A stretch of DNA of 64,000 bases from contig NZ_CP054020.1 of the NCBI RefSeq assembly GCF_013282625.1, forward strand, positions 930,001 to 994,000, in the 5' to 3' direction. Below, one piece after another: positions 1 through 64,000 of the stretch (position 1 is its first letter; every line of letters starts with the position of its first letter). Made by a program: the position numbers and the translations under genes. This DNA is from Thiomicrorhabdus xiamenensis. Its GTDB lineage: Bacteria; Pseudomonadota; Gammaproteobacteria; Thiomicrospirales; Thiomicrospiraceae. The notes below the pieces were generated by a model, which did no database searches, was not told where the DNA came from, and saw only the letters and a list, made by a program, of their open reading frames with translations.

Positions 1-356
1 TGCGTTTTATTTCGCCTAAAGCGGATGAAAATACCAAAACCTTCCGGGTCGAGATTCTTTTGCCGGATACTGCCGATATTCCCAGCGGGATCAGTGTCAC
101 CGCGGAAATTCCGAAAATGCAGGTGCAGGCGCATTTTATTTCCTCGGCGTTGCTGACCTTGAACGATAAGGGCGTAATGGGGGTGAAAACCGTCAATTCG
201 ACCCGTGAAGTCGAGTTTTATCCGGTTCAGGTGATTCAGGCGGTCAAAGACGGTATCTATATCACCGGCTTGCCGCCACAGGCACAGTTGATTGTTACCG
301 GGCAAGGATTTGTACAGGCCGGACAAACGGTCAATATCCACACAGCGGAGCAGTAA
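1..356 (+). CDS. RND efflux membrane-fusion protein (HlyD/AcrA family), C-terminal part
   Basis: The reading frame is open from the left edge (first full codon at position 3) to a TAA at 354-356, so only the last ~117 residues are present. The fragment begins RFISPKADENTKTFRVEI, the beta-barrel segment with the conserved 'TRTF/TKTF' stretch of AcrA/MexA-type periplasmic adaptors, and ends in a membrane-proximal domain (GLPPQAQLIVTGQGFVQAG). Such adaptors link an inner-membrane RND pump to an outer-membrane channel. The RND gene starts 4 nt after the stop, so the two are almost certainly co-transcribed. Signal peptide and coiled-coil hairpin lie outside the window. Substrate unknown. Confidence 0.85.
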   Translation, partial: RFISPKADENTKTFRVEILLPDTADIPSGISVTAEIPKMQVQAHFISSALLTLNDKGVMGVKTVNSTREVEFYPVQVIQAVKDGIYITGLPPQAQLIVTGQGFVQAGQTVNIHTAEQ

Positions 357-360
357 TTCC

Positions 361-3300
361 ATGAGTCTGATCGATGCCGTATTCAATCGCAGCCGGGTGA
401 TTCTGCTGACCTTTATTATGCTCATCGTCGCCGGTGCTTACGCCTACCTGTCGATACCGAAAGAGTCTTCGCCGGATGTCCCTATCCCGATATTCATTGT
501 TTCGATGGTGCATGACGGAATTTCCCCGGAAGATGCCGAAAGGCTGTTGATTAAACCGATGGAGAAAGAACTTCAGTCTCTGGATGGTTTGAAAGAGATG
601 ACGGCGACGGCGGCGGAAAATTACGGCTCGATTCTGCTGGAGTTTTCCGCCGGTGCCGATATTGATCAGGCGCTTCTGGATGTGCGTGAAAAAGTCGATC
701 TGGCCAAAGCTAATCTGCCGCCCGACACGCTTGAACCGACGGTCAACGAGATTAACGTAGCGCTGTTCCCGGTCATTTCGCTTTCCCTGTCCGGACCGCT
801 TCCGGAAAGAGAAATGGTGCGTCTGGCGCAGGACTTAAAAGACGAACTGGAATCTCTGAGCGGCGTGCTGGAAGTGGAGATTGGCGGCGATCGGGAGGAG
901 ATGATGGAAGTCATTATCGAACCGGAAACGCTGGAAACCTATCACCTCTCTTTTGATGAAGTGGTGAGTTTCTTGAGCCGAAACAATCAGTTGGTGCCGG
1001 CCGGGGCGATGGATACCGGTTCCGGGCGCATGGTTTTCAAGGTTCCCGGTGTTATCGAAAATATTCAGGATGTGCTGGAGCTGCCGATCAAAACCCATCA
1101 GGGAACAGTCGTCACTTTCAGCGATCTGGCACAGGTGCGACGTACCTATAAAGATCCGGACGGCTTCGCTCGAGTCGGCGGCGAGCCGGCACTGGTACTC
1201 GAAGTGACCAAGCGCGTCGGGGCGAATATCATTGAAACTATCGATCAGGTAAAAGCTGTTGTGGCCGAAAAGAAGAAGGGTTGGCCGGAAGCGTTGAGTG
1301 TGCACTTTATGCAGGATCAGTCTGAGCAGATCAAAACCCTGCTTGGGGATCTGGAAAATAATGTGCTGACGGCTATTTTTCTGGTCATGCTGGTGATAAT
1401 CGCGGCGCTCGGTATCAAGCCCGCGGTCCTGGTAGGGTTGGCAATACCGGGGGCTTTTCTGTCCGGCATACTGGCGTTGCAAAGTATGGATTACACACTG
1501 AATATTATCGTCCTTTTCAGCCTGATTCTCTCGGTCGGGATGCTGGTTGACGGCGCGATTGTTACGGTGGAATTGGCGCAACGAAAAATGGCTGAAGGCA
1601 TGGCTCCGAAAGAGGCTTATGCTTATGGTGCCAAGCGCATGGCCTGGCCGATTATCGCTTCCACGGCAACGACCTTGAGCGTGTTCTTTCCGCTTTTGTT
1701 CTGGCCGGGCGTGGTCGGCGAGTTCATGAAGTTTTTGCCAATCACCGTGATTCTGACACTGCTCGCATCCTTGTTAATGGCGTTGATTTTTATTCCGGTG
1801 CTCGGATCCGTGGTCTCTTCCAAGGCGGATAAAATGCCGGTGAAATCCACCTCTGAAGAGCCTGAGGATGTGGCTAAGGATCTGCAGGTGCAGGGTCATG
1901 CTGTCGGCCGTTGGACCAAGCTGTATGTCAAGGTGATTACACCGTTATTGAGTCATCCGAAAAAGGTGTTGCTGATTGCGACGCTGTTTATGGCGGCATC
2001 TTATGTTGCCTATGCGCAATTCGGCAAGGGTGTCGAGTTTTTCCCGGAAGTTGAGCCGGACTTTATTCAGGTTCAGGTGCAGGCCCGAGGCGATCTGTCG
2101 GTCTATGAGAAAGATGAGTTGCTGAAACGGGTGGAAGCGGCGATTCTGGATATTCCGGTATATAAAACGCTGTATGCCAAAACCTATAATGACGCCAGTC
2201 AGTTGCACAATGTTCCGGTGGATCTGATCGGGATTATTCAGCTGGAATTGCGCGACTGGCAGGAACGCCCGACGGCCGATGAGGTTATTCAGGATATACG
2301 TCAGCGACTGGCTTTGCTGCCGGGAATTCAGGCGCAGGTTCGCAAACAGGATAACGGTCCCTCCAGCGGTAAGCCGATTCAGGTTGAGCTCTCAGCCGCG
2401 GATTTCGCCTCTTTGAGATCCGGAGTGGAGGAAGTCCGTCAGCGTATGACGGAAATTGGCGGATTTATCGATATTGAGGATTCACGACCGATTCCGGGGA
2501 TTGAGTGGCATTTAAGAGTCGATCGTGAACAGGCGGCACGTTATCAGGTCGATATTGCTACGCTGGGCAATACCATTCAGATGCTGACCACCGGAATTAA
2601 AATTGCCTCCTATCAGCCGGACGATGCCGAGGAAGAATTGGATATCCGCCTGCGTTTTCCGGAACAGGAGCGTAATCTCGAACAGATGATGAATCTGAAA
2701 ATCCCGACCGCTTACGGCCCGGTGCCGCTTTCCAATTTTGCAGAATTCCATCCGCGACAGAAAACGTCTTTGATCGAACGGATCAATGGACAACGGGTGA
2801 TGAGTGTGCAGTCAGATGTTCCTCCCGGATTTCAGGTTGATCAGCAGCTTAATCAGCTGAAACAATCTCTGCAGGACAAGCCTTTGCAATCGGATGTCGC
2901 CATTCGCTTTAAAGGACAGGATGAAGATCAGAAGGAAGCGGCGGATTTCCTGATGAAAGCGTTTGTCAGTGCGCTGTTTTTGATGGTGGTGATTCTGGTG
3001 ACGCAATTTAACAGCTTCTATCAGGCCGGGGTTATCTTAACGGCGATCGTTTTCTCAACGGCCGGGGTTTTGCTCGGACTTTTGATTACGCAGAATCCTT
3101 TCGGGGTGGTTATGGTCGGAATCGGCGTTATCGCGCTGGCGGGAATCGTGGTCAATAATAATATCGTGCTGATCGATACTTACAATCAGTACCGGTTAGA
3201 AGGGATGGACAAAATTGCCGCGATTCAGCTGACGCTGTCGCAGCGTATGCGTCCGGTACTGCTGACGACCACGACGACCATTCTCGGGCTGATGCCGATG

Positions 3301-3462
3301 GTTCTGGCAATGACCATCGATATTCCCGGGCAGAGTATCGCTTTCGGCGCACCGTCGTCACAGTGGTGGGTGCAGCTCTCCAGCGCGATTGTCGGTGGCC
3401 TGACCTTTTCGACACTGCTGACTCTGATCGTGACTCCGTGCCTATTAGCCTTAAAGAAATAA
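361..3462 (+). CDS. RND-family efflux transporter, inner-membrane permease
   Basis: The 1033-residue protein has the usual AcrB-family length and layout: a TM helix at about 11-31, a periplasmic loop, a block of TM helices at about 340-530, a second periplasmic loop and a C-terminal TM block from about 875. The TM4 motif GMLVDGAIVTVE (near residue 399) keeps only one of the paired Asp residues of the AcrB proton relay (D407/D408); TM10 reads GIVVNNNIVLID and lacks the AcrB lysine. This points to a non-AcrB branch of the superfamily. ATG 361 is preferred over an in-frame upstream start because it follows the adaptor stop by 4 nt and begins MSLIDAVFNRSRVILL, the normal N-terminus. Substrate cannot be told from sequence. 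Confidence 0.9.
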   Translation: MSLIDAVFNRSRVILLTFIMLIVAGAYAYLSIPKESSPDVPIPIFIVSMVHDGISPEDAERLLIKPMEKELQSLDGLKEMTATAAENYGSILLEFSAGADIDQALLDVREKVDLAKANLPPDTLEPTVNEINVALFPVISLSLSGPLPEREMVRLAQDLKDELESLSGVLEVEIGGDREEMMEVIIEPETLETYHLSFDEVVSFLSRNNQLVPAGAMDTGSGRMVFKVPGVIENIQDVLELPIKTHQGTVVTFSDLAQVRRTYKDPDGFARVGGEPALVLEVTKRVGANIIETIDQVKAVVAEKKKGWPEALSVHFMQDQSEQIKTLLGDLENNVLTAIFLVMLVIIAALGIKPAVLVGLAIPGAFLSGILALQSMDYTLNIIVLFSLILSVGMLVDGAIVTVELAQRKMAEGMAPKEAYAYGAKRMAWPIIASTATTLSVFFPLLFWPGVVGEFMKFLPITVILTLLASLLMALIFIPVLGSVVSSKADKMPVKSTSEEPEDVAKDLQVQGHAVGRWTKLYVKVITPLLSHPKKVLLIATLFMAASYVAYAQFGKGVEFFPEVEPDFIQVQVQARGDLSVYEKDELLKRVEAAILDIPVYKTLYAKTYNDASQLHNVPVDLIGIIQLELRDWQERPTADEVIQDIRQRLALLPGIQAQVRKQDNGPSSGKPIQVELSAADFASLRSGVEEVRQRMTEIGGFIDIEDSRPIPGIEWHLRVDREQAARYQVDIATLGNTIQMLTTGIKIASYQPDDAEEELDIRLRFPEQERNLEQMMNLKIPTAYGPVPLSNFAEFHPRQKTSLIERINGQRVMSVQSDVPPGFQVDQQLNQLKQSLQDKPLQSDVAIRFKGQDEDQKEAADFLMKAFVSALFLMVVILVTQFNSFYQAGVILTAIVFSTAGVLLGLLITQNPFGVVMVGIGVIALAGIVVNNNIVLIDTYNQYRLEGMDKIAAIQLTLSQRMRPVLLTTTTTILGLMPMVLAMTIDIPGQSIAFGAPSSQWWVQLSSAIVGGLTFSTLLTLIVTPCLLALKK

Positions 3463-3505
3463 CCGATGGCACGGGGCTGAGATAAACTCTTAACCGGCAA
3501 ATTGT

Positions 3506-3766
3506 ATGAATTTACATCTCTGTCAAAAAAACTATGTGCAGATGCTGCTCGGCGAAAACCCGCTGATCTGCACCTGCCATCATGTCCCGCTTGATCAGCT
3601 GCTAGAGCAACTTCCCGAGAATCCACAGCAGGAGTCAGTCGAGGAAATGGTGCACCGTGTGCAGAAAACAACCGGCGCATCGACCGGGTGCGGTAACTGT
3701 TTGAGCCGTGTGCAGGGGGTGGTTGAATGTTACCGCCTTAAACCGGAGATATTTAAAGAGACTTAG
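3506..3766 (+). CDS. BFD-like [2Fe-2S]-binding small protein
   Basis: An 86-residue protein with C22-x-C24 (ICTCHHV) and C62-x2-C65 (TGCGNC) separated by 37 residues, the cysteine pattern of the bacterioferritin-associated ferredoxin (BFD-like) [2Fe-2S] domain. In known cases this domain donates electrons for iron release or serves as a domain in reductases. It lies between an efflux pump and a metal-uptake locus and is convergent with the DtxR-family regulator; the two stop codons share bases (TTAG, 3763-3766). No strong ribosome-binding site is visible before ATG 3506; ATG 3542 is a shorter alternative that still keeps all four cysteines. Iron metabolism is likely, but a partner ferritin is not in the window. 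Confidence 0.7.
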   Translation: MNLHLCQKNYVQMLLGENPLICTCHHVPLDQLLEQLPENPQQESVEEMVHRVQKTTGASTGCGNCLSRVQGVVECYRLKPEIFKET

Positions 3767-4446
3767 GCTTTGACCTGCAAGGCCATGGCCAGACGGTAGT
3801 CGATGGCGTGCAGCGCCTTGCCGTCGACCTCGATCAGTAAGGGGCCGTTGAGCGGAGCGCGGTTTTTAATCTCGATTTGGGCACCGATATGCAGTTCGAT
3901 TGATGTCAGATAGCGCAGTTCTTCCGGGGTACGGTTTTTGATGCGTTCAAGAATGACCGGCTGATGCAGTTCGATCTCGGACAGGGGGGTCAGGTTTTTG
4001 CGTTCGATTTTGCCGTCCACACTCGGAATCGGTGAGCCGTGCGGATCCTGTGTTGGCTGGCCGAGATCCTGCCACATACGGTCCACCAGTTTGTCGGAGA
4101 GGTAATGTTCCAGCGTTTCCGCTTCTTCATCCACCTCATCCCACAGATACCCCAGGCGTTCGACCAGATACAGTTCGAGAATCCGGTGATTACGGATCAT
4201 CTTCATCGCCACTTTTCGTCCATGTCCGGTCAGGGTCACGCCATAATAAGGTTCATATTCCAGATAGCCCTGTTCGGCCAATTTTTTAAGCATATTGGTT
4301 ACCGAAGCCTGCGATACGGCCAGACGTTCGGCGATGTCTTTGGTCTGAACGCCCTTGTCTTCGCGAGTATTGTCTTCCAGCTTATAGACAATTTTGAGAT
4401 AGTCTTCCCATGCCTGAGACGGCGTGTTTTTCTGTACCTGAGACAT
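3763..4446 (-). CDS. DtxR/MntR-family metal-dependent transcriptional regulator
   Basis: A 227-residue protein with an N-terminal winged helix (about 12-75, VSQASVTNMLKKL), a metal-binding/dimerisation domain (about 76-145) and a FeoA/SH3-like C-terminal domain (about 150-227). Metal-site residues visible are His in NHRILELYL and the E-x2-E-H set in AETLEHYLS. Glu stands where iron-type DtxR has Cys102, as in manganese-type MntR; the N-terminal MntR Glu11 position is Lys (EDYLKIVY). The family motif DPHGSPIP follows. ATG 4446 is chosen because it overlaps the upstream permease stop by one base (TAATG); an in-frame start further upstream would lie inside that permease gene. Last gene of a five-gene uptake operon, like troR in Treponema troABCDR, so it probably represses this operon with Mn or Fe. 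Confidence 0.85.
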   Translation of the reverse strand: MSQVQKNTPSQAWEDYLKIVYKLEDNTREDKGVQTKDIAERLAVSQASVTNMLKKLAEQGYLEYEPYYGVTLTGHGRKVAMKMIRNHRILELYLVERLGYLWDEVDEEAETLEHYLSDKLVDRMWQDLGQPTQDPHGSPIPSVDGKIERKNLTPLSEIELHQPVILERIKNRTPEELRYLTSIELHIGAQIEIKNRAPLNGPLLIEVDGKALHAIDYRLAMALQVKA

Positions 4447-5366
4447 TAAGCGCTTTCTCCCGATTGGAGTTGTTTGGCGTAGTGTTGCTGCTGAATCCAT
4501 TTACGGATCTGAATCACCAGCAGAGTTAAAGCCAGAAGTGCACCGGCGCTGACCGCAATGGACGCGGCGATCGAACTGTCCAGCCAGTAGGAAAGGGCAT
4601 AGCCGATCCAGACCGAACCTTGCGAGTAGGCGACAGCCAGCCAGAGCATTCTCTTGAGAGAGGAGGCAAGCAGATAAGCGCTGCTGGCGGGAATAATCAA
4701 CAGGGCGACCACCAGAATGGCTCCGACGGCTTCAAAGGAGGCAACCGTGGTCATCGAAACCAGTGTCATCAGGAAGTAGTGCCAGAAGGTGATATTGATG
4801 CCCAGAGAAACCGCCAGACTCGGATGGAAAGTTACCGTTTTCAGGCGTTCAAAGCCGAGCGTGATACTGAAAGCGACGAGCGAAAAAACGATCAGAATCA
4901 ACCAGAAAGCGCGTGGCCCCAAATCGGTTCCGGTTTCCATATCGCCCCAGATGACGGTGTCGAAAGGGACGAAGGCAATTTCGCCATATAAAACACATTC
5001 CTGATCGAGATCGATATGTCCGGTATAAAGTGATACCAGAATGACGCCGATCGAGAAAAACAGGGTAAAGACGATCCCGATACTGGCATCGCTTTGCAGG
5101 CGGCTGACCTTATGCAGGCTCTCGCTGAGCCAGGCAGTAAGCAGGCCGATAATGACCGCACCGGTCAGCATAACCCATAGAGTATTGGTTCCGGCCAGCA
5201 GATAGGCGAGCACGATACCGAGCAGAACGGAATGAGAAATGGCATCACCCATCAATGCCTGACGCCGCAGGATCAAAAAGACACCGACCATGGCACAGGA
5301 TGCAGCAACCAACGATGCCGTGGCAATAATCCACAGATCGAGAATCCAGTTTTCAAGATTCAGCAT
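4446..5366 (-). CDS. Metal ABC transporter permease (ABC-3 family, TroD/ZnuB-like)
   Basis: A 306-residue integral membrane protein with about 8-9 hydrophobic helices, starting LENWILDLWIIATASLVAAS; the segment RRQALMGDAISHSVLLG is the conserved signature of Mn/Zn/Fe ABC-3 permeases. It would form the transmembrane channel with the other permease of the operon. It starts 2 nt after the stop of that permease and its stop overlaps the regulator start by one base, indicating translational coupling. Metal specificity (Mn, Fe or Zn) cannot be told from the permease alone. Confidence 0.88.
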   Translation of the reverse strand: MLNLENWILDLWIIATASLVAASCAMVGVFLILRRQALMGDAISHSVLLGIVLAYLLAGTNTLWVMLTGAVIIGLLTAWLSESLHKVSRLQSDASIGIVFTLFFSIGVILVSLYTGHIDLDQECVLYGEIAFVPFDTVIWGDMETGTDLGPRAFWLILIVFSLVAFSITLGFERLKTVTFHPSLAVSLGINITFWHYFLMTLVSMTTVASFEAVGAILVVALLIIPASSAYLLASSLKRMLWLAVAYSQGSVWIGYALSYWLDSSIAASIAVSAGALLALTLLVIQIRKWIQQQHYAKQLQSGESA

Positions 5367-5368
5367 GC

Positions 5369-6724
5369 TTACAGTTCCTCAATCGTATTTTTTGGCGGGA
5401 TCGGCTGGCCGTGCGGGTCGGACAGGCGTTGCATCAGTTCGGCGACGATCTGTTCTTCATGTTCCTGATTCAGAATATGCTCCATATGCTCGGCCTGCTG
5501 GTGCACCTGCTCCGAAGTCAAATCGGCATGCTGGCTCAGATAACTCTCCCACAGGCGATGGCGACGGGTCAGTTCGATCGCTCGTCTTAAACCGGTTTCA
5601 CTCAAGGCAAAACCGTCGCCCAGTTCGCGAACCAGCCCTTGTTTCTGCAACTGCTTCAAGGTCTGCTTCAGTGTCTGAACCTGGATATTTCGCAGGGCAA
5701 TAATCTGCGCAACGGTAAAATCATTGCGTTTAAAGTGGTCGCGTTCCAATAGTTTATACAGCGTGCGCAGAATATTTTCCTGAGCGACTCTGAGGCGCAA
5801 TCTGCGGTAATCCAGATAACGTTTGATCAGTCCGTTTTGCGGTGCGACCAGAAAGGAGACGAAAAATACCAGAGATAGACTGACGACAATCCACGGGCCG
5901 GTCGGCATAGCCGGAGCGATATAGGAAATCTGTGCGCCGATGGAGGCGCTGAGCGCTCCGAAGATCCCTGCCAGAAGCAGCAAGTAACTCAGTTGATGGC
6001 TCCAGAATCGTGCGGCTGCGATCGGCGTTAACAGGATCGCGGCCATCAGCACGACGCCGACCAGTTGCAGACCGACCACCACCGAGAGCACAATCATCAG
6101 TGCCAGTAGAAATTCATAGAACCTGACGGAGATACCGAGCGTTTGCGCATACAGTCGGTTGAAGGCGATCAGACGGAATTTATCGAAAAACAGGATAACG
6201 GTGATCAGCACGGCCGACGTAACATACACCAGCAGATGGATGTCTTCGGAGGTAATCGCGGCGGCCTGACCGAAAAGCAGTTTATCCAGTCCGCTCTTGT
6301 TTGGCATATCGGTACTTTGAATCAGCGACAACAGCATCAAACCCAGAGCGAACATAAAGGAAAGTGTAATTGCCAGCGCGGCATCTGGTTTGATTTTGGT
6401 GTTTTTCGGCAGCCAGTCGATAATCCAGAAACCGAGCAGGCTGCTGAGCAGGGCGCCGCTGAAGATCACTTCTGCATCCCGGCTGCCACTGAGCAGAAAC
6501 GCCATCATTACGCCGGGCAGAGCGGCATGCGCCAAGGCATCGCCGAGCAGAGAGCGTTTGCGCAGGAAGGCGAAAGCGCCGATTACCGAGGCACTCATGC
6601 CCAATAGCAGGCTGCCGACGAGAACCCAGGTGGCGTTGACGTCTTCAAACGACCAGAAAAGCGCCAGCTGATCAAAGGTCTGTTGCCAGACGGAAGCGTC
6701 CGAATATACTTCAAAGCCTTGCAT
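5369..6724 (-). CDS. Metal ABC transporter permease fused to a C-terminal DtxR-like domain
   Basis: 451 residues, against ~280-300 for a normal ABC-3 permease. Residues ~1-290 are a complete permease with the RKRSLLGDALAHAALPG signature. Residues ~305-451 form a DtxR-type winged helix (VQTLKQTLKQLQKQGLV), a dimerisation/metal segment with RRHRLWESYL and AEHMEH, and the motif DPHGQPIP, matching DPHGSPIP of the stand-alone regulator two genes downstream. The Glu/Glu/His set of the MntR-type metal site is kept; no FeoA domain follows. The gene starts 2 nt after the ATPase stop. The extra domain may sense cytoplasmic metal to gate transport, or tether DNA binding to the membrane; both are inference. 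Confidence 0.87.
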   Translation of the reverse strand: MQGFEVYSDASVWQQTFDQLALFWSFEDVNATWVLVGSLLLGMSASVIGAFAFLRKRSLLGDALAHAALPGVMMAFLLSGSRDAEVIFSGALLSSLLGFWIIDWLPKNTKIKPDAALAITLSFMFALGLMLLSLIQSTDMPNKSGLDKLLFGQAAAITSEDIHLLVYVTSAVLITVILFFDKFRLIAFNRLYAQTLGISVRFYEFLLALMIVLSVVVGLQLVGVVLMAAILLTPIAAARFWSHQLSYLLLLAGIFGALSASIGAQISYIAPAMPTGPWIVVSLSLVFFVSFLVAPQNGLIKRYLDYRRLRLRVAQENILRTLYKLLERDHFKRNDFTVAQIIALRNIQVQTLKQTLKQLQKQGLVRELGDGFALSETGLRRAIELTRRHRLWESYLSQHADLTSEQVHQQAEHMEHILNQEHEEQIVAELMQRLSDPHGQPIPPKNTIEEL

Positions 6725-6726
6725 GG

Positions 6727-7518
6727 TTAATCCTGATCGTGTGCCTGATTAAGCTGGCTGCGGTATAGCTGCTCGGTCATTTCGTTGAGCAGAGACAGGC
6801 GGCCGCCGTAGGTTTTATTCAGATTGTCTTGAGTCAAAACCTCGTCTACCGGCCCGGCGGCGATTAATCTGGCATTGATTAAAATGGCGTAGTCGTAATA
6901 TTCGTGAACGGTATTCAGGTCGTGGTGGACACAGACCACGGTATTGCCTTGAGCTTTAAGCTGTTTGAACAATTCAATAATTGCCTTTTCCGTGGCGACA
7001 TCAACACCGGCAAAAGGTTCATCCATCAAATACAGGCTGGCCTGCTGCGCCAGAGCTCTGGCCAGGAAGACGCGTTGTTGCTGACCGCCGGAAAGTTGCG
7101 AAATCTGACGGTCGCGGAAATCCGACATCTGCAGATCCCACAGCGCCTTTTCAGCGATATCCCGGTCGTTCTGGTTCGGTCTTTGCCAGAATTTCAGCTG
7201 GCCGTGACGGCCCATCAGCACCACATCCATTACATCAATCGGAAAATCCCAGTCAATTTCTTCGCGCTGCGGAACATAAGCGGTGGTCAGGCGTTTTTTA
7301 TCCAGCGATTCGCCGAAGAACAGAGCCTGTCCCTGAATGACTGGCGTCAGCCCCATGATTCCCTTAAGCAGTGATGATTTGCCGGCGCCGTTCGGTCCGA
7401 TAATCGCGACGGTTTTTCCGGCCGGAACCTCGAAGCTGACATCGGTCAAAACCGGTTTGTGGTGATAGCGTATGCTGAGTTGTTCCACTTTCAACGGAAT
7501 GGCGCTTCGATCTGTCAT
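6727..7518 (-). CDS. Metal ABC transporter ATP-binding protein (TroB/ZnuC/MntB-like)
   Basis: A 263-residue ABC ATPase. Walker A is GPNGAGKSS (about residues 39-47), the Q-loop lies in [13 protein letters not shown], the signature is LSGGQQQR and Walker B is [12 protein letters not shown], followed by the switch His in CVHHDL. The [14 protein letters not shown] stretch is typical of manganese/zinc/iron (TroB/MntB) ATPases rather than sugar or peptide importers. It is the second gene of the operon: its start directly abuts the stop of the binding-protein gene, and its own stop lies 2 nt before the fused permease. Confidence 0.93.
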
Positions 7519-8436
7519 TTAGTGGCTTCCCTGTTCTGTTGTTTTGCCCAGCAGGCCGTTGCGGATGGTATGAACGTTATGCTCGACCATTTTGATATAG
7601 GTATCTGCATCCGAGCCTTTGACTCCCATTGCATCGGAATAGAGTTCGCCGCCGATTCTCAGCTGCTTGCCCTCGGCCTGAACCCCTTTGACCAGCGATT
7701 CGATAAATTTCGGCGAGACGCTGGATTCAACAAACACCGCGGAGATATCACGGGCGACAATCACATCCTTGAGCTGCTTGATATCCTGCAAGCCGAATTC
7801 CCCGGCAGTACTGATGCCTTGCAGCCCCATGACTTCTAGATCATAAGCTTTGCCGAAGTAGCCGAAAGCGTCGTGTGCGGTAATCAGTACGCGTTTGGCC
7901 TGAGGCACTTTCTGCATTTCCTGTTTAACCCATTGATGCAATTCATTCAGTCTGGTGCGGTATTGCTCGGCATTACGCTGATAGAAAGCGGCGTTTTGCG
8001 GATCTTTTGTCGCCAGAGTTTTTTGTACCTGCTGTGCGGCCAGTTCCCACAGGCTGACATCAAACCAGACATGTGGATCATGGAGTTTGTCGAAAGCAAT
8101 TAAACGTTTTTCCGGGAAGTTTTCAGTGACGGCGACAACGGTCTTGCGGCGTTGCATTTTTTGCAGAATCGGTTGCAGTTTGCCTTCCAGATGCAGACCG
8201 TTGTAGAAAATAATGTCCGCTCGGCTTAATTTTCGGACGTCTCCCTGTGTCGCCTTGTACAGGTGAGGGTCGACTCCCACACCCATCAGCGCCTGTACTT
8301 TAGCTTTATCCTTGGCGATCTGGTTAACCAGATCGGCGATCATGCCGGTCGTTACCGTGATCTTTAATTGTGCATGGGCCAGCGGGCTTAAGCCGATTAG
8401 GGTAATAAACAGGGTGCTCAAGAGCAACTTTGCCAT
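7519..8436 (-). CDS. Periplasmic metal-binding protein (TroA/ZnuA family)
   Basis: A 305-residue cluster A-I solute-binding protein with a classical signal peptide ending at about AHA-Q (residue 22/23) and no lipobox. Probable ligands are H58 (VDPHLYK), H122 (HDPHVWFD), H188 (ITAHDAFGYF) and an Asp at 276 or 278 (GSDADTY), the three-His-plus-Asp set of Treponema TroA, which binds Mn and Zn. PsaA-type Mn proteins have Glu in place of the third His. The long His-rich loop of ZnuA is missing. With a DtxR/MntR-type regulator in the operon, Mn or Fe is more likely than Zn, but this is inference. Confidence 0.88.
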   Translation of the reverse strand: MAKLLLSTLFITLIGLSPLAHAQLKITVTTGMIADLVNQIAKDKAKVQALMGVGVDPHLYKATQGDVRKLSRADIIFYNGLHLEGKLQPILQKMQRRKTVVAVTENFPEKRLIAFDKLHDPHVWFDVSLWELAAQQVQKTLATKDPQNAAFYQRNAEQYRTRLNELHQWVKQEMQKVPQAKRVLITAHDAFGYFGKAYDLEVMGLQGISTAGEFGLQDIKQLKDVIVARDISAVFVESSVSPKFIESLVKGVQAEGKQLRIGGELYSDAMGVKGSDADTYIKMVEHNVHTIRNGLLGKTTEQGSH

Positions 8437-8474
8437 GGTTTGAAATCCTGATATGTTATTGCAAACTTAAAAAG

Positions 8475-8488
8475 TTAGTTGTGGCTAA
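8475..8488. promoter_or_regulatory. Candidate operator for the DtxR-family regulator
   Basis: The inverted repeat TTAG-N6-CTAA (8475-8488) sits between the candidate promoter and the binding-protein start, just downstream of the predicted transcription start. Its half-site resembles the TTAG ends of DtxR-family boxes. This position suits repression by the metal-loaded regulator encoded at the end of the operon. The core is short and other AT-rich dyads occur nearby, so the call is tentative. Confidence 0.35.
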
Positions 8489-8505
8489 AAAATAATTTTT
8501 CTTAA

Positions 8506-8535
8506 ACTATAGCACGGATTTTTAAAAAAACTCAA
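8506..8535 (-). promoter_or_regulatory. Candidate sigma-70 promoter of the metal-uptake operon
   Basis: On the minus strand a -35-like TTGAGT (8535-8530) and a -10-like TATAGT (8511-8506) are separated by 18 bp, 70 nt upstream of the binding-protein start. Found by eye; no start site has been mapped. Confidence 0.45.
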
Positions 8536-8671
8536 GCGATATTAAGGTGTTATCCGGCGGTAGCTTCAAGAGCCCGAAGGATGTCCGTTTAATGAAACCA
8601 AGAAACGCGTCGCTTCTTGTATATGGGTTGGCCAGAAGGTGTTGCGGGATGAGAATTGAGTTGGCAGTTTA

Positions 8672-8730
8672 AAAAGTGTTTGTGCAAGGGGGCGGTCTTA
8701 TCCGTTAGGATTCATGCAGCAAACACTTTT
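8672..8730. repeat. Long inverted repeat upstream of murI
   Basis: The arms AAAAGTGTTTG (8672-8682) and CAAACACTTTT (8720-8730) are perfectly complementary. A further 4-bp TGCA/TGCA pairing (8683-8686 with 8715-8718) extends the stem after a single bulged G. The remaining loop is 28 nt. It ends 14 nt before the possible murI -10 box, so it overlaps the region where a -35 or an operator would lie. Function unknown. Confidence 0.5.
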
Positions 8731-8799
8731 GCATAAATTCGGATTATAATTTGCGGCCATATGTAAAGGCTTCACAAGGGATACCGCGGTAATTGCGTG

Positions 8800-9597
8800 A
8801 TGGACAAAATGGCAGATAAAAGAGCGATTGGAATTTTTGACTCGGGGATTGGCGGTCTGCCGATTGCTCAGAAAGTCAGGGAACTGCTTCCGAACGAAAA
8901 TCTTCTGTATGTGGCCGATACGCAATTTGCGCCTTATGGAGAGAAGTCGGAAGACGAAGTTTTGGCTCGCGCTCAGGCCGTTGTCGAGTTTATGTTGTCG
9001 CAGAATGTCAAAGCGATCGTGGTTGCCTGTAATACTGCGACCATGATTGCCATTAAGACACTGCGAGCCAAATACGATCTGCCGTTTATCGGAGTTGAGC
9101 CCGGTGTTAAACCGGCGGCCATTCATACGCAAAGCGGTGTAATAGGGGTGTTGGCGACGGAAAAGACGCTGAGCAGCAAGGCCTTTGATGCGCTGGCCAA
9201 AAGGGTAGCCGGTCACGTCGAAGTCGTGATTCAACCCAGTCCGAAGCTGGTTCGACTGGTCGAGGAATTAAAGCTGAATCCGGATGAAGCCTGTGCGGCG
9301 GTTGAGTCCTATGTGCAGCCTCTAATCGAAAAAGGTGCGGATACCATTATTCTCGGTTGTACCCATTTTGCGCACCTGGCACCGGTCATCGAACTGGTTG
9401 CGGGGCCGAATATATCGGTTATCAGTACCGAAACGGCCGTGGCTAAAGAGGTTTTACGGCGTCTTGAAAACGAAAATCTGTTGTCGACGCAGAGCATGGA
9501 CGGAGAAAGTGCATTTTGCAGCAGTGGAGATTTGGCACTGTTTCAGAGACAGCTTACGCGTTTATGGGGAAAGGACGCTTTGGCGCAAAAGTTTTAA
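8800..9597 (+). CDS. murI: Glutamate racemase
   Basis: Converts L-glutamate to the D-glutamate of peptidoglycan in the cytoplasm. About 265 residues, normal for the family. Motifs: FDSGIGGL near the N-terminus, VACNTATM with the first catalytic Cys (near residue 73), and LGCTHFAHL with the second catalytic Cys (near residue 185). Three starts are in frame close together (GTG 8797, ATG 8800, ATG 8809) and none has a well-spaced Shine-Dalgarno; an AAGGG lies 19 nt before 8800. It stands alone between a divergent metal operon and arfB. Confidence 0.93.
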   Translation: MDKMADKRAIGIFDSGIGGLPIAQKVRELLPNENLLYVADTQFAPYGEKSEDEVLARAQAVVEFMLSQNVKAIVVACNTATMIAIKTLRAKYDLPFIGVEPGVKPAAIHTQSGVIGVLATEKTLSSKAFDALAKRVAGHVEVVIQPSPKLVRLVEELKLNPDEACAAVESYVQPLIEKGADTIILGCTHFAHLAPVIELVAGPNISVISTETAVAKEVLRRLENENLLSTQSMDGESAFCSSGDLALFQRQLTRLWGKDALAQKF

Positions 9598-9714
9598 TTT
9601 CCGGTAATCCATTCGGGATTGCCGATGTATTCTTCCGGTAGTTGTCATATTCGTTCTCAATTTTTGTATGATTGGAAATCATGAGAATCACATTCATTGA
9701 AAAATGGAGTCGCA

Positions 9715-10131
9715 ATGCAACTCTCTAGCGGACAGCTTATTGATGAGAGCGAGATCTTCTGGTAGGCGGTTCGGTCACAGGGGGCCGGAGGGCAAAACGT
9801 CAATAAAGTCGCAACGGCCGTGCATTTACGTTTCGATATCCGCAAGTCGTCACTGCCGGACGATTTTAAGCAGCGTCTGCTGTTGAAGTCCGATAAGCGC
9901 ATTACCAAGGACGGCATTATTGTGATCAAGTCACAATCGCACCGAACTCAGGAAGCCAACCTGATTGCCGCCCTAGAGCGTTTGAAGGAAATTTTGGAAA
10001 CTGCGGCGGTTCGCCCGAAGAAGCGTATTGCCACTCGTCCGACCAAAAGTTCGCAACGCAAACGCCTCGAACATAAACGCCAGCGCAGCCAGATTAAAAG
10101 CCTGCGCAAAAACGTCTCTATGGATGGGTAA
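9715..10131 (+). pseudogene. arfB: arfB-like ribosome-rescue peptidyl-tRNA hydrolase with in-frame TAG
   Basis: From ATG 9715 (GGAG at 9706-9709, 5-nt spacer) the frame reads MQLSSGQLIDESEIFW, then TAG at 9763-9765, then continues in the same frame as AVRSQGAGGQNVNKVATAVH to a TAA at 10129-10131. The part after the TAG is a full ArfB/YaeJ domain: the GGQ hydrolysis motif, a conserved HLRFDIRKSSLP segment and the basic C-terminal tail (RKRLEHKRQRSQIKSLRK) that enters the empty mRNA channel of stalled ribosomes. Total 139 codons, near the ~140 of E. coli ArfB. No ATG, GTG or TTG lies between the TAG and GGQ; the first downstream start (GTG 9820) loses GGQ. Recent nonsense mutation, sequence error and UAG readthrough are all possible. 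Confidence 0.8.
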
Positions 10132-10136
10132 AGTAA

Positions 10137-10165
10137 AAAACCGCCAAATTGGCGGTTTTGTTTTT
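10137..10165. terminator. Bidirectional rho-independent terminator, arfB / metE
   Basis: The stem AAAACCGCCAA / TTGGCGGTTTT (10137-10147 with 10149-10159) is followed by a T-rich run on the plus strand and flanked by an A-run that gives a U-tract on the minus strand. It lies between the convergent arfB (ends 10131) and metE (ends 10208), so it can serve both. Confidence 0.85.
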
Positions 10166-10207
10166 AGAGGGAAATTGTTTAAGCCAACTTCTCTTTTTCA
10201 TCTCATG

Positions 10208-12556
10208 TTATGCGCTTTTAAGCTGGTCGGTAAACCGTTTTCGCAAAACCTTGGCCGCTTCGACCATATTGATTAAAGCCGGTTCAGTCTCTTGCCAGCC
10301 TCGTGTTTTCAACCCGCAATCCGGATTAACCCATAAGCGTTCAGCCGGGATGTTTTGTGCGGCTTTTTGAATCAAATCAACCATCTGCTCAACTGTCGGG
10401 ATATTCGGCGAGTGAATATCGTACACACCCGGCCCGATTTCGTTCGGGTAGTCGAAATCAACAAAGGCATCCAGCAGCTTCATCTGCGATTTGGAGGTCT
10501 CGATCGTAATTACATCGGCATCCATTTGCGCTACGGCTTCGATAATGTCATTGAACTCGGAATAACACATGTGCGTGTGAATCTGAGTGTCGTTTGCGAC
10601 ACCGGAAGTGGTCATTCGGAAGCTGTTGACAGCCCAGCGCAGATAATCCGCCCAGTCCGATTTTTTCAACGGCAGGCCTTCGCGCAAAGCCGCTTCGTCG
10701 ATCTGAATCATATGGATGCCGGCGGCTTCCAAATCCAATACTTCATCCCGTAATGCCAAGGCTATCTGGTTACAGGTCTGCTCGCGGCTCTGATCGTTGC
10801 GTACAAACGACCATTGCAACATGGTCACGGCACCGGTCAGCATGCCTTTGATAATCTTATCGGTTTGATTCTGCGCGTATTGCGACCAGAAAACCGTCAT
10901 CGGTTTCGGACGCGAGACATCGCCGTAAATAATCGGCGGTTTTACACAACGCGAACCGTACGACTGCACCCAACCGTATTGGGTAAAGGCATAACCATCC
11001 AGCTGCTCGCCGAAATACTCGACCATGTCGTTACGCTCAGGTTCGCCGTGTACAAAGACGTCAATACCGATGCGTTGCTGGCGTGTGCAGACATCGTGGA
11101 TTTCCGCTTGCATGGCTTCGATATATTGCGCTTCGCTGATGTCTCCTTTTTTGAATTTCAGGCGTGTTTGGCGGATGGCTTGCGTTTGCGGAAAGGAGCC
11201 GATGGTAGTGGTTGGGAACAACGGTAAATTGAATTTGGCTTTTTGCACCACAACACGCTCAGCGTAAGGTACGGCCCGATCCAGCGCTACTTCATCCAGT
11301 CTGGCGATACGTGCTTGAACGTCGGCATCGTGAATCAGTTTGGAGTGCGTTTTGGCCGTAAGCGCTTGTCGGTTTGCGGCTAAAGCCGGCTCATCCGCTT
11401 TGCCGTTGAGTGCGTCATCAAGCAGTTTGACTTCCGTCAGTTTTTGTTTGGCAAACGCCAGATAGCGTTTCAATTCCGGGTTTAGCTTGTCTTCGACCTC
11501 CAGATCAACAGGAACATGCAGCAAGGAGCAACTCGGCGCGATCCATAGGTTTTCGGCAAATTTTGCTTTTGCCGTTTTCAGTCGATCAAGTGCGGCATAT
11601 AAATCGGTTTTCCAGATATTACGCCCATCGACCAAGCCGACCGACAGCACTTTGTCTGATGGGTAGCGAGCAATGAGATCGTCCAACTGTTTTGCGCCGC
11701 GCAAGCCGTCATAATGCAAACCGGCAACCGGTAAGTTCGATGCGATATCAAGATTGTCGCCCAGTGTTTCAAAGTAGGTGGCGAGTAATAATTTTACCGG
11801 TGACATTTTTAAAACAGCGTAACCGTCAATAAACGCCTGTCGCCATTCCGGTGTCAGTTCCAGCCCTAAAATCGGCTCGTCGATTTGAACCCATTCAATG
11901 CCCAAATCAGCCAATTTTTGCAGAATCTGTGCATACACTTCCAATAAAGCAGGCAGGCGATTCAGCTTTGGAATGAACGTCTCTTTGTTTTCCGCGAGAT
12001 GGAGGTAGGTAACCGGTCCGATCAAAACCGGTTTAAAGTCGATGTTTTGCCCGTCTTGTTTCAGCGCCAAAGCTTCGGCCACTTCATCAAACAAACGTGT
12101 ATCGGTAATCTCGAATTCGGTGTCGTCGTACAGTTCCGGCACAATGTAGTGATAGTTGGTGTCGAACCATTTTTTCATCGCCCCTGCATAACCTGCTTTG
12201 GGCTTACCGGTCGGTTGATGGTTGTGATTGCAACAGTGATGACCGTCATCCGAAGGTGCGCGACCTCGAGCCATTCGGAAAGCGACTTCGACATCGTATC
12301 GGTCCTGACGGAAGCGCTTCGGAATGACGCCCAGTAAGGTGCTCATATTCAGAACCTGATCGTAATAGGCGAAATCATTTACCGGTATCAGTTCGATCCC
12401 GGCGTTGATTTGGGTTCTAAAATTCCGATAGCGGATTTCTCTGGCTTGCGCTTCCAGTTCGGCCAAGGTTTTTTCGCCTTTCCAGTAGGCTTCGAGTGTG
12501 AATTTCAATTCGCGAAGGTTTCCGATTCGCGGATAGCCTAGATTATGGGTTGTCAT
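10208..12556 (-). CDS. metE: Cobalamin-independent methionine synthase
   Basis: 5-methyltetrahydropteroyltriglutamate-homocysteine methyltransferase, the last step of methionine synthesis; 782 residues against ~755 for E. coli MetE. Zinc-site motifs are visible: HTHMCYSEF (His and Cys ligands) and [11 protein letters not shown] (C-terminal Cys ligand). The conserved [15 protein letters not shown] is also present. A good ribosome-binding site (AAGGAAAA) precedes the ATG. The extra length includes a His/Cys-rich insertion, HHCCNHNH (12218-12241), in the N-terminal half just before the conserved [13 protein letters not shown], where E. coli has a short Ala-rich loop. Divergent from metR, its usual activator. 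Confidence 0.96.
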
Positions 12557-12670
12557 GATTTTTCCTTACTGAATTTAATTGATCTCTTTGCGAGTGACTT
12601 GAGTTTAGGGTTTGCCATACATGAAAACAATCGATTAAAATTCAGAATTACATGAATAAAATTGATAACT
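12557..12670. promoter_or_regulatory. metE-metR divergent control region with repeated TACATGAA half-sites
   Basis: The 114-nt gap contains TACATGAA twice (12618-12625 and 12649-12656), 31 bp apart, about three helical turns. The second copy is also the right arm of TTCA-N8-TGAA (12641-12656). The known MetR site is TGAA-N5-TTCA; the half-sites match but spacing and polarity do not exactly. Probably the MetR operator region; found by eye. Confidence 0.4.
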
Positions 12671-13561
12671 ATGCTTGAACTAAAACATCTCAAGACGCTG
12701 CAGAGCCTGGCGGAAACCCATTCGATCAACCGCAGTGCGGAAAAGCTCTGTATGACCCAGTCGGCACTGTCTCATCAGATTAAGCAACTTGAACAGCAGT
12801 TAGGGCTGGAGCTGTTTAAACGCAAAACCCATCCGATTGAGTGGACGCCGGCGGGACAGATCGTCTTGCACACCGCGCTGCTGGTTCTGCCGTTGATCCA
12901 GCATGCCGAAAAACAGCTTAAAGCGCACAAGCAGGGGGAGAGTGGGCGCTTATGGATCGGCGTTGACTGCCATACCTGTTTTGAATGGTTGCTGCCGTTG
13001 TTGCGGCCTTATCAGGAACGTTGGCCGAGCGTTGACTTGGATATTGTGCCGAGTTCGAATCAGACGCCTTTGCGCAAACTGCAACAGCAGAAACTGGATT
13101 TTGTGATTACTTCCGATCCTGAACCGATCGAAAGGATCGAATATACCGCGCTTTTCAGTTATGAGTTGGTTGCCGTGCTACCGCCCGGGCACAGACTGTT
13201 ACAGGAGGAATGGCTTTCAGCCGAGGATCTGGCTGCGGAAACTTTGATTGTCTATCCGGTGGCGGAAGATAAACTGGACGTTTTCAGCGGATTTCTGCAA
13301 CCGGCCGGAGTACGTCCTAAAGCGATCCGTCATTCCGAATTGACTTTGATGATGCTGCAAAGGGTCGAGGCGGGGAGAGGGATTTGTATTCTGCCGAAAT
13401 GGCTGTTAAAGAATCAGAAGGATTTTGAACATTTGGGCTTCCGGGCGCTCGGGCCGGATGGGTTGTGGTCCAAGCTGTATGCCGCGACAAATACGGGGCA
13501 GACGCAGCTGCCCTATATTCAGGAAATGATTCATTTGGTTGCGGCGGAAATGGATGTTTAA
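12671..13561 (+). CDS. metR: LysR-family activator of methionine biosynthesis
   Basis: A 296-residue LysR-type regulator: N-terminal winged helix (residues ~5-60, TQSALSHQIKQLEQQLGLELF) and a two-lobed effector domain. It resembles E. coli MetR along its length: the start LELKHLKTLQSL, the central VDCHTCFEWLLPLL (MetR: IECHSCIQWL), LIVYPV, FLQPAGV and LWSKLYAA. MetR uses homocysteine as co-effector and activates metE. ATG 12671 is preferred over the in-frame TTG at 12662. Head-to-head with metE, the standard arrangement, supports the assignment. Convergent with rlmD downstream, 18 nt apart, with no visible terminator between. Confidence 0.9.
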   Translation: MLELKHLKTLQSLAETHSINRSAEKLCMTQSALSHQIKQLEQQLGLELFKRKTHPIEWTPAGQIVLHTALLVLPLIQHAEKQLKAHKQGESGRLWIGVDCHTCFEWLLPLLRPYQERWPSVDLDIVPSSNQTPLRKLQQQKLDFVITSDPEPIERIEYTALFSYELVAVLPPGHRLLQEEWLSAEDLAAETLIVYPVAEDKLDVFSGFLQPAGVRPKAIRHSELTLMMLQRVEAGRGICILPKWLLKNQKDFEHLGFRALGPDGLWSKLYAATNTGQTQLPYIQEMIHLVAAEMDV

Positions 13562-13579
13562 GCGTTATTCGAGGCGGAT

Positions 13580-14860
13580 CTAGAATTTAAACATCTGCTT
13601 CTTGCTGGCAATCCGTTTGTCGCGCTGCGTTTTCTGTTTTTGGGCTTTTTCCAGTAAAACCATCACTTCGGCATGTGTCGTATGCGCAAACATATCCATA
13701 AAGGTGGCTTTGCGCAGTTGATAACCTTGTTTTTCCAGCTCTTTAACATCGCGAATCAGGGTTGATGCGTTGCATGAAACATAGACAATCTTTTCCGCAC
13801 TGAGTTTGCCGAGTTGCTTGCACAGTTCAAACGCGCCCGGACGGCCCGGATCCAGAAGGATTTTGTGGTATTTCTGTTTTCTGAACCAGGGTAAACCGCT
13901 GACTTCGGCAAACAGGTCGGCCTGAAAGAATTCGGTATTGTGCAGATTATTGTCTGCGGCATTTTGCTGCGCAGTGTCCACCAATTCGCTCAGACCTTCA
14001 ATTCCGACCGCTTTTTTCGCCTGTTGCGCCAGAGGTAACGTAAAGTTGCCGACGCCGCAGAAGAGGTCGAGCACCTTGTCTTTATCCGTTAGCTGTAACC
14101 AGTTCAGCGCCTGAGCAATCATCTGCTCGTTGATCGTCTTATTAACCTGAATGAAACCGGACTGCGGAAAATGCAGTGTCAGATTGGAGGCTTCGAGTCG
14201 ATAGAACGGTTTCTCAGTATTTTCGGACAGCCCGAAAATGCCGTTATCGGCTTCCACAAGGGTGAACTCTCTGGTCGAGCGTGACGCCTGTTCAAGGAAT
14301 TGCGGACGGGCCTGCTGTAAAGCTTGATTGAGACCGTCGGTCAGAAGTGGACAGGCATCGATATCGATCAACTCATTCGAGTTGCGTTTGCGGAAACCGA
14401 AACGTGCCTGCTTGCTTTTTTTGTCCACTTCCAATGCCAGGCGGGCACGACGGCGATAGCCTTTGTCTTCGCTGACTAGTGGCACGGTAAATTCACAGGT
14501 TTCGCAATTGACCGCCTTCTGCAGCTGGTTAAAGAAATTCTGCGCTTTCCATTCACGCTGTGCATCGATTTTGAGATGCTGCAGTTGGCAGCCGCCGCAT
14601 TCGCCGTAGTATTGGCAGAAGGGTTCGCTGCGTTCTCCGGAAGCCTGTTCGATGGCAATGAGTTGGGCTTCGGCAAATTGATCCTGCTGCTCAAGAATAC
14701 GCGCCGTGACGATATCTCCCGGAACCGTATCGGCGATAAAACAACTTTTTCCGGCCAGAGGTAAGGCGCTTTCGCTGTCGTGCTCATTGCTGAGTTTGGC
14801 AATGCCGCGCCCATCGTAGCTGATACCGCTGACTTCCAGTGCGTGATAAATCGGTTTCAT
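13580..14860 (-). CDS. rlmD: 23S rRNA (uracil-1939-C5)-methyltransferase
   Basis: A 426-residue RumA/RlmD-type enzyme that methylates U1939 of 23S rRNA using SAM. N-terminal TRAM domain, then the [4Fe-4S] cysteines in FCQYYGECGGC (near residues 82, 88 and 91) with a fourth in DIDACPLL. The SAM-binding motif is DLFCGVGNFTLPL, and the catalytic Cys lies in VYVSCNASTLIRD. ATG 14860 is chosen over TTG 14869: it lies one base beyond the queE stop and begins MKPIYHALEVSGISYDG. Likely co-transcribed with queE. A Lys-rich tail (KTQRDKRIASKKQ) may aid RNA binding. Confidence 0.93.
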   Translation of the reverse strand: MKPIYHALEVSGISYDGRGIAKLSNEHDSESALPLAGKSCFIADTVPGDIVTARILEQQDQFAEAQLIAIEQASGERSEPFCQYYGECGGCQLQHLKIDAQREWKAQNFFNQLQKAVNCETCEFTVPLVSEDKGYRRRARLALEVDKKSKQARFGFRKRNSNELIDIDACPLLTDGLNQALQQARPQFLEQASRSTREFTLVEADNGIFGLSENTEKPFYRLEASNLTLHFPQSGFIQVNKTINEQMIAQALNWLQLTDKDKVLDLFCGVGNFTLPLAQQAKKAVGIEGLSELVDTAQQNAADNNLHNTEFFQADLFAEVSGLPWFRKQKYHKILLDPGRPGAFELCKQLGKLSAEKIVYVSCNASTLIRDVKELEKQGYQLRKATFMDMFAHTTHAEVMVLLEKAQKQKTQRDKRIASKKQMFKF

Positions 14861-14861
14861 A

Positions 14862-15503
14862 TCAGTCAATCCCCAGCAGTTTGTGGGTTTGCAGGCTGAG
14901 CTTCCATTGCGGGTGCTCCAAACAGTATTGCACCGCTGCTTTGATATTGGCTTCGCTCACTTGAGGGTCGGCATCGTCCATCGGTTGCAGGTAGAAATGA
15001 TCAAACGCCAGCTCGGCGACTTTCTCCGGCATGCAGTCGGCTTGCGGGTAGACCAGTTTCAATTCGTGCCCGTGATCGAGAAGTAAAGGCGCATTCGCTT
15101 TCGGACTGACGCAGACCCAGTCGATTCCATCCGGAGCCTGTTTGGTGCCGTTGGTTTCCACAGCGATTTCAATGCCGTGCCGATGGAAGACTTCGATCAA
15201 TTCACGATCCACCTGGAGTAGCGGTTCGCCTCCGGTGAGTACGACAAACGGTGTGATTTTCTTATCCGGCCAGAACTGCAGAAGATGCTGTGCCAGAGCT
15301 TCGGCATCGGCAAACTTGCCGCCGTTCTGACCGTCGGTGCCGATAAAATCGGTGTCGCAGAACTGACAGACGGCATCTGCGCGGTCCTCTTCCCGACCGG
15401 TCCAGAGGTTGCATTTGCTGAAGCGACAGAAAATTGCCGGCCGTCCGGAATGAAAGCCTTCGCCCTGCAGAGAATAAAACACTTCTTTGATCGAGTAGCT
15501 CAT
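14862..15503 (-). CDS. queE: 7-carboxy-7-deazaguanine synthase
   Basis: A radical-SAM enzyme that makes 7-carboxy-7-deazaguanine, an intermediate of queuosine (tRNA) and of 7-deazaguanine DNA modifications. 213 residues from ATG 15503 (MSYSIKEVFYSLQGEG); a longer in-frame start at 15524 lacks family support. It has the unusual CX14CX2C cluster motif of this QueE subtype: Cys in KCNLW, then VCQFC after 14 residues. TGGEPLLQ is the SAM-binding GGEP motif. Upstream of and probably co-transcribed with rlmD. The other queuosine genes are not in the window. Confidence 0.93.
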   Translation of the reverse strand: MSYSIKEVFYSLQGEGFHSGRPAIFCRFSKCNLWTGREEDRADAVCQFCDTDFIGTDGQNGGKFADAEALAQHLLQFWPDKKITPFVVLTGGEPLLQVDRELIEVFHRHGIEIAVETNGTKQAPDGIDWVCVSPKANAPLLLDHGHELKLVYPQADCMPEKVAELAFDHFYLQPMDDADPQVSEANIKAAVQYCLEHPQWKLSLQTHKLLGID

Positions 15504-15591
15504 AGAACGCTCTTTGAATTTCAATTGCCGGCATTTTACCGCAGATGTCGATTCAAAGCGCTTGATTTGTTATTTAATATCGGGCTTTAGG

Positions 15592-15600
15592 TGCTATAAT
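15592..15600 (+). promoter_or_regulatory. Extended -10 promoter candidate of the leuCD genes
   Basis: TGCTATAAT at 15592-15600 is an extended -10 element (TGn plus perfect TATAAT), 52 nt upstream of leuC. No good -35 hexamer lies at the normal distance, which is acceptable for extended -10 promoters. No leader peptide with Leu codons was found in the short leader. Confidence 0.5.
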
Positions 15601-15651
15601 TTGGGGCTATTTCAAATTTATTCGGATTATTGAATTACAGGTTTATAAGCT

Positions 15652-17067
15652 ATGGCTGGAAAAACGTTATACGACAAATTGTGGGACGACCATGTGGTTC
15701 GTCAGGAAGAAGATGGCACGGCGTTAATTTACATTGACCGTCAGCTGCTGCATGAAGTAACTTCACCACAGGCGTTTGAAGGGCTGCGTCTGGCAGGACG
15801 CAAGCCTTGGCGTATCGATGCCAACCTGGCAACCTGTGATCACAATGTTCCGACGACCGATTTGAAGGGCGGTGTGGATTCAATTGAAGATCCGGTGTCG
15901 CGCATTCAGGTGCAGACGTTGAACATGAACGCCAAAGAATTCGGGATTACCGAGTTTGGTATGGGTGACCCTCGTCAGGGGATCGTGCATGTTGTTGGTC
16001 CGGAAGAAGGGAAGACTCTGCCGGGGACGACTTTGGTTTGCGGTGATTCGCATACCGCGACGCATGGTGCATTGGGTGCCCTTGCACACGGTATCGGAAC
16101 CTCTGAAGTCGAGCATGTCTTGGCGACTCAGTGTCTGATTCAGAAGAAAATGAAAAATATGCTGATCAAGGTCGACGGTCAGTTGAAGCCGGGTGTAACG
16201 CCGAAAGATGTGATTCTGGCGATCATCGGCAAGATCGGTACGGCTGGCGGTACGGGCTACGCGATGGAGTTCGGTGGTCAGGTTTTCCGTGATATGTCGG
16301 TCGAAGGGCGTATGACGGTCTGTAATATGGCGATCGAGGGTGGCGCGCGTGTCGGTCTGGTCGGTGTCGATGAAAAAACTGTCGAATATGTTAAAGGTCG
16401 TCCGTTTGCACCGAAAGGCGAGCTTTGGGATCAGGCGGTCGAAGCCTGGAAAGATCTGCATTCCGATGACGATGCGGTTTTTGACAAAGTCATCGAGATG
16501 GACGGTGCGGAAATCCAACCTCAGGTTTCCTGGGGAACCTCTCCGGAAATGGTGCTGGATGTGGATGGCATTGTTCCTGATCCGGATAAAGAAACCGATT
16601 CCGTGAAAGCGACTTCTATCCGTAATGCATTGAAATATATGGGGCTGAATGCCGGTACGCCGATCAAGGATATTCCGGTGGAGTATGTGTTTATCGGTTC
16701 CTGTACCAACTCGCGTATCGAAGATCTTCGCGCAGCGGCGGAAGTGCTTAAAGGACGCAAGAAATCCGATAAGGTTGAATTGGCGATTGCCGTTCCAGGT
16801 TCCGGGCTGGTGAAGCAGCAGGCGGAAGCGGAAGGTCTGGATAAGATCTTTATCGAAGCCGGTTTCGAATGGCGTAATCCGGGTTGCTCGATGTGTTTGG
16901 CCATGAATGCCGACCGCCTGCCGAGCGGTAAGCACTGTGCTTCGACGTCAAACCGTAACTTCGAAGGGCGTCAGGGTGCCGGCGGGCGTACTCACCTGGT
17001 GAGTCCTGAAATGGCTGCGGCGGCTGCGGTAGCCGGTCATTTCGTTGATGTGCGTGACATGCTATAA
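15652..17067 (+). CDS. leuC: 3-isopropylmalate dehydratase large subunit
   Basis: With LeuD it isomerises 2-isopropylmalate to 3-isopropylmalate in leucine synthesis. 471 residues, the bacterial LeuC length. The aconitase-family [4Fe-4S] Cys residues are in FIGSCTNSR (about residue 347) and [11 protein letters not shown] (about 407 and 410). The substrate/active-site segments [15 protein letters not shown] and [11 protein letters not shown] are intact. First gene of leuC-leuD-leuB, 15 nt before leuD. leuA is not in the window. Confidence 0.97.
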
Positions 17068-17082
17068 GTTCGGGAGAGAGAG

Positions 17083-17724
17083 ATGGATAAGTTTACAACC
17101 TTGACAGCGATTGTTGCGCCGATGGACCGCGCGAATGTGGATACCGACGCAATTATTCCTAAACAGTTTCTGAAATCAATCAAGCGTTCAGGTTTCGGCC
17201 CGAACCTGTTTGACGAGTGGCGCTACGAAGATGTAGGTCAGCCGGATATGGATAACTCGAAACGTCCTCTGCGCCAAGATTTCGTTTTGAATCAGCCGCG
17301 TTATCAGGGGGCGAAGATCCTGTTGGCGCGTGAAAACTTCGGTTGCGGTTCCAGTCGTGAACACGCTCCATGGGCGCTGAAAGATTACGGTTTTGATGTG
17401 ATTATTGCCCCGAGTTTTGCTGATATTTTCTTTAATAACAGTTTCAAGAACGGTATTCTGCCGATTATTCTCGATGAGAAAGTCGTTGATGAGCTGTTCA
17501 ATGAAACCTTTGCTGTCGAAGGCTATGAGTTGACGGTTGATTTGTCGGCGCAGAAAATTGTTAAACCGAACGGTGATGAAATCCGTTTTGATGTCGACAG
17601 TTTCCGTAAGCACTGCCTGTTGAATGGTTTGGATGATATCGGTCTGACTTTGCAGCATGCTGAAGAAATTAAAACTTACGAAGAGAGTCGTAAGGCCAGT
17701 AAGCCTTGGTTGTACGCAAACTGA
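17083..17724 (+). CDS. leuD: 3-isopropylmalate dehydratase small subunit
   Basis: 213 residues, the usual length of the swivelling small subunit that completes the LeuCD active site. [14 protein letters not shown] at the N-terminus and [15 protein letters not shown] are the two family signatures. Preceded by a strong GGGAGAGAGAG ribosome-binding site. Followed by 122 nt with no clear terminator before leuB. Confidence 0.97.
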
Positions 17725-17846
17725 TTGTGACGAGAAAATGACGTGTGTAGCAAGTTGCAAAATAGTTTGAATTTGCTGGCTCGTTTTCCCGGGTGAAACG
17801 TAAACAGAATTTTAAGAATATTATTCAATTTAAAGAGTTTAGATAA

Positions 17847-18920
17847 ATGACAAAAAACGTATTGATTCTTCCTGGTGACGGTATCGGTCCTGAAATCACT
17901 GCTGAAGCGGTGAAAGTGTTGAACAAGCTGGTTGAAACCGACGGCTTGGATATTTCAATGGAAGAAGATCTGGTCGGTGGAGCGGCTTATGATGTTCACG
18001 GTGTTCCACTGGCGGATGAGACTATGGCCAAAGCGCACGCGGCAGATGCCGTTCTTCTTGGTGCTGTTGGCGGATATAAGTGGGAATCCCTGGATATCTC
18101 GGTTCGTCCTGAAAAAGGTCTGTTGCGTCTTCGTAAAGAGATGGAACTGTTTGCCAATCTGCGTCCGGCAGTTCTTTTCCCGCAGCTGGCTTCGGCGTCG
18201 ACTCTGAAACCGGAAGTGGTTGCAGGTTTGGATATCCTTATCGTACGTGAATTGACCGGCGGTATCTATTTCGGACAGCCGCGCGGTATCCGCACTCTGG
18301 ATAACGGCGAGCGCCAAGGGTACAACACTTATGTTTACTCCGAGTCTGAAGTGCGTCGTATTGCCCACGTAGCTTTCCAGGCTGCGATGAAGCGAAATAA
18401 GAAACTGACTTCGGTTGATAAGGCCAATGTACTGGAAGTAACCGAAATGTGGCGTGAAATCATTGATGAAATTGCGCCGGAGTATCCTGAAGTTCAGGTC
18501 AATCATATGTATGTCGATAATGCCGCGATGCAGCTGGTTCTGAATCCGAAGCAGTTTGACGTTATGGTGACCGGTAACATGTTCGGTGACATTCTGTCTG
18601 ACGAAGCCTCTATGCTGACCGGTTCGATCGGTATGCTGGCGTCTGCGTCTCTTGATGCTAATAATAAAGGGATGTACGAGCCTAGTCACGGTTCGGCACC
18701 GGATATCGCCGGTCAAAATAAAGCCAACCCTCTGGCGACGATTCTTTCTGCGGCGATGATGCTACGTTACTCTCTAGGTCGCGAAGATCTGGCGGTGAAA
18801 ATCGAAGAAGCTATTTCCAAAGTTTTGGATCAGGGTTTACGTACCGGCGACATTATGGATGCCGGCTGTACTCAGGTAACCTGTTCGGAAATGGGTGATG
18901 CCGTCGTCGCGGCACTGTAA
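17847..18920 (+). CDS. leuB: 3-isopropylmalate dehydrogenase
   Basis: NAD-dependent oxidative decarboxylation of 3-isopropylmalate to 2-ketoisocaproate. 357 residues. GDGIGPEI at the N-terminus, the substrate-binding arginines around [13 protein letters not shown], and the metal/NAD signature [20 protein letters not shown] are present. The NAD-binding [15 protein letters not shown] follows. AAAGAG precedes ATG 17847. Ends 34 nt before the M23 peptidase gene, which may share its transcript. Confidence 0.97.
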
Positions 18921-18954
18921 TTTGAGCTGCATGAGTTAAAGGGCGGAGTAGGCG

Positions 18955-19938
18955 TTGCGCAATCGGTTTACTGTTACGATCAGCGATGTGCATGGTGCGC
19001 GGCACTATTCCTTCACGCAACTCGCCAAGCGCTTTTTCTCTTGGATTCTATTGCTTTTTCTCACTCTTTGGGTGGCCGGCGCTTTAACCATTGTTTGGTT
19101 TTCCAATAAGGTTGATGAAGTCGAGGCGCAGCATCGGTTTGCCGTTAAGGCTTATTCGGACAGGCTGGCAAAAGTCGAAGACGATTATGAAAATATGCTG
19201 ACCGAGAAAGGTGAGCTGGAAACTGCGCTTAATCAGAAGAGTGAGCGTTTGGACAGTCTTGGCCAGACACTGCAGAATATCGAAGAGATGATTATGACGC
19301 AGGATGAGTTGCAGAGCCTTGCAACCTTGCCTGTTGAGCAGCGTCTTGAGAATCTGCAGATGAGTGCTTTGGAGCGCAGTCTGATGCTGGCTTCGATTCC
19401 AAACGGTTCGGCAGTTAAGAATTTCAAAGGTTTTACCAGCTACTACGGTGTCCGCAAACACCCGGTTACCGGCGTTCGTAGTCGGCATCTCGGCATCGAC
19501 TACCGTGGCGGGGTCGGAGAGGATGTCCTTGCTACGGCCGATGGTATTGTCTCTTTTTCTGCCTTTAGTAAGGAGACCGGGTTTGGTAATCTGGTTTCGA
19601 TTATTCATGCAAATGGATTCAAAACCCGATATGGTCATCTGCATAAACGTACCGTTAAGGTAGGTGACTACGTGTATAAGGGTCAGAAAATTGGTGAGAT
19701 CGGTAACACCGGTCGTTCGACGGGGCCGCATCTGCATTATGAGGTGTTGTTCCTGTCCCGCCGTATTGATCCGAAGCCATTTCATGAATGGTCGCAGGAA
19801 AATTACAACGCTATTTTTCAAGAGGTTAAGTTGGTACCATGGGGTTCTTTAGTTCAAGCCGCAAGTCTGCAAGCCAAGAAGGTGGAAAAACAATTATTGC
19901 CGAGGGATGTCGCATTCAGGGCGAGTTTACCGAATTAA
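18955..19938 (+). CDS. Membrane-anchored M23 (LytM-type) peptidoglycan endopeptidase
   Basis: 327 residues: an N-terminal TM helix (about 30-50), a coiled coil (about 55-110) and a C-terminal M23 domain (about 150-290). The Zn-binding set is seen in RHLGIDYRG (His and Asp, near 177-181) and GPHLHYE (His-x-His, near 258-260), so it should be catalytically competent, facing the periplasm. The start is TTG 18955, supported by GGAG at 18945-18948 with a 6-nt spacer. The last 33 codons overlap the following bactofilin gene in another frame. M23 peptidase/bactofilin pairs set cell shape in Helicobacter and others; a similar role is inferred here. Confidence 0.9.
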   Translation: MRNRFTVTISDVHGARHYSFTQLAKRFFSWILLLFLTLWVAGALTIVWFSNKVDEVEAQHRFAVKAYSDRLAKVEDDYENMLTEKGELETALNQKSERLDSLGQTLQNIEEMIMTQDELQSLATLPVEQRLENLQMSALERSLMLASIPNGSAVKNFKGFTSYYGVRKHPVTGVRSRHLGIDYRGGVGEDVLATADGIVSFSAFSKETGFGNLVSIIHANGFKTRYGHLHKRTVKVGDYVYKGQKIGEIGNTGRSTGPHLHYEVLFLSRRIDPKPFHEWSQENYNAIFQEVKLVPWGSLVQAASLQAKKVEKQLLPRDVAFRASLPN

Positions 19939-20333
19939 AAGGTGAACTGCATAATGACGGCATGATCGAAGGGGTGATTAACACCGCTTTCGATATTTCG
20001 ATCGGCAGCAATGGCGTGATTAAGGGGTTGATCAAAGCCCGTGAAGTGGTTTTGAGCGGCTTGATTGAAGGGCATGTTGCCTGCGAAAAAATTGAAATTC
20101 TCCCGGGCGGAAAGCTGGTTGGCGATCTGGTCTGCCGAGATTTTGTTATCGAGCAGGGTGGTAAGTTTATCGGGCAGCGGCACGAGCTGACCGAAGGTGG
20201 ACGAGTCCTATCAATGACTGAAGCGCTGGATTCAAGTGAGCACAAGCGTTTACTTGAATTCGCCGGCCTTAAAGAAACTGACAGTGAAGAAGACGGTCTG
20301 GTGTTCGAGAATCTGGACCGAATGGAAAAATAA
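19839..20333 (+). CDS. Bactofilin (cytoskeletal polymer-forming protein)
   Basis: A 164-residue protein with a short polar N-terminus (MGFFSSSRKSASQEGGK) and a repetitive beta-helix core (about 17-115) with recurring G-x-I/V spaced as in the bactofilin domain: GCRIQGEFTELKGELHNDG, IEGVINTAFDISIGSNGVI. It then has an acidic C-terminal tail. Bactofilins self-assemble into cytoplasmic, membrane-associated filaments that recruit cell-wall enzymes. ATG 19839 lies inside the M23 peptidase gene, giving a 100-nt overlap; a shorter start would remove part of the beta-helix, so the overlap is probably real. Confidence 0.9.
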   Translation: MGFFSSSRKSASQEGGKTIIAEGCRIQGEFTELKGELHNDGMIEGVINTAFDISIGSNGVIKGLIKAREVVLSGLIEGHVACEKIEILPGGKLVGDLVCRDFVIEQGGKFIGQRHELTEGGRVLSMTEALDSSEHKRLLEFAGLKETDSEEDGLVFENLDRMEK

Positions 20334-20355
20334 TCCCGTTAAAGTTATTTTCGTA

Positions 20356-20390
20356 AGCGGTGTTGCAGCACAGCTCGCACCGCTATTTTT
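20356..20390 (+). terminator. Rho-independent terminator after the bactofilin gene
   Basis: The stem AGCGGTG (20356-20362) / CACCGCT (20378-20384) is followed by ATTTTT (20385-20390). It would separate leuB-M23-bactofilin transcription from asd, which starts at 20410 with its own ribosome-binding site (AAAGGA). Confidence 0.65.
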
Positions 20391-20409
20391 GTGAAATAAA
20401 GGATAAAAA

Positions 20410-21432
20410 ATGACCAAGTTATATGATATTGCAGTAGTTGGTGCCACTGGTGCGGTAGGTGAAACGATTCTTAAGGTATTGGAAGAGCGCGATTTCCCGG
20501 TTGGGAATTTATACCCTCTGGCGTCGAGCCGTTCTGCCGGTAAAAAGATTCAGTTCAAAGGTCAGTGGGTTGAAGTGCAGGATCTTGAGAAGTTCGATTT
20601 TTCCAAGGCGCAGATCGGTCTGTTCTCACCGGGCGCGAGCATTTCCAAAATTTATGCACCGAAAGCTGCTGAAGCTGGCTGTGTTGTCGTGGATAACACC
20701 TCACAATTCCGTTATGACGACGATATTCCGTTGGTTGTTCCGGAAGTAAACCCAGAAGCGGTTGCCGGTTATAAGAGTCGCGGTATTATTGCGAACCCTA
20801 ACTGTTCGACTATTCAGATGCTGGTCGCTCTTAAGCCGATCTATGATGCGGTTGGTATTAAACGCATTAATGTCGCGACTTATCAGGCGGTTTCAGGATC
20901 CGGTAAGGAAGCGATTGAAGAGCTGGCGACACAGACTGCGAATCTTCTGAATATGAAGCCGGTTGAAGCAAAAGTTTATCCTAAGCAGATCGCTTTTAAC
21001 TGTATCCCGCAGATCGATGTCTTTATGGACAACGGTTACACCAAAGAAGAAATGAAGATGGTGTGGGAAACCAAAAAAATTATGGGCGACGATTCGATTC
21101 TGGTCAATCCGACTGCGGTTCGTGTACCGGTATTCTATGGTCACAGTGAAGCGGTGCATATTGAAACCGATAAGAAAATCACTGCAGCGGAAGCTAAGGC
21201 GTTGTTTGAAAAAGCCAATGGTGTGGTTCTGATGGATGAGCATGTCGATGGCGGTTACCCAACAGCGGTGACGGACGCAGCGGATACCAATCCGGTGTAT
21301 GTTGGTCGTATTCGTGAAGACATTTCCTGTGAGAAAGGTCTGAATCTGTGGGTTGTAGCAGATAATGTCCGTAAAGGGGCTGCGACCAATACGGTGCAGA
21401 TCGCCGAAGTTCTGATCAAGGATTATCTGTAA
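20410..21432 (+). CDS. asd: Aspartate-semialdehyde dehydrogenase
   Basis: Reduces aspartyl phosphate to aspartate semialdehyde, the branch point to lysine/diaminopimelate, methionine and threonine. 340 residues. N-terminal NADP-binding GATGAVGETI, the catalytic Cys in NPNCSTIQ (near residue 132), and the substrate-binding His in FYGHSEAVH. In Pseudomonas-type synteny fimV lies between asd and truA; here truA follows after 4 nt and no fimV is present. Confidence 0.96.
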   Translation: MTKLYDIAVVGATGAVGETILKVLEERDFPVGNLYPLASSRSAGKKIQFKGQWVEVQDLEKFDFSKAQIGLFSPGASISKIYAPKAAEAGCVVVDNTSQFRYDDDIPLVVPEVNPEAVAGYKSRGIIANPNCSTIQMLVALKPIYDAVGIKRINVATYQAVSGSGKEAIEELATQTANLLNMKPVEAKVYPKQIAFNCIPQIDVFMDNGYTKEEMKMVWETKKIMGDDSILVNPTAVRVPVFYGHSEAVHIETDKKITAAEAKALFEKANGVVLMDEHVDGGYPTAVTDAADTNPVYVGRIREDISCEKGLNLWVVADNVRKGAATNTVQIAEVLIKDYL

Positions 21433-21436
21433 TTCA

Positions 21437-22222
21437 ATGCGTATTGCCCTTGGTATAGAGTATCAGGGAGGGGCCTACTGCGGATATCAGCGGCAAAAGC
21501 ATTGTCCATCGGTGCAGGAAAATCTGGAAAATGCACTGAGTTCGATTGCCGCTGAGGGTGTCGAATTGCATTGTGCCGGACGCACAGATACCGGTGTGCA
21601 TGCAATCGGCCAGGTAGTGCACTTTGAAACCCGCTCAGAGCGCCCTGAAAAGGCTTGGGTGCAAGGTACCAATACTCAATTGCCGGCCGATATCCGTGTC
21701 GTCTGGGCAAAGCCGATGGGTGAGGATTTTCATGCTCGCTTTTCGGCGGTTGCCCGTCAGTATCGATATGTGATTTTTAACCGCCGGGTGCATTCCGCGG
21801 TACTTGCCGGACGGGTGACGCATGAGCCGTACGAATTGGATGAATCCAGAATGCATCAGGCGGCGCAAGCATTGCTCGGAGAGCAGGATTTCTCCTCTTT
21901 CCGGGCGGCGGCCTGTCAGGCCAGTCACGCGATGCGCGAAGTTCAGCGGGTCTCGGTTAAGCGCTGCGGTGATTTTATTTTGATTGATATTCAGGCCAAC
22001 GCTTTCCTGCATCACATGGTGCGGAATATTGTCGGGTCTCTGATTGAAGTCGGAAAAGGACACCAGCCGATTCAGTGGCTGGCTGATTTACTGGCTTTGC
22101 AGGATAGAACCCAGGCTGCGCCGACCGCTCCGGCCGAAGGGCTGTATTTTGTTAATGCTATTTATCCCGAAGGATTGGGCGTGCCGCAGGCTCCGCTGGA
22201 TCAGGTCTTATGGCAGATGTAG
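21437..22222 (+). CDS. truA: tRNA pseudouridine(38-40) synthase
   Basis: 261 residues; isomerises U38-U40 in the anticodon stem-loop of many tRNAs. The catalytic Asp is D51 in AGRTDTGVHA. The second family block FHARFSAVARQYRY and the C-terminal HHMVRNIVGSLIEVG are intact. Starts 4 nt after the asd stop, so translation is likely coupled. A 93-nt gap without a gene separates it from trpF. Confidence 0.96.
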   Translation: MRIALGIEYQGGAYCGYQRQKHCPSVQENLENALSSIAAEGVELHCAGRTDTGVHAIGQVVHFETRSERPEKAWVQGTNTQLPADIRVVWAKPMGEDFHARFSAVARQYRYVIFNRRVHSAVLAGRVTHEPYELDESRMHQAAQALLGEQDFSSFRAAACQASHAMREVQRVSVKRCGDFILIDIQANAFLHHMVRNIVGSLIEVGKGHQPIQWLADLLALQDRTQAAPTAPAEGLYFVNAIYPEGLGVPQAPLDQVLWQM

Positions 22223-22315
22223 GTCATGTGGTTGGCGAAGTGGGCGAAAAATACACTGTGAAATTTACCGATTTTACGGACTTCGTCAGGAATTAATTAT
22301 CAATGGAAAACGTCA

Positions 22316-22936
22316 ATGCGAACTCGTGTTAAAATCTGCGGCCTGACGCGAATTGAAGATGCTCTGCAGGCGGTAAATTCCGGAGCCGATGCGATCGGTC
22401 TGGTGTTTTACGAGCCGAGCCCTCGTTATGTGGATATTGCCAAGGCGAGGGAGATTGCCGCCCAGATTCCGGCTTTCGTTACGGTTACGGCGCTTTTTGT
22501 GAATCCGAGTAAAGAGCAGGTTGAGCAGGTTCTGAGCGAAGTGCGGATTGATCTGTTGCAGTTTCACGGGCAGGAACCGGGCGAATTCTGCAGACAGTTC
22601 GGAAGAAATTACATTAAAGCCGTGCCGATGCGAGAAGAGACTGATTTGGTACAGATAGCTGCCGAATTTCACGATTGCAGCGGCTTGCTTTTGGATACCT
22701 ATAAGCCGGGGGTACCTGGCGGAACAGGTGAGACGTTTAACTGGCAGTGGATACCGCAGACATTTGCCAAACCGATTATTCTGGCCGGTGGCTTAACGCC
22801 TGAAAATGCCGGGCAGGCGATCGAAGCGGTTCATCCGTGGGCGCTGGATGTCAGTGGAGGGGTTGAAGCCTCCAAAGGCATTAAGTCCGCCGAAAAGATT
22901 TCGCGATTTATGCAAGAAGTAATGAGAAGAGTGTGA
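22316..22936 (+). CDS. trpF: Phosphoribosylanthranilate isomerase
   Basis: Third step of tryptophan synthesis, a 206-residue TIM barrel. Key motifs: KICGLTR with the catalytic Cys, [11 protein letters not shown], the catalytic Asp in [13 protein letters not shown], and the phosphate-binding LAGGLTPEN and [11 protein letters not shown]. The stop overlaps the trpB start (TGATG), so translation is coupled. No ribosome-binding site stands out before ATG 22316. Confidence 0.96.
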
Positions 22937-24156
22937 TGTCAAAAGATTCTCCGACGATTGATTATGCAAAGTTTCCCGATGAGCATGGGCACTTTGGGCC
23001 ATACGGTGGTATTTTTGCGCCGGAAACCCTGATGGCTGCTCTGGAGCAGCTTAATCAGGAATATGAAAGTGTAAAGAATGATCCGGTTTTTCTGGATGAA
23101 CTGGCACAGGATCTGCGCGACTATGTTGGTCGCCCGACGCCTTTGTATTTCGCTAAACGCTGGTCGGAAGAACTTGGCGGAGCCAAAATTTATCTTAAGC
23201 GCGAAGATCTGAATCACACAGGTGCTCATAAGGTAAACAATACGATCGGTCAGGCACTTCTGGCAAAACGCCTAGGCAAAAAACGCATCATTGCCGAAAC
23301 CGGTGCCGGTCAGCATGGTGTTGCCAGTGCGACGGTTGCCGCGCGTCTCGGTCTGGAATGTGTTGTCTATATGGGCGCCGACGATGTTGTGCGTCAGGCT
23401 CCGAATGTTGCGCGTATGAAAATGCTTGGCGCCACGGTCGTTGCAGTTGAGTCCGGTTCACGAACTCTGAAAGACGCTTTGAATGAGGCGATGCGCGATT
23501 GGGTAACCAATGTGGACGATACTTTCTATATTATCGGTACCGTTGCCGGACCGCATCCGTATCCGGCAATGGTTCGCGATTTTCAGGCCGTAATCGGTCA
23601 GGAAGCTCGTGAACAGGTTCTGGAAAAAGAAGGTAAGCTGCCGGATGCGTTAATCGCTTGTGTCGGCGGTGGCTCTAACGCGATCGGACTTTTCCATAAA
23701 TTCCTGCCGGATGAGGGTGTGGAAATTTACGGTGTCGAACCTGCCGGTCATGGTCTGGATACCGGTGAGCACGCGGCTCCGCTGTGTAAAGGCACGCCGG
23801 GTGTTCTGCACGGCAACCGTACCTATCTGATGCAGGATAAGAATGGTCAGATTCTAGGGACGCACTCGATTTCCGCCGGTCTGGATTATCCGGGTGTCGG
23901 ACCGGAGCATGCCTGGTTGAAAGATGTCGGACGCGTCAATTATGTCGCGATCGATGATGAAGAGGCTTTGCAGGGATTCCGTGACCTGACCCGTTGCGAA
24001 GGGATTATTCCGGCGCTTGAATCCTCGCATGCCATTGCTTATGCGACCAAGTTGGCTCCGACGATGAGCAAGGATCAGGTGATTATCGTGAATCTATCCG
24101 GTCGAGGTGACAAAGATATGAATACGATAGCCCAGATTGAAGGCTTCGAATTTTAA
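22936..24156 (+). CDS. trpB: Tryptophan synthase beta subunit
   Basis: 406 residues; condenses indole with serine using PLP. The PLP lysine is in HTGAHKVNN (near residue 98), the phosphate-binding loop is GGGSNAIG, and the indole/COMM-domain region [17 protein letters not shown] is intact. ATG 22936 overlaps the last base of the trpF stop; GTG 22933 is one codon longer. Unlike most bacteria, trpA does not follow directly but after 196 nt containing a large palindrome. Confidence 0.97.
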
Positions 24157-24194
24157 AAGCTTTTTGCGCTATTGCGAACTTAAATGCCTTTGTT

Positions 24195-24256
24195 AAAAAT
24201 TCGCGAAGCCTGCTCATTTACTAAGATGTAAACTGCGCGACTTCGCTGGAATTTTT
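24195..24256. repeat. Composite intergenic palindrome between trpB and trpA
   Basis: The outer arms AAAAATTC and GAATTTTT (24195-24202 / 24249-24256) enclose GCGAAG / CTTCGC (24203-24208 / 24241-24246, with a 2-base TG bulge). An inner TTTAC / GTAAA stem (24217-24221 / 24228-24232) lies between. The whole is about 62 nt and could form a cruciform or stacked hairpins. It resembles dispersed palindromic intergenic repeats of marine gammaproteobacteria; I saw no second copy in this window. It could terminate or process the trpB transcript; no U-tract follows directly. Confidence 0.6.
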
Positions 24257-24352
24257 GCCTTGCCCTTTAAGCTCTCATGACACGCAAAACGCTTTTATGT
24301 GGTTTTGATATAGTGTTGAGACCATTTCAATGGATAACTTGAAAATAGAATT

Positions 24353-25171
24353 ATGAGCAGAATTTCACAAAAATTTGCGGATCTGAAAGCGCAGGGTAAA
24401 ACCGCTTTGATTCCATATGTTACCGCCGGCGATCCTAAGCCGAATGCGACAGTCAGCCTGATGCACCTTCTGGTTGCCAAAGGGGCGGATATGATCGAGT
24501 TGGGCGTACCTTTCTCTGATCCGATGGCTGACGGTCCGGTTATTCAGAAAGCGGTTGAACGTGCGTTGGCACATAACGTTTCTATGGATGATGTGCTGGA
24601 GATGGTTCGCGAATTTCGTGAAAAAGATGCACAGACGCCGGTTATTCTTATGGGGTATCTGAATCCGGTCGAGCATATGGGGTATGAAGCGTTTGCCAAT
24701 GCGGCCAGTTCTGTCGGAGTGGATGCCGTTCTGACGGTAGATATGCCGCCGGAAGAATCTTTCGGTTATACGGAAGCCATGCAGGAGCATGATTTAGATC
24801 GTATTTTCCTGATTTCCCCGACCACGCCGGTCGGCCGCTTGCGTGCGGTCAATGAGAAGGGAAGTGGTTTTGCCTACTATGTCTCTCTCAAAGGGGTAAC
24901 CGGTTCGCGCGATGTGGATGCTGATGATGTTGCCGTGCAGATGCAACGTTTGAAAGGCGAAGTCGATCTGCCTATGGGGATCGGTTTCGGTATCCGTAAC
25001 GGTGATGCCGCTTATGCAATGGCTAAGCAGGGAGATGCGGTTATTGTCGGTTCGGCGCTGGTCAGCCTGATTGAAGCAAACGAGCATAAAGATTTGTATG
25101 AAATCGAATTGGCGATCGGCAACAAGATGCAGGAATTCCGTAACGCGATTGATCGCGCAGATGCAGAATAA
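24353..25171 (+). CDS. trpA: Tryptophan synthase alpha subunit
   Basis: 272 residues; cleaves indole-3-glycerol phosphate and passes indole to TrpB. Catalytic Glu in MIELGVPFSDP and Asp in DPMADGPVIQ; the phosphate-binding GFGIRNGD and IVGSALV are present. Separated from trpB by 196 nt but close to accD (23 nt), so it may be transcribed with accD-folC as well as with trpFB. Weak ribosome-binding site. Confidence 0.96.
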   Translation: MSRISQKFADLKAQGKTALIPYVTAGDPKPNATVSLMHLLVAKGADMIELGVPFSDPMADGPVIQKAVERALAHNVSMDDVLEMVREFREKDAQTPVILMGYLNPVEHMGYEAFANAASSVGVDAVLTVDMPPEESFGYTEAMQEHDLDRIFLISPTTPVGRLRAVNEKGSGFAYYVSLKGVTGSRDVDADDVAVQMQRLKGEVDLPMGIGFGIRNGDAAYAMAKQGDAVIVGSALVSLIEANEHKDLYEIELAIGNKMQEFRNAIDRADAE

Positions 25172-25194
25172 CAAGAATTTAAAGGGGCAGTAAG

Positions 25195-26049
25195 ATGAAT
25201 TGGTTTGAAAAAATTTTACCAAGTATCAAACAGGTTACGGAACGTAAAAAGTCAGTACCGGAAGGGTTGTGGACCAAATGTCCGAAGTGCGAAGCGACTT
25301 TGTATCGCGCTGAGGTAGCCCGTAATCAGGAAGTTTGTCCAAAATGCGATCATCATATGCGTTTGGGTGGACGTGCCCGTTTGGAAGCTTTTTTCGATGA
25401 AGGTTCATTTAATGAATTCGCGGCTGATGTGAGCCCGGTCGATGCACTGAAATTCAGAGATTTGAAAAAATACAAAGACCGTATCGCTCAGGCTCAGCGA
25501 GCAACGGGTGAAAAGGATGCGTTGATTACCGCTCAAGGAACGATTGACGGTCTGCCAGTGGTTGCCGCGGCTTTCGATTTTCGCTTTATGGGCGGTTCCA
25601 TGGGGTCGGTTGTCGGTGAAAAGTTTGTCCGTGCCGTCAATCAGGCAATTGAATCCCGTTCGCCGTTTATCTGTTTCTCGGCCAGTGGTGGTGCTCGTAT
25701 GCAAGAGGCGTTGTTCTCCTTGATGCAGATGGCCAAAACTTCCGCTGCACTAGGGCGTCTACGCGCTCAAGGACTGCCGTTTATTTCCGTCCTGACCGAT
25801 CCGACTATGGGTGGTGTTTCCGCTTCTTTCGCAATGTTAGGTGATTTGAATGTCGCCGAGCCGAAAGCCTTAATCGGTTTTGCCGGTCCTCGTGTCATCG
25901 AACAGACGGTTCGCGAAAAATTACCTGAAGGTTTTCAGCGCAGTGAGTTCCTGCTGGAGCATGGCGCGATCGACCGCATTATCCATCGTCACGATTTGAA
26001 TCCGGAGCTGGCCAGCATCTGTAAGATGTTGTTGAACCAGGCGGTATAG
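25195..26049 (+). CDS. accD: Acetyl-CoA carboxylase carboxyltransferase beta subunit
   Basis: 284 residues; the beta subunit of the carboxyltransferase that makes malonyl-CoA for fatty acid synthesis. The N-terminal zinc ribbon has C29, C32, C48 and C51 ([18 protein letters not shown]). The crotonase-fold core contains [12 protein letters not shown] and [18 protein letters not shown]. Preceded by AAAGGGGCAG. The trpA-accD-folC order is common in gammaproteobacteria. The AccA partner is elsewhere. Confidence 0.97.
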
Positions 26050-26067
26050 GTTCGTTGTCAGGCCGAG

Positions 26068-26099
26068 AGCCAGAGTTAGCTACTCTGGCTTTTTATTTT
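26068..26099 (+). terminator. Rho-independent terminator after accD
   Basis: Stem AGCCAGAG (26068-26075) / CTCTGGCT (26083-26090), 7-nt loop, followed by TTTTATTTT. A perfect 8-bp stem with U-tract, located 18 nt after the accD stop and before folC. Confidence 0.8.
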
Positions 26100-26133
26100 C
26101 GGAAGCTGTTTTTTTTCTTACTGAGTTTCATTG

Positions 26134-27480
26134 ATGAGTGTCACTGCAAAACCCGATGGCGCCAGTTCACTGGAGTCCTGGATTGATTGGCTGCTGCATC
26201 TGCATGCACAGGAAATTGATTTGGGGCTGGAGCGCGTTCGCCAGGTCGGTGCAAAAATGTCGATTCTGCAACCTGCACCCAAAGTAATCAGTGTTGCCGG
26301 TACCAACGGCAAAGGGTCCAGTGTTGCACTCCTGAGCAGTATTCTCCGCCAGGCGGGTTACCGTGTCGGTGCCTATACATCTCCGCATATACAGGCCTTT
26401 AACGAGCGAATTCAGATTGACGGCGTTGCCGTTGACTCGCAGACAATTGTCGATGCGTTTGACTTGATAGAGCGTTCGCGCGGTGATATTAAGCTGACCT
26501 ATTTCGAATTTTCCACTTTGGCTGCACTGCAGATTTTCAAGCAGGCCGCATTGGATGTGGTTGTATTGGAAGTCGGTTTGGGCGGCAGGCTGGATGCGGT
26601 GAATATTGTTGATGCCGATGCCGCCTTGATTACTGCGATCGATGTCGATCATATCGATTGGCTCGGCGATGATCGCGGGCAGATTGCGATTGAAAAAGCG
26701 GGTATTACGCGCAGCGGCAGGCTGGCGGTCTGTTCCGATCCGAATCCGCCGCAGACTTTAGCGGATTATTGCGCCGAACATCGAGTTAATCTGCTTCAGT
26801 TGGGGCGCGATTTTCATTATCGTGTAGAAGAGGGCGGTTGGTCCTTACTGTGGAGTTCGTCCGGAGAGGCCGGAAGCTATCCACTGCCCGCTTTGAAGGG
26901 CGATTTTCAGATTCAGAATGCTTCCGGTGTGTTGGCGCTGCTACAGGAAATGTGTCGAAGCGGCGATTTGTCGGTTTCCGACGATGCCATTAAATGTGGA
27001 TTGCAAAATGCGACCCATCCCGGTCGTCTGCAATCGGTCGAGTTTCGCCATAACGGCCGTTTTTATCACTGGCTGATTGACGTGGCACATAATCCTCAGT
27101 CCTCCGAGGTGCTGGCCGATTATCTGGCTAAGCAAGGGCTTGGAGGGTTAAAAGCGGTTTTTTCGGTTCTGGATGATAAGGATGCTTCGCCGATGGTGCA
27201 GCGTATTTCTCCTTATATTGAACAGTGGTACACGGCAGATTTGCAGATTCCACGTTCCAGTAGTGAGAAGAAACTGCAGAACCTGTTGCAGGATAATCAC
27301 GTTGAGGCGTCCTGTATTCATGTTTATGCCTCGATTGAGAAAAGTGTTCAGGCGTGTTTGTCGCAAAGCGGTTCGGATAGCCGTTCGGAGACACCGAATT
27401 TACTGGTTTGGGGCTCTTTCTTTACGGTTGCTCAGGTGTATCAGGCTCTGAATGCTTTGGCGATCGAGTTAGGGAATTAA
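26134..27480 (+). CDS. folC: Bifunctional dihydrofolate / folylpolyglutamate synthase
   Basis: 448 residues; a Mur-ligase-like enzyme that adds glutamate to dihydropteroate and to folates. The P-loop is GTNGKGSSVA (near residue 59); the Mg/folate motifs YTSPHIQAFNERI and LEVGLGGRLDAVN follow, and the C-terminal glutamate ligase domain has VAHNPQS. ATG 26134 is used; an overlapping TTG at 26131 is one codon longer. Downstream of accD as in Pseudomonas-type synteny, though a terminator lies between. Confidence 0.95.
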   Translation: MSVTAKPDGASSLESWIDWLLHLHAQEIDLGLERVRQVGAKMSILQPAPKVISVAGTNGKGSSVALLSSILRQAGYRVGAYTSPHIQAFNERIQIDGVAVDSQTIVDAFDLIERSRGDIKLTYFEFSTLAALQIFKQAALDVVVLEVGLGGRLDAVNIVDADAALITAIDVDHIDWLGDDRGQIAIEKAGITRSGRLAVCSDPNPPQTLADYCAEHRVNLLQLGRDFHYRVEEGGWSLLWSSSGEAGSYPLPALKGDFQIQNASGVLALLQEMCRSGDLSVSDDAIKCGLQNATHPGRLQSVEFRHNGRFYHWLIDVAHNPQSSEVLADYLAKQGLGGLKAVFSVLDDKDASPMVQRISPYIEQWYTADLQIPRSSSEKKLQNLLQDNHVEASCIHVYASIEKSVQACLSQSGSDSRSETPNLLVWGSFFTVAQVYQALNALAIELGN

Positions 27481-27556
27481 TCGCAGTTGCGGTTAATTCG
27501 CGTTAAGATTCATATAAACTTGCAGATTGAAGAACTTAAAACAGGAGCATATCTCG

Positions 27557-28177
27557 GTGACGGAAAACCTATCGGCAGATGAAGATGTTATTAAATATCG
27601 TCTTGTAGGCGCCCTAGTTTGGATTCTGCTGCTGTTGCTTTTTGTGCCTGGATGGTATGCCGATCCTGTTCCGCAAGGCGTGCAAAGCGTATCCTCTGAT
27701 AAGGGCGCCGAGCCCATTGCTATTACCGCATATCATCTTCCTGAGGGCGTACAGCCGGATACCGTTAAACAAGAGATTTTAGTCGGGGCGCGTGAGCGTC
27801 ACCTGCAAGAGATTCAGCAAAGAGAGCAGCGCTTGCAGGAATCCAAGGTGCAAACGCAGATGCAGCCAGTGGTTGAAAAGCGCTCTTCAGATGCGGCGTC
27901 GACAAACGTTGACAGGCAGTATATGGTGCGCCTGATCACCTTTTTTGAAATTGAAAAGGCCGATCAGTTTGTACAAGGTGCCAAAAAGCACGGATACAAG
28001 GTTGTGCTTAAGGAATTTAACGTATCAAAAAACGGAAAAAATCAGATTGTGTATCAAGCGCGTACAGAAAATTATAATTCTTTGGACAAAGCGCTAAAAG
28101 CTAAGCAGAATTTAGATAAAATATTCCACCTTCAGGGCTCGCGCATTATCGAAGTGACGCAAGAGTCCAAAAACTGA
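27557..28177 (+). CDS. SPOR-domain-like inner-membrane protein (DedD-like position)
   Basis: 206 residues from GTG 27557, supported by GGAG at 27544-27547. One TM helix (about 18-37, [15 protein letters not shown]), a Gln/Glu-rich linker predicted as helical (about 80-115), and a C-terminal SPOR-like domain (about 128-206, [17 protein letters not shown]) that in this family binds denuded peptidoglycan at the division septum. It occupies the folC-dedD-cvpA-purF position. The SPOR match is weak by eye and rests partly on context. cvpA is absent between it and purF. Confidence 0.7.
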
Positions 28178-28203
28178 AATTCAATCTAAGAGAGAGTTCA
28201 CAC

Positions 28204-29724
28204 ATGTGCGGTATTGTTGGCATTGTTTCGGTCGGTGAAAATTCGGTAAATCAGGAGATTTACGATGCACTGACCATCTTGCAACATCGAGGACAAGATG
28301 CAGCGGGGATTGTCACCTGCGAAAACGGGCGTTTTTATCAGCGCAAAGATAACGGTTTGGTTAAGGACGTTTTCCGTACCCGCCACATGCGTGACCTGAT
28401 CGGAACCATGGGGATCGGCCATGTGCGTTATCCGACCGCCGGTTCTTCATCCAGTGCCGAGGCTCAGCCTTTTTATGTTAACTCTCCTTACGGGATTGTA
28501 ATGGGGCATAACGGTAACCTGACCAACGCGGAACAGGTTGCCCAAGAGATCTACCGTCAGGATCTGCGTCACCTCAACACCAACTCCGATTCGGAAGTGC
28601 TGTTGAATGTTTTTGCGCATGAGTTGATGCAAGACCGCAAAATGGAAATTTCCGAAGAGGATATTTTTGAAGCGATCGCCAAAGTTCATAAACGCGTCCG
28701 TGGTGGTTATGCCGCAGTCGGAATGATTTCGACCATCGGTATTTTTGCTTTCCGCGATCCGTACGGTCTACGTCCTTGTGTCGTAGGGCAGCGTCAGACG
28801 GCATACGGCACCGATTACATGATTGCTTCGGAGTCTGTTGCGCTGGACGGTTTGGGCTTTAAACTGCTGAAGGATCTGGCACCGGGTGAAGCTGTCGTGA
28901 TCACCGATAAAGGTGAAATCAGCTTTAAACAGTGTGCAGAAAACCCGGTTTATTCACCGTGTATTTTCGAGTTTGTTTATTTTGCCCGCCCGGATTCAAT
29001 GATTGACGATATTTCCGTGTATAAGTCACGTTTGCGTATGGGTGAGAAGCTGGCGGAAAAGATTCTGCGCGAATGGCCTGATCACGATATTGACGTGGTT
29101 ATGCCGATTCCGGATACCAGTCGTACTTCGGCGATTGAATTGGCCAATAAGCTCGGCACGCCATACCGCGAAGGCTTTATCAAAAACCGTTACATCGGTC
29201 GTACTTTCATTATGCCGGGTCAGCACCTGCGTAAAAAATCGGTTCGCCAGAAACTGAATGCGATCGGTTTGGAATTCGAAGGTAAAAACGTTCTGTTGAT
29301 TGACGACTCAATTGTACGCGGAACCACTTCTGGCCAGATTGTGCAGATGGCACGCGAAGCCGGTGCGAAAAAAGTGTATTTCGCTTCGGCAGCACCAGCG
29401 GTGCGTTATCCGTATGTTTACGGTATTGATATGCCATCTCCAGCGGAATTGGTCGCCAGTAATCACACAACCGAAGAAGTGGCTGAGATTATCGGCTGCG
29501 ACAAATTGATCTATCAGGATCTGGATGATCTTGTTGAGGCGGTCAGTGCCGGTTCGGAGCGCGTGAATCAGTTTGATACTTCGTGTTTCAGCGGGGTTTA
29601 TGCGACCGGAGATATTACGCCTGAATATCTGGCCTCTTTGGATCAGGCGCGTAATGACGATGCGCAGAATGCCAATAAGCAAAAATCCGGTCAGGAAACG
29701 GTTGGTATCCACAACCGAAGCTAA
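28204..29724 (+). CDS. purF: Amidophosphoribosyltransferase
   Basis: First committed step of purine synthesis: PRPP plus glutamine to phosphoribosylamine. 506 residues. The N-terminal nucleophile is Cys2 (MCGIVGIVS), freed by removal of Met1. Glutaminase segments [11 protein letters not shown] and [11 protein letters not shown] are present, and the PRPP-binding motif is [14 protein letters not shown] (near residues 363-376). The ribosome-binding site is AGAGAGAG. Followed by a terminator. Confidence 0.97.
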
Positions 29725-29759
29725 GTTGATTTGATTCGCTAGCGATTTTATTGATCTAG

Positions 29760-29793
29760 GCCGCCTTTGGTTGTAAACCATTGGCGGCTTTTA
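29760..29793 (+). terminator. Terminator between purF and metZ
   Basis: Stem GCCGCC..TGGTT / AACCA..GGCGGC (29760-29788), with a short internal mismatch of two T residues on each side, followed by TTTT. It lies 35 nt after the purF stop. Confidence 0.7.
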
Positions 29794-29811
29794 AGTCAAA
29801 AAGAGATGACG

Positions 29812-30999
29812 ATGTTTAACGAATTTGATGATTATGACATTCAAACCTTAGCCGTTCGTGCAGGGTATGAACAGACTCCCGAACAGGAAAATTCCGAGGC
29901 GATTTTTCCGACGTCCAGCTTTCGCTACGAATCGGCAGCCCAGGCGGCGGCGCGTTTCAGTGGCGAAGAGCAAGGAAATGTGTATTCCCGCTTTACCAAT
30001 CCGACAGTGCGCAGCTTCGAAAACCGTCTGGCTGCGATGGAAGGGGCTGAGGCGTGTGTTGGAACCGCTTCCGGAATGTCGGCGATCCTTTCGACTTTTA
30101 TGGCCTTGTGTCAGGCCGGTGACCATATCGTTTCTTCGCAAAGCGTTTTCGGTACGACCAAAGTTCTGTTCAGTAAATATCTGATGAAATTCGGTGTCGA
30201 AATCACGTTTGTTTCGCAAACGGATGTTTCCGAGTGGCGTGCGGCAATTAAAGAAAATACCAAAGCCTTGTTCTTAGAAACTCCGTCTAACCCTTTGACA
30301 GAAGTGGCAAATCTGGAAGAACTCAGTAAGCTGGCTAAAGAGAACGACTGTTTACTGGTTGTTGATAACTGCTTCTGTACGCCGATTCTGCAGCGTCCGT
30401 TGGAGCAGGGTGCGGATATTGTTATCCACTCGGCGACCAAGTTCTTGGATGGTCAGGGACGGGCCGTAGGCGGAGCGGTTTTGGGTAATGCTCAGCTTGT
30501 CGGTGAAGAGGTGCGAGGCTTTCTGCGTACCTGTGGTCCGAGCATGAGTCCTTTTAACGCTTGGATTTTCTTGAAAGGCTTGGAAACTTTACCGATCAGA
30601 ATGCGGGCGCACTGCGAGAATGCATTGGCTCTGGCGACCTGGCTGGGGAACCACCCGAAGGTCGAGCAGGTGTTCTATCCGGGACTGACTTCGCATCCGC
30701 AGTATGAGCTGGCGCAAAAGCAGCAGTCTGCCGGCGGCGGTTTGGTTTCGTTCCGGGTTAAAGGCGGTAAAGAACAGGCGTGGACCGTGATCGATAATAC
30801 AAGAATGCTTTCGATTACAGCCAATTTGGGCGATGTGAAGACCATTATTACTCATCCGGCGACTACAACGCACGGGCGAGTTTCTCAGGAAGACAGAGAT
30901 AAAGCCGGTATCACCGATAATCTGTTGCGGGTTTCCGTAGGGCTGGAATCTGTTGAGGATATCAAGAAAGATCTGGCGCGAGGCCTGGACTTGATTTAA
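29812..30999 (+). CDS. metZ: O-succinylhomoserine sulfhydrylase
   Basis: A Cys/Met-metabolism PLP enzyme of 395 residues that makes homocysteine from O-succinylhomoserine and sulfide. The PLP lysine is in HSATKFLDG (near residue 210). SRFTNPTVRSFENRLAAMEG, GMSAILSTFMAL and ETPSNPLTEV are family landmarks. Assignment as MetZ rather than MetB/MetC rests on the conserved purF-metZ neighbourhood and overall resemblance. ATG 29812 is chosen for the AAGAG 6 nt upstream. It would supply homocysteine to MetE at 10208-12556. Confidence 0.88.
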   Translation: MFNEFDDYDIQTLAVRAGYEQTPEQENSEAIFPTSSFRYESAAQAAARFSGEEQGNVYSRFTNPTVRSFENRLAAMEGAEACVGTASGMSAILSTFMALCQAGDHIVSSQSVFGTTKVLFSKYLMKFGVEITFVSQTDVSEWRAAIKENTKALFLETPSNPLTEVANLEELSKLAKENDCLLVVDNCFCTPILQRPLEQGADIVIHSATKFLDGQGRAVGGAVLGNAQLVGEEVRGFLRTCGPSMSPFNAWIFLKGLETLPIRMRAHCENALALATWLGNHPKVEQVFYPGLTSHPQYELAQKQQSAGGGLVSFRVKGGKEQAWTVIDNTRMLSITANLGDVKTIITHPATTTHGRVSQEDRDKAGITDNLLRVSVGLESVEDIKKDLARGLDLI

Positions 31000-31005
31000 G
31001 CAACG

Positions 31006-31023
31006 GCCCTGAATTCTCAGGGC
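31006..31023. terminator. Hairpin between convergent metZ and yhbY
   Basis: Perfect stem GCCCTGA (31006-31012) / TCAGGGC (31017-31023) with loop ATTC, in the 44-nt gap between two converging genes. No U-tract on either strand, so it is a weak or rho-assisted terminator candidate. Confidence 0.45.
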
Positions 31024-31043
31024 TGATGGATAATCTGAATAAT

Positions 31044-31367
31044 TTATTTACGCGGCAGGGGCAGTTCGGTTTCTTCGTTTGGTCGGAAAATAACGCAAGT
31101 TTTACCGATGGTCTGGACATGTAATGCTCCGGTTTGCTGCAGAATGTGCTCGACAATGCTTTTGCGATCTTCGCGTTCACCATAGGAAATTTTGATTTTC
31201 AGCAATTCGTGGTGTGAAAGAGTACTATCCAGCTCAGCCATCAGGCTATCGGTCAAGCCGTTACTGCCGATAATTAACATCGGTTTGATGTTGTGCGCGA
31301 TACTGCGAAGAAATTTCAACTGATTAGGGCTTAACGCAGTAATTTTGTTTTTTTGGGTTTGTGCCAT
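31044..31367 (-). CDS. yhbY: CRM-domain ribosome assembly RNA-binding protein
   Basis: A 107-residue single CRM domain protein. The GxxG-type RNA-binding loop is IIGSNGLTDS, and the family motif LKFLRSIAHNIKPM is near the N-terminus. In E. coli YhbY binds pre-50S particles. ATG 31367 is preferred over the in-frame TTG at 31379 (GGAT lies just upstream). Divergent from rlmE, the same arrangement as in E. coli next to rlmE-ftsH. Confidence 0.93.
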   Translation of the reverse strand: MAQTQKNKITALSPNQLKFLRSIAHNIKPMLIIGSNGLTDSLMAELDSTLSHHELLKIKISYGEREDRKSIVEHILQQTGALHVQTIGKTCVIFRPNEETELPLPRK

Positions 31368-31425
31368 TGAATTATCCAAATTGATTCTTATTTTTAATAA
31401 ATGGCTATTGTAGTAGAAATCGAAT

Positions 31426-32046
31426 ATGGCGAGAAGTAAATCCAGTGCAGGCTGGCTAAAAGAACATTTTGACGATCACTATGTCAATAAAGCGAAACAG
31501 GAAGGCTGGCGTTCCCGTGCGGTCTATAAACTGCAGGAAATCGACGACAAGGACAAACTCTTCAAGCCCGGAATGTGTGTGGTGGATCTCGGCGCGGCCC
31601 CCGGCGGCTGGTCGCAGTGGACAACGCATAAGATCGGCAAAAACGGAGAAGTTTTTGCTCTGGATATTCTGCCGGTTGAGCCTTTTGCCGGTGTAACCTT
31701 TATTCAGGGGGATTTCCGGGATGATGAGGTCTATGACAGTCTGCTGCAATCGCTCGATGGCCGTGAAGTTGATGTAGTCATGTCGGATATGGCCCCGAAT
31801 ATGAGCGGTAACAAGGGCGTGGATATTCCACGTGCGATGTATTTGGTCGAACTTTGTGTCGAGTTGGCTGATCAGGTTTTGAAAAAAGACGGTGACCTGT
31901 TGATGAAAGTCTTTCAGGGTGAAGGTTATAACGAATTAATGCAGGATTTGCGCAGTAAGTACAGCAAGGTGATTACCCGTAAACCGCAGGCATCGCGTGC
32001 GCGCAGCAAAGAGATCTATCTTTTGGCCAGAGGCAAAAAGTCGTAA
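31426..32046 (+). CDS. rlmE: 23S rRNA (uridine-2'-O)-methyltransferase
   Basis: 206 residues; FtsJ/RrmJ enzyme that 2'-O-methylates U2552 in the ribosomal A-loop late in 50S assembly. The SAM motif is DLGAAPGGWSQW; elements of the K-D-K-E catalytic tetrad are visible in RAVYKLQEID (Lys), SDMAPNMSGN (Asp), LLMKVFQGEG (Lys) and RARSKEIYLL (Glu). Upstream of ftsH as in most gammaproteobacteria, 165 nt apart. Confidence 0.96.
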   Translation: MARSKSSAGWLKEHFDDHYVNKAKQEGWRSRAVYKLQEIDDKDKLFKPGMCVVDLGAAPGGWSQWTTHKIGKNGEVFALDILPVEPFAGVTFIQGDFRDDEVYDSLLQSLDGREVDVVMSDMAPNMSGNKGVDIPRAMYLVELCVELADQVLKKDGDLLMKVFQGEGYNELMQDLRSKYSKVITRKPQASRARSKEIYLLARGKKS

Positions 32047-32211
32047 AGGGTCTCGGTGTAATGTTGATTGGGATACTTAATTACAATAATTAACTATATC
32101 AATTGGCGATAAGTTTTTTTTATATAAAATTGTGTTACAGTGGCTTTTGATCGCTAATTGTGTTCCAATTTTACAAATATATAGAACTCGAAATATTACA
32201 AGGTTCACTAA

Positions 32212-34191
32212 ATGAAGAATAACGATATGTTAAAAAACATCATGATCTGGGTGGTTGTCGCCACGATCCTGATGACTGTTTTTAACCATTTCAGTACCCA
32301 AGGGCAAGGGGCGTCGAGCCGCATTGATTACTCTGATTTCATCGATCAGGTTCATCAGGGGCAGGTCAGTCAGGTTGTGATTGAAGGGCAGACGATTCGT
32401 GGTGTTTACGGTAACGGTAACAGTTTTACTACCTATAATCCGGGCGACCCTGGCTTGATGGGTGACCTGCTGGATAACCGTGTGAAAATCACTGCCAAAC
32501 CGCCTGAGCAACAGAGCGTGTTGATGCAGATTTTCATTTCCTGGTTCCCTATGCTGCTGTTGATTGCAGTGTGGATTTTCTTTATGCGTTCTATGGGCGG
32601 CGGTGTCGGCGGCAAAGGCGGGCCTATGTCCTTCGGTAAGTCCAAAGCGCGCATGATGACCGAAGATCAGAATAAAGTAACGTTGGACGATGTTGCCGGT
32701 GCCGATGAAGCCAAACAGGAAGTAGGTGAAATTGTCGATTTCTTGAGAGATCCGAGTAAATACCAGAATCTGGGTGGAAGCATTCCGCGCGGTGTATTGA
32801 TGGTCGGACCTCCGGGTACCGGTAAAACCTTGCTGGCTAAAGCGATTGCCGGTGAAGCGAAAGTTCCGTTTTTCACCATTTCGGGTTCCGATTTCGTTGA
32901 AATGTTTGTCGGTGTCGGTGCTTCCCGTGTTCGTGATATGTTCGAACAGGCAAAAGCACATGCGCCTTGTATTATCTTTATCGATGAGATTGATGCTGTG
33001 GGCCGTAGCCGTGGTGCCGGTATGGGCGGCGGTAACGATGAGCGCGAACAGACATTGAACCAAATGCTGGTTGAGATGGATGGTTTCGAAGGTAATGAAG
33101 GCATTATCGTAATTGCTGCGACTAACCGCGCCGACGTGCTTGATCCGGCACTGCTGCGTCCGGGCCGTTTTGACCGCCAGGTAACGGTTGGTCTCCCGGA
33201 TATTCGCGGCCGCGAACAGATTCTTAAAGTGCATATGCGCAAGGTGCCGCTGGCCGAAGATGTTAACCCATCTTATATTGCCCGCGGTACTCCAGGATTT
33301 TCTGGGGCGGATCTGGCTAACCTGGTCAACGAAGCGGCGCTGTTCGCTGCACGTGAAAATGCCAAGTTGGTCACACAGAAGCATTTTGAGAAAGCCAAAG
33401 ACAAGATTCTGATGGGCGTCGAACGCAAGTCGATGGTGATGAGCGAAGACGAGCGTCGTATGACGGCCTATCATGAGTCTGGTCATGCGATCGTCGGTTA
33501 TCTGGTGCCTGAGCATGACCCTGTATACAAAGTCAGTATCATGCCAAGAGGTCGTGCATTGGGTGTGACCATGTATCTGCCTGAAGAAGACAGCTACAGT
33601 TATTCCAAGCGTAAACTGGAGTCGCAGTTGTCGAGTCTTTACGGCGGGCGTCTTGCCGAAGAGATTGTCTATGGCGAAGATGCGGTGACAACCGGTGCCA
33701 GTAACGATATCGAGCGTGCTACGGCAATTGCCCGTAACATGGTGACCAAATGGGGCTTGTCCGATAATCTCGGTCCGCTTTTGTACGAAGAAGAAGATAA
33801 AGGCGGTTTTATGGGAACTTCCCGTAACGCCAATGTTTCCGGAGAGGTTTCACAGAAGATTGACGAAGAGATTCGCAATATTATCGATCGTAACTATGAC
33901 CGAGCCCGTCAGATGTTGATCGATAACCGTGAAAAATTGGAGATTATGACCGATTGTCTGATGAAGTATGAAACGATTGACAAGGAGCAGGTTGACCGGA
34001 TTATGCGTGGCGAAGATCCGGGCGCACCGCGTGACTGGGTTGAGGACGATACGCCTCCGCCATCATCTCCCGAGCCGAAAACTTCTCTTGAAGAAGCTTC
34101 GGAAAACAAACCGGACGATTCAAATCTGATCAGTAAGGATATTTCTGATGAGAATGAACCAAAAGATTCCGGTGAGCCTAAATTGCATTAA
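32212..34191 (+). CDS. ftsH: ATP-dependent zinc metalloprotease FtsH
   Basis: 659 residues; membrane AAA+ protease for quality control of membrane and regulatory proteins. TM1 at about 8-25, a periplasmic segment, TM2 at about 105-125, then the AAA domain with Walker [12 protein letters not shown] (near 199), Walker [12 protein letters not shown] and the SRH region [18 protein letters not shown]. The M41 protease has the Zn motif HESGH (near 421-425). The tail after ~610 is Pro/Glu/Ser-rich and low-complexity. The 165-nt upstream gap is AT-rich and may hold a promoter, but no convincing heat-shock element was identified. Confidence 0.97.
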
Positions 34192-34210
34192 GCTGACAGG
34201 TCTGTAAAAG

Positions 34211-34234
34211 AACCCCGCTACGCGGGGTTTTTTA
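34211..34234 (+). terminator. Rho-independent terminator after ftsH
   Basis: AACCCCGC / GCGGGGTT with loop TAC, followed by a run of T; it starts 19 nt after the ftsH stop. Strong. Confidence 0.9.
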
Positions 34235-34292
34235 TTGCCATTGATAAATGGATTGATTAAGGTAGGCGCACAATAAATGGAAGAGATTGTTT

Positions 34293-35129
34293 ATGAAATT
34301 TGATCTTCAGAGCTGGTTGGGTTCGGTGTATGAGCAGAAAGGGCATGCAGCCGTAATGGGAATTCTCAATGTGACGCCGGATTCGTTTTCGGACGGCGGG
34401 CAGTTTAATGAAATGGAGCGTTTCAAACAGCAGTTGGACAAGATGTTACAGGATGGGGTCGATATTCTGGATATCGGCGGTGAATCGACTCGACCGGGAT
34501 CTGATCCTGTTTCGCTTCAGGAAGAGCTGGATCGGGTTTTACCGGCTATTGAGTGGGTTCGGGAGTGCACTGATATGCCGATATCGATAGATACCTATCA
34601 TACTGAAGTGATGCAGCAGTCTCTGCGCGCCGGGGCAGACCTGATTAATGATATCAATGCTCTTCGCTCTGAGGGTGCTGTCGATGTCGTTGTCGATTAC
34701 GAGGTTCCGGTTTGTATTATGCATATGCAAGGTATTCCCAAAACCATGCAACAGGCACCTGTTTATAGCGATGTTGTGGCTGAAGTAAAGGATTTTCTTA
34801 AGCAGCGGATTGCCGTTTGTGAGCAGGCGGGGATTGATAAGGGCTCGATTCTCATCGATCTCGGATTTGGCTTTGGCAAGACTTTTGAGGATAATGTAAC
34901 GCTTTTTAAAAATATGCACGCCTTTGCTGATTTGGGGTGCGAGATGCTGGTTGGTGTGTCGCGAAAGCGGATGATAGCGGAAATTGTCGGCAGCGAGAAA
35001 ATCGACGATAGAATCACGGCCAGTGTTACTGCGGCAGCTTTGGCGGCGCAAAAAGGGGCCAAAGTGGTTCGCGTCCATGACGTAAAAGAGACGGTTCAGG
35101 CGTTGCAGACGTTACGACATCTGGGCTAG
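34293..35129 (+). CDS. folP: Dihydropteroate synthase
   Basis: 278 residues; condenses p-aminobenzoate with the pterin pyrophosphate in folate synthesis (the sulfonamide target). Signatures: GILNVTPDSFSDGG (pterin loop), DIGGESTRPG, and the pterin-binding Asp/Asn set in SIDTYH and NDINALR. The C-terminal GVSRKRMI is present. ATG 34293 follows GGAAGAG by 7 nt; TTG 34287 is an unlikely alternative. ftsH-folP-glmM is the standard gammaproteobacterial order. Confidence 0.96.
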   Translation: MKFDLQSWLGSVYEQKGHAAVMGILNVTPDSFSDGGQFNEMERFKQQLDKMLQDGVDILDIGGESTRPGSDPVSLQEELDRVLPAIEWVRECTDMPISIDTYHTEVMQQSLRAGADLINDINALRSEGAVDVVVDYEVPVCIMHMQGIPKTMQQAPVYSDVVAEVKDFLKQRIAVCEQAGIDKGSILIDLGFGFGKTFEDNVTLFKNMHAFADLGCEMLVGVSRKRMIAEIVGSEKIDDRITASVTAAALAAQKGAKVVRVHDVKETVQALQTLRHLG

Positions 35130-35171
35130 GTTACGGGCAAAATACAGGATATTTAAAAGCGGGATAAAAAA

Positions 35172-36503
35172 ATGGCGAAGTCTTCAGTATTTGGAACCGA
35201 CGGTATTCGTGGAACCGTCGGTCAGGGAATGATTAACCCGGATAAGGTGTTGCAATTGGGTTGGGCGGCTGGAACGGTTCTGGCGAAGAACGGCGGAACT
35301 TCGGTGATGATCGGTAAGGATACACGCATCTCGGGCTATATGTTTGAGTCGGCGTTGGAAGCTGGGTTGATTGCGGCGGGGATTGACGTCTATCTGGTCG
35401 GTCCTATGCCTACGCCGGCAGTTGCTTATCTGACGCAGACGTTCAGTTGCGATATGGGGATTGTCATTAGTGCTTCGCATAACCCGCATTGTGATAACGG
35501 CATTAAGTTCTTTACCGGAGAAGGCAAGAAAATTTCCGACCAGATGGAGAAGGAAATCGAATCTCTGCTGGAATCTTCCGTCAGTGTGGTGGCTTCCGCG
35601 GATATGGGTAAAGCCTTCCGCGTCGATGACGCTCCTGGTCGTTATATCGAGTTCTGCAAAGGAACCTATCGAGCTAAAAAGAACCTTAAGGGGCTTCGTC
35701 TGGTATTGGATTGTGCCAATGGGGCTACGTATCACATTGCTCCGAATGTATTTCGTGAATTGGGTGCGGAAGTCTTTACTATTGGTACCGAACCGAATGG
35801 TATGAATATCAATCATGAGTGCGGCGCGACCGATACCAAGGCGTTGGCGCATGCGGTGGAAAATCATCGTGCCGATCTGGGGATCGCGTTTGATGGCGAT
35901 GGAGACCGTGTCATGATGATCGATGCTAAAGGTCGCGAGATTGATGGCGACATTATTTTATATATCCTGGCGACCATGACCGGCAAGCCGGTACCGGGTG
36001 TTGTCGGTACGGTGATGAGCAATCTTGGCTTTGAGCAGACATTGAAGGCTAAGGGTATTGAGTTCGCACGTACCGCGGTCGGTGATCGAAATGTTATGGA
36101 AGCGTTAGTTGATAAGGGTTGGTTTTACGGCTCGGAACCTTCCGGGCACGTGCTTTGTCTGAATAAGATCGGTACCGGTGACGGTATTGTGGCAGCGCTT
36201 CAAGTGCTTGCAGCGTTAATCTCTCAGCAGCGTTCTCTGGATCAGGTGCGTGACGAAGTACAGGTTTATCCGCAGGTTTTACGTAATGTCACTATTGCGA
36301 AGCGTTCCAAGGTTGAGGATAATGCCGCGCTGCAATCAGCCGTGGACGCAGCCGAACTTGAACTTGACGGGAAAGGGCGGATTCTGATCAGAGCGTCCGG
36401 CACCGAACCGAAGATCCGGGTTATGGTTGAAGGCGAGGACGCCAAGTTGGTAGAAAGAATTGCTCTTGAGCTTGAACAGGTTGTAAAAGCAGAATTTTCA
36501 TAA
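35172..36503 (+). CDS. glmM: Phosphoglucosamine mutase
   Basis: 443 residues; converts glucosamine-6-P to glucosamine-1-P for peptidoglycan and LPS. Active-site phosphoserine in VISASHNPHCDNG (near residue 100), Mg-binding DGDGDR, sugar-binding GSEPSGHV, and C-terminal phosphate-binding RASGTEPKIRVM. Start at ATG 35172, 42 nt after folP; no terminator seen between them. Confidence 0.97.
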   Translation: MAKSSVFGTDGIRGTVGQGMINPDKVLQLGWAAGTVLAKNGGTSVMIGKDTRISGYMFESALEAGLIAAGIDVYLVGPMPTPAVAYLTQTFSCDMGIVISASHNPHCDNGIKFFTGEGKKISDQMEKEIESLLESSVSVVASADMGKAFRVDDAPGRYIEFCKGTYRAKKNLKGLRLVLDCANGATYHIAPNVFRELGAEVFTIGTEPNGMNINHECGATDTKALAHAVENHRADLGIAFDGDGDRVMMIDAKGREIDGDIILYILATMTGKPVPGVVGTVMSNLGFEQTLKAKGIEFARTAVGDRNVMEALVDKGWFYGSEPSGHVLCLNKIGTGDGIVAALQVLAALISQQRSLDQVRDEVQVYPQVLRNVTIAKRSKVEDNAALQSAVDAAELELDGKGRILIRASGTEPKIRVMVEGEDAKLVERIALELEQVVKAEFS

Positions 36504-36571
36504 AAATGCAATATTGTTTTTGAGGAAAGAAAACGCTAATATTGTCGAACTTTTGTGTTGGAGATTAGTAG

Positions 36572-37330
36572 ATGAGAAAGCCGTTTGTTGCAGGTAACTG
36601 GAAAATGCACGGTTCAAAGGCCTCTATCGAGAGTCTGGTTGATGGACTGAACGCCCAGGCAGGACAGATCGAAAACGTTGATATGGCAGTATGCCCTCCA
36701 GCTATTTACATCGATTTTGTACAGAGTTCACTGACTGGCGGAAAGATTGCTGTTGGTGCTCAAAATATTGCTGAGGAACCGGTTCAAGGTGCTTTTACTG
36801 GTGAGACCTCTGTCGAGATGATTAAAGATCTGGGCTGTGCTTACGTTATTCTGGGGCATTCCGAGCGTCGAGCTATCTACGGTGAAACGGATGCTCAGGT
36901 AGCCAGCAAGGTAAAAGTCGCTTTGGATGCGGGTGTTACTCCGATTCTGTGTGTCGGTGAAACGCTTGAAGAGCGCGAGTCCGGTGTGATGGAAAAAGTC
37001 ATTGCAACGCAAATCGATGCCGTCGTTGATGTTGTCGGTATTGAGGCTTTTGAGAAAATCGTTATCGCCTATGAGCCTGTTTGGGCAATTGGTACCGGTA
37101 AAACGGCTTCTCCTGAGCAAGCACAAGAAGTTCATGCTTTTATTCGCGGCAAGTTGGCAGGTTTGAATGCTGTTGTCGCGGATAAGGTAATTATTCAATA
37201 TGGTGGAAGCGTTAAACCTGATAACGCCGCTGAACTGTTCGCGCAAGCGGATATCGACGGCGGGCTGATCGGTGGCGCTTCCCTGAATGCCGATGATTTC
37301 ATGGCAATCTGTAAAGCTGCGAGTGCCTAA
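36572..37330 (+). CDS. tpiA: Triosephosphate isomerase
   Basis: 252 residues; interconverts DHAP and GAP. The catalytic Lys is in GNWKMHGS (near residue 11), the catalytic His in LGHSERR (near 95) and the catalytic Glu in [11 protein letters not shown] (near 167). The phosphate loop YGGSVKPDN is present. The stop overlaps the secG start (TAATG), coupling them. Confidence 0.97.
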
Positions 37331-37650
37331 TGTTTAGTATTGTTCTAACCATACATATTATTATTGCCTTTTTATTGATTGTGCTGGTATTGATGCAGCA
37401 CGGTAAAGGGGCGGACGCGGGAGCGAACTTCGGTGGTAGTTCTTCGCAAACGTTATTTGGTAGTGGCGGTTCGGCGACATTCTTGTCGCGCCTGACCGCG
37501 ATTATGGCGACCCTATTCTTTATTACCTCTCTGACTCTGGCTTATATCGCCAGTCAGCAGGCAAAAGGATATCAAAGTGTTGTTGATGACTCGGCTGTAA
37601 AGGTTGAAGAGTCTGTTCAGCAGCCAGAAGAACCAGTCGTACCAAATTAA
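37330..37650 (+). CDS. secG: Preprotein translocase subunit SecG
   Basis: 106 residues with two TM helices (about 3-22 and 52-72) and the family motif [23 protein letters not shown]. It assists SecYE during protein export. The acidic/Gln C-terminal tail is short. Overlaps the tpiA stop by one base and is followed 12 nt later by a tRNA-Leu gene, the same order as in many gammaproteobacteria. Confidence 0.95.
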
Positions 37651-37662
37651 TAAAGAATACAT

Positions 37663-37747
37663 GCCGATGTGGTGAAATTGGTAGACACGCCATCTTGAGG
37701 GGGTGGTGACGCAAGTCGTGCCGGTTCGAGTCCGGCCATCGGCACCA
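37663..37747 (+). tRNA. tRNA-Leu (GAG)
   Basis: 85 nt with encoded CCA. Acceptor stem GCCGATG / CATCGGC, D-loop with GGTAGACAC, anticodon stem CCATC / GGTGG enclosing TTGAGGG, anticodon GAG (37697-37699). The long class II variable arm (GTGACGCAAGTCGT) fits Leu, and the T-loop is GGTTCGAGTCC. Lies between secG and nuoA. Confidence 0.97.
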
Positions 37748-37756
37748 TATTTAACA

Positions 37757-37779
37757 ACTGCCGCACTTGTTGCGGCAGT
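37757..37779 (+). other. Strong hairpin between tRNA-Leu and nuoA
   Basis: ACTGCCGCA (37757-37765) pairs perfectly with TGCGGCAGT (37771-37779) over a 5-nt loop, 10 nt after the tRNA CCA and 35 nt before nuoA. No U-tract follows. It may be an RNase processing site or protect the 5' end of the nuo mRNA after tRNA excision. Confidence 0.5.
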
Positions 37780-37813
37780 ACTATGTATAAAGACTAGATG
37801 AGGTTGCAAACCA

Positions 37814-38170
37814 ATGCTAGAAAATTATCTTCCCGTCCTGGTATTTATTGTCCTGGGCATTCTGTTTGGCGTCGGGCCGATTTTAGTAGGTTATCTATTG
37901 GGGCCGCAAAAGCCTGATGCCGAGAAGAACTCTCCATACGAGTGTGGTTTCGAAGCTTTTGAAGATGCCCGTATGAAGTTCGACGTTCGTTTCTATTTAG
38001 TCGCGATCCTGTTCATTATTTTCGATTTGGAAATCGCGTTTCTATTCCCATGGGCGATTGTATTGGAAGAGGTGGGAACCTTTGGTTTACTTGCGATGGC
38101 GGCTTTCCTGTCATTGCTGGTTATCGGCTTTATCTATGAATGGAAAAAAGGAGCGCTGGAATGGGAGTAG
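37814..38170 (+). CDS. nuoA: NADH-quinone oxidoreductase subunit A
   Basis: 118 residues with three TM helices; part of the membrane arm at the quinone-site junction. The conserved loop [13 protein letters not shown] carries the family Cys of the TM1-2 loop. First gene of a complete 14-gene complex I operon. Its last 10 nt overlap nuoB. Confidence 0.96.
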
Positions 38171-38637
38171 AAGGCGTTTTAAAAGAAGGTGTTGTTACCA
38201 CCTCTGCGGATAAATTGATTAACTGGGCTAGAACCGGTTCTCTATGGCCAATGACTTTCGGGCTTGCCTGTTGTGCGGTTGAAATGATGCATGCCGGTGC
38301 GTCGCGTTACGATCTTGACCGTTTCGGGATTATCTTCCGTCCGTCGCCACGTCAGTCCGATGTCATGATCGTAGCCGGTACTCTGGTTAACAAAATGGCA
38401 CCGGCATTGCGTAAAGTTTACGACCAGATGGCCGAGCCGCGTTGGGTTATCTCAATGGGTTCATGTGCCAACGGTGGTGGTTATTACCACTATTCGTACT
38501 CGGTAGTTCGCGGTTGTGACCGTATCGTACCGGTCGATGTCTATGTGCCGGGCTGTCCGCCGACGGCTGAAGCACTGTTGTACGGAATTGTTCAGTTGCA
38601 GAACAAGATTAAACGTACCAATACCATCGCCCGATAA
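38161..38637 (+). CDS. nuoB: NADH-quinone oxidoreductase subunit B
   Basis: 158 residues; carries the N2 [4Fe-4S] cluster that hands electrons to quinone. Ligand motifs [13 protein letters not shown] (tandem Cys), [11 protein letters not shown] and [17 protein letters not shown] 38161, preceded by GGAG, overlaps the end of nuoA by 10 nt. A longer in-frame start at 38140 would lie deeper in nuoA. Confidence 0.96.
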
Positions 38638-38643
38638 GCATAA

Positions 38644-39330
38644 ATGGACCGAAGAATGAAACAGTCAGTACTTGATTTACAAACCCGCGTTAATGATGTC
38701 TTAGGCGATATGTTGGCTTCCTCTACGGTTGCACTGGATGAACTGACTATCGAATTGCCAGCGGATAAAGCGTTTGCGGGTCTGAAAAAGTGTCGTGATG
38801 AGCTGGGATTCGAGCAGCTGATCGATCTGTGCGGAGTGGATTACCTTGATTACGGTAAAGCGAACTGGGAAACCATGAAGGCTCCGAATAGTGGTTTCAG
38901 CCGCGGCGTATTCGATTTCGCCGAAGATGAGACCGAAGAAGAACATCTGCAGATGGAACGTCGCTTTGCCGCGGTCTACCACTTGTTGTCCATTCAGAAC
39001 AACGTCCGTCTGCGCGTAAAGGTTTTTGCACCGGATACGCAGTTACCGGTTGTCGATAGTGTGATCGATATCTGGAGTGTGGCTAACTGGTTCGAACGTG
39101 AAGCGTTTGATCTGTACGGCATTCTGTTTAAAGGCCACCCTGATCTGCGCCGAATCCTGACAGATTACGGTTTTGTCGGCCACCCGCTTAGAAAAGATTT
39201 CCCTCTAACCGGGCATGTTGAAATGCGTTATGACGCAGAAAAGGCGCGTGTCGTCTATGAGCCGGTTTCGATTGAAAACCGTGTAAATGTGCCGCGTGTA
39301 ATCCGTCATAAGACACCAGCGAAAGCTTAA
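38644..39330 (+). CDS. nuoC: NADH-quinone oxidoreductase subunit C
   Basis: 228 residues; 30-kDa-type subunit of the peripheral arm. The family signature is [20 protein letters not shown], followed by [14 protein letters not shown]. NuoC and NuoD are separate genes here, unlike the fused NuoCD of E. coli. ATG 38644 is used; ATG 38656 four codons later is also possible. Confidence 0.95.
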
Positions 39331-39342
39331 TAGGAAGCTGTT

Positions 39343-40596
39343 ATGCCTGAAATTCGTAACTATACTCTTAACTTTGGCCCTCAACACCCGTCCGCGCACG
39401 GGGTTTTGCGTTTGGTATTGGAATTGGACGGGGAAACCGTCGTCCGTTCCGATCCGCATATCGGTCTTCTGCACCGCGGTACCGAAAAACTGGCCGAGTT
39501 CAAACCTTACAACCAGTCGATCGGTTATATGGACCGTCTTGACTATGTTTCCATGATGGCCAACGAACACGGCTATGTCATGGCGATTGAAAAGATGCTG
39601 GGTGTTGAAGTACCTGAGCGTGCGCAGTATATCCGTGTCATGTTCGATGAAATCACCCGTGTCCTGAACCACTTGATGTGGCTTGGTGCGCACGCTCTGG
39701 ATATCGGTGCCATGACGGTATTCCTTTATGCCTTCCGTGAACGTGAAGACCTAATGGACTGCTATGAAGCTGTTTCCGGTGCCCGTATGCATGCCACTTA
39801 CTATCGTCCGGGCGGTGTTTACCGTGATCTTCCGGATACGATGGCAAAATACACTGAATCAAAATGGCGCAAAGGCAAAGAGTTGGATCGCCTGAATGAA
39901 ACGCGTGAAGGCTCATTGCTGGATTTCATTGAAGCCTTTACCGAACGTTTCCCTGGGTACGTAGATGAATATGAAACGCTGTTGACTGATAACCGTATCT
40001 GGAAACAGCGTACCGTTGATATCGGTATTGTTTCTCCTGAGCGTGCACTTCAGCTTGGCTTTACCGGTCCGATGCTGCGTGGTTCCGGGATTGCCTGGGA
40101 TCTGCGTAAAAAGCAGCCGTACGAAGTCTACGACAAAATGGAATTCGATATTCCGGTCGGCAAAACCGGTGACTGCTACGACCGCTATCTGGTACGTGTG
40201 GCAGAAATGCGCGAATCGAACAAGATCATCAAACAGTGTGTGAAATGGCTGAAAGAAAATGATGGTCCGGTCATGAGTTCCGACCATAAGGTTGCACCTC
40301 CGGCCCGAGAGGACGCCAAGTCGAACATGGAAGCTCTGATTCACCACTTTAAACTGTTTACCGAAGGTTACAGCATTCCTGCTTCGGAAGCTTATGCTGC
40401 TGTCGAACACCCGAAAGGGGAGTTCGGTATCTATCTGGTGTCTGACGGCGCCAACAAACCATACCGTATGAAAGTCCGTGCACCGGGCTTCCCGCATCTG
40501 GCCTCGCTGGATGAAATGGTTAAGGGGCATATGATTGCTGATGTGGTATCGATTATCGGTACCCAAGATATTGTATTTGGAGAAATCGATCGATGA
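39343..40596 (+). CDS. nuoD: NADH-quinone oxidoreductase subunit D
   Basis: 417 residues; 49-kDa-type subunit that forms the quinone pocket with NuoB. N-terminal [14 protein letters not shown] and [10 protein letters not shown] contain the conserved quinone-site His; the C-terminal [14 protein letters not shown] is canonical. AGGAAG ribosome-binding site. Its stop overlaps nuoE by ATGA. Confidence 0.97.
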
Positions 40597-41084
40597 GTAC
40601 CAAGACATCAATGATTCAAGGGGATGTTAAAAAACGCATTGATACTTGGATTGCCAATTATCCGGAAGATCAGCGCCAGTCTGCAACTATGCCGGCGTTG
40701 CGTATCGTGCAGGAAGCCAACGGTGGTCATCTGACGACCGAGTTGATGGATGAAATCGCCGAGTACCTTGGTGTTGCGCCGATCGCCGTTTATGAAGTGG
40801 CGACTTTCTATGGAAACTACAACCATCAGCCGGTTGGTAAACATCAGATTAACTGGTGTAACTCGATCTCATGCTACCTGCGTGGTGGTGAAGAGTTGCG
40901 TGCCAAGCTGGAACAGAAACTAGGCGTTAAGCCGGGCGAAGTGACTGCCGACGGTAAATTTTCGATCAAGAAGGTTGAATGTCTTGGTGCTTGCGGTGGC
41001 GCTCCAATGTGTAAGATCGGCAAGACATACCATGAGAATCTGGACGAAGAGTCTCTGTTTAAAATTTTAGACGAGTTGGAGTAA
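40593..41084 (+). CDS. nuoE: NADH-quinone oxidoreductase subunit E
   Basis: 163 residues; thioredoxin-like 24-kDa-type subunit with the N1a [2Fe-2S] cluster. Ligand pairs CNSISC and CLGAC are visible near 90 and 132. Overlaps nuoD by 4 nt (ATGA). Part of the NADH-input module with NuoF and NuoG. Confidence 0.95.
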
Positions 41085-41088
41085 GCCG

Positions 41089-42369
41089 ATGGTTCATCAA
41101 AATGAAAACTGTTTTCGTCTTAACCACTTAGAGCGCTCATATGACATCGATGTGTATATGGCAAACGGTGGTTATGAAGTGTGGAAGAAGGTTCTGTCAG
41201 GTGAACTTGAGCCAGCTGAAATCATCGAAGAAGTCAAAGCTTCTAATATCCGTGGACGCGGTGGTGCCGGTTTCCCTACCGGTTTGAAGTGGAGCTTCAT
41301 GAACCGTACTGCACCTGGTCAGAAATACATCGTCTGTAATTCGGACGAGGGTGAGCCTGGAACCTTTAAAGACCGTGATATTCACCGTTATAACCCGCAT
41401 GCGCTGGTTGAAGGGATGATGATTGCCGGTTATGTCATCGGTGCATCACAGGGTTACAACTATATCCGCGGTGAATTCTGGGAACCGTATCAGGTTTTCA
41501 AAAAAGCGATTGAACAGGCGCGCGAAGCGGGTCTGCTAGGCAAGAATATTTTGGATTCGGGTTGGGATTTCGACCTGCACGTTCACTTGGGTGCCGGTGC
41601 CTATATCTGTGGTGAAGAAACCGCATTGCTCGAATCGATCGAAGGTAAAAAAGGTCAGCCGCGCTTTAAGCCGCCTTTCCCGGCGAGCTACGGCCTATAT
41701 GGCAAGCCGACGACTATTAATAACACTGAAACCTTGGCGTCCATCCCAATGATCTTGGCGAAGGGCGGCAAGTGGTTCAATGACCTAGGCGTTAAGAACG
41801 CCGGTGGAACCAAACTGTACTCGGTATCCGGACATGTTAACAATCCGGGTAATTTCGAGGTACGCATGGGTACGCCATTCAAAGATCTTCTTGATCTTGC
41901 TGGTGGCGTATGGAACGACCGCAAGCTGAAGTGTGTTATCCCGGGTGGGGCTTCAACGGCACTGATCCCGGCGGAAAAAGCGTTGGAAATGAATATGGAT
42001 TACGATTCGATCGCCAACGCCGGTTCATTCCTTGGTGCGGGATCGATGATCGTGATGGATGAAACCACCGATATCGTTAAGGTTTGTCAGAACCTATCGC
42101 ACTTCTACTGGGATGAATCCTGCGGTCAATGTACCCCATGCCGTGAAGGTACAGGTTGGTTGATGCGTGTTCTGAACCGCATCATCGAAGGGAAGGGACG
42201 TCCAGAAGACATTGCAGCCCTTAAAGATGTTTCAGGCAAAATCATGGGTAACGTTATCTGTGGTCTAGGGGATGCGGCAACCATCGCATTGGCCTCGGCT
42301 GTGGATCTCTACGAACATGAATTTATGCACTATATTGAGCACGGTTGCAGCATTTACGACCGTGTATAA
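41089..42369 (+). CDS. nuoF: NADH-quinone oxidoreductase subunit F
   Basis: 426 residues; 51-kDa-type subunit that binds NADH and [18 protein letters not shown] (FMN/NADH loop), [14 protein letters not shown], and the N3 [4Fe-4S] ligands in [12 protein letters not shown] with the final Cys in ICGLGDAA. All present at the normal spacing. Confidence 0.97.
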
Positions 42370-42424
42370 GCGGTCTGAGTTGTTTTGGGCTACGCCAACC
42401 AAATCAAATTTAGGTTAAAGAACT

Positions 42425-44527
42425 ATGGTAAAAGTTGAAATAAACGGACAAGTTATCGAGGCCAGAGAAGGCGACATGCTGATTGATGTCGCTGATAACG
42501 CTGAAATTCCGATTCCCCGTTTTTGTTACCACAAAAAGCTTTCTATTGCGGCAAACTGCCGTATGTGTCTTGTGGACGTTGAAGGTGCCTGGAAACCACT
42601 TCCGGCTTGTGCTACTCCGGTAACCGATGGAATGGTTGTGCGCACAAATTCGCCTAAGGCGATTGCGGCACAGAAATCGGTCATGGAATTTTTGCTCATC
42701 AACCACCCGCTGGATTGTCCTATTTGTGACCAGGGTGGTGAGTGTGAGCTTCAAGATGTGGCGATGGACTACGGTGAAGATGTTTCCCGTTACGCCGAAG
42801 CCAAGCGTGTGGTTGGCGACAAGAACGCCGGCCCGCTAATCAGCACTGATATGACCCGTTGTATCCACTGTACACGTTGTGTGCGTTTCGGTCAGGAAGT
42901 GGCCGGGATGATGGAATTGGGTGCAACCGGACGTTCAGAATGGATGGAAATCGGTACCTATGTCGAGAAATCAATCGATTCGGAAATGTCGGGGAATATG
43001 ATTGACCTGTGTCCGGTCGGTGCTCTGACGTCCAAACCGTTCCGTTACAAGACCCGTACCTGGGAACTGAAAGCGCATAAGGCCGTTGCTGGTCACGATT
43101 CAATCGGTTCCAACATTCAGGTACACACCAAAGACAGTAAAGTGATGCGCGTTGTCCCAAGCGAGAATGAAGCGATCAATGAAGTATGGCTGTCTGACCG
43201 CGATCGTTTCGCTTATGAAGGAATGATCAGTGACGAACGTCTGACTCAGCCGATGATCAAAGTCAACGGCAAGTGGCAGGCGACTGACTGGGAAAGCGCA
43301 TTGGAGTTTGCAGTCGAAGGGCTGAAAAACGTTGCCGACGCTTCTCAGGAGGTCGGTGTTCTGGCGTCAGCCAATTCAACTCTTGAAGAGTTGCATTTGC
43401 TGCAGAAACTGGCGCGCGGTATGGGTGTTGAAAATATTGATTTCCGTACCCGTCAGGTGGATTTCTCTGCCGATGCGCACGATTTCCATACGCCGTCACT
43501 GGAGATGCCGATTGCCGAGGTTGAACAGCTAAATGCGGTTGCCGTGGTGGGGTCTTACTTGCGTAAAGAGTTGCCTCTTCTGAACCTTCGTGTACGTAAA
43601 GCGACCTTGAATGGCGCTAACGTTATCGCGGTCAATCCGCAGGCTTACAAGTTTAATTATGACTTGAACGACATCAGCGATGATGCCGGGATGGTCGCTA
43701 ATTTGGCGGGAATGGCCAAAGCGGCTGCGGAGATTAAAGGTGACTCGGATGCCTTCTTGGCGGACGTTACCGCCAGCGATGTGCAAAAAGCAGCGGCTCA
43801 AAGCCTAATTGACGGGAACAAATCTGCGGTTATGGTTGGACAGATTGCTCAGAACCATCCGGATTATGCGTTGATCTGTAAACTGGCCGCGAGTCTGGCG
43901 AAAAACACAGATTCTTCATTGAATATTCTGCCGATGCAGGCGAATGAAGTGGGTGCTTATCTGGTTAACTTCTTGCCGATGAAAGGCAAAAATGCCGCAC
44001 AGATGGCACAGGGAATGGATGCATTCCTGACACTGAATGTTGAGCCGGAAGACTTTTCTGATTCTACTCAGGCGTCGCAGGCGATGGCTAAGGCTAAATT
44101 TGTTGTCAGCATGAGCTTATTCGATTCTGAAGCACAGCGTGACTATGCGGATGTCCTGCTACCGATCGCTTCCTATGCGGAAACGGCCGGTACTTTCGTT
44201 AACCTTAACGGCCTGAAACAGTCTTTCAAAATGGCTGCCGAACCTGTAGGTGATGCCAAAGCGGCATGGAAAGTATTGCGCGTCATGGGCAATATGCTGA
44301 ACCTGAGTGGTTTTGACTACACCCATAGCAATGAAGTCCTGCGCGAAGTGTTGGATAACAGCGGTTCAAGCGTTGCATTCTCCAAACTGGATGCGTCTAT
44401 GACGACAGTAAATAATGACGGCAAAGTGAAACTGGTATCTCCGTATCAGATGGATGCTTTGGTTCGTAGAGCGCCATCTCTGCAGAAAACGCCGGATGCT
44501 AATGTAGAAACGATGGTGAGAGGATAA
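42425..44527 (+). CDS. nuoG: NADH-quinone oxidoreductase subunit G
   Basis: 700 residues, shorter than the ~908 of E. coli NuoG. N-terminal [2Fe-2S] ferredoxin domain ([15 protein letters not shown]), His-Cys3 [4Fe-4S] and N4/N5 ligands ([29 protein letters not shown]), then a molybdopterin-oxidoreductase-like fold that has lost its cofactor role. The extra N7 cluster of E. coli NuoG seems absent: the aligned stretch reads [14 protein letters not shown] without Cys. The C-terminal half is less conserved, as is usual for this family. Confidence 0.94.
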
Positions 44528-44532
44528 GATTG

Positions 44533-45594
44533 ATGTTTGATGCGATCCAAGCTTTTTTATCTGGCTTCTTATACGAGTGGTTAGCCATCACCATTACTCT
44601 GGTACTGCAAGCGGTAGCGGTTATTCTGCCGATTATGCTGGTAGTGGCCTGGTTGACTTACGCCGAGCGGAAGGTCATCGGTTATATGCAGGTACGTATG
44701 GGGCCGAACCGTGTCGGTCCGATCGGTCTGCTGCAGCCGATTGCCGATGCTTTGAAATTGATGACCAAAGAGGTCATTTTCCCGGCTCAGTCGAATAAGT
44801 ACCTGTTTATCCTCGCGCCGATCCTGGCGATTGCTCCGGCAGTTGCCGCTTATGCGGTTATTCCGTTCAGTGACGGTGTCGTTGTTACCGATATTAACGC
44901 CGGTGTGCTGTACGTTCTGGCGGTTTCGTCGATTCTTGTTTACGGTACGGTTGTAGCGGGTTGGGCGTCTAACTCGAAATACGCTTTCTTGGGTGCCTTG
45001 CGTGGTTCTGCACAGAAGATTTCTTATGAAATCGCGATGGGCTTCGCTTTGGTTACCGTTTTGATGATTGCCGGTACCATGAACCTGACCGAGATTGTTA
45101 ACAATCAGCAAGGCGGAATTCTTAACTGGTACCTGTTGCCTCTATTGCCGATGTTCTTTGTCTATTTCATCTCCGGACTGGCTGAAACCAACCGTACGCC
45201 TTTCGATGTTATCGAAGGGGAAGCGGAAATCGTTGCCGGTTTCCACGTTGATTATTCCGGTATGACGTTCGGTGTCTTCATGCTGGCGGAATACGCCATG
45301 ATGATCCTGATCTCCTTTATGGCGTCGATTATGTTCCTTGGCGGCTGGTTGTCACCGTTTGAAGGTATTCCGCTTCTGGAAACACTATTCTCTTGGGTTC
45401 CGCAGCTGGCTTGGCTGTCGATCAAGGTAGCACTTCTGCTGTTTGTATTCTTGTGGCTACGTGCAACTTTCCCTCGTTACCGTTATGACCAATTGATGCG
45501 TCTGGGTTGGAAAGTGCTGATTCCATTAACCATTGTCTGGGTATTCGTAGTTGGCGCTATGAAGTACTTTGATTTTGGTCCATGGTTTAACTAA
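44533..45594 (+). CDS. nuoH: NADH-quinone oxidoreductase subunit H
   Basis: 353 residues with about eight TM helices; forms the quinone entry channel. Family blocks [24 protein letters not shown] and [19 protein letters not shown] are present (quinone-site loop). ATG 44533 is used; a TTG at 44530 is one codon longer. Confidence 0.96.
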
Positions 45595-45605
45595 TAGAGG
45601 GTGAC

Positions 45606-46097
45606 ATGGGTAAATTTCTAAAACATCAAATTAAGACCTGGGGTCTTACTGAGTTATTCAAAGGTTTATCAGTTACCGGTAAGTACTTGTTTAAAAAGAA
45701 GATTACGGTCCGTTATCCGGAAGAGAAAACACCGTTGTCTCCGCGTTTCCGTGGACACCACGCTTTGCGTCGCTACGAAAACGGCGAAGAGCGTTGTATC
45801 GCTTGTAAATTGTGCGAAGCGGTCTGCCCTGCGAATGCAATTACTATCGAATCGGAAGAGCGCGAAGACGGTACCCGCCGTACCACTCAGTATGACATTG
45901 ATATGTTTAAGTGCATCTATTGCGGTTTCTGTGAAGAAGCTTGCCCGGTAGATGCGATTGTTGAAACCCGTGTGTTTGAGTATGAGTTCCATGAACGTGG
46001 TCCGCATATCCGTACCAAGGAAGATCTCCTTGCCTTCGGTGATCAACACGAAGCGCAGATTGCCGCCGACCGTGCAGCAGATGCGAAATATCGTTAA
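45606..46097 (+). CDS. nuoI: NADH-quinone oxidoreductase subunit I
   Basis: 163 residues; 8Fe ferredoxin-like subunit with N6a and N6b clusters. Two CxxCxxCxxxCP sets are clear: [12 protein letters not shown] and [12 protein letters not shown]. The N-terminus is amphipathic as in the family. AGAGGGTGAC ribosome-binding region. Confidence 0.97.
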
Positions 46098-46120
46098 TTC
46101 GAGAGTACTGAGTTATTGCT

Positions 46121-46765
46121 ATGAGCTTTGAACAATTTATTTTTTATGTGCTAGCAGCGATCGCCATTATCTCCGGATTAATGATGATTACTGTTAAGAA
46201 CCCGGTTAAGGCAGCGTTATGGCTGGTCTTGGCCTTTATCTCCACCGCTGGTCTATGGATAATGGCGCAGGCTGAATTCCTTGGTCTGGTACTGATTCTG
46301 GTGTATGTCGGTGCGGTTATGGTGCTGTTCCTGTTTGTGGTCATGATGCTGGATATCAATATGGCCATTCTTAAGGAAGGCTTTACCCGCTATCTGCCAA
46401 TCGGAGCGCTGGCCGCTATTGCGATTTTCGCTTTGATGTATATGGTCGTCGGTCCTGAGCATTTTGGTCTGGATAAGGTTGCAGCTCCAGCGGCCAAGCC
46501 GGCGGATTACAGCAATACCACCGAGATTGCGATTCCTCTGTACACAGAGCATGCTTACGCCTTTATTTTGGCGGCGGTGCTGCTTCTGGTCGGGATTGTT
46601 GCGGCAATCGCCCTGACACTGCGTCGACGTCCTAGCGGTACCGTGCTTTATCAGAATATCGAAAAGCAGAACCGTACCGAGAAATCCGAGCGTTTGGAAA
46701 TGGTCAAAATGGATGCAGTGGTTGAACAACCGGTTGCAGACGACAAGGAGGAAGAGAAAAAATGA
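46121..46765 (+). CDS. nuoJ: NADH-quinone oxidoreductase subunit J
   Basis: 214 residues with five TM helices and a charged C-terminal tail ([21 protein letters not shown]). The TM3 region [17 protein letters not shown], known for its pi-bulge and role in proton coupling, is intact. The stop overlaps nuoK by ATGA. Confidence 0.95.
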
Positions 46766-47067
46766 TTGCGCTTTCTGACTATCTTTTATTCGGCGCAGTG
46801 CTGTTTATGATCAGCATGGCCGGTATCTTCCTTAACCGTAAAAACGTGATTGTACTTTTGATGTCGATCGAACTGCTTCTTTTGGCGGTCAATACCAATC
46901 TGGTTGCATTCTCACACTATCTGAATGATGTAACCGGACAGATTTTCGTCTTCTTCATTCTGACGGTTGCTGCTGCTGAAGCGGCGATCGGTCTGGCGAT
47001 TATCGTTCTGGTATTCCGTAACCGTAAGAGCATCAACGTTGATGACTTGGATTCACTTAAGGGGTAA
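46762..47067 (+). CDS. nuoK: NADH-quinone oxidoreductase subunit K
   Basis: 101 residues with three TM helices. The two conserved membrane Glu residues appear in [12 protein letters not shown] and [13 protein letters not shown]. Overlaps nuoJ by 4 nt; nuoL follows after 6 nt. Confidence 0.96.
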
Positions 47068-47073
47068 GGCTGA

Positions 47074-49047
47074 ATGTTACATGAAATTTTAACAGTCATT
47101 CTGCTGGCACCTTTAGTGGGTGCCATGATTGCCGGTCTGTTTGGCCGTCAAGTAGGCCGTGCAGGAGCGCATTACTCGACTATTGCGGGTGTTGCGATCT
47201 CTGCGGTCTTGTCGTTCTATGTTTTCTGGTTGTATGTTTTCCAGGGCGCTGCAGAATATAATGCGGCGCTCTATACCTGGATGGTGTCTGACGGAATTAA
47301 TTTCCAGATCGGTTTCATGATCGACAAATTGTCGGCAACCATGATGCTGGTAGTCACTTTCGTTTCCTTGATGGTTCATATCTATACCATCGGTTATATG
47401 GATCACGATGAAGACTATTCGCATGACAACCCTTATTATCAGCGTTTCTTCTCATATATCTCGCTGTTCACCTTCTCGATGTTGTCGCTGGTTATGGCGA
47501 ACAACTTCCTGCAGCTGTTCTTCGGCTGGGAAGCGGTCGGTCTGGTTTCTTACCTGCTGATCGGTTTCTACATGAAGCGTGAATCTGCGATTCAGGCAAA
47601 CCTGAAAGCATTCCTGGTCAACCGTGTCGGTGACTTCGGTTTCATTCTGGGTATTGCGGTTGTATTTGTCTACTTCGGTACGATGGACTACAAAGAGTTC
47701 TTCGCTCAGCTGACAACTCAGAAAGACGTGATGATTGAAATCATTCCGGGTGTCGAGTGGTCGATGATCACCGTGATGTTGATTCTGCTGTTTATCGGTG
47801 CGATGGGTAAATCAGCGCAGATGCCTCTGCATGTGTGGCTGCCTGAATCGATGGAAGGCCCGACACCTATTTCGGCACTGATCCACGCGGCAACCATGGT
47901 AACCGCCGGTATCTTTATGGTGGCGCGTCTGTCTCCAGCTTATGAGTTGTCTGAAGTTGCTCTGTCAGTGGTCCTGATTACCGGTGCGCTAACCGCTTTC
48001 TTGATGGGGCTTCTTGGTCTGATCCAGAACGATATCAAGCGTGTAGTCGCCTACTCGACACTTTCTCAGTTGGGTTACATGACGGCAGCGCTTGGTGCTT
48101 CCGCTTATGCGGCCGGTATGTTCCATGTACTGACGCACGCTTTCTTTAAAGCGTTGCTGTTCCTGGCGGCGGGTTCCGTGATTATCGCAATGCACCACAT
48201 CCAGGATATCCGTCAGATGGGTGGGCTGAAAAAGTATATGCCAATTACTTACTGGTCGATGCTGATCGGTTCTCTGGCCTTGATCGGTTTCCCAGGTTTC
48301 TCTGGTTTCTTCTCGAAAGACTCAATCTTGCTGAGCTTGCAGGCTACTGATCGCTTCGGTGCTGATTTCGCCTTTATCCTGTTGATGATGGGTGTTTTCG
48401 TGACCGCTTTCTACAGCTTCCGTATGTTCTTTATCGTTTTCCATGGCGAAGAGTCTGAATACGTTAAGACGCATAAGATCAAAGAGTCTCCTTTGGTGGT
48501 AACGATTCCTCTGATTCTGTTGGCTATTCCGGCGGTATTAATGGGGCTGCCGATGATCGAGCCGATGTTGAACGGTTCTTACTTCGCTGAAGCGATTGTG
48601 ATCAAGCCTGAAAACGACACCATGATGTGGGTGTACAACAACTACTTCCACGGTGCCTTGGATATGATCATCCACTCATTCGTGACTCTGCCGGTTATTC
48701 TGGCGCTGTCCGGTGTGGCTTTGGCGTGGTTCATGTATATCAAGCAGCCTAATATTCCGGGCAAGTTGAAGCAGATGTGTCCTCGCGGTCACTATGTATT
48801 GGAAAACGCTTACGGTTTCGATCGTTTGAATGAAATCGTCTTCGTTAACGGTACCCGCAAACTGGGTCAGTTCTTCACTCGATGGGTTGATGTCAAACTG
48901 ATTGATACCGGAATGGTTACCAATACCTTTATGGCGATTGCGCACTCTGCCAACGGTCTGCGTCGTACCCAAACAGGTTATATGTATCACTATGCGTTCG
49001 TAATGATTTTCGGACTGCTGGGGATGCTGATCTGGGTATTGTGGTAA
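47074..49047 (+). CDS. nuoL: NADH-quinone oxidoreductase subunit L
   Basis: 657 residues; the distal antiporter-like proton-pumping subunit with its long lateral helix at the C-terminus. Core motifs: WEAVGLVSYLLIGF (TM5 Glu), GAMGKSAQMPLHVWLPESMEGPT split across the key TM7 Lys, and ALIHAATMVTAGIFM. Normal length. Confidence 0.96.
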   Translation: MLHEILTVILLAPLVGAMIAGLFGRQVGRAGAHYSTIAGVAISAVLSFYVFWLYVFQGAAEYNAALYTWMVSDGINFQIGFMIDKLSATMMLVVTFVSLMVHIYTIGYMDHDEDYSHDNPYYQRFFSYISLFTFSMLSLVMANNFLQLFFGWEAVGLVSYLLIGFYMKRESAIQANLKAFLVNRVGDFGFILGIAVVFVYFGTMDYKEFFAQLTTQKDVMIEIIPGVEWSMITVMLILLFIGAMGKSAQMPLHVWLPESMEGPTPISALIHAATMVTAGIFMVARLSPAYELSEVALSVVLITGALTAFLMGLLGLIQNDIKRVVAYSTLSQLGYMTAALGASAYAAGMFHVLTHAFFKALLFLAAGSVIIAMHHIQDIRQMGGLKKYMPITYWSMLIGSLALIGFPGFSGFFSKDSILLSLQATDRFGADFAFILLMMGVFVTAFYSFRMFFIVFHGEESEYVKTHKIKESPLVVTIPLILLAIPAVLMGLPMIEPMLNGSYFAEAIVIKPENDTMMWVYNNYFHGALDMIIHSFVTLPVILALSGVALAWFMYIKQPNIPGKLKQMCPRGHYVLENAYGFDRLNEIVFVNGTRKLGQFFTRWVDVKLIDTGMVTNTFMAIAHSANGLRRTQTGYMYHYAFVMIFGLLGMLIWVLW

Positions 49048-49079
49048 TTGAAGAATAATAAGAAAAGGGACTCGAGTTC

Positions 49080-50594
49080 ATGCTAACAAGCTATCCTATT
49101 TTGAGCACACTGATCTGGCTGCCGATTATCGGTGGTCTATTAGTGCTGTTTGCCGGCCGTAACAACGATACGGTCGCTAAATGGCTGTCACTTATTGTGG
49201 CTGGCCTGACTTTTATTCTGTCAATTCCTCTGTGGGCGAATTTCAACTACGGTACGGCTGAGATGCAGTTCGTAGAGCAGATTCCATGGATCCCGATGTT
49301 CAATGTCCAGTACTACCTGGGGGTTGATGGTCTGTCTATGCCACTGGTGCTGCTGACAACCTTCACTCAGGTTCTGGTCATTGCTTCGGCATGGGAGTGC
49401 ATCAAAGAACGTATCGAACAGTATATGGGTGCCTTCCTGATTATGGGCGGGATTATGGTCGGTGTCTTCACGGCACTGGATTCAATTCTGTTCTATGTGT
49501 TCTGGGAAGCGCTGCTGATTCCGATGTTTATCGTAATCGGTAAGTGGGGTGGTCCACGTCGTGTGTACGCGACCATGAAGTTCTTCCTGTATACCTTCTT
49601 CGGTTCGGTATTCATGCTGGTTTCATTCCTGTATATGTACTGGCAGAGCGGCAGCTTCTCGATTTTGGATTTCCACGAACTTCCTCTGGGAATGACGGCG
49701 CAGATTCTGATCTTCCTGGCATTCCTGATTGCATTCGCGGTAAAAATTCCGATGTTCCCGGTTCATACCTGGCTTCCGGATGCGCACGTTGAAGCACCGA
49801 CGGCCGGTTCTGTCGTACTGGCGGCGATCATGCTGAAAATGGGTGGTTACGGTTTCGTCCGTTTCTCATTGCCGATTACACCGGATGCTTCCATGCAACT
49901 GGATTGGCTGGTTATCGCGCTGTCACTGATCGCGATCGTTTATATCGGTATTGTCGCTCTGGTGCAGTCGGATATGAAAAAGCTGGTTGCTTACTCTTCG
50001 ATCTCGCACATGGGGTTTGTTACCCTGGGGATGTTCCTGGTGTACGACATCGTTGCCAGCCACGGCACTATGGAAGGTGCGCAGTTGGGTATGGAAGGTG
50101 CGATGGTACAGATGATCTCGCACGGTTTCATCTCCGGTGCGATGTTCCTGGCGATCGGTGTATTGTATGACCGTATGCACACACGTGAAATTTCCGCTTA
50201 CTCCGGTGTCGTCAATAAGATGCCATGGTTCGTGATGTTTGCGGTGCTGTTCGCAATGGCTAACGTCGGTCTGCCTGGTACTTCCGGTTTCGTCGGTGAG
50301 TTCATGGTTATTCTGAGCTCGTTTAAAGCGAACGTCTGGTACGGTACGCTGGCGGCGTTGACTCTGATTATCGGTGCGGCTTATACCCTTTGGATGGTCA
50401 AACGCGTCTTCTTCGGCCCTGTTACCAATGAAAATGTGGAAGGGCTGCAGGATCTGAACAAACGCGAGTTTGCGATTATGGCGACGCTTGCAATTGCTGT
50501 TGTCGCTCTGGGTGTATTCCCTGCGCCTTTGATGGAAGTGATGCACACTTCTGTCGAGAACTTACTGGTGCAAGCCACCACAACAAAACTATAA
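49080..50594 (+). CDS. nuoM: NADH-quinone oxidoreductase subunit M
   Basis: 504 residues; antiporter-like pump subunit. FWEALLIPMFIVIGKWGG (TM5 Glu), KIPMFPVHTWLPDAHVEAP (TM7 Lys) and LVAYSSISHMGFV are present. Preceded by AAAAGGGA. Normal length. Confidence 0.96.
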   Translation: MLTSYPILSTLIWLPIIGGLLVLFAGRNNDTVAKWLSLIVAGLTFILSIPLWANFNYGTAEMQFVEQIPWIPMFNVQYYLGVDGLSMPLVLLTTFTQVLVIASAWECIKERIEQYMGAFLIMGGIMVGVFTALDSILFYVFWEALLIPMFIVIGKWGGPRRVYATMKFFLYTFFGSVFMLVSFLYMYWQSGSFSILDFHELPLGMTAQILIFLAFLIAFAVKIPMFPVHTWLPDAHVEAPTAGSVVLAAIMLKMGGYGFVRFSLPITPDASMQLDWLVIALSLIAIVYIGIVALVQSDMKKLVAYSSISHMGFVTLGMFLVYDIVASHGTMEGAQLGMEGAMVQMISHGFISGAMFLAIGVLYDRMHTREISAYSGVVNKMPWFVMFAVLFAMANVGLPGTSGFVGEFMVILSSFKANVWYGTLAALTLIIGAAYTLWMVKRVFFGPVTNENVEGLQDLNKREFAIMATLAIAVVALGVFPAPLMEVMHTSVENLLVQATTTKL

Positions 50595-50616
50595 CTATGG
50601 TAGGTGAAAGATTAGT

Positions 50617-52053
50617 ATGAATTTTGTCATTCCATCCTTTGCGCCTGCAATCCCGGAAATTACGCTGCTGATACTGGCGTCATTGATTCTGGTTGCAGAC
50701 ACTTTCTGGTCTAAACGTTTTCAGAACGCTACCTACTATGCGACTCAGGCAAGCTTGCTGGTGGCCGGCTATTTGGTATTGTCCAGCTTTTCGGTAGAAC
50801 AGGTATTTACCTTTAACGACAGTTTTGTCCGCGACAGTTTTGCCGATGTACTTAAGCTGTTCACAGTAGCGATTTCGCTGGGTATTTTCCTGTTTGCCCG
50901 CGAATATCTGGCTCAGCACCGTTTCATGAGCGGCGAGTTCTTCGTATTGGGTCTGTTCGGTGTTCTGGGGATGTTTGTCATGATTTCGGCAAACAACTTC
51001 ATCACCATGTATCTGGGTCTTGAGATCATGTCTCTGGCGATGTATGCCATGATTGCGCTGCGCAAATACGACGGTGTTGCCGTTGAAGCGGGTATGAAGT
51101 ATTTCGTACTGGGTGCCTTGGCTACCGGTATGCTTCTGTACGGTTTCTCGATGATCTACGGTGCCACCGGCACCATTACTTTCCCTGAAATGAAAGCGGT
51201 GATCGCTTCAGGTAAAGCGGATGGAATCGTTCTGGCATTCGGTGTCGTATTCGTTGTGATCGGTCTGGCGTTCAAAATGGGGGCCGTGCCTTTCCATATG
51301 TGGATGCCGGATGTTTATCACGGGTCTCCAACAGCGGTCACCCTATATCTGGGGACGGCGCCTAAACTGGCCGGTTTCGCCATGGTTTATCGTCTGCTTT
51401 ACGAAGCGATGCCTGGTTTGGTCGGAGACTGGCAGCAGTTGATCATTATTATTTCGATTCTGTCGATGGTGATCGGTTCTATTGTGGCGATCGCACAGGA
51501 CAACTTGAAGCGTATGCTGGCGTATTCCGGTATCGGTCATGTCGGTTTCCTGTTGCTGGGTGTTATTGCCGCCACTGATGACGGTTTCTCGGCTGCGATG
51601 TTCTTCATCATCGTGTATGCGATTACCGGTGTCGCCGGTTTCGGGATGATTACGGCATTGTCGCGTACAGGCTTCGAGTTTGACCGTGTATCCGATTTCA
51701 AAGGTCTGAATGCCAAGAACCCTTGGCTGGCGTTGATGATGCTGATCGTGATGTTCTCGATGGCGGGTATTCCTCCGTTTGTCGGCTTCTGGGCGAAGAT
51801 CGTGGTAATTGAAGAAGTTGTTAAGGCTGGCTTTACTTGGATTGCGGTGATTGCGGTGATTACGGCGGTTATCTCGGCGTTCTACTACCTGCGCGTCGTT
51901 AAGTCGATGTATTTCGATAAGTCCGAAATTCAAGGTCCGGTGGAGATCATCAGCCCGGCATTACACTGGGGCGTAAGCTTCGTTGCAATCCTGCTGTTGG
52001 CTCTGGGTCTGTTGCCAGGTTCGCTAATCGACCTTTGCTACTTAAGCATATAG
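50617..52053 (+). CDS. nuoN: NADH-quinone oxidoreductase subunit N
   Basis: 478 residues; third antiporter-like subunit. YLGLEIMSLAMYAMIAL (TM5 Glu), FKMGAVPFHMWMPDVYHGSP (TM7 Lys) and MLAYSGIGHVGFLLLG are visible. Last canonical gene of the nuo operon, followed by a terminator and then by the DUF2818 gene. Confidence 0.96.
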   Translation: MNFVIPSFAPAIPEITLLILASLILVADTFWSKRFQNATYYATQASLLVAGYLVLSSFSVEQVFTFNDSFVRDSFADVLKLFTVAISLGIFLFAREYLAQHRFMSGEFFVLGLFGVLGMFVMISANNFITMYLGLEIMSLAMYAMIALRKYDGVAVEAGMKYFVLGALATGMLLYGFSMIYGATGTITFPEMKAVIASGKADGIVLAFGVVFVVIGLAFKMGAVPFHMWMPDVYHGSPTAVTLYLGTAPKLAGFAMVYRLLYEAMPGLVGDWQQLIIIISILSMVIGSIVAIAQDNLKRMLAYSGIGHVGFLLLGVIAATDDGFSAAMFFIIVYAITGVAGFGMITALSRTGFEFDRVSDFKGLNAKNPWLALMMLIVMFSMAGIPPFVGFWAKIVVIEEVVKAGFTWIAVIAVITAVISAFYYLRVVKSMYFDKSEIQGPVEIISPALHWGVSFVAILLLALGLLPGSLIDLCYLSI

Positions 52054-52107
52054 TCACCATTTTTCCGGTTTGAGAAGTCTCTCGGGCTGGAAAACTGTGT
52101 ATTATAG

Positions 52108-52131
52108 AAGCCCGTTTCAGCGGGCTTTTAT
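52108..52131 (+). terminator. Rho-independent terminator after nuoN
   Basis: AAGCCCG / CGGGCTT with loop TTTCAG, followed by TTATTG. It lies 55 nt after the nuoN stop and before the DUF2818 gene. Confidence 0.8.
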
Positions 52132-52172
52132 TGTATTTGAAAGCCATAAGATTTGATTTAAAGAGGCTATTT

Positions 52173-52496
52173 ATGGAAACCAATCAGGCTGTTTGGTTAT
52201 TGCTGGTAACCGCAATGGTATTGGCCAATATTCCTTTTATTCTGGGCAACCGTCTGTTTTTACTGATAAAGGTACCGCATAAGTCGATTGTGGTGAATAT
52301 GATCGAATGGTTTACCTATTTCTGTATAACCGGTTTATTTGCCTATCTTCTGGAAAAGAAGAGTATGGGACATGTCGCACCACAGGAGTGGGAGTTCTAT
52401 ACGGTAGTTCTGTTTATGTTTATGATTTTCGCCTTCCCCGGCTTTATCTATCGCTACAACCTTAAGAATTTCCTTAAGAAGAGTGGTAGTGCATAA
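52173..52496 (+). CDS. DUF2818 family membrane protein, complex I neighbour
   Basis: 107 residues with three predicted TM helices (about 5-25, 42-60 and 72-95); Pro/Asn in the first helix (LANIPFILGNRLF). DUF2818 proteins regularly follow nuoN in Betaproteobacteria and some gammaproteobacteria, which suggests a role with complex I, but no function is established. ATG 52173 is chosen for the AAAGAGG upstream; an in-frame upstream start lies within the terminator. Downstream of the nuoN terminator, so it probably depends on read-through or its own promoter. Confidence 0.75.
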   Translation: METNQAVWLLLVTAMVLANIPFILGNRLFLLIKVPHKSIVVNMIEWFTYFCITGLFAYLLEKKSMGHVAPQEWEFYTVVLFMFMIFAFPGFIYRYNLKNFLKKSGSA

Positions 52497-52561
52497 ACCC
52501 TGATTCAACATCGTCGACGTAGTGCAAGCAAACTTGGTTGCACGGTCTCTGAATCTTTAAG

Positions 52562-52590
52562 AAACCGGTAGCGATGCCGGTTTTATTCTT
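52562..52590 (+). terminator. Terminator after the DUF2818 gene
   Basis: AAACCGG (52562-52568) / CCGGTTT (52577-52583) followed by TATTCTTT. A second hairpin, GTGCAA / TTGCAC, lies just upstream in the same gap. Confidence 0.6.
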
Positions 52591-52619
52591 TCATTTGTAT
52601 ATCTTTTATCGGTCCCAGA

Positions 52620-55493
52620 TTGAATACTCCCGTTATTCCTCGTGAAACTCACCTTGAAAATGCCGCTTTACCGTCGCTTTTCAATCATAAGCTGCGTATG
52701 GCATTGCAACCGGACGGATTACAGATTGAAGAAGGTACTCAGACAACGCTGATTCCTTATATGCAGATAGGGCGGGTCTACCGCAGTGTCGGTTTGATTT
52801 GGGATGAGTTGCGGGTCACGACTGAACAGCGTGTTTACCGTCTGGTTCATCTTACTTCTGCCGACAGTCAGCAGTTTATAGAGCTTCTGCAATATCTGAT
52901 CCGTCAGGCGCTCAAGCAATCTCTGCTAGAGTTGAATGCGAGTCGCTGTGAGCAGTTACAGCAACAGCTTCAGTCACTTGCGCAGGGTGATCGTTATCTG
53001 AGCCGTTGTATGTTGCAGGATCTGTTACAAAACTTTGCCGATAATGAAGATTTAGACGGAGTGCTTTCCCATCCGTTTTTCAGTGAATTGTCCGCAGGCG
53101 ACTTTTCCGTTCAGGAAAAAGAGCTGTGGCAGCAGGTCTCAATTTTGCAGGGGCTGCTTGTTGCCGATTCTGAGTGGATTCGTCAGCATAACCGCAAATT
53201 TATCGACCAGGAAATCGAGCGTTATTCAGAGCTGTTTTCCCAGGTAGAAAGTTATCCTTTAACGCCGGAACAGATGCGGGCAGTGGTTACGGAAGAGGAT
53301 CGCAATCTGCTGATTGCTTCCGCCGGTTCAGGGAAATCTTCAACTTTGGTGGCCAAAGTCGCTTATCTGTTGGAAAAGGGATTAGCCAAACCGAACGAGA
53401 TTTGCGTTCTCGCTTATAACGAAGAGGCGGCAAGCAGTATTCGTCAGCGCATAGCGCAGATGCAATTGAAATTAAATTTACACAGTGATGGCGAAAGCTT
53501 AAGTGCAAAGGTTTATAGTGCAACTTTTCATGCTTTGGGATTGGCAGTTATTCGCAAACAGCAGGGAAGTGCGCCGACTTTATCGCCTATGGCCGGTGCC
53601 GGTCGAGTACAGATGCTGAATTACTTTCAGCAGAAAATTGAAGAACTTCTGCAGGACGAGGATTTTTCTCACGCCTGGTATGACTATCTGGCGATTGCCA
53701 AAAAGCCGCGCCCGAATCTGTTTGCTTTTGCGACGCAGAAAGCCTATTACGATTATTTGGCACAGATGGGGGCAAGCTACGCGCAAACCAAAGAAGGCAA
53801 GAAACGACCGTTATTTACCGCTTTGAACGGGATTAAAGTCAGTTCGATGGAGGCGTTGAGTCTAGCGAACTGGTTGGTGGCACAGGGTGTTCAGTTTCTT
53901 TATCTGCATCCGATATCGGGATCGGATAACCGCAACGCCATCGCTGATTTCTATTTCCCGGAAGCAGACCTGTATCATTTTCATTTTGCACTCAACGAGC
54001 AGAAACAGTGGCCTTCGTTTCTAAGCGATTACGCTAACTTTATTGATAAACGTCGTAAAGCGGCTAAACGTTTCAAGGTCGATGTATTTGAAACCTACAG
54101 TTATCAATTCGATCAGGGAACTATCTTTACCGATTTGAAAGAGATACTTGAAAAAGCAGGGGTGAGTTTTTCGCCTCTGTCCAATCAGGCGTTGGCACAA
54201 TTGGTTAACCGGTTTTATAAGCCGGAAGAGGATTTGGCGATTTTTGAAGCCTTTTTACGTCATTTCAAGGCAAACGGCGGTGATATCAGTGCATTTGATC
54301 ATAAATTAAGTTTTCAGGAGGTTCAGGACCCGATCCGGACCACGTTGTTTCTGGAGGTCTTCGCTAAGCTCTATCAGGCGTATCAGGATGAATTGGACGC
54401 TTACGGGCAGATCGATTTCAACGACCAGATTAATCTCGCCTGCGACTACCTGGAAACCCAGCAGTTTAAACATCCGTTCAAATATCTTCTGGTTGATGAG
54501 TTTCAGGATATTTCCCAGGATCGTAAGCGTCTTTTGCAGGCGTTACTCGAGCAGGAGCCGCAGTGTAAGTTGCTGGCTGTCGGCGATGATTGGCAGTCGA
54601 TTTACCGTTTTTCCGGTGCAGATATCGACATCATGACGCATTTTTCTCGTCATTTCGGCCCTAGTTCCCTGAATTATCTGACGCAGACTTTCCGTTGTTA
54701 TCAGGGAATTGCCGATGTTGCTGCGGCGTTTGTTCAGGAAAATCCGGACCAATTACGCAAACAGGTTTCCGCTCATGCCGATATTCAGGTTGACCAGGTG
54801 CATATTGAAGCTTACGAATCGGAAAGCGAGCAGCTTGAATTGGTTCAGAATACTCTTTGGAAACTGCAGCAGATGGCGCAAAAACGAGGCTTAACCCTGA
54901 AAGTCTTTTTACTGGCGCGCTACCATCGTCAAAAGCCGGATAATTTGGCGAATTACCAGATGCGATATCCTGCTTTGCAAATCGAATTCAAATCGATTCA
55001 CGCCTCGAAAGGACTGGAAGCCGATTATGTGATTCTGATGGGATTGGAATCCGGTGCCTACGGATTCCCGAGCGAGCTTTCTGACGATGCGCTGCTGCAT
55101 CTGGTTATCCCGCAACCGGAATCCTTCCCGCATGCAGAGGAGAGACGTCTGTTATATGTTGCTCTGACGCGTGCCAAACGCGGCGTATTTATTCTTTCCA
55201 GCGCAGCAGATCAGTCCGAGTTTGTGCATCAGTTGGGCAAAATAGAGCGTGTCCGTATCAGCGAAAAACTGGTTGAGGTTGAGTTGTGTCCGAAATGTCA
55301 TAGCGGAAAACTGCAGGAGAGGCGAGGGCAGTATAGTATTTTTCTCGGCTGCTCTCATTATCCGGCGTGTGACTATACGGAAAAGAAAGTATGCCCGAAA
55401 TGCGAAGAGGGGACTATGCTGGCCAGAGAATCTGATCATGGAAGGTTTTATGGTTGTTCAACTTATCCGGAATGCGATTATATTGATCAGTAA
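52620..55493 (+). CDS. UvrD/Rep-family helicase (helicase IV-like) with two C-terminal zinc ribbons
   Basis: 957 residues. An N-terminal region (about 1-200) precedes the SF1A helicase: Walker A ASAGSGKSS (near 233-241), LLVDEFQDIS (motif II), GDDWQSIYRFSGAD (III), TFRC (IV), SIHASKGLEADYVI (V) and RRLLYVALTRAKRG (VI). Two topoisomerase-type C4 zinc ribbons follow: CPKC..GCSHYPAC (from ~889) and CPKC..GCSTYPEC (from ~923). E. coli helicase IV is 684 residues and has no such ribbons. Likely a 3'-5' DNA repair helicase. The start is TTG 52620 without a clear ribosome-binding site; ATG 52698 is the alternative. Confidence 0.85.
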   Translation: MNTPVIPRETHLENAALPSLFNHKLRMALQPDGLQIEEGTQTTLIPYMQIGRVYRSVGLIWDELRVTTEQRVYRLVHLTSADSQQFIELLQYLIRQALKQSLLELNASRCEQLQQQLQSLAQGDRYLSRCMLQDLLQNFADNEDLDGVLSHPFFSELSAGDFSVQEKELWQQVSILQGLLVADSEWIRQHNRKFIDQEIERYSELFSQVESYPLTPEQMRAVVTEEDRNLLIASAGSGKSSTLVAKVAYLLEKGLAKPNEICVLAYNEEAASSIRQRIAQMQLKLNLHSDGESLSAKVYSATFHALGLAVIRKQQGSAPTLSPMAGAGRVQMLNYFQQKIEELLQDEDFSHAWYDYLAIAKKPRPNLFAFATQKAYYDYLAQMGASYAQTKEGKKRPLFTALNGIKVSSMEALSLANWLVAQGVQFLYLHPISGSDNRNAIADFYFPEADLYHFHFALNEQKQWPSFLSDYANFIDKRRKAAKRFKVDVFETYSYQFDQGTIFTDLKEILEKAGVSFSPLSNQALAQLVNRFYKPEEDLAIFEAFLRHFKANGGDISAFDHKLSFQEVQDPIRTTLFLEVFAKLYQAYQDELDAYGQIDFNDQINLACDYLETQQFKHPFKYLLVDEFQDISQDRKRLLQALLEQEPQCKLLAVGDDWQSIYRFSGADIDIMTHFSRHFGPSSLNYLTQTFRCYQGIADVAAAFVQENPDQLRKQVSAHADIQVDQVHIEAYESESEQLELVQNTLWKLQQMAQKRGLTLKVFLLARYHRQKPDNLANYQMRYPALQIEFKSIHASKGLEADYVILMGLESGAYGFPSELSDDALLHLVIPQPESFPHAEERRLLYVALTRAKRGVFILSSAADQSEFVHQLGKIERVRISEKLVEVELCPKCHSGKLQERRGQYSIFLGCSHYPACDYTEKKVCPKCEEGTMLARESDHGRFYGCSTYPECDYIDQ

Positions 55494-55575
55494 AATTGCG
55501 AAATCTATATTTGCCGGACATTTTGTATTAAGATTCTAGTCAGCCTGAAAATATCCCATAACCGGCGGTGAAGTG

Positions 55576-55989
55576 ATGAGACTGAGTACAAGCTACAAAG
55601 CAAAAAAACAGCTGTTGAGCGGCAGCGAAAGCCAACTTTATCAGCAGCTAAAAGAAATCGGCGGTACGGACATGCATGTCATGCCGAAGCAATCGCTTGA
55701 CCATCTGATCGAGCCGAATATTAATCAGTGGGAGCGCAACAGCGGCTGGGAATCTTTACAAGCGCAGATTCGTGAACATGTGATCGATTTTGTTATCTGT
55801 GACAAAGAGTGGAATATTATCTGCGCAATTGCCTACATCGACAGCAATAAGAACGAGCGGGTCGACCCGGTTGTGATCAACTCGCTCGACAGTGCTTCAG
55901 TTCCTCTGATTACGCTCTATTCACATAAAGACTACACTTCCGACGAGCTGGCCGATTTTATCGCGCATGAAGTACAAAGGGTTCTATAA
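55576..55989 (+). CDS. DUF2726-domain protein
   Basis: 137 residues with a DUF2726-type segment (about 15-135). DUF2726 is distantly related to PD-(D/E)XK nucleases, and the stretch HVIDFVICDKEWNIICAIAY aligns with the usual 'VDFVLCD...VIELDD', but the expected E-L-D is replaced by A-Y-I-D. Catalysis is therefore doubtful. It follows the zinc-ribbon helicase by 82 nt on the same strand; DUF2726 and topoisomerase zinc ribbons often co-occur in bacterial proteins. GTG 55573 is one codon longer. Function unknown. Confidence 0.65.
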   Translation: MRLSTSYKAKKQLLSGSESQLYQQLKEIGGTDMHVMPKQSLDHLIEPNINQWERNSGWESLQAQIREHVIDFVICDKEWNIICAIAYIDSNKNERVDPVVINSLDSASVPLITLYSHKDYTSDELADFIAHEVQRVL

Positions 55990-56305
55990 CCGCATTTGTC
56001 TTTGGGGTTGGAGAGTCCGCATTACAATATCTTCCTCTTTTTACGGTTACCGCTGCCAGCGTTAACCGCGCTTAACTCATCTCAATATTGTTTTCTTTAA
56101 CAGCTAATCCTTATGGAATAAAGGGTTAATAGTCTATAAACTATATCAATGACATGGGCTATACACTTTAGTCAATATGCGTTTACAAGCCACATCGCAA
56201 GATACGCTCAATCGGGCGTGATATAAATTGTGCTGGTGCTGTCTTACTTCTTTACCGTTTTTTTTGCCGCCTTACCGGTTACACCGGCATCAAAGGGATT
56301 TAATC
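55990..56305. other. Intergenic region upstream of the chemoreceptor gene
   Basis: 316 nt without a convincing gene. It holds a 23-bp near-perfect inverted repeat at 56045-56067 (GGTTA-C-CGCTG-C-CAGCG-T-TAACC, one mismatched pair) and AT-rich tracts around 56130-56180. No clear sigma-28 motility promoter was recognised. A frame open from 56228 would extend the chemoreceptor N-terminally by 26 residues, rejected because ATG 56306 has a good AAGGGA site. Confidence 0.5.
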
Positions 56306-58060
56306 ATGTTCAACGCCAAGTTCAAAAATCAGATTCAATTACTGCATAAGCAGACGAATGATCAGCAGCAGATATTAAATGCGTTGGATCGAGTCATGGC
56401 GACCATTGAATTTGATCTCAACGGCAACATTATCAATGCCAACGAGAATTTTTTGCATACGGTCGGTTATACGCTGGAAGAAGTACGCGGGAAACATCAT
56501 CGTTTATTCGTTTACGACAAAGAGGCGAGTTCGCCTGATTATCAGCGGTTCTGGCAGCGCCTGGCTCAGGGAGAGTTTATTACCGGCCGTTTCAAGCGAA
56601 AAAATAAGCAAGGGGAAACCGTCTGGCTTGAGGCCAGCTACAACCCTGTTGTGGACGAATCAGGCAAGCTGGTGAAATTTATCAAGTTCGCGACCGATAT
56701 TACCGATCAGGTCAGAACGGAATACGAAGCCAAAGCCCAGATCGAAGCGATTCACAGGGTTATGGCAGTCATCGAGTTTGATGCACATGGCAATATCCTG
56801 ACTGCGAACGACAACTTTCTCCAAACCATGAATTACTCGCTGCAAGAGATTAAAGGTAAACACCACCGTATTTTTGCGCTGTCAGAGTTTGCTGACTCCG
56901 ATGCGTATCGCGATTTCTGGAACAGGCTCGCCAGAGGAGAGTCTTTTTCGGGCACTTTCCAGCGTATCGATAAGAATGGGCAAGAAGTCTGGCTGGAAGC
57001 GAGCTACAACCCGATTCTGGATCCTGACGGTCAGGTCTGTAAGGTGATTAAATATGCCTCGGACATTGGTTCCAATCCGAACAGTAAACTGCTGGATGCA
57101 GTCATTATGGATGCCTCCAAGGTGATCGAATCTGTTTCCAACGGTAATCTTACGGTCAAGATGGCGAGCCACAGGCTGGATGATCCGACCATGTACGATA
57201 AAAATATCGAACTGCTGAATCACAGTATCGAAAATATGTGTCACAAGCTGAGCGGGGTGATACAAAGCGTGGATGAATCTGCTGGGGAATTTGCGGTGTC
57301 TTCGAGACAGATTGTGAGCAGTTCGCAAAGTCTTAATCAACAGGTTCAGGAAAGTGCATCGCGTTTGCAGCAGACTTCGGAGTCGATGAATCAGACCAAT
57401 CACGCGATCGAAAACAGTTCCAAAGAGGCTTCGGCGGCTGCGCAGATCGCCGCAGATGTACAGAGCCAAACCAAGCAGGGCGTTCGAGTAATGAACGATA
57501 CCGTGCAGGCGATGGACGCGATTCAGGAGTCGAGTAAAAAGATTTCCGAGATCGTCAGCCTGATAGACGGAATTGCTTTTCAGACCAATCTTCTGGCGTT
57601 GAATGCGGCAGTCGAAGCCGCTCGTGCCGGCGAACACGGACGCGGTTTTGCCGTGGTGGCCGGTGAAGTTCGCGCCCTGGCGCAGAAGTCGGCCGAAGCG
57701 GCCAAGGATATCAAAAACCTGATCGAAGAGACGGTTCAGCGTGTTAACGAAGGGAGTTCGCTGGCGAACGAGTCCGGCGAAATGCTGAATCAGATCAACA
57801 GTTCGATTCAGGAAGTTGGCGATAAGATCCAGCAGGTCGCACGAAATGCGGTTTCCCAGGCACAGGAAACCGAGCTGGCGTATCAATCCCTGCTACAGGT
57901 TGAACAGATTATGCAGCGCAATGCCGAGCTGGCGAGCGAGAGCAGCGAGTCGGCGCAATCAATGGCGCAGGGCGCTGACGAATTGAAAAACGAGATGGCG
58001 TATTTTCAATACACGCTAAACGAACCGGCCAAAGCCCTGCTTTTACCCCGCTTGTCTTAA
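56306..58060 (+). CDS. Soluble chemoreceptor with two PAS domains (BdlA-like architecture)
   Basis: 584 residues without TM helices. Two tandem, clearly duplicated PAS domains (about 27-137 and 150-260) share MA-IEF, GKHHR-F and [11 protein letters not shown] / [12 protein letters not shown] linker follows, then an MCP signalling domain (about 330-560) with the conserved tip [20 protein letters not shown] and [14 protein letters not shown]. No CheR/CheB pentapeptide at the C-terminus. PAS-PAS-MCP without membrane anchor is the plan of P. aeruginosa BdlA, which links redox or nutrient state to biofilm dispersal; other PAS receptors sense oxygen or redox. The ligand is unknown. Convergent with the next gene, stops overlapping by 4 nt. 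Confidence 0.9.
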
Positions 58061-59460
58061 AACACTACGGTTTCGCCGCTGGTTGGAATCAATGCCGACC
58101 AGCCATGCTGCTGGAGTGCCGAACGGAAAACGTTTTTGGCGCTCGTCTCTCCATGAACCAGATACAACCGCGGTTTAGGTTCTTTAAAGGTTGTCAACCA
58201 GTTGATCAGTTGCGCTTGCCCGGCATGCGCCGAAAAACCGCCCAAAGTGTGGATCTGCGCTTTGACGGCAATCTCCTCCCCGGCCACTTTAAAGGTTTTG
58301 GCTCCTTCGACCAGCGCCCGTCCCGGGGTTCCCTCGGCCTGATAGCCGACGAAGACCACATGGGTTTTGCGGCGCCAGAGGTTGTGCTTGAAGTGATGTC
58401 GGATCCGGCCGCCATTACACATACCGCTGCCGGCGATAATAATGGCTCCGCTGCTGATTCGATTCAGGGCCATAGACTCTTCGGTCGTCACTGAATAACG
58501 CAGAATGGGCAGAAAGTCATGCAGGCTCTGCTGTTGCGATCCGCTTTGTATGGTGGCCCGGTCTTGCGCATTATAGAGATTCTGATAACGCTGATAGATT
58601 TCGGTTACGGCGATCGCCATAGGGCTGTCCAGATAGATTGCCTGATGGCCGACTTTACCCTGATGATAGAGTTCGCCGAGGCGGAAAATGATCTCTTGAG
58701 TTCTTCCGACGGCAAAAGAGGGGATCAGCACATTTCCTCCGTACAGCGATGACTCTTGGATAATTGCTTCAAATTCATCCAGAGTTTCGTCCATCGAGCG
58801 ATGATTGCGATCGCCGTAGGTCGATTCGAGCAGCAGTATATCTGCTTCACTGACGGTTTCCGGGTCCTTGAGAAGGGCTGCTTGTGAATTGCCGAGATCG
58901 CCCGAAAAGACCAGTTTTTTCTCTTGCTCGCCTTCGCGAATGTACAGCTCGACAATGGCAGAGCCCAGAATGTGCCCGGCATCCAGAAAATTGACTTCAA
59001 TGCCTGCGGCAATTTCTACCCGTTGATGGTAATCCAATCCGCGGCACAATTCTAAGGTTTGCATGACTTCCTTAAGGCGGTACAGCGGAGTAATTTCCTC
59101 TTTTCCGGCGCGCTGCCGACGTTTGTTTTCCCACTCGATATCCTTTTCCTGAATGGCCGCGGAATCTTTAAGCAGTACCTCGATCAGTTCTCGACTGGTC
59201 CGGGTTGTATAGATCGGTCCTTTGTACCCTTGTGCGACCAGCACCGGTAAGCGACCGGAGTGATCCAGATGCGCATGGGAAAGAACGATGGCATCGATAT
59301 CGGCAACATTGAATGGCAAAGGCTCGCTGTTAGCCAGTTCTTCTTCGCGGCTTCCCTGAAACAGCCCGAAATCGAGCAGAATGGTCGCGTTCGAAGTTTT
59401 AAGTAAATAACTGGAACCGGTGACGCCTGCGGTTGCGCCGTAAAAGGTTAGGGTGGCCAT
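58057..59460 (-). CDS. Beta-CASP metallo-beta-lactamase-fold hydrolase (RNA-processing type)
   Basis: 467 residues. MBL motifs: [13 protein letters not shown] (HxHxDH, near 59-64), the downstream His in DAGHILGSA, and Asp in FSGDLGN. The beta-CASP part has [22 protein letters not shown] and [11 protein letters not shown]; the C-terminal His is in [10 protein letters not shown] and LVHGE. Similar proteins are YSH1/CPSF73-like RNA endonucleases of bacteria, usually annotated 'MBL fold metallo-hydrolase'. Strong GAGGAG ribosome-binding site; starts 15 nt after the P-type ATPase stop, so the two form an operon. Confidence 0.9.
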
Positions 59461-59475
59461 AAAGATCTCCTCAGT

Positions 59476-62199
59476 TCAGTGAACGCTTGTTGAAGGCGGA
59501 ATTGTCTTGTCGGACGCGAAGCGCCGATGAAACCATTTTTCCAGCTCGACGATAAACAGGATTGGAAATGCGGACAGCACGATCACTAGCCAATCATGCA
59601 GTGGGAGCGACTCCAGTTGAAAGAGCGACTGGGTGCCGGGGTAATAGGTGAAGCCGATTTGCAACAGAACCACGCCAACAACGGCGGCTATGGCAGGTAA
59701 ACTTCCCTTGAAAAACTGTCGGTTGAAAATCGAATCGGTCAGAAAACGGCAATTAAAAAGATAAAAGGCTTCGATCATTACCAGGGCATTGACCGCCACG
59801 GTTCTGGCAAAGTCGATGGATTCGCCATGCAACAGATAGTAGTTAAATAGAGAAAAGACAATTAGTGCCCCCAACGCTCCGACCATAATCAACCTGAGCA
59901 GAAGAGCGTAGGTGAACAGTCTCTGATTGTACGGGCGAGGCTTTCTCAGCATGATGTTCGGTTCCGAGCGTTCGAACGCTAAAGCCAGTGCCAGGGTAAT
60001 GGTGGTCACCATATTGATCCACAGAATCTGCGCGGGGGTGATCGGCATGACGCTGCCCAGAAATATTGCCGTGACAATGACCATCGCCTCGGCCAGACTG
60101 GTGGGCAAAATAAAGATAATCGATTTGACGATATTGTCATATACGGTGCGCCCTTCGGCGACAGCGCGGGTTATGGTCCTGAAGTTATCGTCGGTAAGTA
60201 CAAAGTCTGCGGCTTCTTTTGCCGCATCGGTGCCTTTATGGCCCATGGCGACGCCGATAGCGGCTTTTTTCAGGGCCGGTGCATCATTAACGCCATCGCC
60301 GGTCATGGCAACAATATGTCGGTTCTGCTGAAGCGCAGCAACCAGTCGTAACTTATTGGCCGGACTGGTTCGCGCGAAGATTTGCGTTTTTTCAACCTGT
60401 TCGGCCAGTTCCTGATCGCTCTGACGGTCGATATCCTGGCCGGTCATGATTTGACGACTGTCCAGTCCGAGTTCCTCGCCGATTGCCGCAGCGGTGACCG
60501 GGTTGTCTCCGGTAATCATTTTGACGGTGATTCCCGCCTGATGGCAGAGTCGAACACTTTCGATCGCTTCAGGGCGAGGTGGATCGCTGATGGCTGCCAG
60601 ACCGACCAGAACCAGATTGTGTTCAACGTCTTTGTGCTGAAGCGTCTCGGGTTTGTGTTCGAGGTCTTTATAGGCCAACGCCATAACGCGCATGCCATTA
60701 TGTGCAAACTTATCCATCGCTTCTCGCCATTTGGCTTCATCCAACGGAACAATATTCTCGTGCCGCATTTCATATTTGGCGTAATCGAGGAGTTTTTCCG
60801 GCGCACCCTTGACCATTAAACGGATTGTGCCTTCTTGATTGTGGTGCAAGGTGGCCATATAGCGCTGTTCGCTCTCGAAAGGCAGTACATCGATTCTGGG
60901 CCATTGCTGTTGCAAGTTTGCCGTATCGAGTCCGTGTTTCGCTGCCAGCGTCAGCAGGGCGCCTTCGGTTGGATCGCCGTACATTGCCCATTCGCCCTCT
61001 TTGAGCGTCAGGCTGGCTTCGTTGCAAAGCATGCCGATGGCACCAAGCAGGGTAAACGCCGAATCCTGATTCATCAAAACTTTGTCACCATTATCAAGTC
61101 GTTCGATATAGCCTTCCGGGGAGTAGCCTTCCCCGTGAACCCGATAGGAACGATCCGGCATAAAAACTTCACGAACCGTCATGGCATTGCTGGTCAGGGT
61201 TCCGGTTTTATCGGTACAGATGACGTCGACCGAGCCAAGAACCTCCACTGAGGGCAGACGCCGAACCAGTGCTCGGTTGTCAGCCATTCTCTGAACGCCG
61301 ATGGCCAAAGATATGGTGACGATGGCCGGCAGACCTTCGGGGATGGAAGAGACGGCGATGCCGATGGCCGCTTGAAACATTTGCGCCATATGAAAGTCGT
61401 GAAAAAAGATACCGAACAGGACAGTGAGCGAGGAAAACAGAATGATGCCGGCGGTTAATTGCCGAGCGAAACGCGACAACTGCACCTGCATTGGTGTCGG
61501 GGAGATCTGCACACGTTCGACCAGTGTGCTGATTTTACCGATTTCGGTGGCGTTTGCCGTTTGCGTGACCAGGCCGCGAGCGAAACCGTGGGTGACCATG
61601 GTGCCCATAAACGCCATATTTCCTCGTTCCGCCAAAGGCGTGTCGGCTTCCAGAGGGCGCAGATGTTTACCGCTCGGTTGGGATTCCCCGGTCAGGGCGG
61701 ATTCGTCGCAGTGCAGATCCCGGTTGAAAAAGAGCCGGATGTCGGCTGGAACCCGGTCTCCTGCCTGCAGCACAACAATATCACCAGGAACCAGTTCAGC
61801 GCTGTCGATCGATTTCAGAATTCCCTCGCGGATCACCATCGCCTGGGTAGTGGTCATGGACATAATGGCCTGCAACGCGCTTTCAGCCTTGCCTTCCTGA
61901 ATGAACCCGACCATGGCATTGATGATAACTACGCCGAGAATCACTCCGGCATCCACATAATGTTGGAGATAAAAGCTGATCAGCGCGCTGGCCAGCAGGA
62001 CATAGATCAAAACATTATGGAACTGTCTGGCTAATCGTAACCACGCCGGTTTAGGTGGTGCCATCGGCAGCCTGTTGTAACCGAAATCCGATTGTCGTTG
62101 TTTGACATCCTTTTCACAAAGCCCTTGTTCTGAAGTTTCATAGGCATGAAATAGTTCGGAAATCTGCTGTGTATATTGAGTGTTAGGGACGTCTTTCAC
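59476..62199 (-). CDS. P2-type cation-transporting ATPase
   Basis: 907 residues with the full P2 plan: N-terminal cation-ATPase domain (1-70), TM1-2, actuator with LTGES, TM3-4 with SSIPEGLPAIVT, the phosphorylation site CTDKTGTLTSN, a nucleotide domain with KGAPEKLL, ITGDNPVTA and MTGDGVNDAPALKKA, and a six-helix C-terminal block. In TM6 the SERCA Ca-site 'NLVTD' reads NMVTT, so the key Asp800 is Thr. TM5 keeps Glu (SLAEAM) but has Ser for Asn768. Calcium transport is therefore not assured; the ion is undecided. The start is GTG 62199, with GGAG 6 nt upstream. Confidence 0.9.
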   Translation of the reverse strand: MKDVPNTQYTQQISELFHAYETSEQGLCEKDVKQRQSDFGYNRLPMAPPKPAWLRLARQFHNVLIYVLLASALISFYLQHYVDAGVILGVVIINAMVGFIQEGKAESALQAIMSMTTTQAMVIREGILKSIDSAELVPGDIVVLQAGDRVPADIRLFFNRDLHCDESALTGESQPSGKHLRPLEADTPLAERGNMAFMGTMVTHGFARGLVTQTANATEIGKISTLVERVQISPTPMQVQLSRFARQLTAGIILFSSLTVLFGIFFHDFHMAQMFQAAIGIAVSSIPEGLPAIVTISLAIGVQRMADNRALVRRLPSVEVLGSVDVICTDKTGTLTSNAMTVREVFMPDRSYRVHGEGYSPEGYIERLDNGDKVLMNQDSAFTLLGAIGMLCNEASLTLKEGEWAMYGDPTEGALLTLAAKHGLDTANLQQQWPRIDVLPFESEQRYMATLHHNQEGTIRLMVKGAPEKLLDYAKYEMRHENIVPLDEAKWREAMDKFAHNGMRVMALAYKDLEHKPETLQHKDVEHNLVLVGLAAISDPPRPEAIESVRLCHQAGITVKMITGDNPVTAAAIGEELGLDSRQIMTGQDIDRQSDQELAEQVEKTQIFARTSPANKLRLVAALQQNRHIVAMTGDGVNDAPALKKAAIGVAMGHKGTDAAKEAADFVLTDDNFRTITRAVAEGRTVYDNIVKSIIFILPTSLAEAMVIVTAIFLGSVMPITPAQILWINMVTTITLALALAFERSEPNIMLRKPRPYNQRLFTYALLLRLIMVGALGALIVFSLFNYYLLHGESIDFARTVAVNALVMIEAFYLFNCRFLTDSIFNRQFFKGSLPAIAAVVGVVLLQIGFTYYPGTQSLFQLESLPLHDWLVIVLSAFPILFIVELEKWFHRRFASDKTIPPSTSVH

Positions 62200-62661
62200 C
62201 TGAGGCTCCGTTTTGTATCGAGAAGGCCTTTACTGTTGTATGCCTGTGAGAAGAGTTTCATTTTATGCGTAGTTCGCTATTGTAAAGTTGATGTAGATGA
62301 CTTTTAGGTATACATAGTTTTACCGATCGGTATGAATTAATCGCTTAAGAAAATGAATAAAAAATCCGCTCATACTCGGAAACCCGCACGGATCGATAAA
62401 AATGGATTTACAATTGTAGAACGCTTGCTTTTCAGGTACTCATTACCCCTGTTAAAAGAGGGTATTTAAATCTTTTATCTTGAATGATTAGTTAGGCTAT
62501 TAGAATACCCCTCAATCGATAAACGGAATTCCATGCCAAAAAAGTTTTCCGGATCCTTCTGCAAGCGAATGCCCTTGCATAAAGTTGTAATAAAGAGCGC
62601 CGCGTTGGAACCGAAATGAACCCGCGCCATAAAAATTAACCAAAGCCCTGTGACTAAAGAA
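62200..62661. other. Divergent intergenic region, P-type ATPase / GGDEF protein
   Basis: 462 nt, AT-rich, with no ORF that looks coding. It contains the 12-bp perfect palindrome TACCGATCGGTA (62321-62332) and an imperfect inverted repeat GAGGGTATT / AATACCCCTC (62458-62466 / 62504-62513). No strong promoter pair could be assigned by eye. Confidence 0.5.
62321..62332. promoter_or_regulatory. Palindromic operator candidate TACCGATCGGTA
   Basis: A perfect 12-bp palindrome about 122 nt upstream of the P-type ATPase start and 330 nt upstream of the GGDEF gene. Its form resembles TetR-family operators. No TetR-type regulator gene lies nearby, so the factor is unknown. Confidence 0.3.
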
Positions 62662-64000
62662 ATGAGTATGTTGCTCCGAAACACTGCTGGCCTTCCCAGT
62701 CTTCGAAAACGCTATATCTCCCTGACGATATTTCTCGGGTTGTTTGTCGCTTCCCTGGTGGCATTCGGTTATTTTCAGACATCAACCATTAAAAATGCGG
62801 TTTCAAAAGGGTATGAAGGGGTTTTGCAGGAGCAGGCTAACCTTGAAGATGTCCGAAACCATCTTCTGGTGATCAATAAAGATATCAATCTATTTCTGCT
62901 TGATCCGCAAAATGAAAACCTGATTAAAGAGATTGATTCCTATACCGAAAAGTCGCTTAAGAGCTTGAATCAGTTGGTTAATTCCCAGCATGAGTACCAT
63001 GTGGAATTAGAGGATAAAGTCAATCCGATTATTGATTACTTTGAAAAACTTAACCGCGAAGTTAAACGCCTGATCGAATATCGGCTTGATATCAACAAGC
63101 AATACCCCGCTATGGCAATTTCCGCGAATGAGATGGAAGGGCAGCAAGATGAGGTCAATTCGGGGTTCGAGCTGCTGATTATGGAAATCGAATCCGGCAG
63201 TTTGGAATTGAAATCGACTGAACTCTATCCGCTTTTGCTTAAGTCGCAGACACTGTGGAGCAAAACGATCTCTCAGTCACGCATTTATATGGCCAATCGA
63301 TTGGCTTCTTTCACTACCGGGATTCTTGAACAGCAGGGACAGAGTCTGGCAGACATGTTTCTGGTTTTCGAGAGCAATATCCGCCGACTCAAAGCGCTCT
63401 ATAGCAAGGAAAACAGCTTTGAGGGCACTGCGATACTTGACTCGATTCAGAAAGTTTCCGAAGCCTGGTTTGTCAATTTTCTGGAAATGCGGGTCATCTC
63501 CGAAACCGGTCAGTGGCGTGCTGATACGGTGATTATGAGAAACAGCGTGTTCCCTTTGGTCAATGAGATTACTCAGGGATGCAACGATGTCGAAGCGATC
63601 ATCAAGCGTGAAAAGCAGTTTCTGGATGAAGAATTATCTCGCAGTGACGATTCGTTTAAATACCTGATTTACGGCATTATTGCGCTGTATCTGATTGTTA
63701 TCAGTTCCATTCTGATGTCGATGGAATGGAGTATCTTCAAGCCGATTGAGCGGGTCACTCAGGCACTGAGATCGCGTGCTTTCGGTATGGATATGCCGAA
63801 AATCGAGACCACCGAAACCGAAGAGATTGCGCGTCTGATCGAAGCCTTTGTACAGATGGATGAAGAGGTTACGCACCGCCAGAATGCGCTTGAACATCAG
63901 GCGATGCACGATCACTTGACCGGGCTTCCTAACCGTTTTCTATTGAATCAGCGCATCGAGTATCAGCTTCTCTCGGCGGAGCGGCAGCAGGGGAGTTTCG
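62662..64000 (+). CDS. Membrane-anchored sensor diguanylate cyclase (GGDEF), N-terminal part
   Basis: The frame is open from ATG 62662 to the right edge (446 codons seen). Layout: TM1 at about 20-37 (TIFLGLFVASLVAFGYF), a ~295-residue predicted periplasmic helical sensor, TM2 at about 335-355 (YLIYGIIALYLIVIS), a HAMP-like linker, then the start of a GGDEF domain with HDHLTGLPNRFLLNQ (near 416). The GG[D/E]EF catalytic loop lies outside the window, so activity and any EAL domain cannot be judged. GTG 62650 and ATG 62668 are alternative starts. The sensor region is not one I recognise; it resembles four-helix-bundle periplasmic sensors in length and helical character. Confidence 0.85.
   Translation, partial: MSMLLRNTAGLPSLRKRYISLTIFLGLFVASLVAFGYFQTSTIKNAVSKGYEGVLQEQANLEDVRNHLLVINKDINLFLLDPQNENLIKEIDSYTEKSLKSLNQLVNSQHEYHVELEDKVNPIIDYFEKLNREVKRLIEYRLDINKQYPAMAISANEMEGQQDEVNSGFELLIMEIESGSLELKSTELYPLLLKSQTLWSKTISQSRIYMANRLASFTTGILEQQGQSLADMFLVFESNIRRLKALYSKENSFEGTAILDSIQKVSEAWFVNFLEMRVISETGQWRADTVIMRNSVFPLVNEITQGCNDVEAIIKREKQFLDEELSRSDDSFKYLIYGIIALYLIVISSILMSMEWSIFKPIERVTQALRSRAFGMDMPKIETTETEEIARLIEAFVQMDEEVTHRQNALEHQAMHDHLTGLPNRFLLNQRIEYQLLSAERQQGSF

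Follow-up and report, generated by a model that had tools for sequence, protein, structure and literature searches.

A DtxR-like domain on a manganese/iron ABC permease of Thiomicrorhabdus xiamenensis as a candidate post-translational metal sensor

Gene organization of the importer locus

The window analyzed here is a 64,000-nucleotide stretch of Thiomicrorhabdus xiamenensis DNA (contig NZ_CP054020.1), and all coordinates below refer to it. It contains a minus-strand operon with this order of genes: a substrate-binding protein, an ABC ATPase, a permease fused to a DtxR-like domain, a further permease and a stand-alone DtxR regulator. The first gene (7519..8436) codes for a ZnuA/TroA-type substrate-binding protein of cluster A-I (PF01297, E 8e-81) and the second (6727..7518) for the ATPase (PF00005), whose nearest NCBIfam models are Mn/Fe importers of the MntA type. 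These are followed by the 451-residue fused protein (5369..6724), as defined by its reading frame, Pfam matches and an AlphaFold2 model, and by a second ABC-3 permease bearing no extra domain (4446..5366; PF00950, E 3e-50). With PF01297, PF00005 and two copies of PF00950 encoded together, the operon has the complement of a cluster A-I importer. The last gene (3763..4500) codes for a DtxR/MntR regulator with a FeoA domain (PF01325, PF02742 and PF04023). Its listed start at 4500 is probably too far upstream: the ATG at 4446 (residue 19), which overlaps the stop codon of the second permease as TAATG, agrees better with the homologous regulators.

Two plus-strand genes converge on this operon. A 1056-residue reading frame (292-3462), by eye an RND-type efflux pump, adjoins the metal-import genes, and a short frame of 86 residues (3506-3766) with a match to the BFD-like [2Fe-2S] domain (PF04324, E 2e-6) is convergent with the gene for the stand-alone regulator; a link of the latter to iron storage is possible.

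Domain architecture and predicted structure of the fused protein

The first-pass annotation placed the fused protein at 5369-6724, and at these coordinates we find a single minus-strand ORF of 451 codons with no internal stops. Its transmembrane part, residues 32-293 (5846..6631, minus strand), is an ABC-3 permease (PF00950, E 6e-62), and its C-terminal part, residues 309-449 (5378..5800, minus strand), combines a winged helix with metal-binding and dimerization helices. Assignment of this C-terminus to the DtxR family, also proposed at first pass, is borne out by both profile and structure searches. The metal-binding and dimerization domain Fe_dep_repr_C (PF02742) is recovered at residues 376-443 with an E-value of 1e-19 and a score of 70.6 bits (cut-off 27). 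PF01325, which covers the N-terminal DNA-binding part of the same regulators, reaches only 16 bits, below its cut-off of 26. The AEHMEH and DPHGQPIP motifs remarked on earlier lie at residues 411-416 and 436-443, respectively, and the contrast drawn with the neighboring regulator likewise holds: Pfam detects a FeoA/SH3 domain in the stand-alone protein and none in the fused one.

The AlphaFold2 model of the fused protein is confident throughout (mean pLDDT 93.9, pTM 0.88). Structure comparison aligns its residues 16-311 with the permease PsaC (7kyp, Z 34) and residues 310-449 with two-domain DtxR (Z 18.5, rmsd 2.1 over 136 residues), so that both the winged helix and the dimerization helices of the DtxR-family fold are present in the model. 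Sequence matches in the PDB divide in the same manner, the front half retrieving PsaC-type permeases and the back half ScaR, MntR, IdeR and DtxR. The permease thus resembles that of the PsaBC importer of Streptococcus pneumoniae in fold, with about 32% identity, but the PsaC chains in 7kyp have no C-terminal regulatory domain. In the model, only about five residues, predicted with high confidence, separate the last transmembrane helix (275-293) from a long helix (299-328) that doubles as helix 1 of the DtxR fold, and no disordered or flexible linker is predicted between the permease and the DtxR-like domain.

Phyletic distribution and origin of the fusion

The fusion is present in 38 of the 63 genomes of the order and is therefore not an assembly artifact; 35 of these 38 also encode a stand-alone regulator. 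The gene for the latter lies inside the importer operon in a few genomes only, mostly in the clade of the window, and at other chromosomal sites otherwise. That such fusions exist elsewhere, as the first-pass annotation had supposed, agrees with the literature: the architecture is already known, and orthologous permease-DtxR fusions have been reported in 11 phyla (PMC5599777). We scanned representative genomes with a DNA pattern and obtained at least 116 matching stretches; the matches listed include fusions from Planctomycetota, Bacteroidota, Verrucomicrobiota, Chlamydiota, Spirochaetota, Bdellovibrionota and candidate phyla. Among the sampled Chlamydiota, 166 of 192 genomes have the domain, nearly always in fusion-length frames among the matches listed, and the stand-alone regulator is essentially absent. 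The fusion is not a general feature of Pseudomonadota: no match of fusion length scored above the family's cut-off in any of the 299 sampled genomes besides that of the window, and the fusion is therefore rare in this phylum outside the family of the window. Plasmid-borne relatives among the matches listed are just ordinary regulators or fall in unannotated places.

An origin by duplication within the operon, which had been raised at first pass, is contradicted by the domain tree. All 30 stand-alone domains fall on one side of a branch with 99% support and no fused domain falls there; hence, the domain of the window is not a duplicate of the neighboring regulator. Sister permeases without the domain exist, and the domain is accordingly an optional add-on that is dispensable for the permease. 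In the permease tree, the domain-less proteins of two genomes (G012 and G013) nest inside the starred clade of domain-bearing permeases; the domain was thus probably lost at least once within the family while the permease and its operator stayed.

Divergent constraints on the metal site and the recognition helix

Seven putative metal ligands of the fused domain, N317, H389, E393, H408, E412, E415 and H416, are encoded in the segment 5477..5776 (minus strand) and are invariant in all 37 family members. They align with DtxR positions 10, 79, 83, 98, 102, 105 and 106; asparagine at the equivalent of position 10 (N317) is also the residue found in Bacteroidota stand-alone regulators. The ligands are nearly invariant in the fusions of other phyla too, and in a set of 54 fused proteins drawn from several phyla PF02742 is detected in 53. 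The metal ligands and dimer helices of the fused domain are thus under constraint. E412 stands where DtxR has Cys102, an exchange shared with the Mn-responsive members ScaR and SloR, and by this analogy Mn would be the likelier signal.

The DNA-reading part presents a different picture. The equivalent of the recognition helix (residues 347-362; 5639..5686, minus strand) and the wing have the highest site rates in the fused protein, the canonical helix motif is found in none of the 37 family members and PF01325 is detected by Pfam in none of the 54 fused proteins from several phyla. The combination that marks the DtxR/MntR family of transcription factors, namely PF01325 together with a conserved recognition helix, is therefore missing from the fused domain. 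In the 25 genomes that hold both proteins, mean pairwise identity over the recognition helix is 0.375 for the fused versus 0.848 for the stand-alone protein, and over the metal helices 0.63 versus 0.83. Phylogenetic site rates give a recognition-helix to metal-helix ratio of 3.89 in the fused family (permutation p 5e-5) versus 1.03 in the stand-alone regulator (p 0.46). In genus Chlamydia the same ratio is 1.62 (p 0.10), a value with a wide error as the sample comprises 16 sequences.

The corresponding identity ratios extend this pattern across phyla: they range from 0.70 to 0.98 in stand-alone groups versus 0.32 to 0.52 in the fused groups of every phylum examined, whereas genus Chlamydia, with an overall divergence similar to that of the window's family, has a ratio of 0.87. 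Thus, of the fused groups examined, the one that retains its recognition helix is also the one for which DNA binding has been reported. These sequence comparisons point to selection on the fused domain as a metal sensor, and not as a reader of DNA, in most lineages. The relaxed constraint could instead reflect co-divergence of operators and helix. Loss of positive charge as a mark of lost DNA binding is not seen: the helix keeps a net charge of +2.8 versus +1.4 in the stand-alone protein of the family, and some contact with nucleic acid is consequently possible.

An operator that follows the stand-alone regulator

A palindrome of the form TTAGYC-NN-GRCTAA occurs upstream of the gene for the substrate-binding protein, usually 40-120 bases away. 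In the window, a position-weight scan places the operator-like palindrome TTAGCCACAACTAA at 8475..8488 (minus strand), approximately 50 bases upstream of the start of that gene. It matches the slightly relaxed pattern TTAGYCNNRRCTAA exactly, and the 2.59 Mb genome has just one other exact match. This second site (C1:855317) adjoins a GTPase gene whose product has a pair of GTPase motifs and by eye resembles EngA/Der; no link to metal was seen there, and as a metal-regulated site we discarded it as probably a chance match.

Scored with a position-weight matrix, the operator is present in all 31 fusion operons of genomes with a stand-alone regulator, one of the sites (L058) being weak. No operator was detected in the three genomes with the fusion only (G006, G022 and G040), one of which is 93% complete and another of which has a broken substrate-binding gene. 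The operator is also present in 10 of 10 operons from related genomes, all left out of matrix building, whose orthologous permeases (44-61% identical) end without the domain. Presence of the operator is associated with the stand-alone regulator (Fisher p 8e-5, or 3e-4 with the weak site counted as absent), and no association with the fused domain is seen (Fisher p 1.0). From these patterns, the predicted operator goes with the stand-alone regulator and not with the fused domain. One of the fusion-only systems (L065, in G022) has its substrate-binding gene split in two frames and a fused domain without the DPHG tail, and looks to be decaying.

Comparison with known systems

The closest known counterpart is YtgCR (CT069) of Chlamydia, a permease-DtxR fusion whose C-terminal part is reportedly released by cleavage and then serves as an iron-dependent repressor (PMC5599777; PMC7755916). 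The first-pass statement that the function of such fusions is not established overlooks this reported repressor (PMC5599777). The protein of the window has the same architecture, an ABC-3 permease with a C-terminal DtxR-like domain in an ABC metal-importer operon; as in YtgCR of C. trachomatis, the metal-binding helices are conserved and the fusion is the first permease in a series of substrate-binding protein, ATPase and two permeases. The two differ in that here the operon itself includes a gene for a stand-alone regulator, whereas Chlamydiota essentially lack one, and in that the recognition helix is relaxed here and constrained in genus Chlamydia. DNA binding and cleavage have been reported for YtgR.

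In its transcriptional part the locus resembles other Mn/Fe importer operons, such as TroABCD-TroR of Treponema and those under MntR, ScaR or SloR, which combine a DtxR-family repressor with an upstream dyad operator (PMC2628430). In those the regulator is only a separate protein, whereas here an additional DtxR-like domain resides on the permease. An extra cytoplasmic C-terminal domain on an importer has its precedent in MetNI and ModBC, where C-terminal domains of the ATPase bind the imported substrate and stop transport, and trans-inhibition is established (PMC10710835). Their sensors are of unrelated fold and located on the ATPase, whereas in the present case a DtxR fold would act from the permease and inhibition is presumed.

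Functional interpretation

Given that the metal site is kept while the DNA-reading part drifts freely, direct throttling of the importer is the most likely role of the fused domain. We consider it rather probable that the domain is a DtxR-derived metal sensor, which no longer reads DNA and provides post-translational feedback on its own importer. On this proposal, a rise in cytoplasmic Mn2+ (or Fe2+) would fill the predicted site formed by the seven ligands, and the metal-filled domain would change shape or dimerize. The helical connection between the domain and the last transmembrane helix is short and rigid in the model, and through it this change would hinder the ATPase-permease cycle, resulting in trans-inhibition. 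Transcription would be controlled separately by the stand-alone MntR-like protein acting at the palindrome. With a sensor on the importer alongside a separate regulator, the operon would use one protein fold for two brakes, a slow one on transcription and a fast one acting post-translationally. The first-pass suggestion that metal sensing shuts the transporter directly is thus the preferred one on comparative evidence, with the inhibition itself being what we infer. The conserved metal site, the relaxed helix, the operator that tracks the regulator and the rigid attachment seen in the model favor feedback. Counted against it are the positive charge of the helix, the reported DNA binding of Chlamydia YtgR despite the same architecture, and the single domain per heterodimeric transporter here, which makes dimerization within one transporter hard to envisage.

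A first alternative is that cleavage frees the domain from the permease and lets it serve as a metal-dependent transcriptional repressor in the manner of YtgR. In its favor, architecture and gene order match those of YtgCR, which reportedly is cleaved and binds DNA in an Fe-dependent manner, and the recognition helix is positively charged. Yet the helix and wing evolve fastest, with the canonical motif in 0/37, and genus Chlamydia, the experimentally supported case, constrains the helix far more. Moreover, the operator is missing in fusion-only genomes and present where the fusion is missing, a dedicated regulator gene lies in the same operon and the model has no disordered linker. Taken together, we regard a released repressor as rather unlikely.

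Two further possibilities leave the domain on the membrane. It might, as the other first-pass suggestion has it, capture or release the stand-alone regulator there by hetero-dimerization and thereby link transporter occupancy to transcription: the dimerization helices are conserved in both proteins, and in the window's clade the regulator gene adjoins the fusion. This coupling finds no support here and is improbable in the face of a regulator gene that lies elsewhere in most family genomes, fusions without any stand-alone regulator in Chlamydiota, G006, G022 and G040, and the placement of the two proteins on separate, well-separated branches. Alternatively, the domain might take metal leaving the channel and pass it on or store it, with no regulatory role, as conserved ligands on the cytoplasmic side of the importer could imply. 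A chaperone would hardly need the entire winged-helix and dimer fold that is kept, and the domain can go while permease and operator remain, making such hand-over or buffering an equally slender prospect.

Permease-DtxR fusions have so far been interpreted through a single example, the chlamydial repressor YtgR. Should the feedback proposal be correct, the fold of a transcription factor would have been converted into a brake that acts directly on metal import, and a second, faster layer of Mn/Fe homeostasis would reside in some 150 residues. Many domains annotated as iron-dependent repressors would then need re-reading, and the reach of the YtgR model a fresh look.

DtxR-like domains on a second importer and other architectural variants

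The same scan recovered, among the matches listed, proteins of about 340 residues with an N-terminal transmembrane helix, a DtxR-like domain and FeoA domains. PF01325 is not recognizable in these membrane-anchored proteins, and their recognition helix is degenerate, with an identity ratio of 0.31. In the loci examined, their genes are flanked by one for a stand-alone DtxR and by those of a split FeoB, in the order stand-alone DtxR, anchored DtxR-like/FeoA protein, FeoB GTPase and FeoB membrane domain; all four were checked in L098 (2872-6872) and L167 (999-4881). Further operons of this type are L146, L183, L161, L166, L082, L086, L127, L113, L114, L078, L085, L162 and L185, and the type as a whole occurs in Flavobacteriia, Ignavibacteria, Chloroflexota, Acidobacteriota, Gemmatimonadota and Verrucomicrobiota.

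That a DNA-blind DtxR-like domain is also attached to another importer, unrelated to the first, supports a role of the domain in regulating transport. This leads to a broader and more tentative proposal, which we consider plausible without as yet expecting it to hold: DNA-blind DtxR-like domains might be widespread as post-translational sensors of metal and have been added to at least two importers that are unrelated to each other, namely to one or both permeases of ABC Mn/Fe systems and, in membrane-anchored form with FeoA, to split FeoB, with YtgR being the exception and not the model.

The permease fusions also show architectural variants. In some Planctomycetota and Verrucomicrobiota, each of the two importer permeases ends in a DtxR-like domain, and the two domains come from separate branches of the domain tree (L092, L095, L097, L105, L106, L108, L118, L154, L163, L175 and L177). 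Some Bacteroidota fusions (L073, L142, L180 and L181) have about 495 residues; in the two scanned with Pfam, L073 and L181, the C-terminal part also has a FeoA-like domain and thus amounts to a nearly full-length regulator on the permease.
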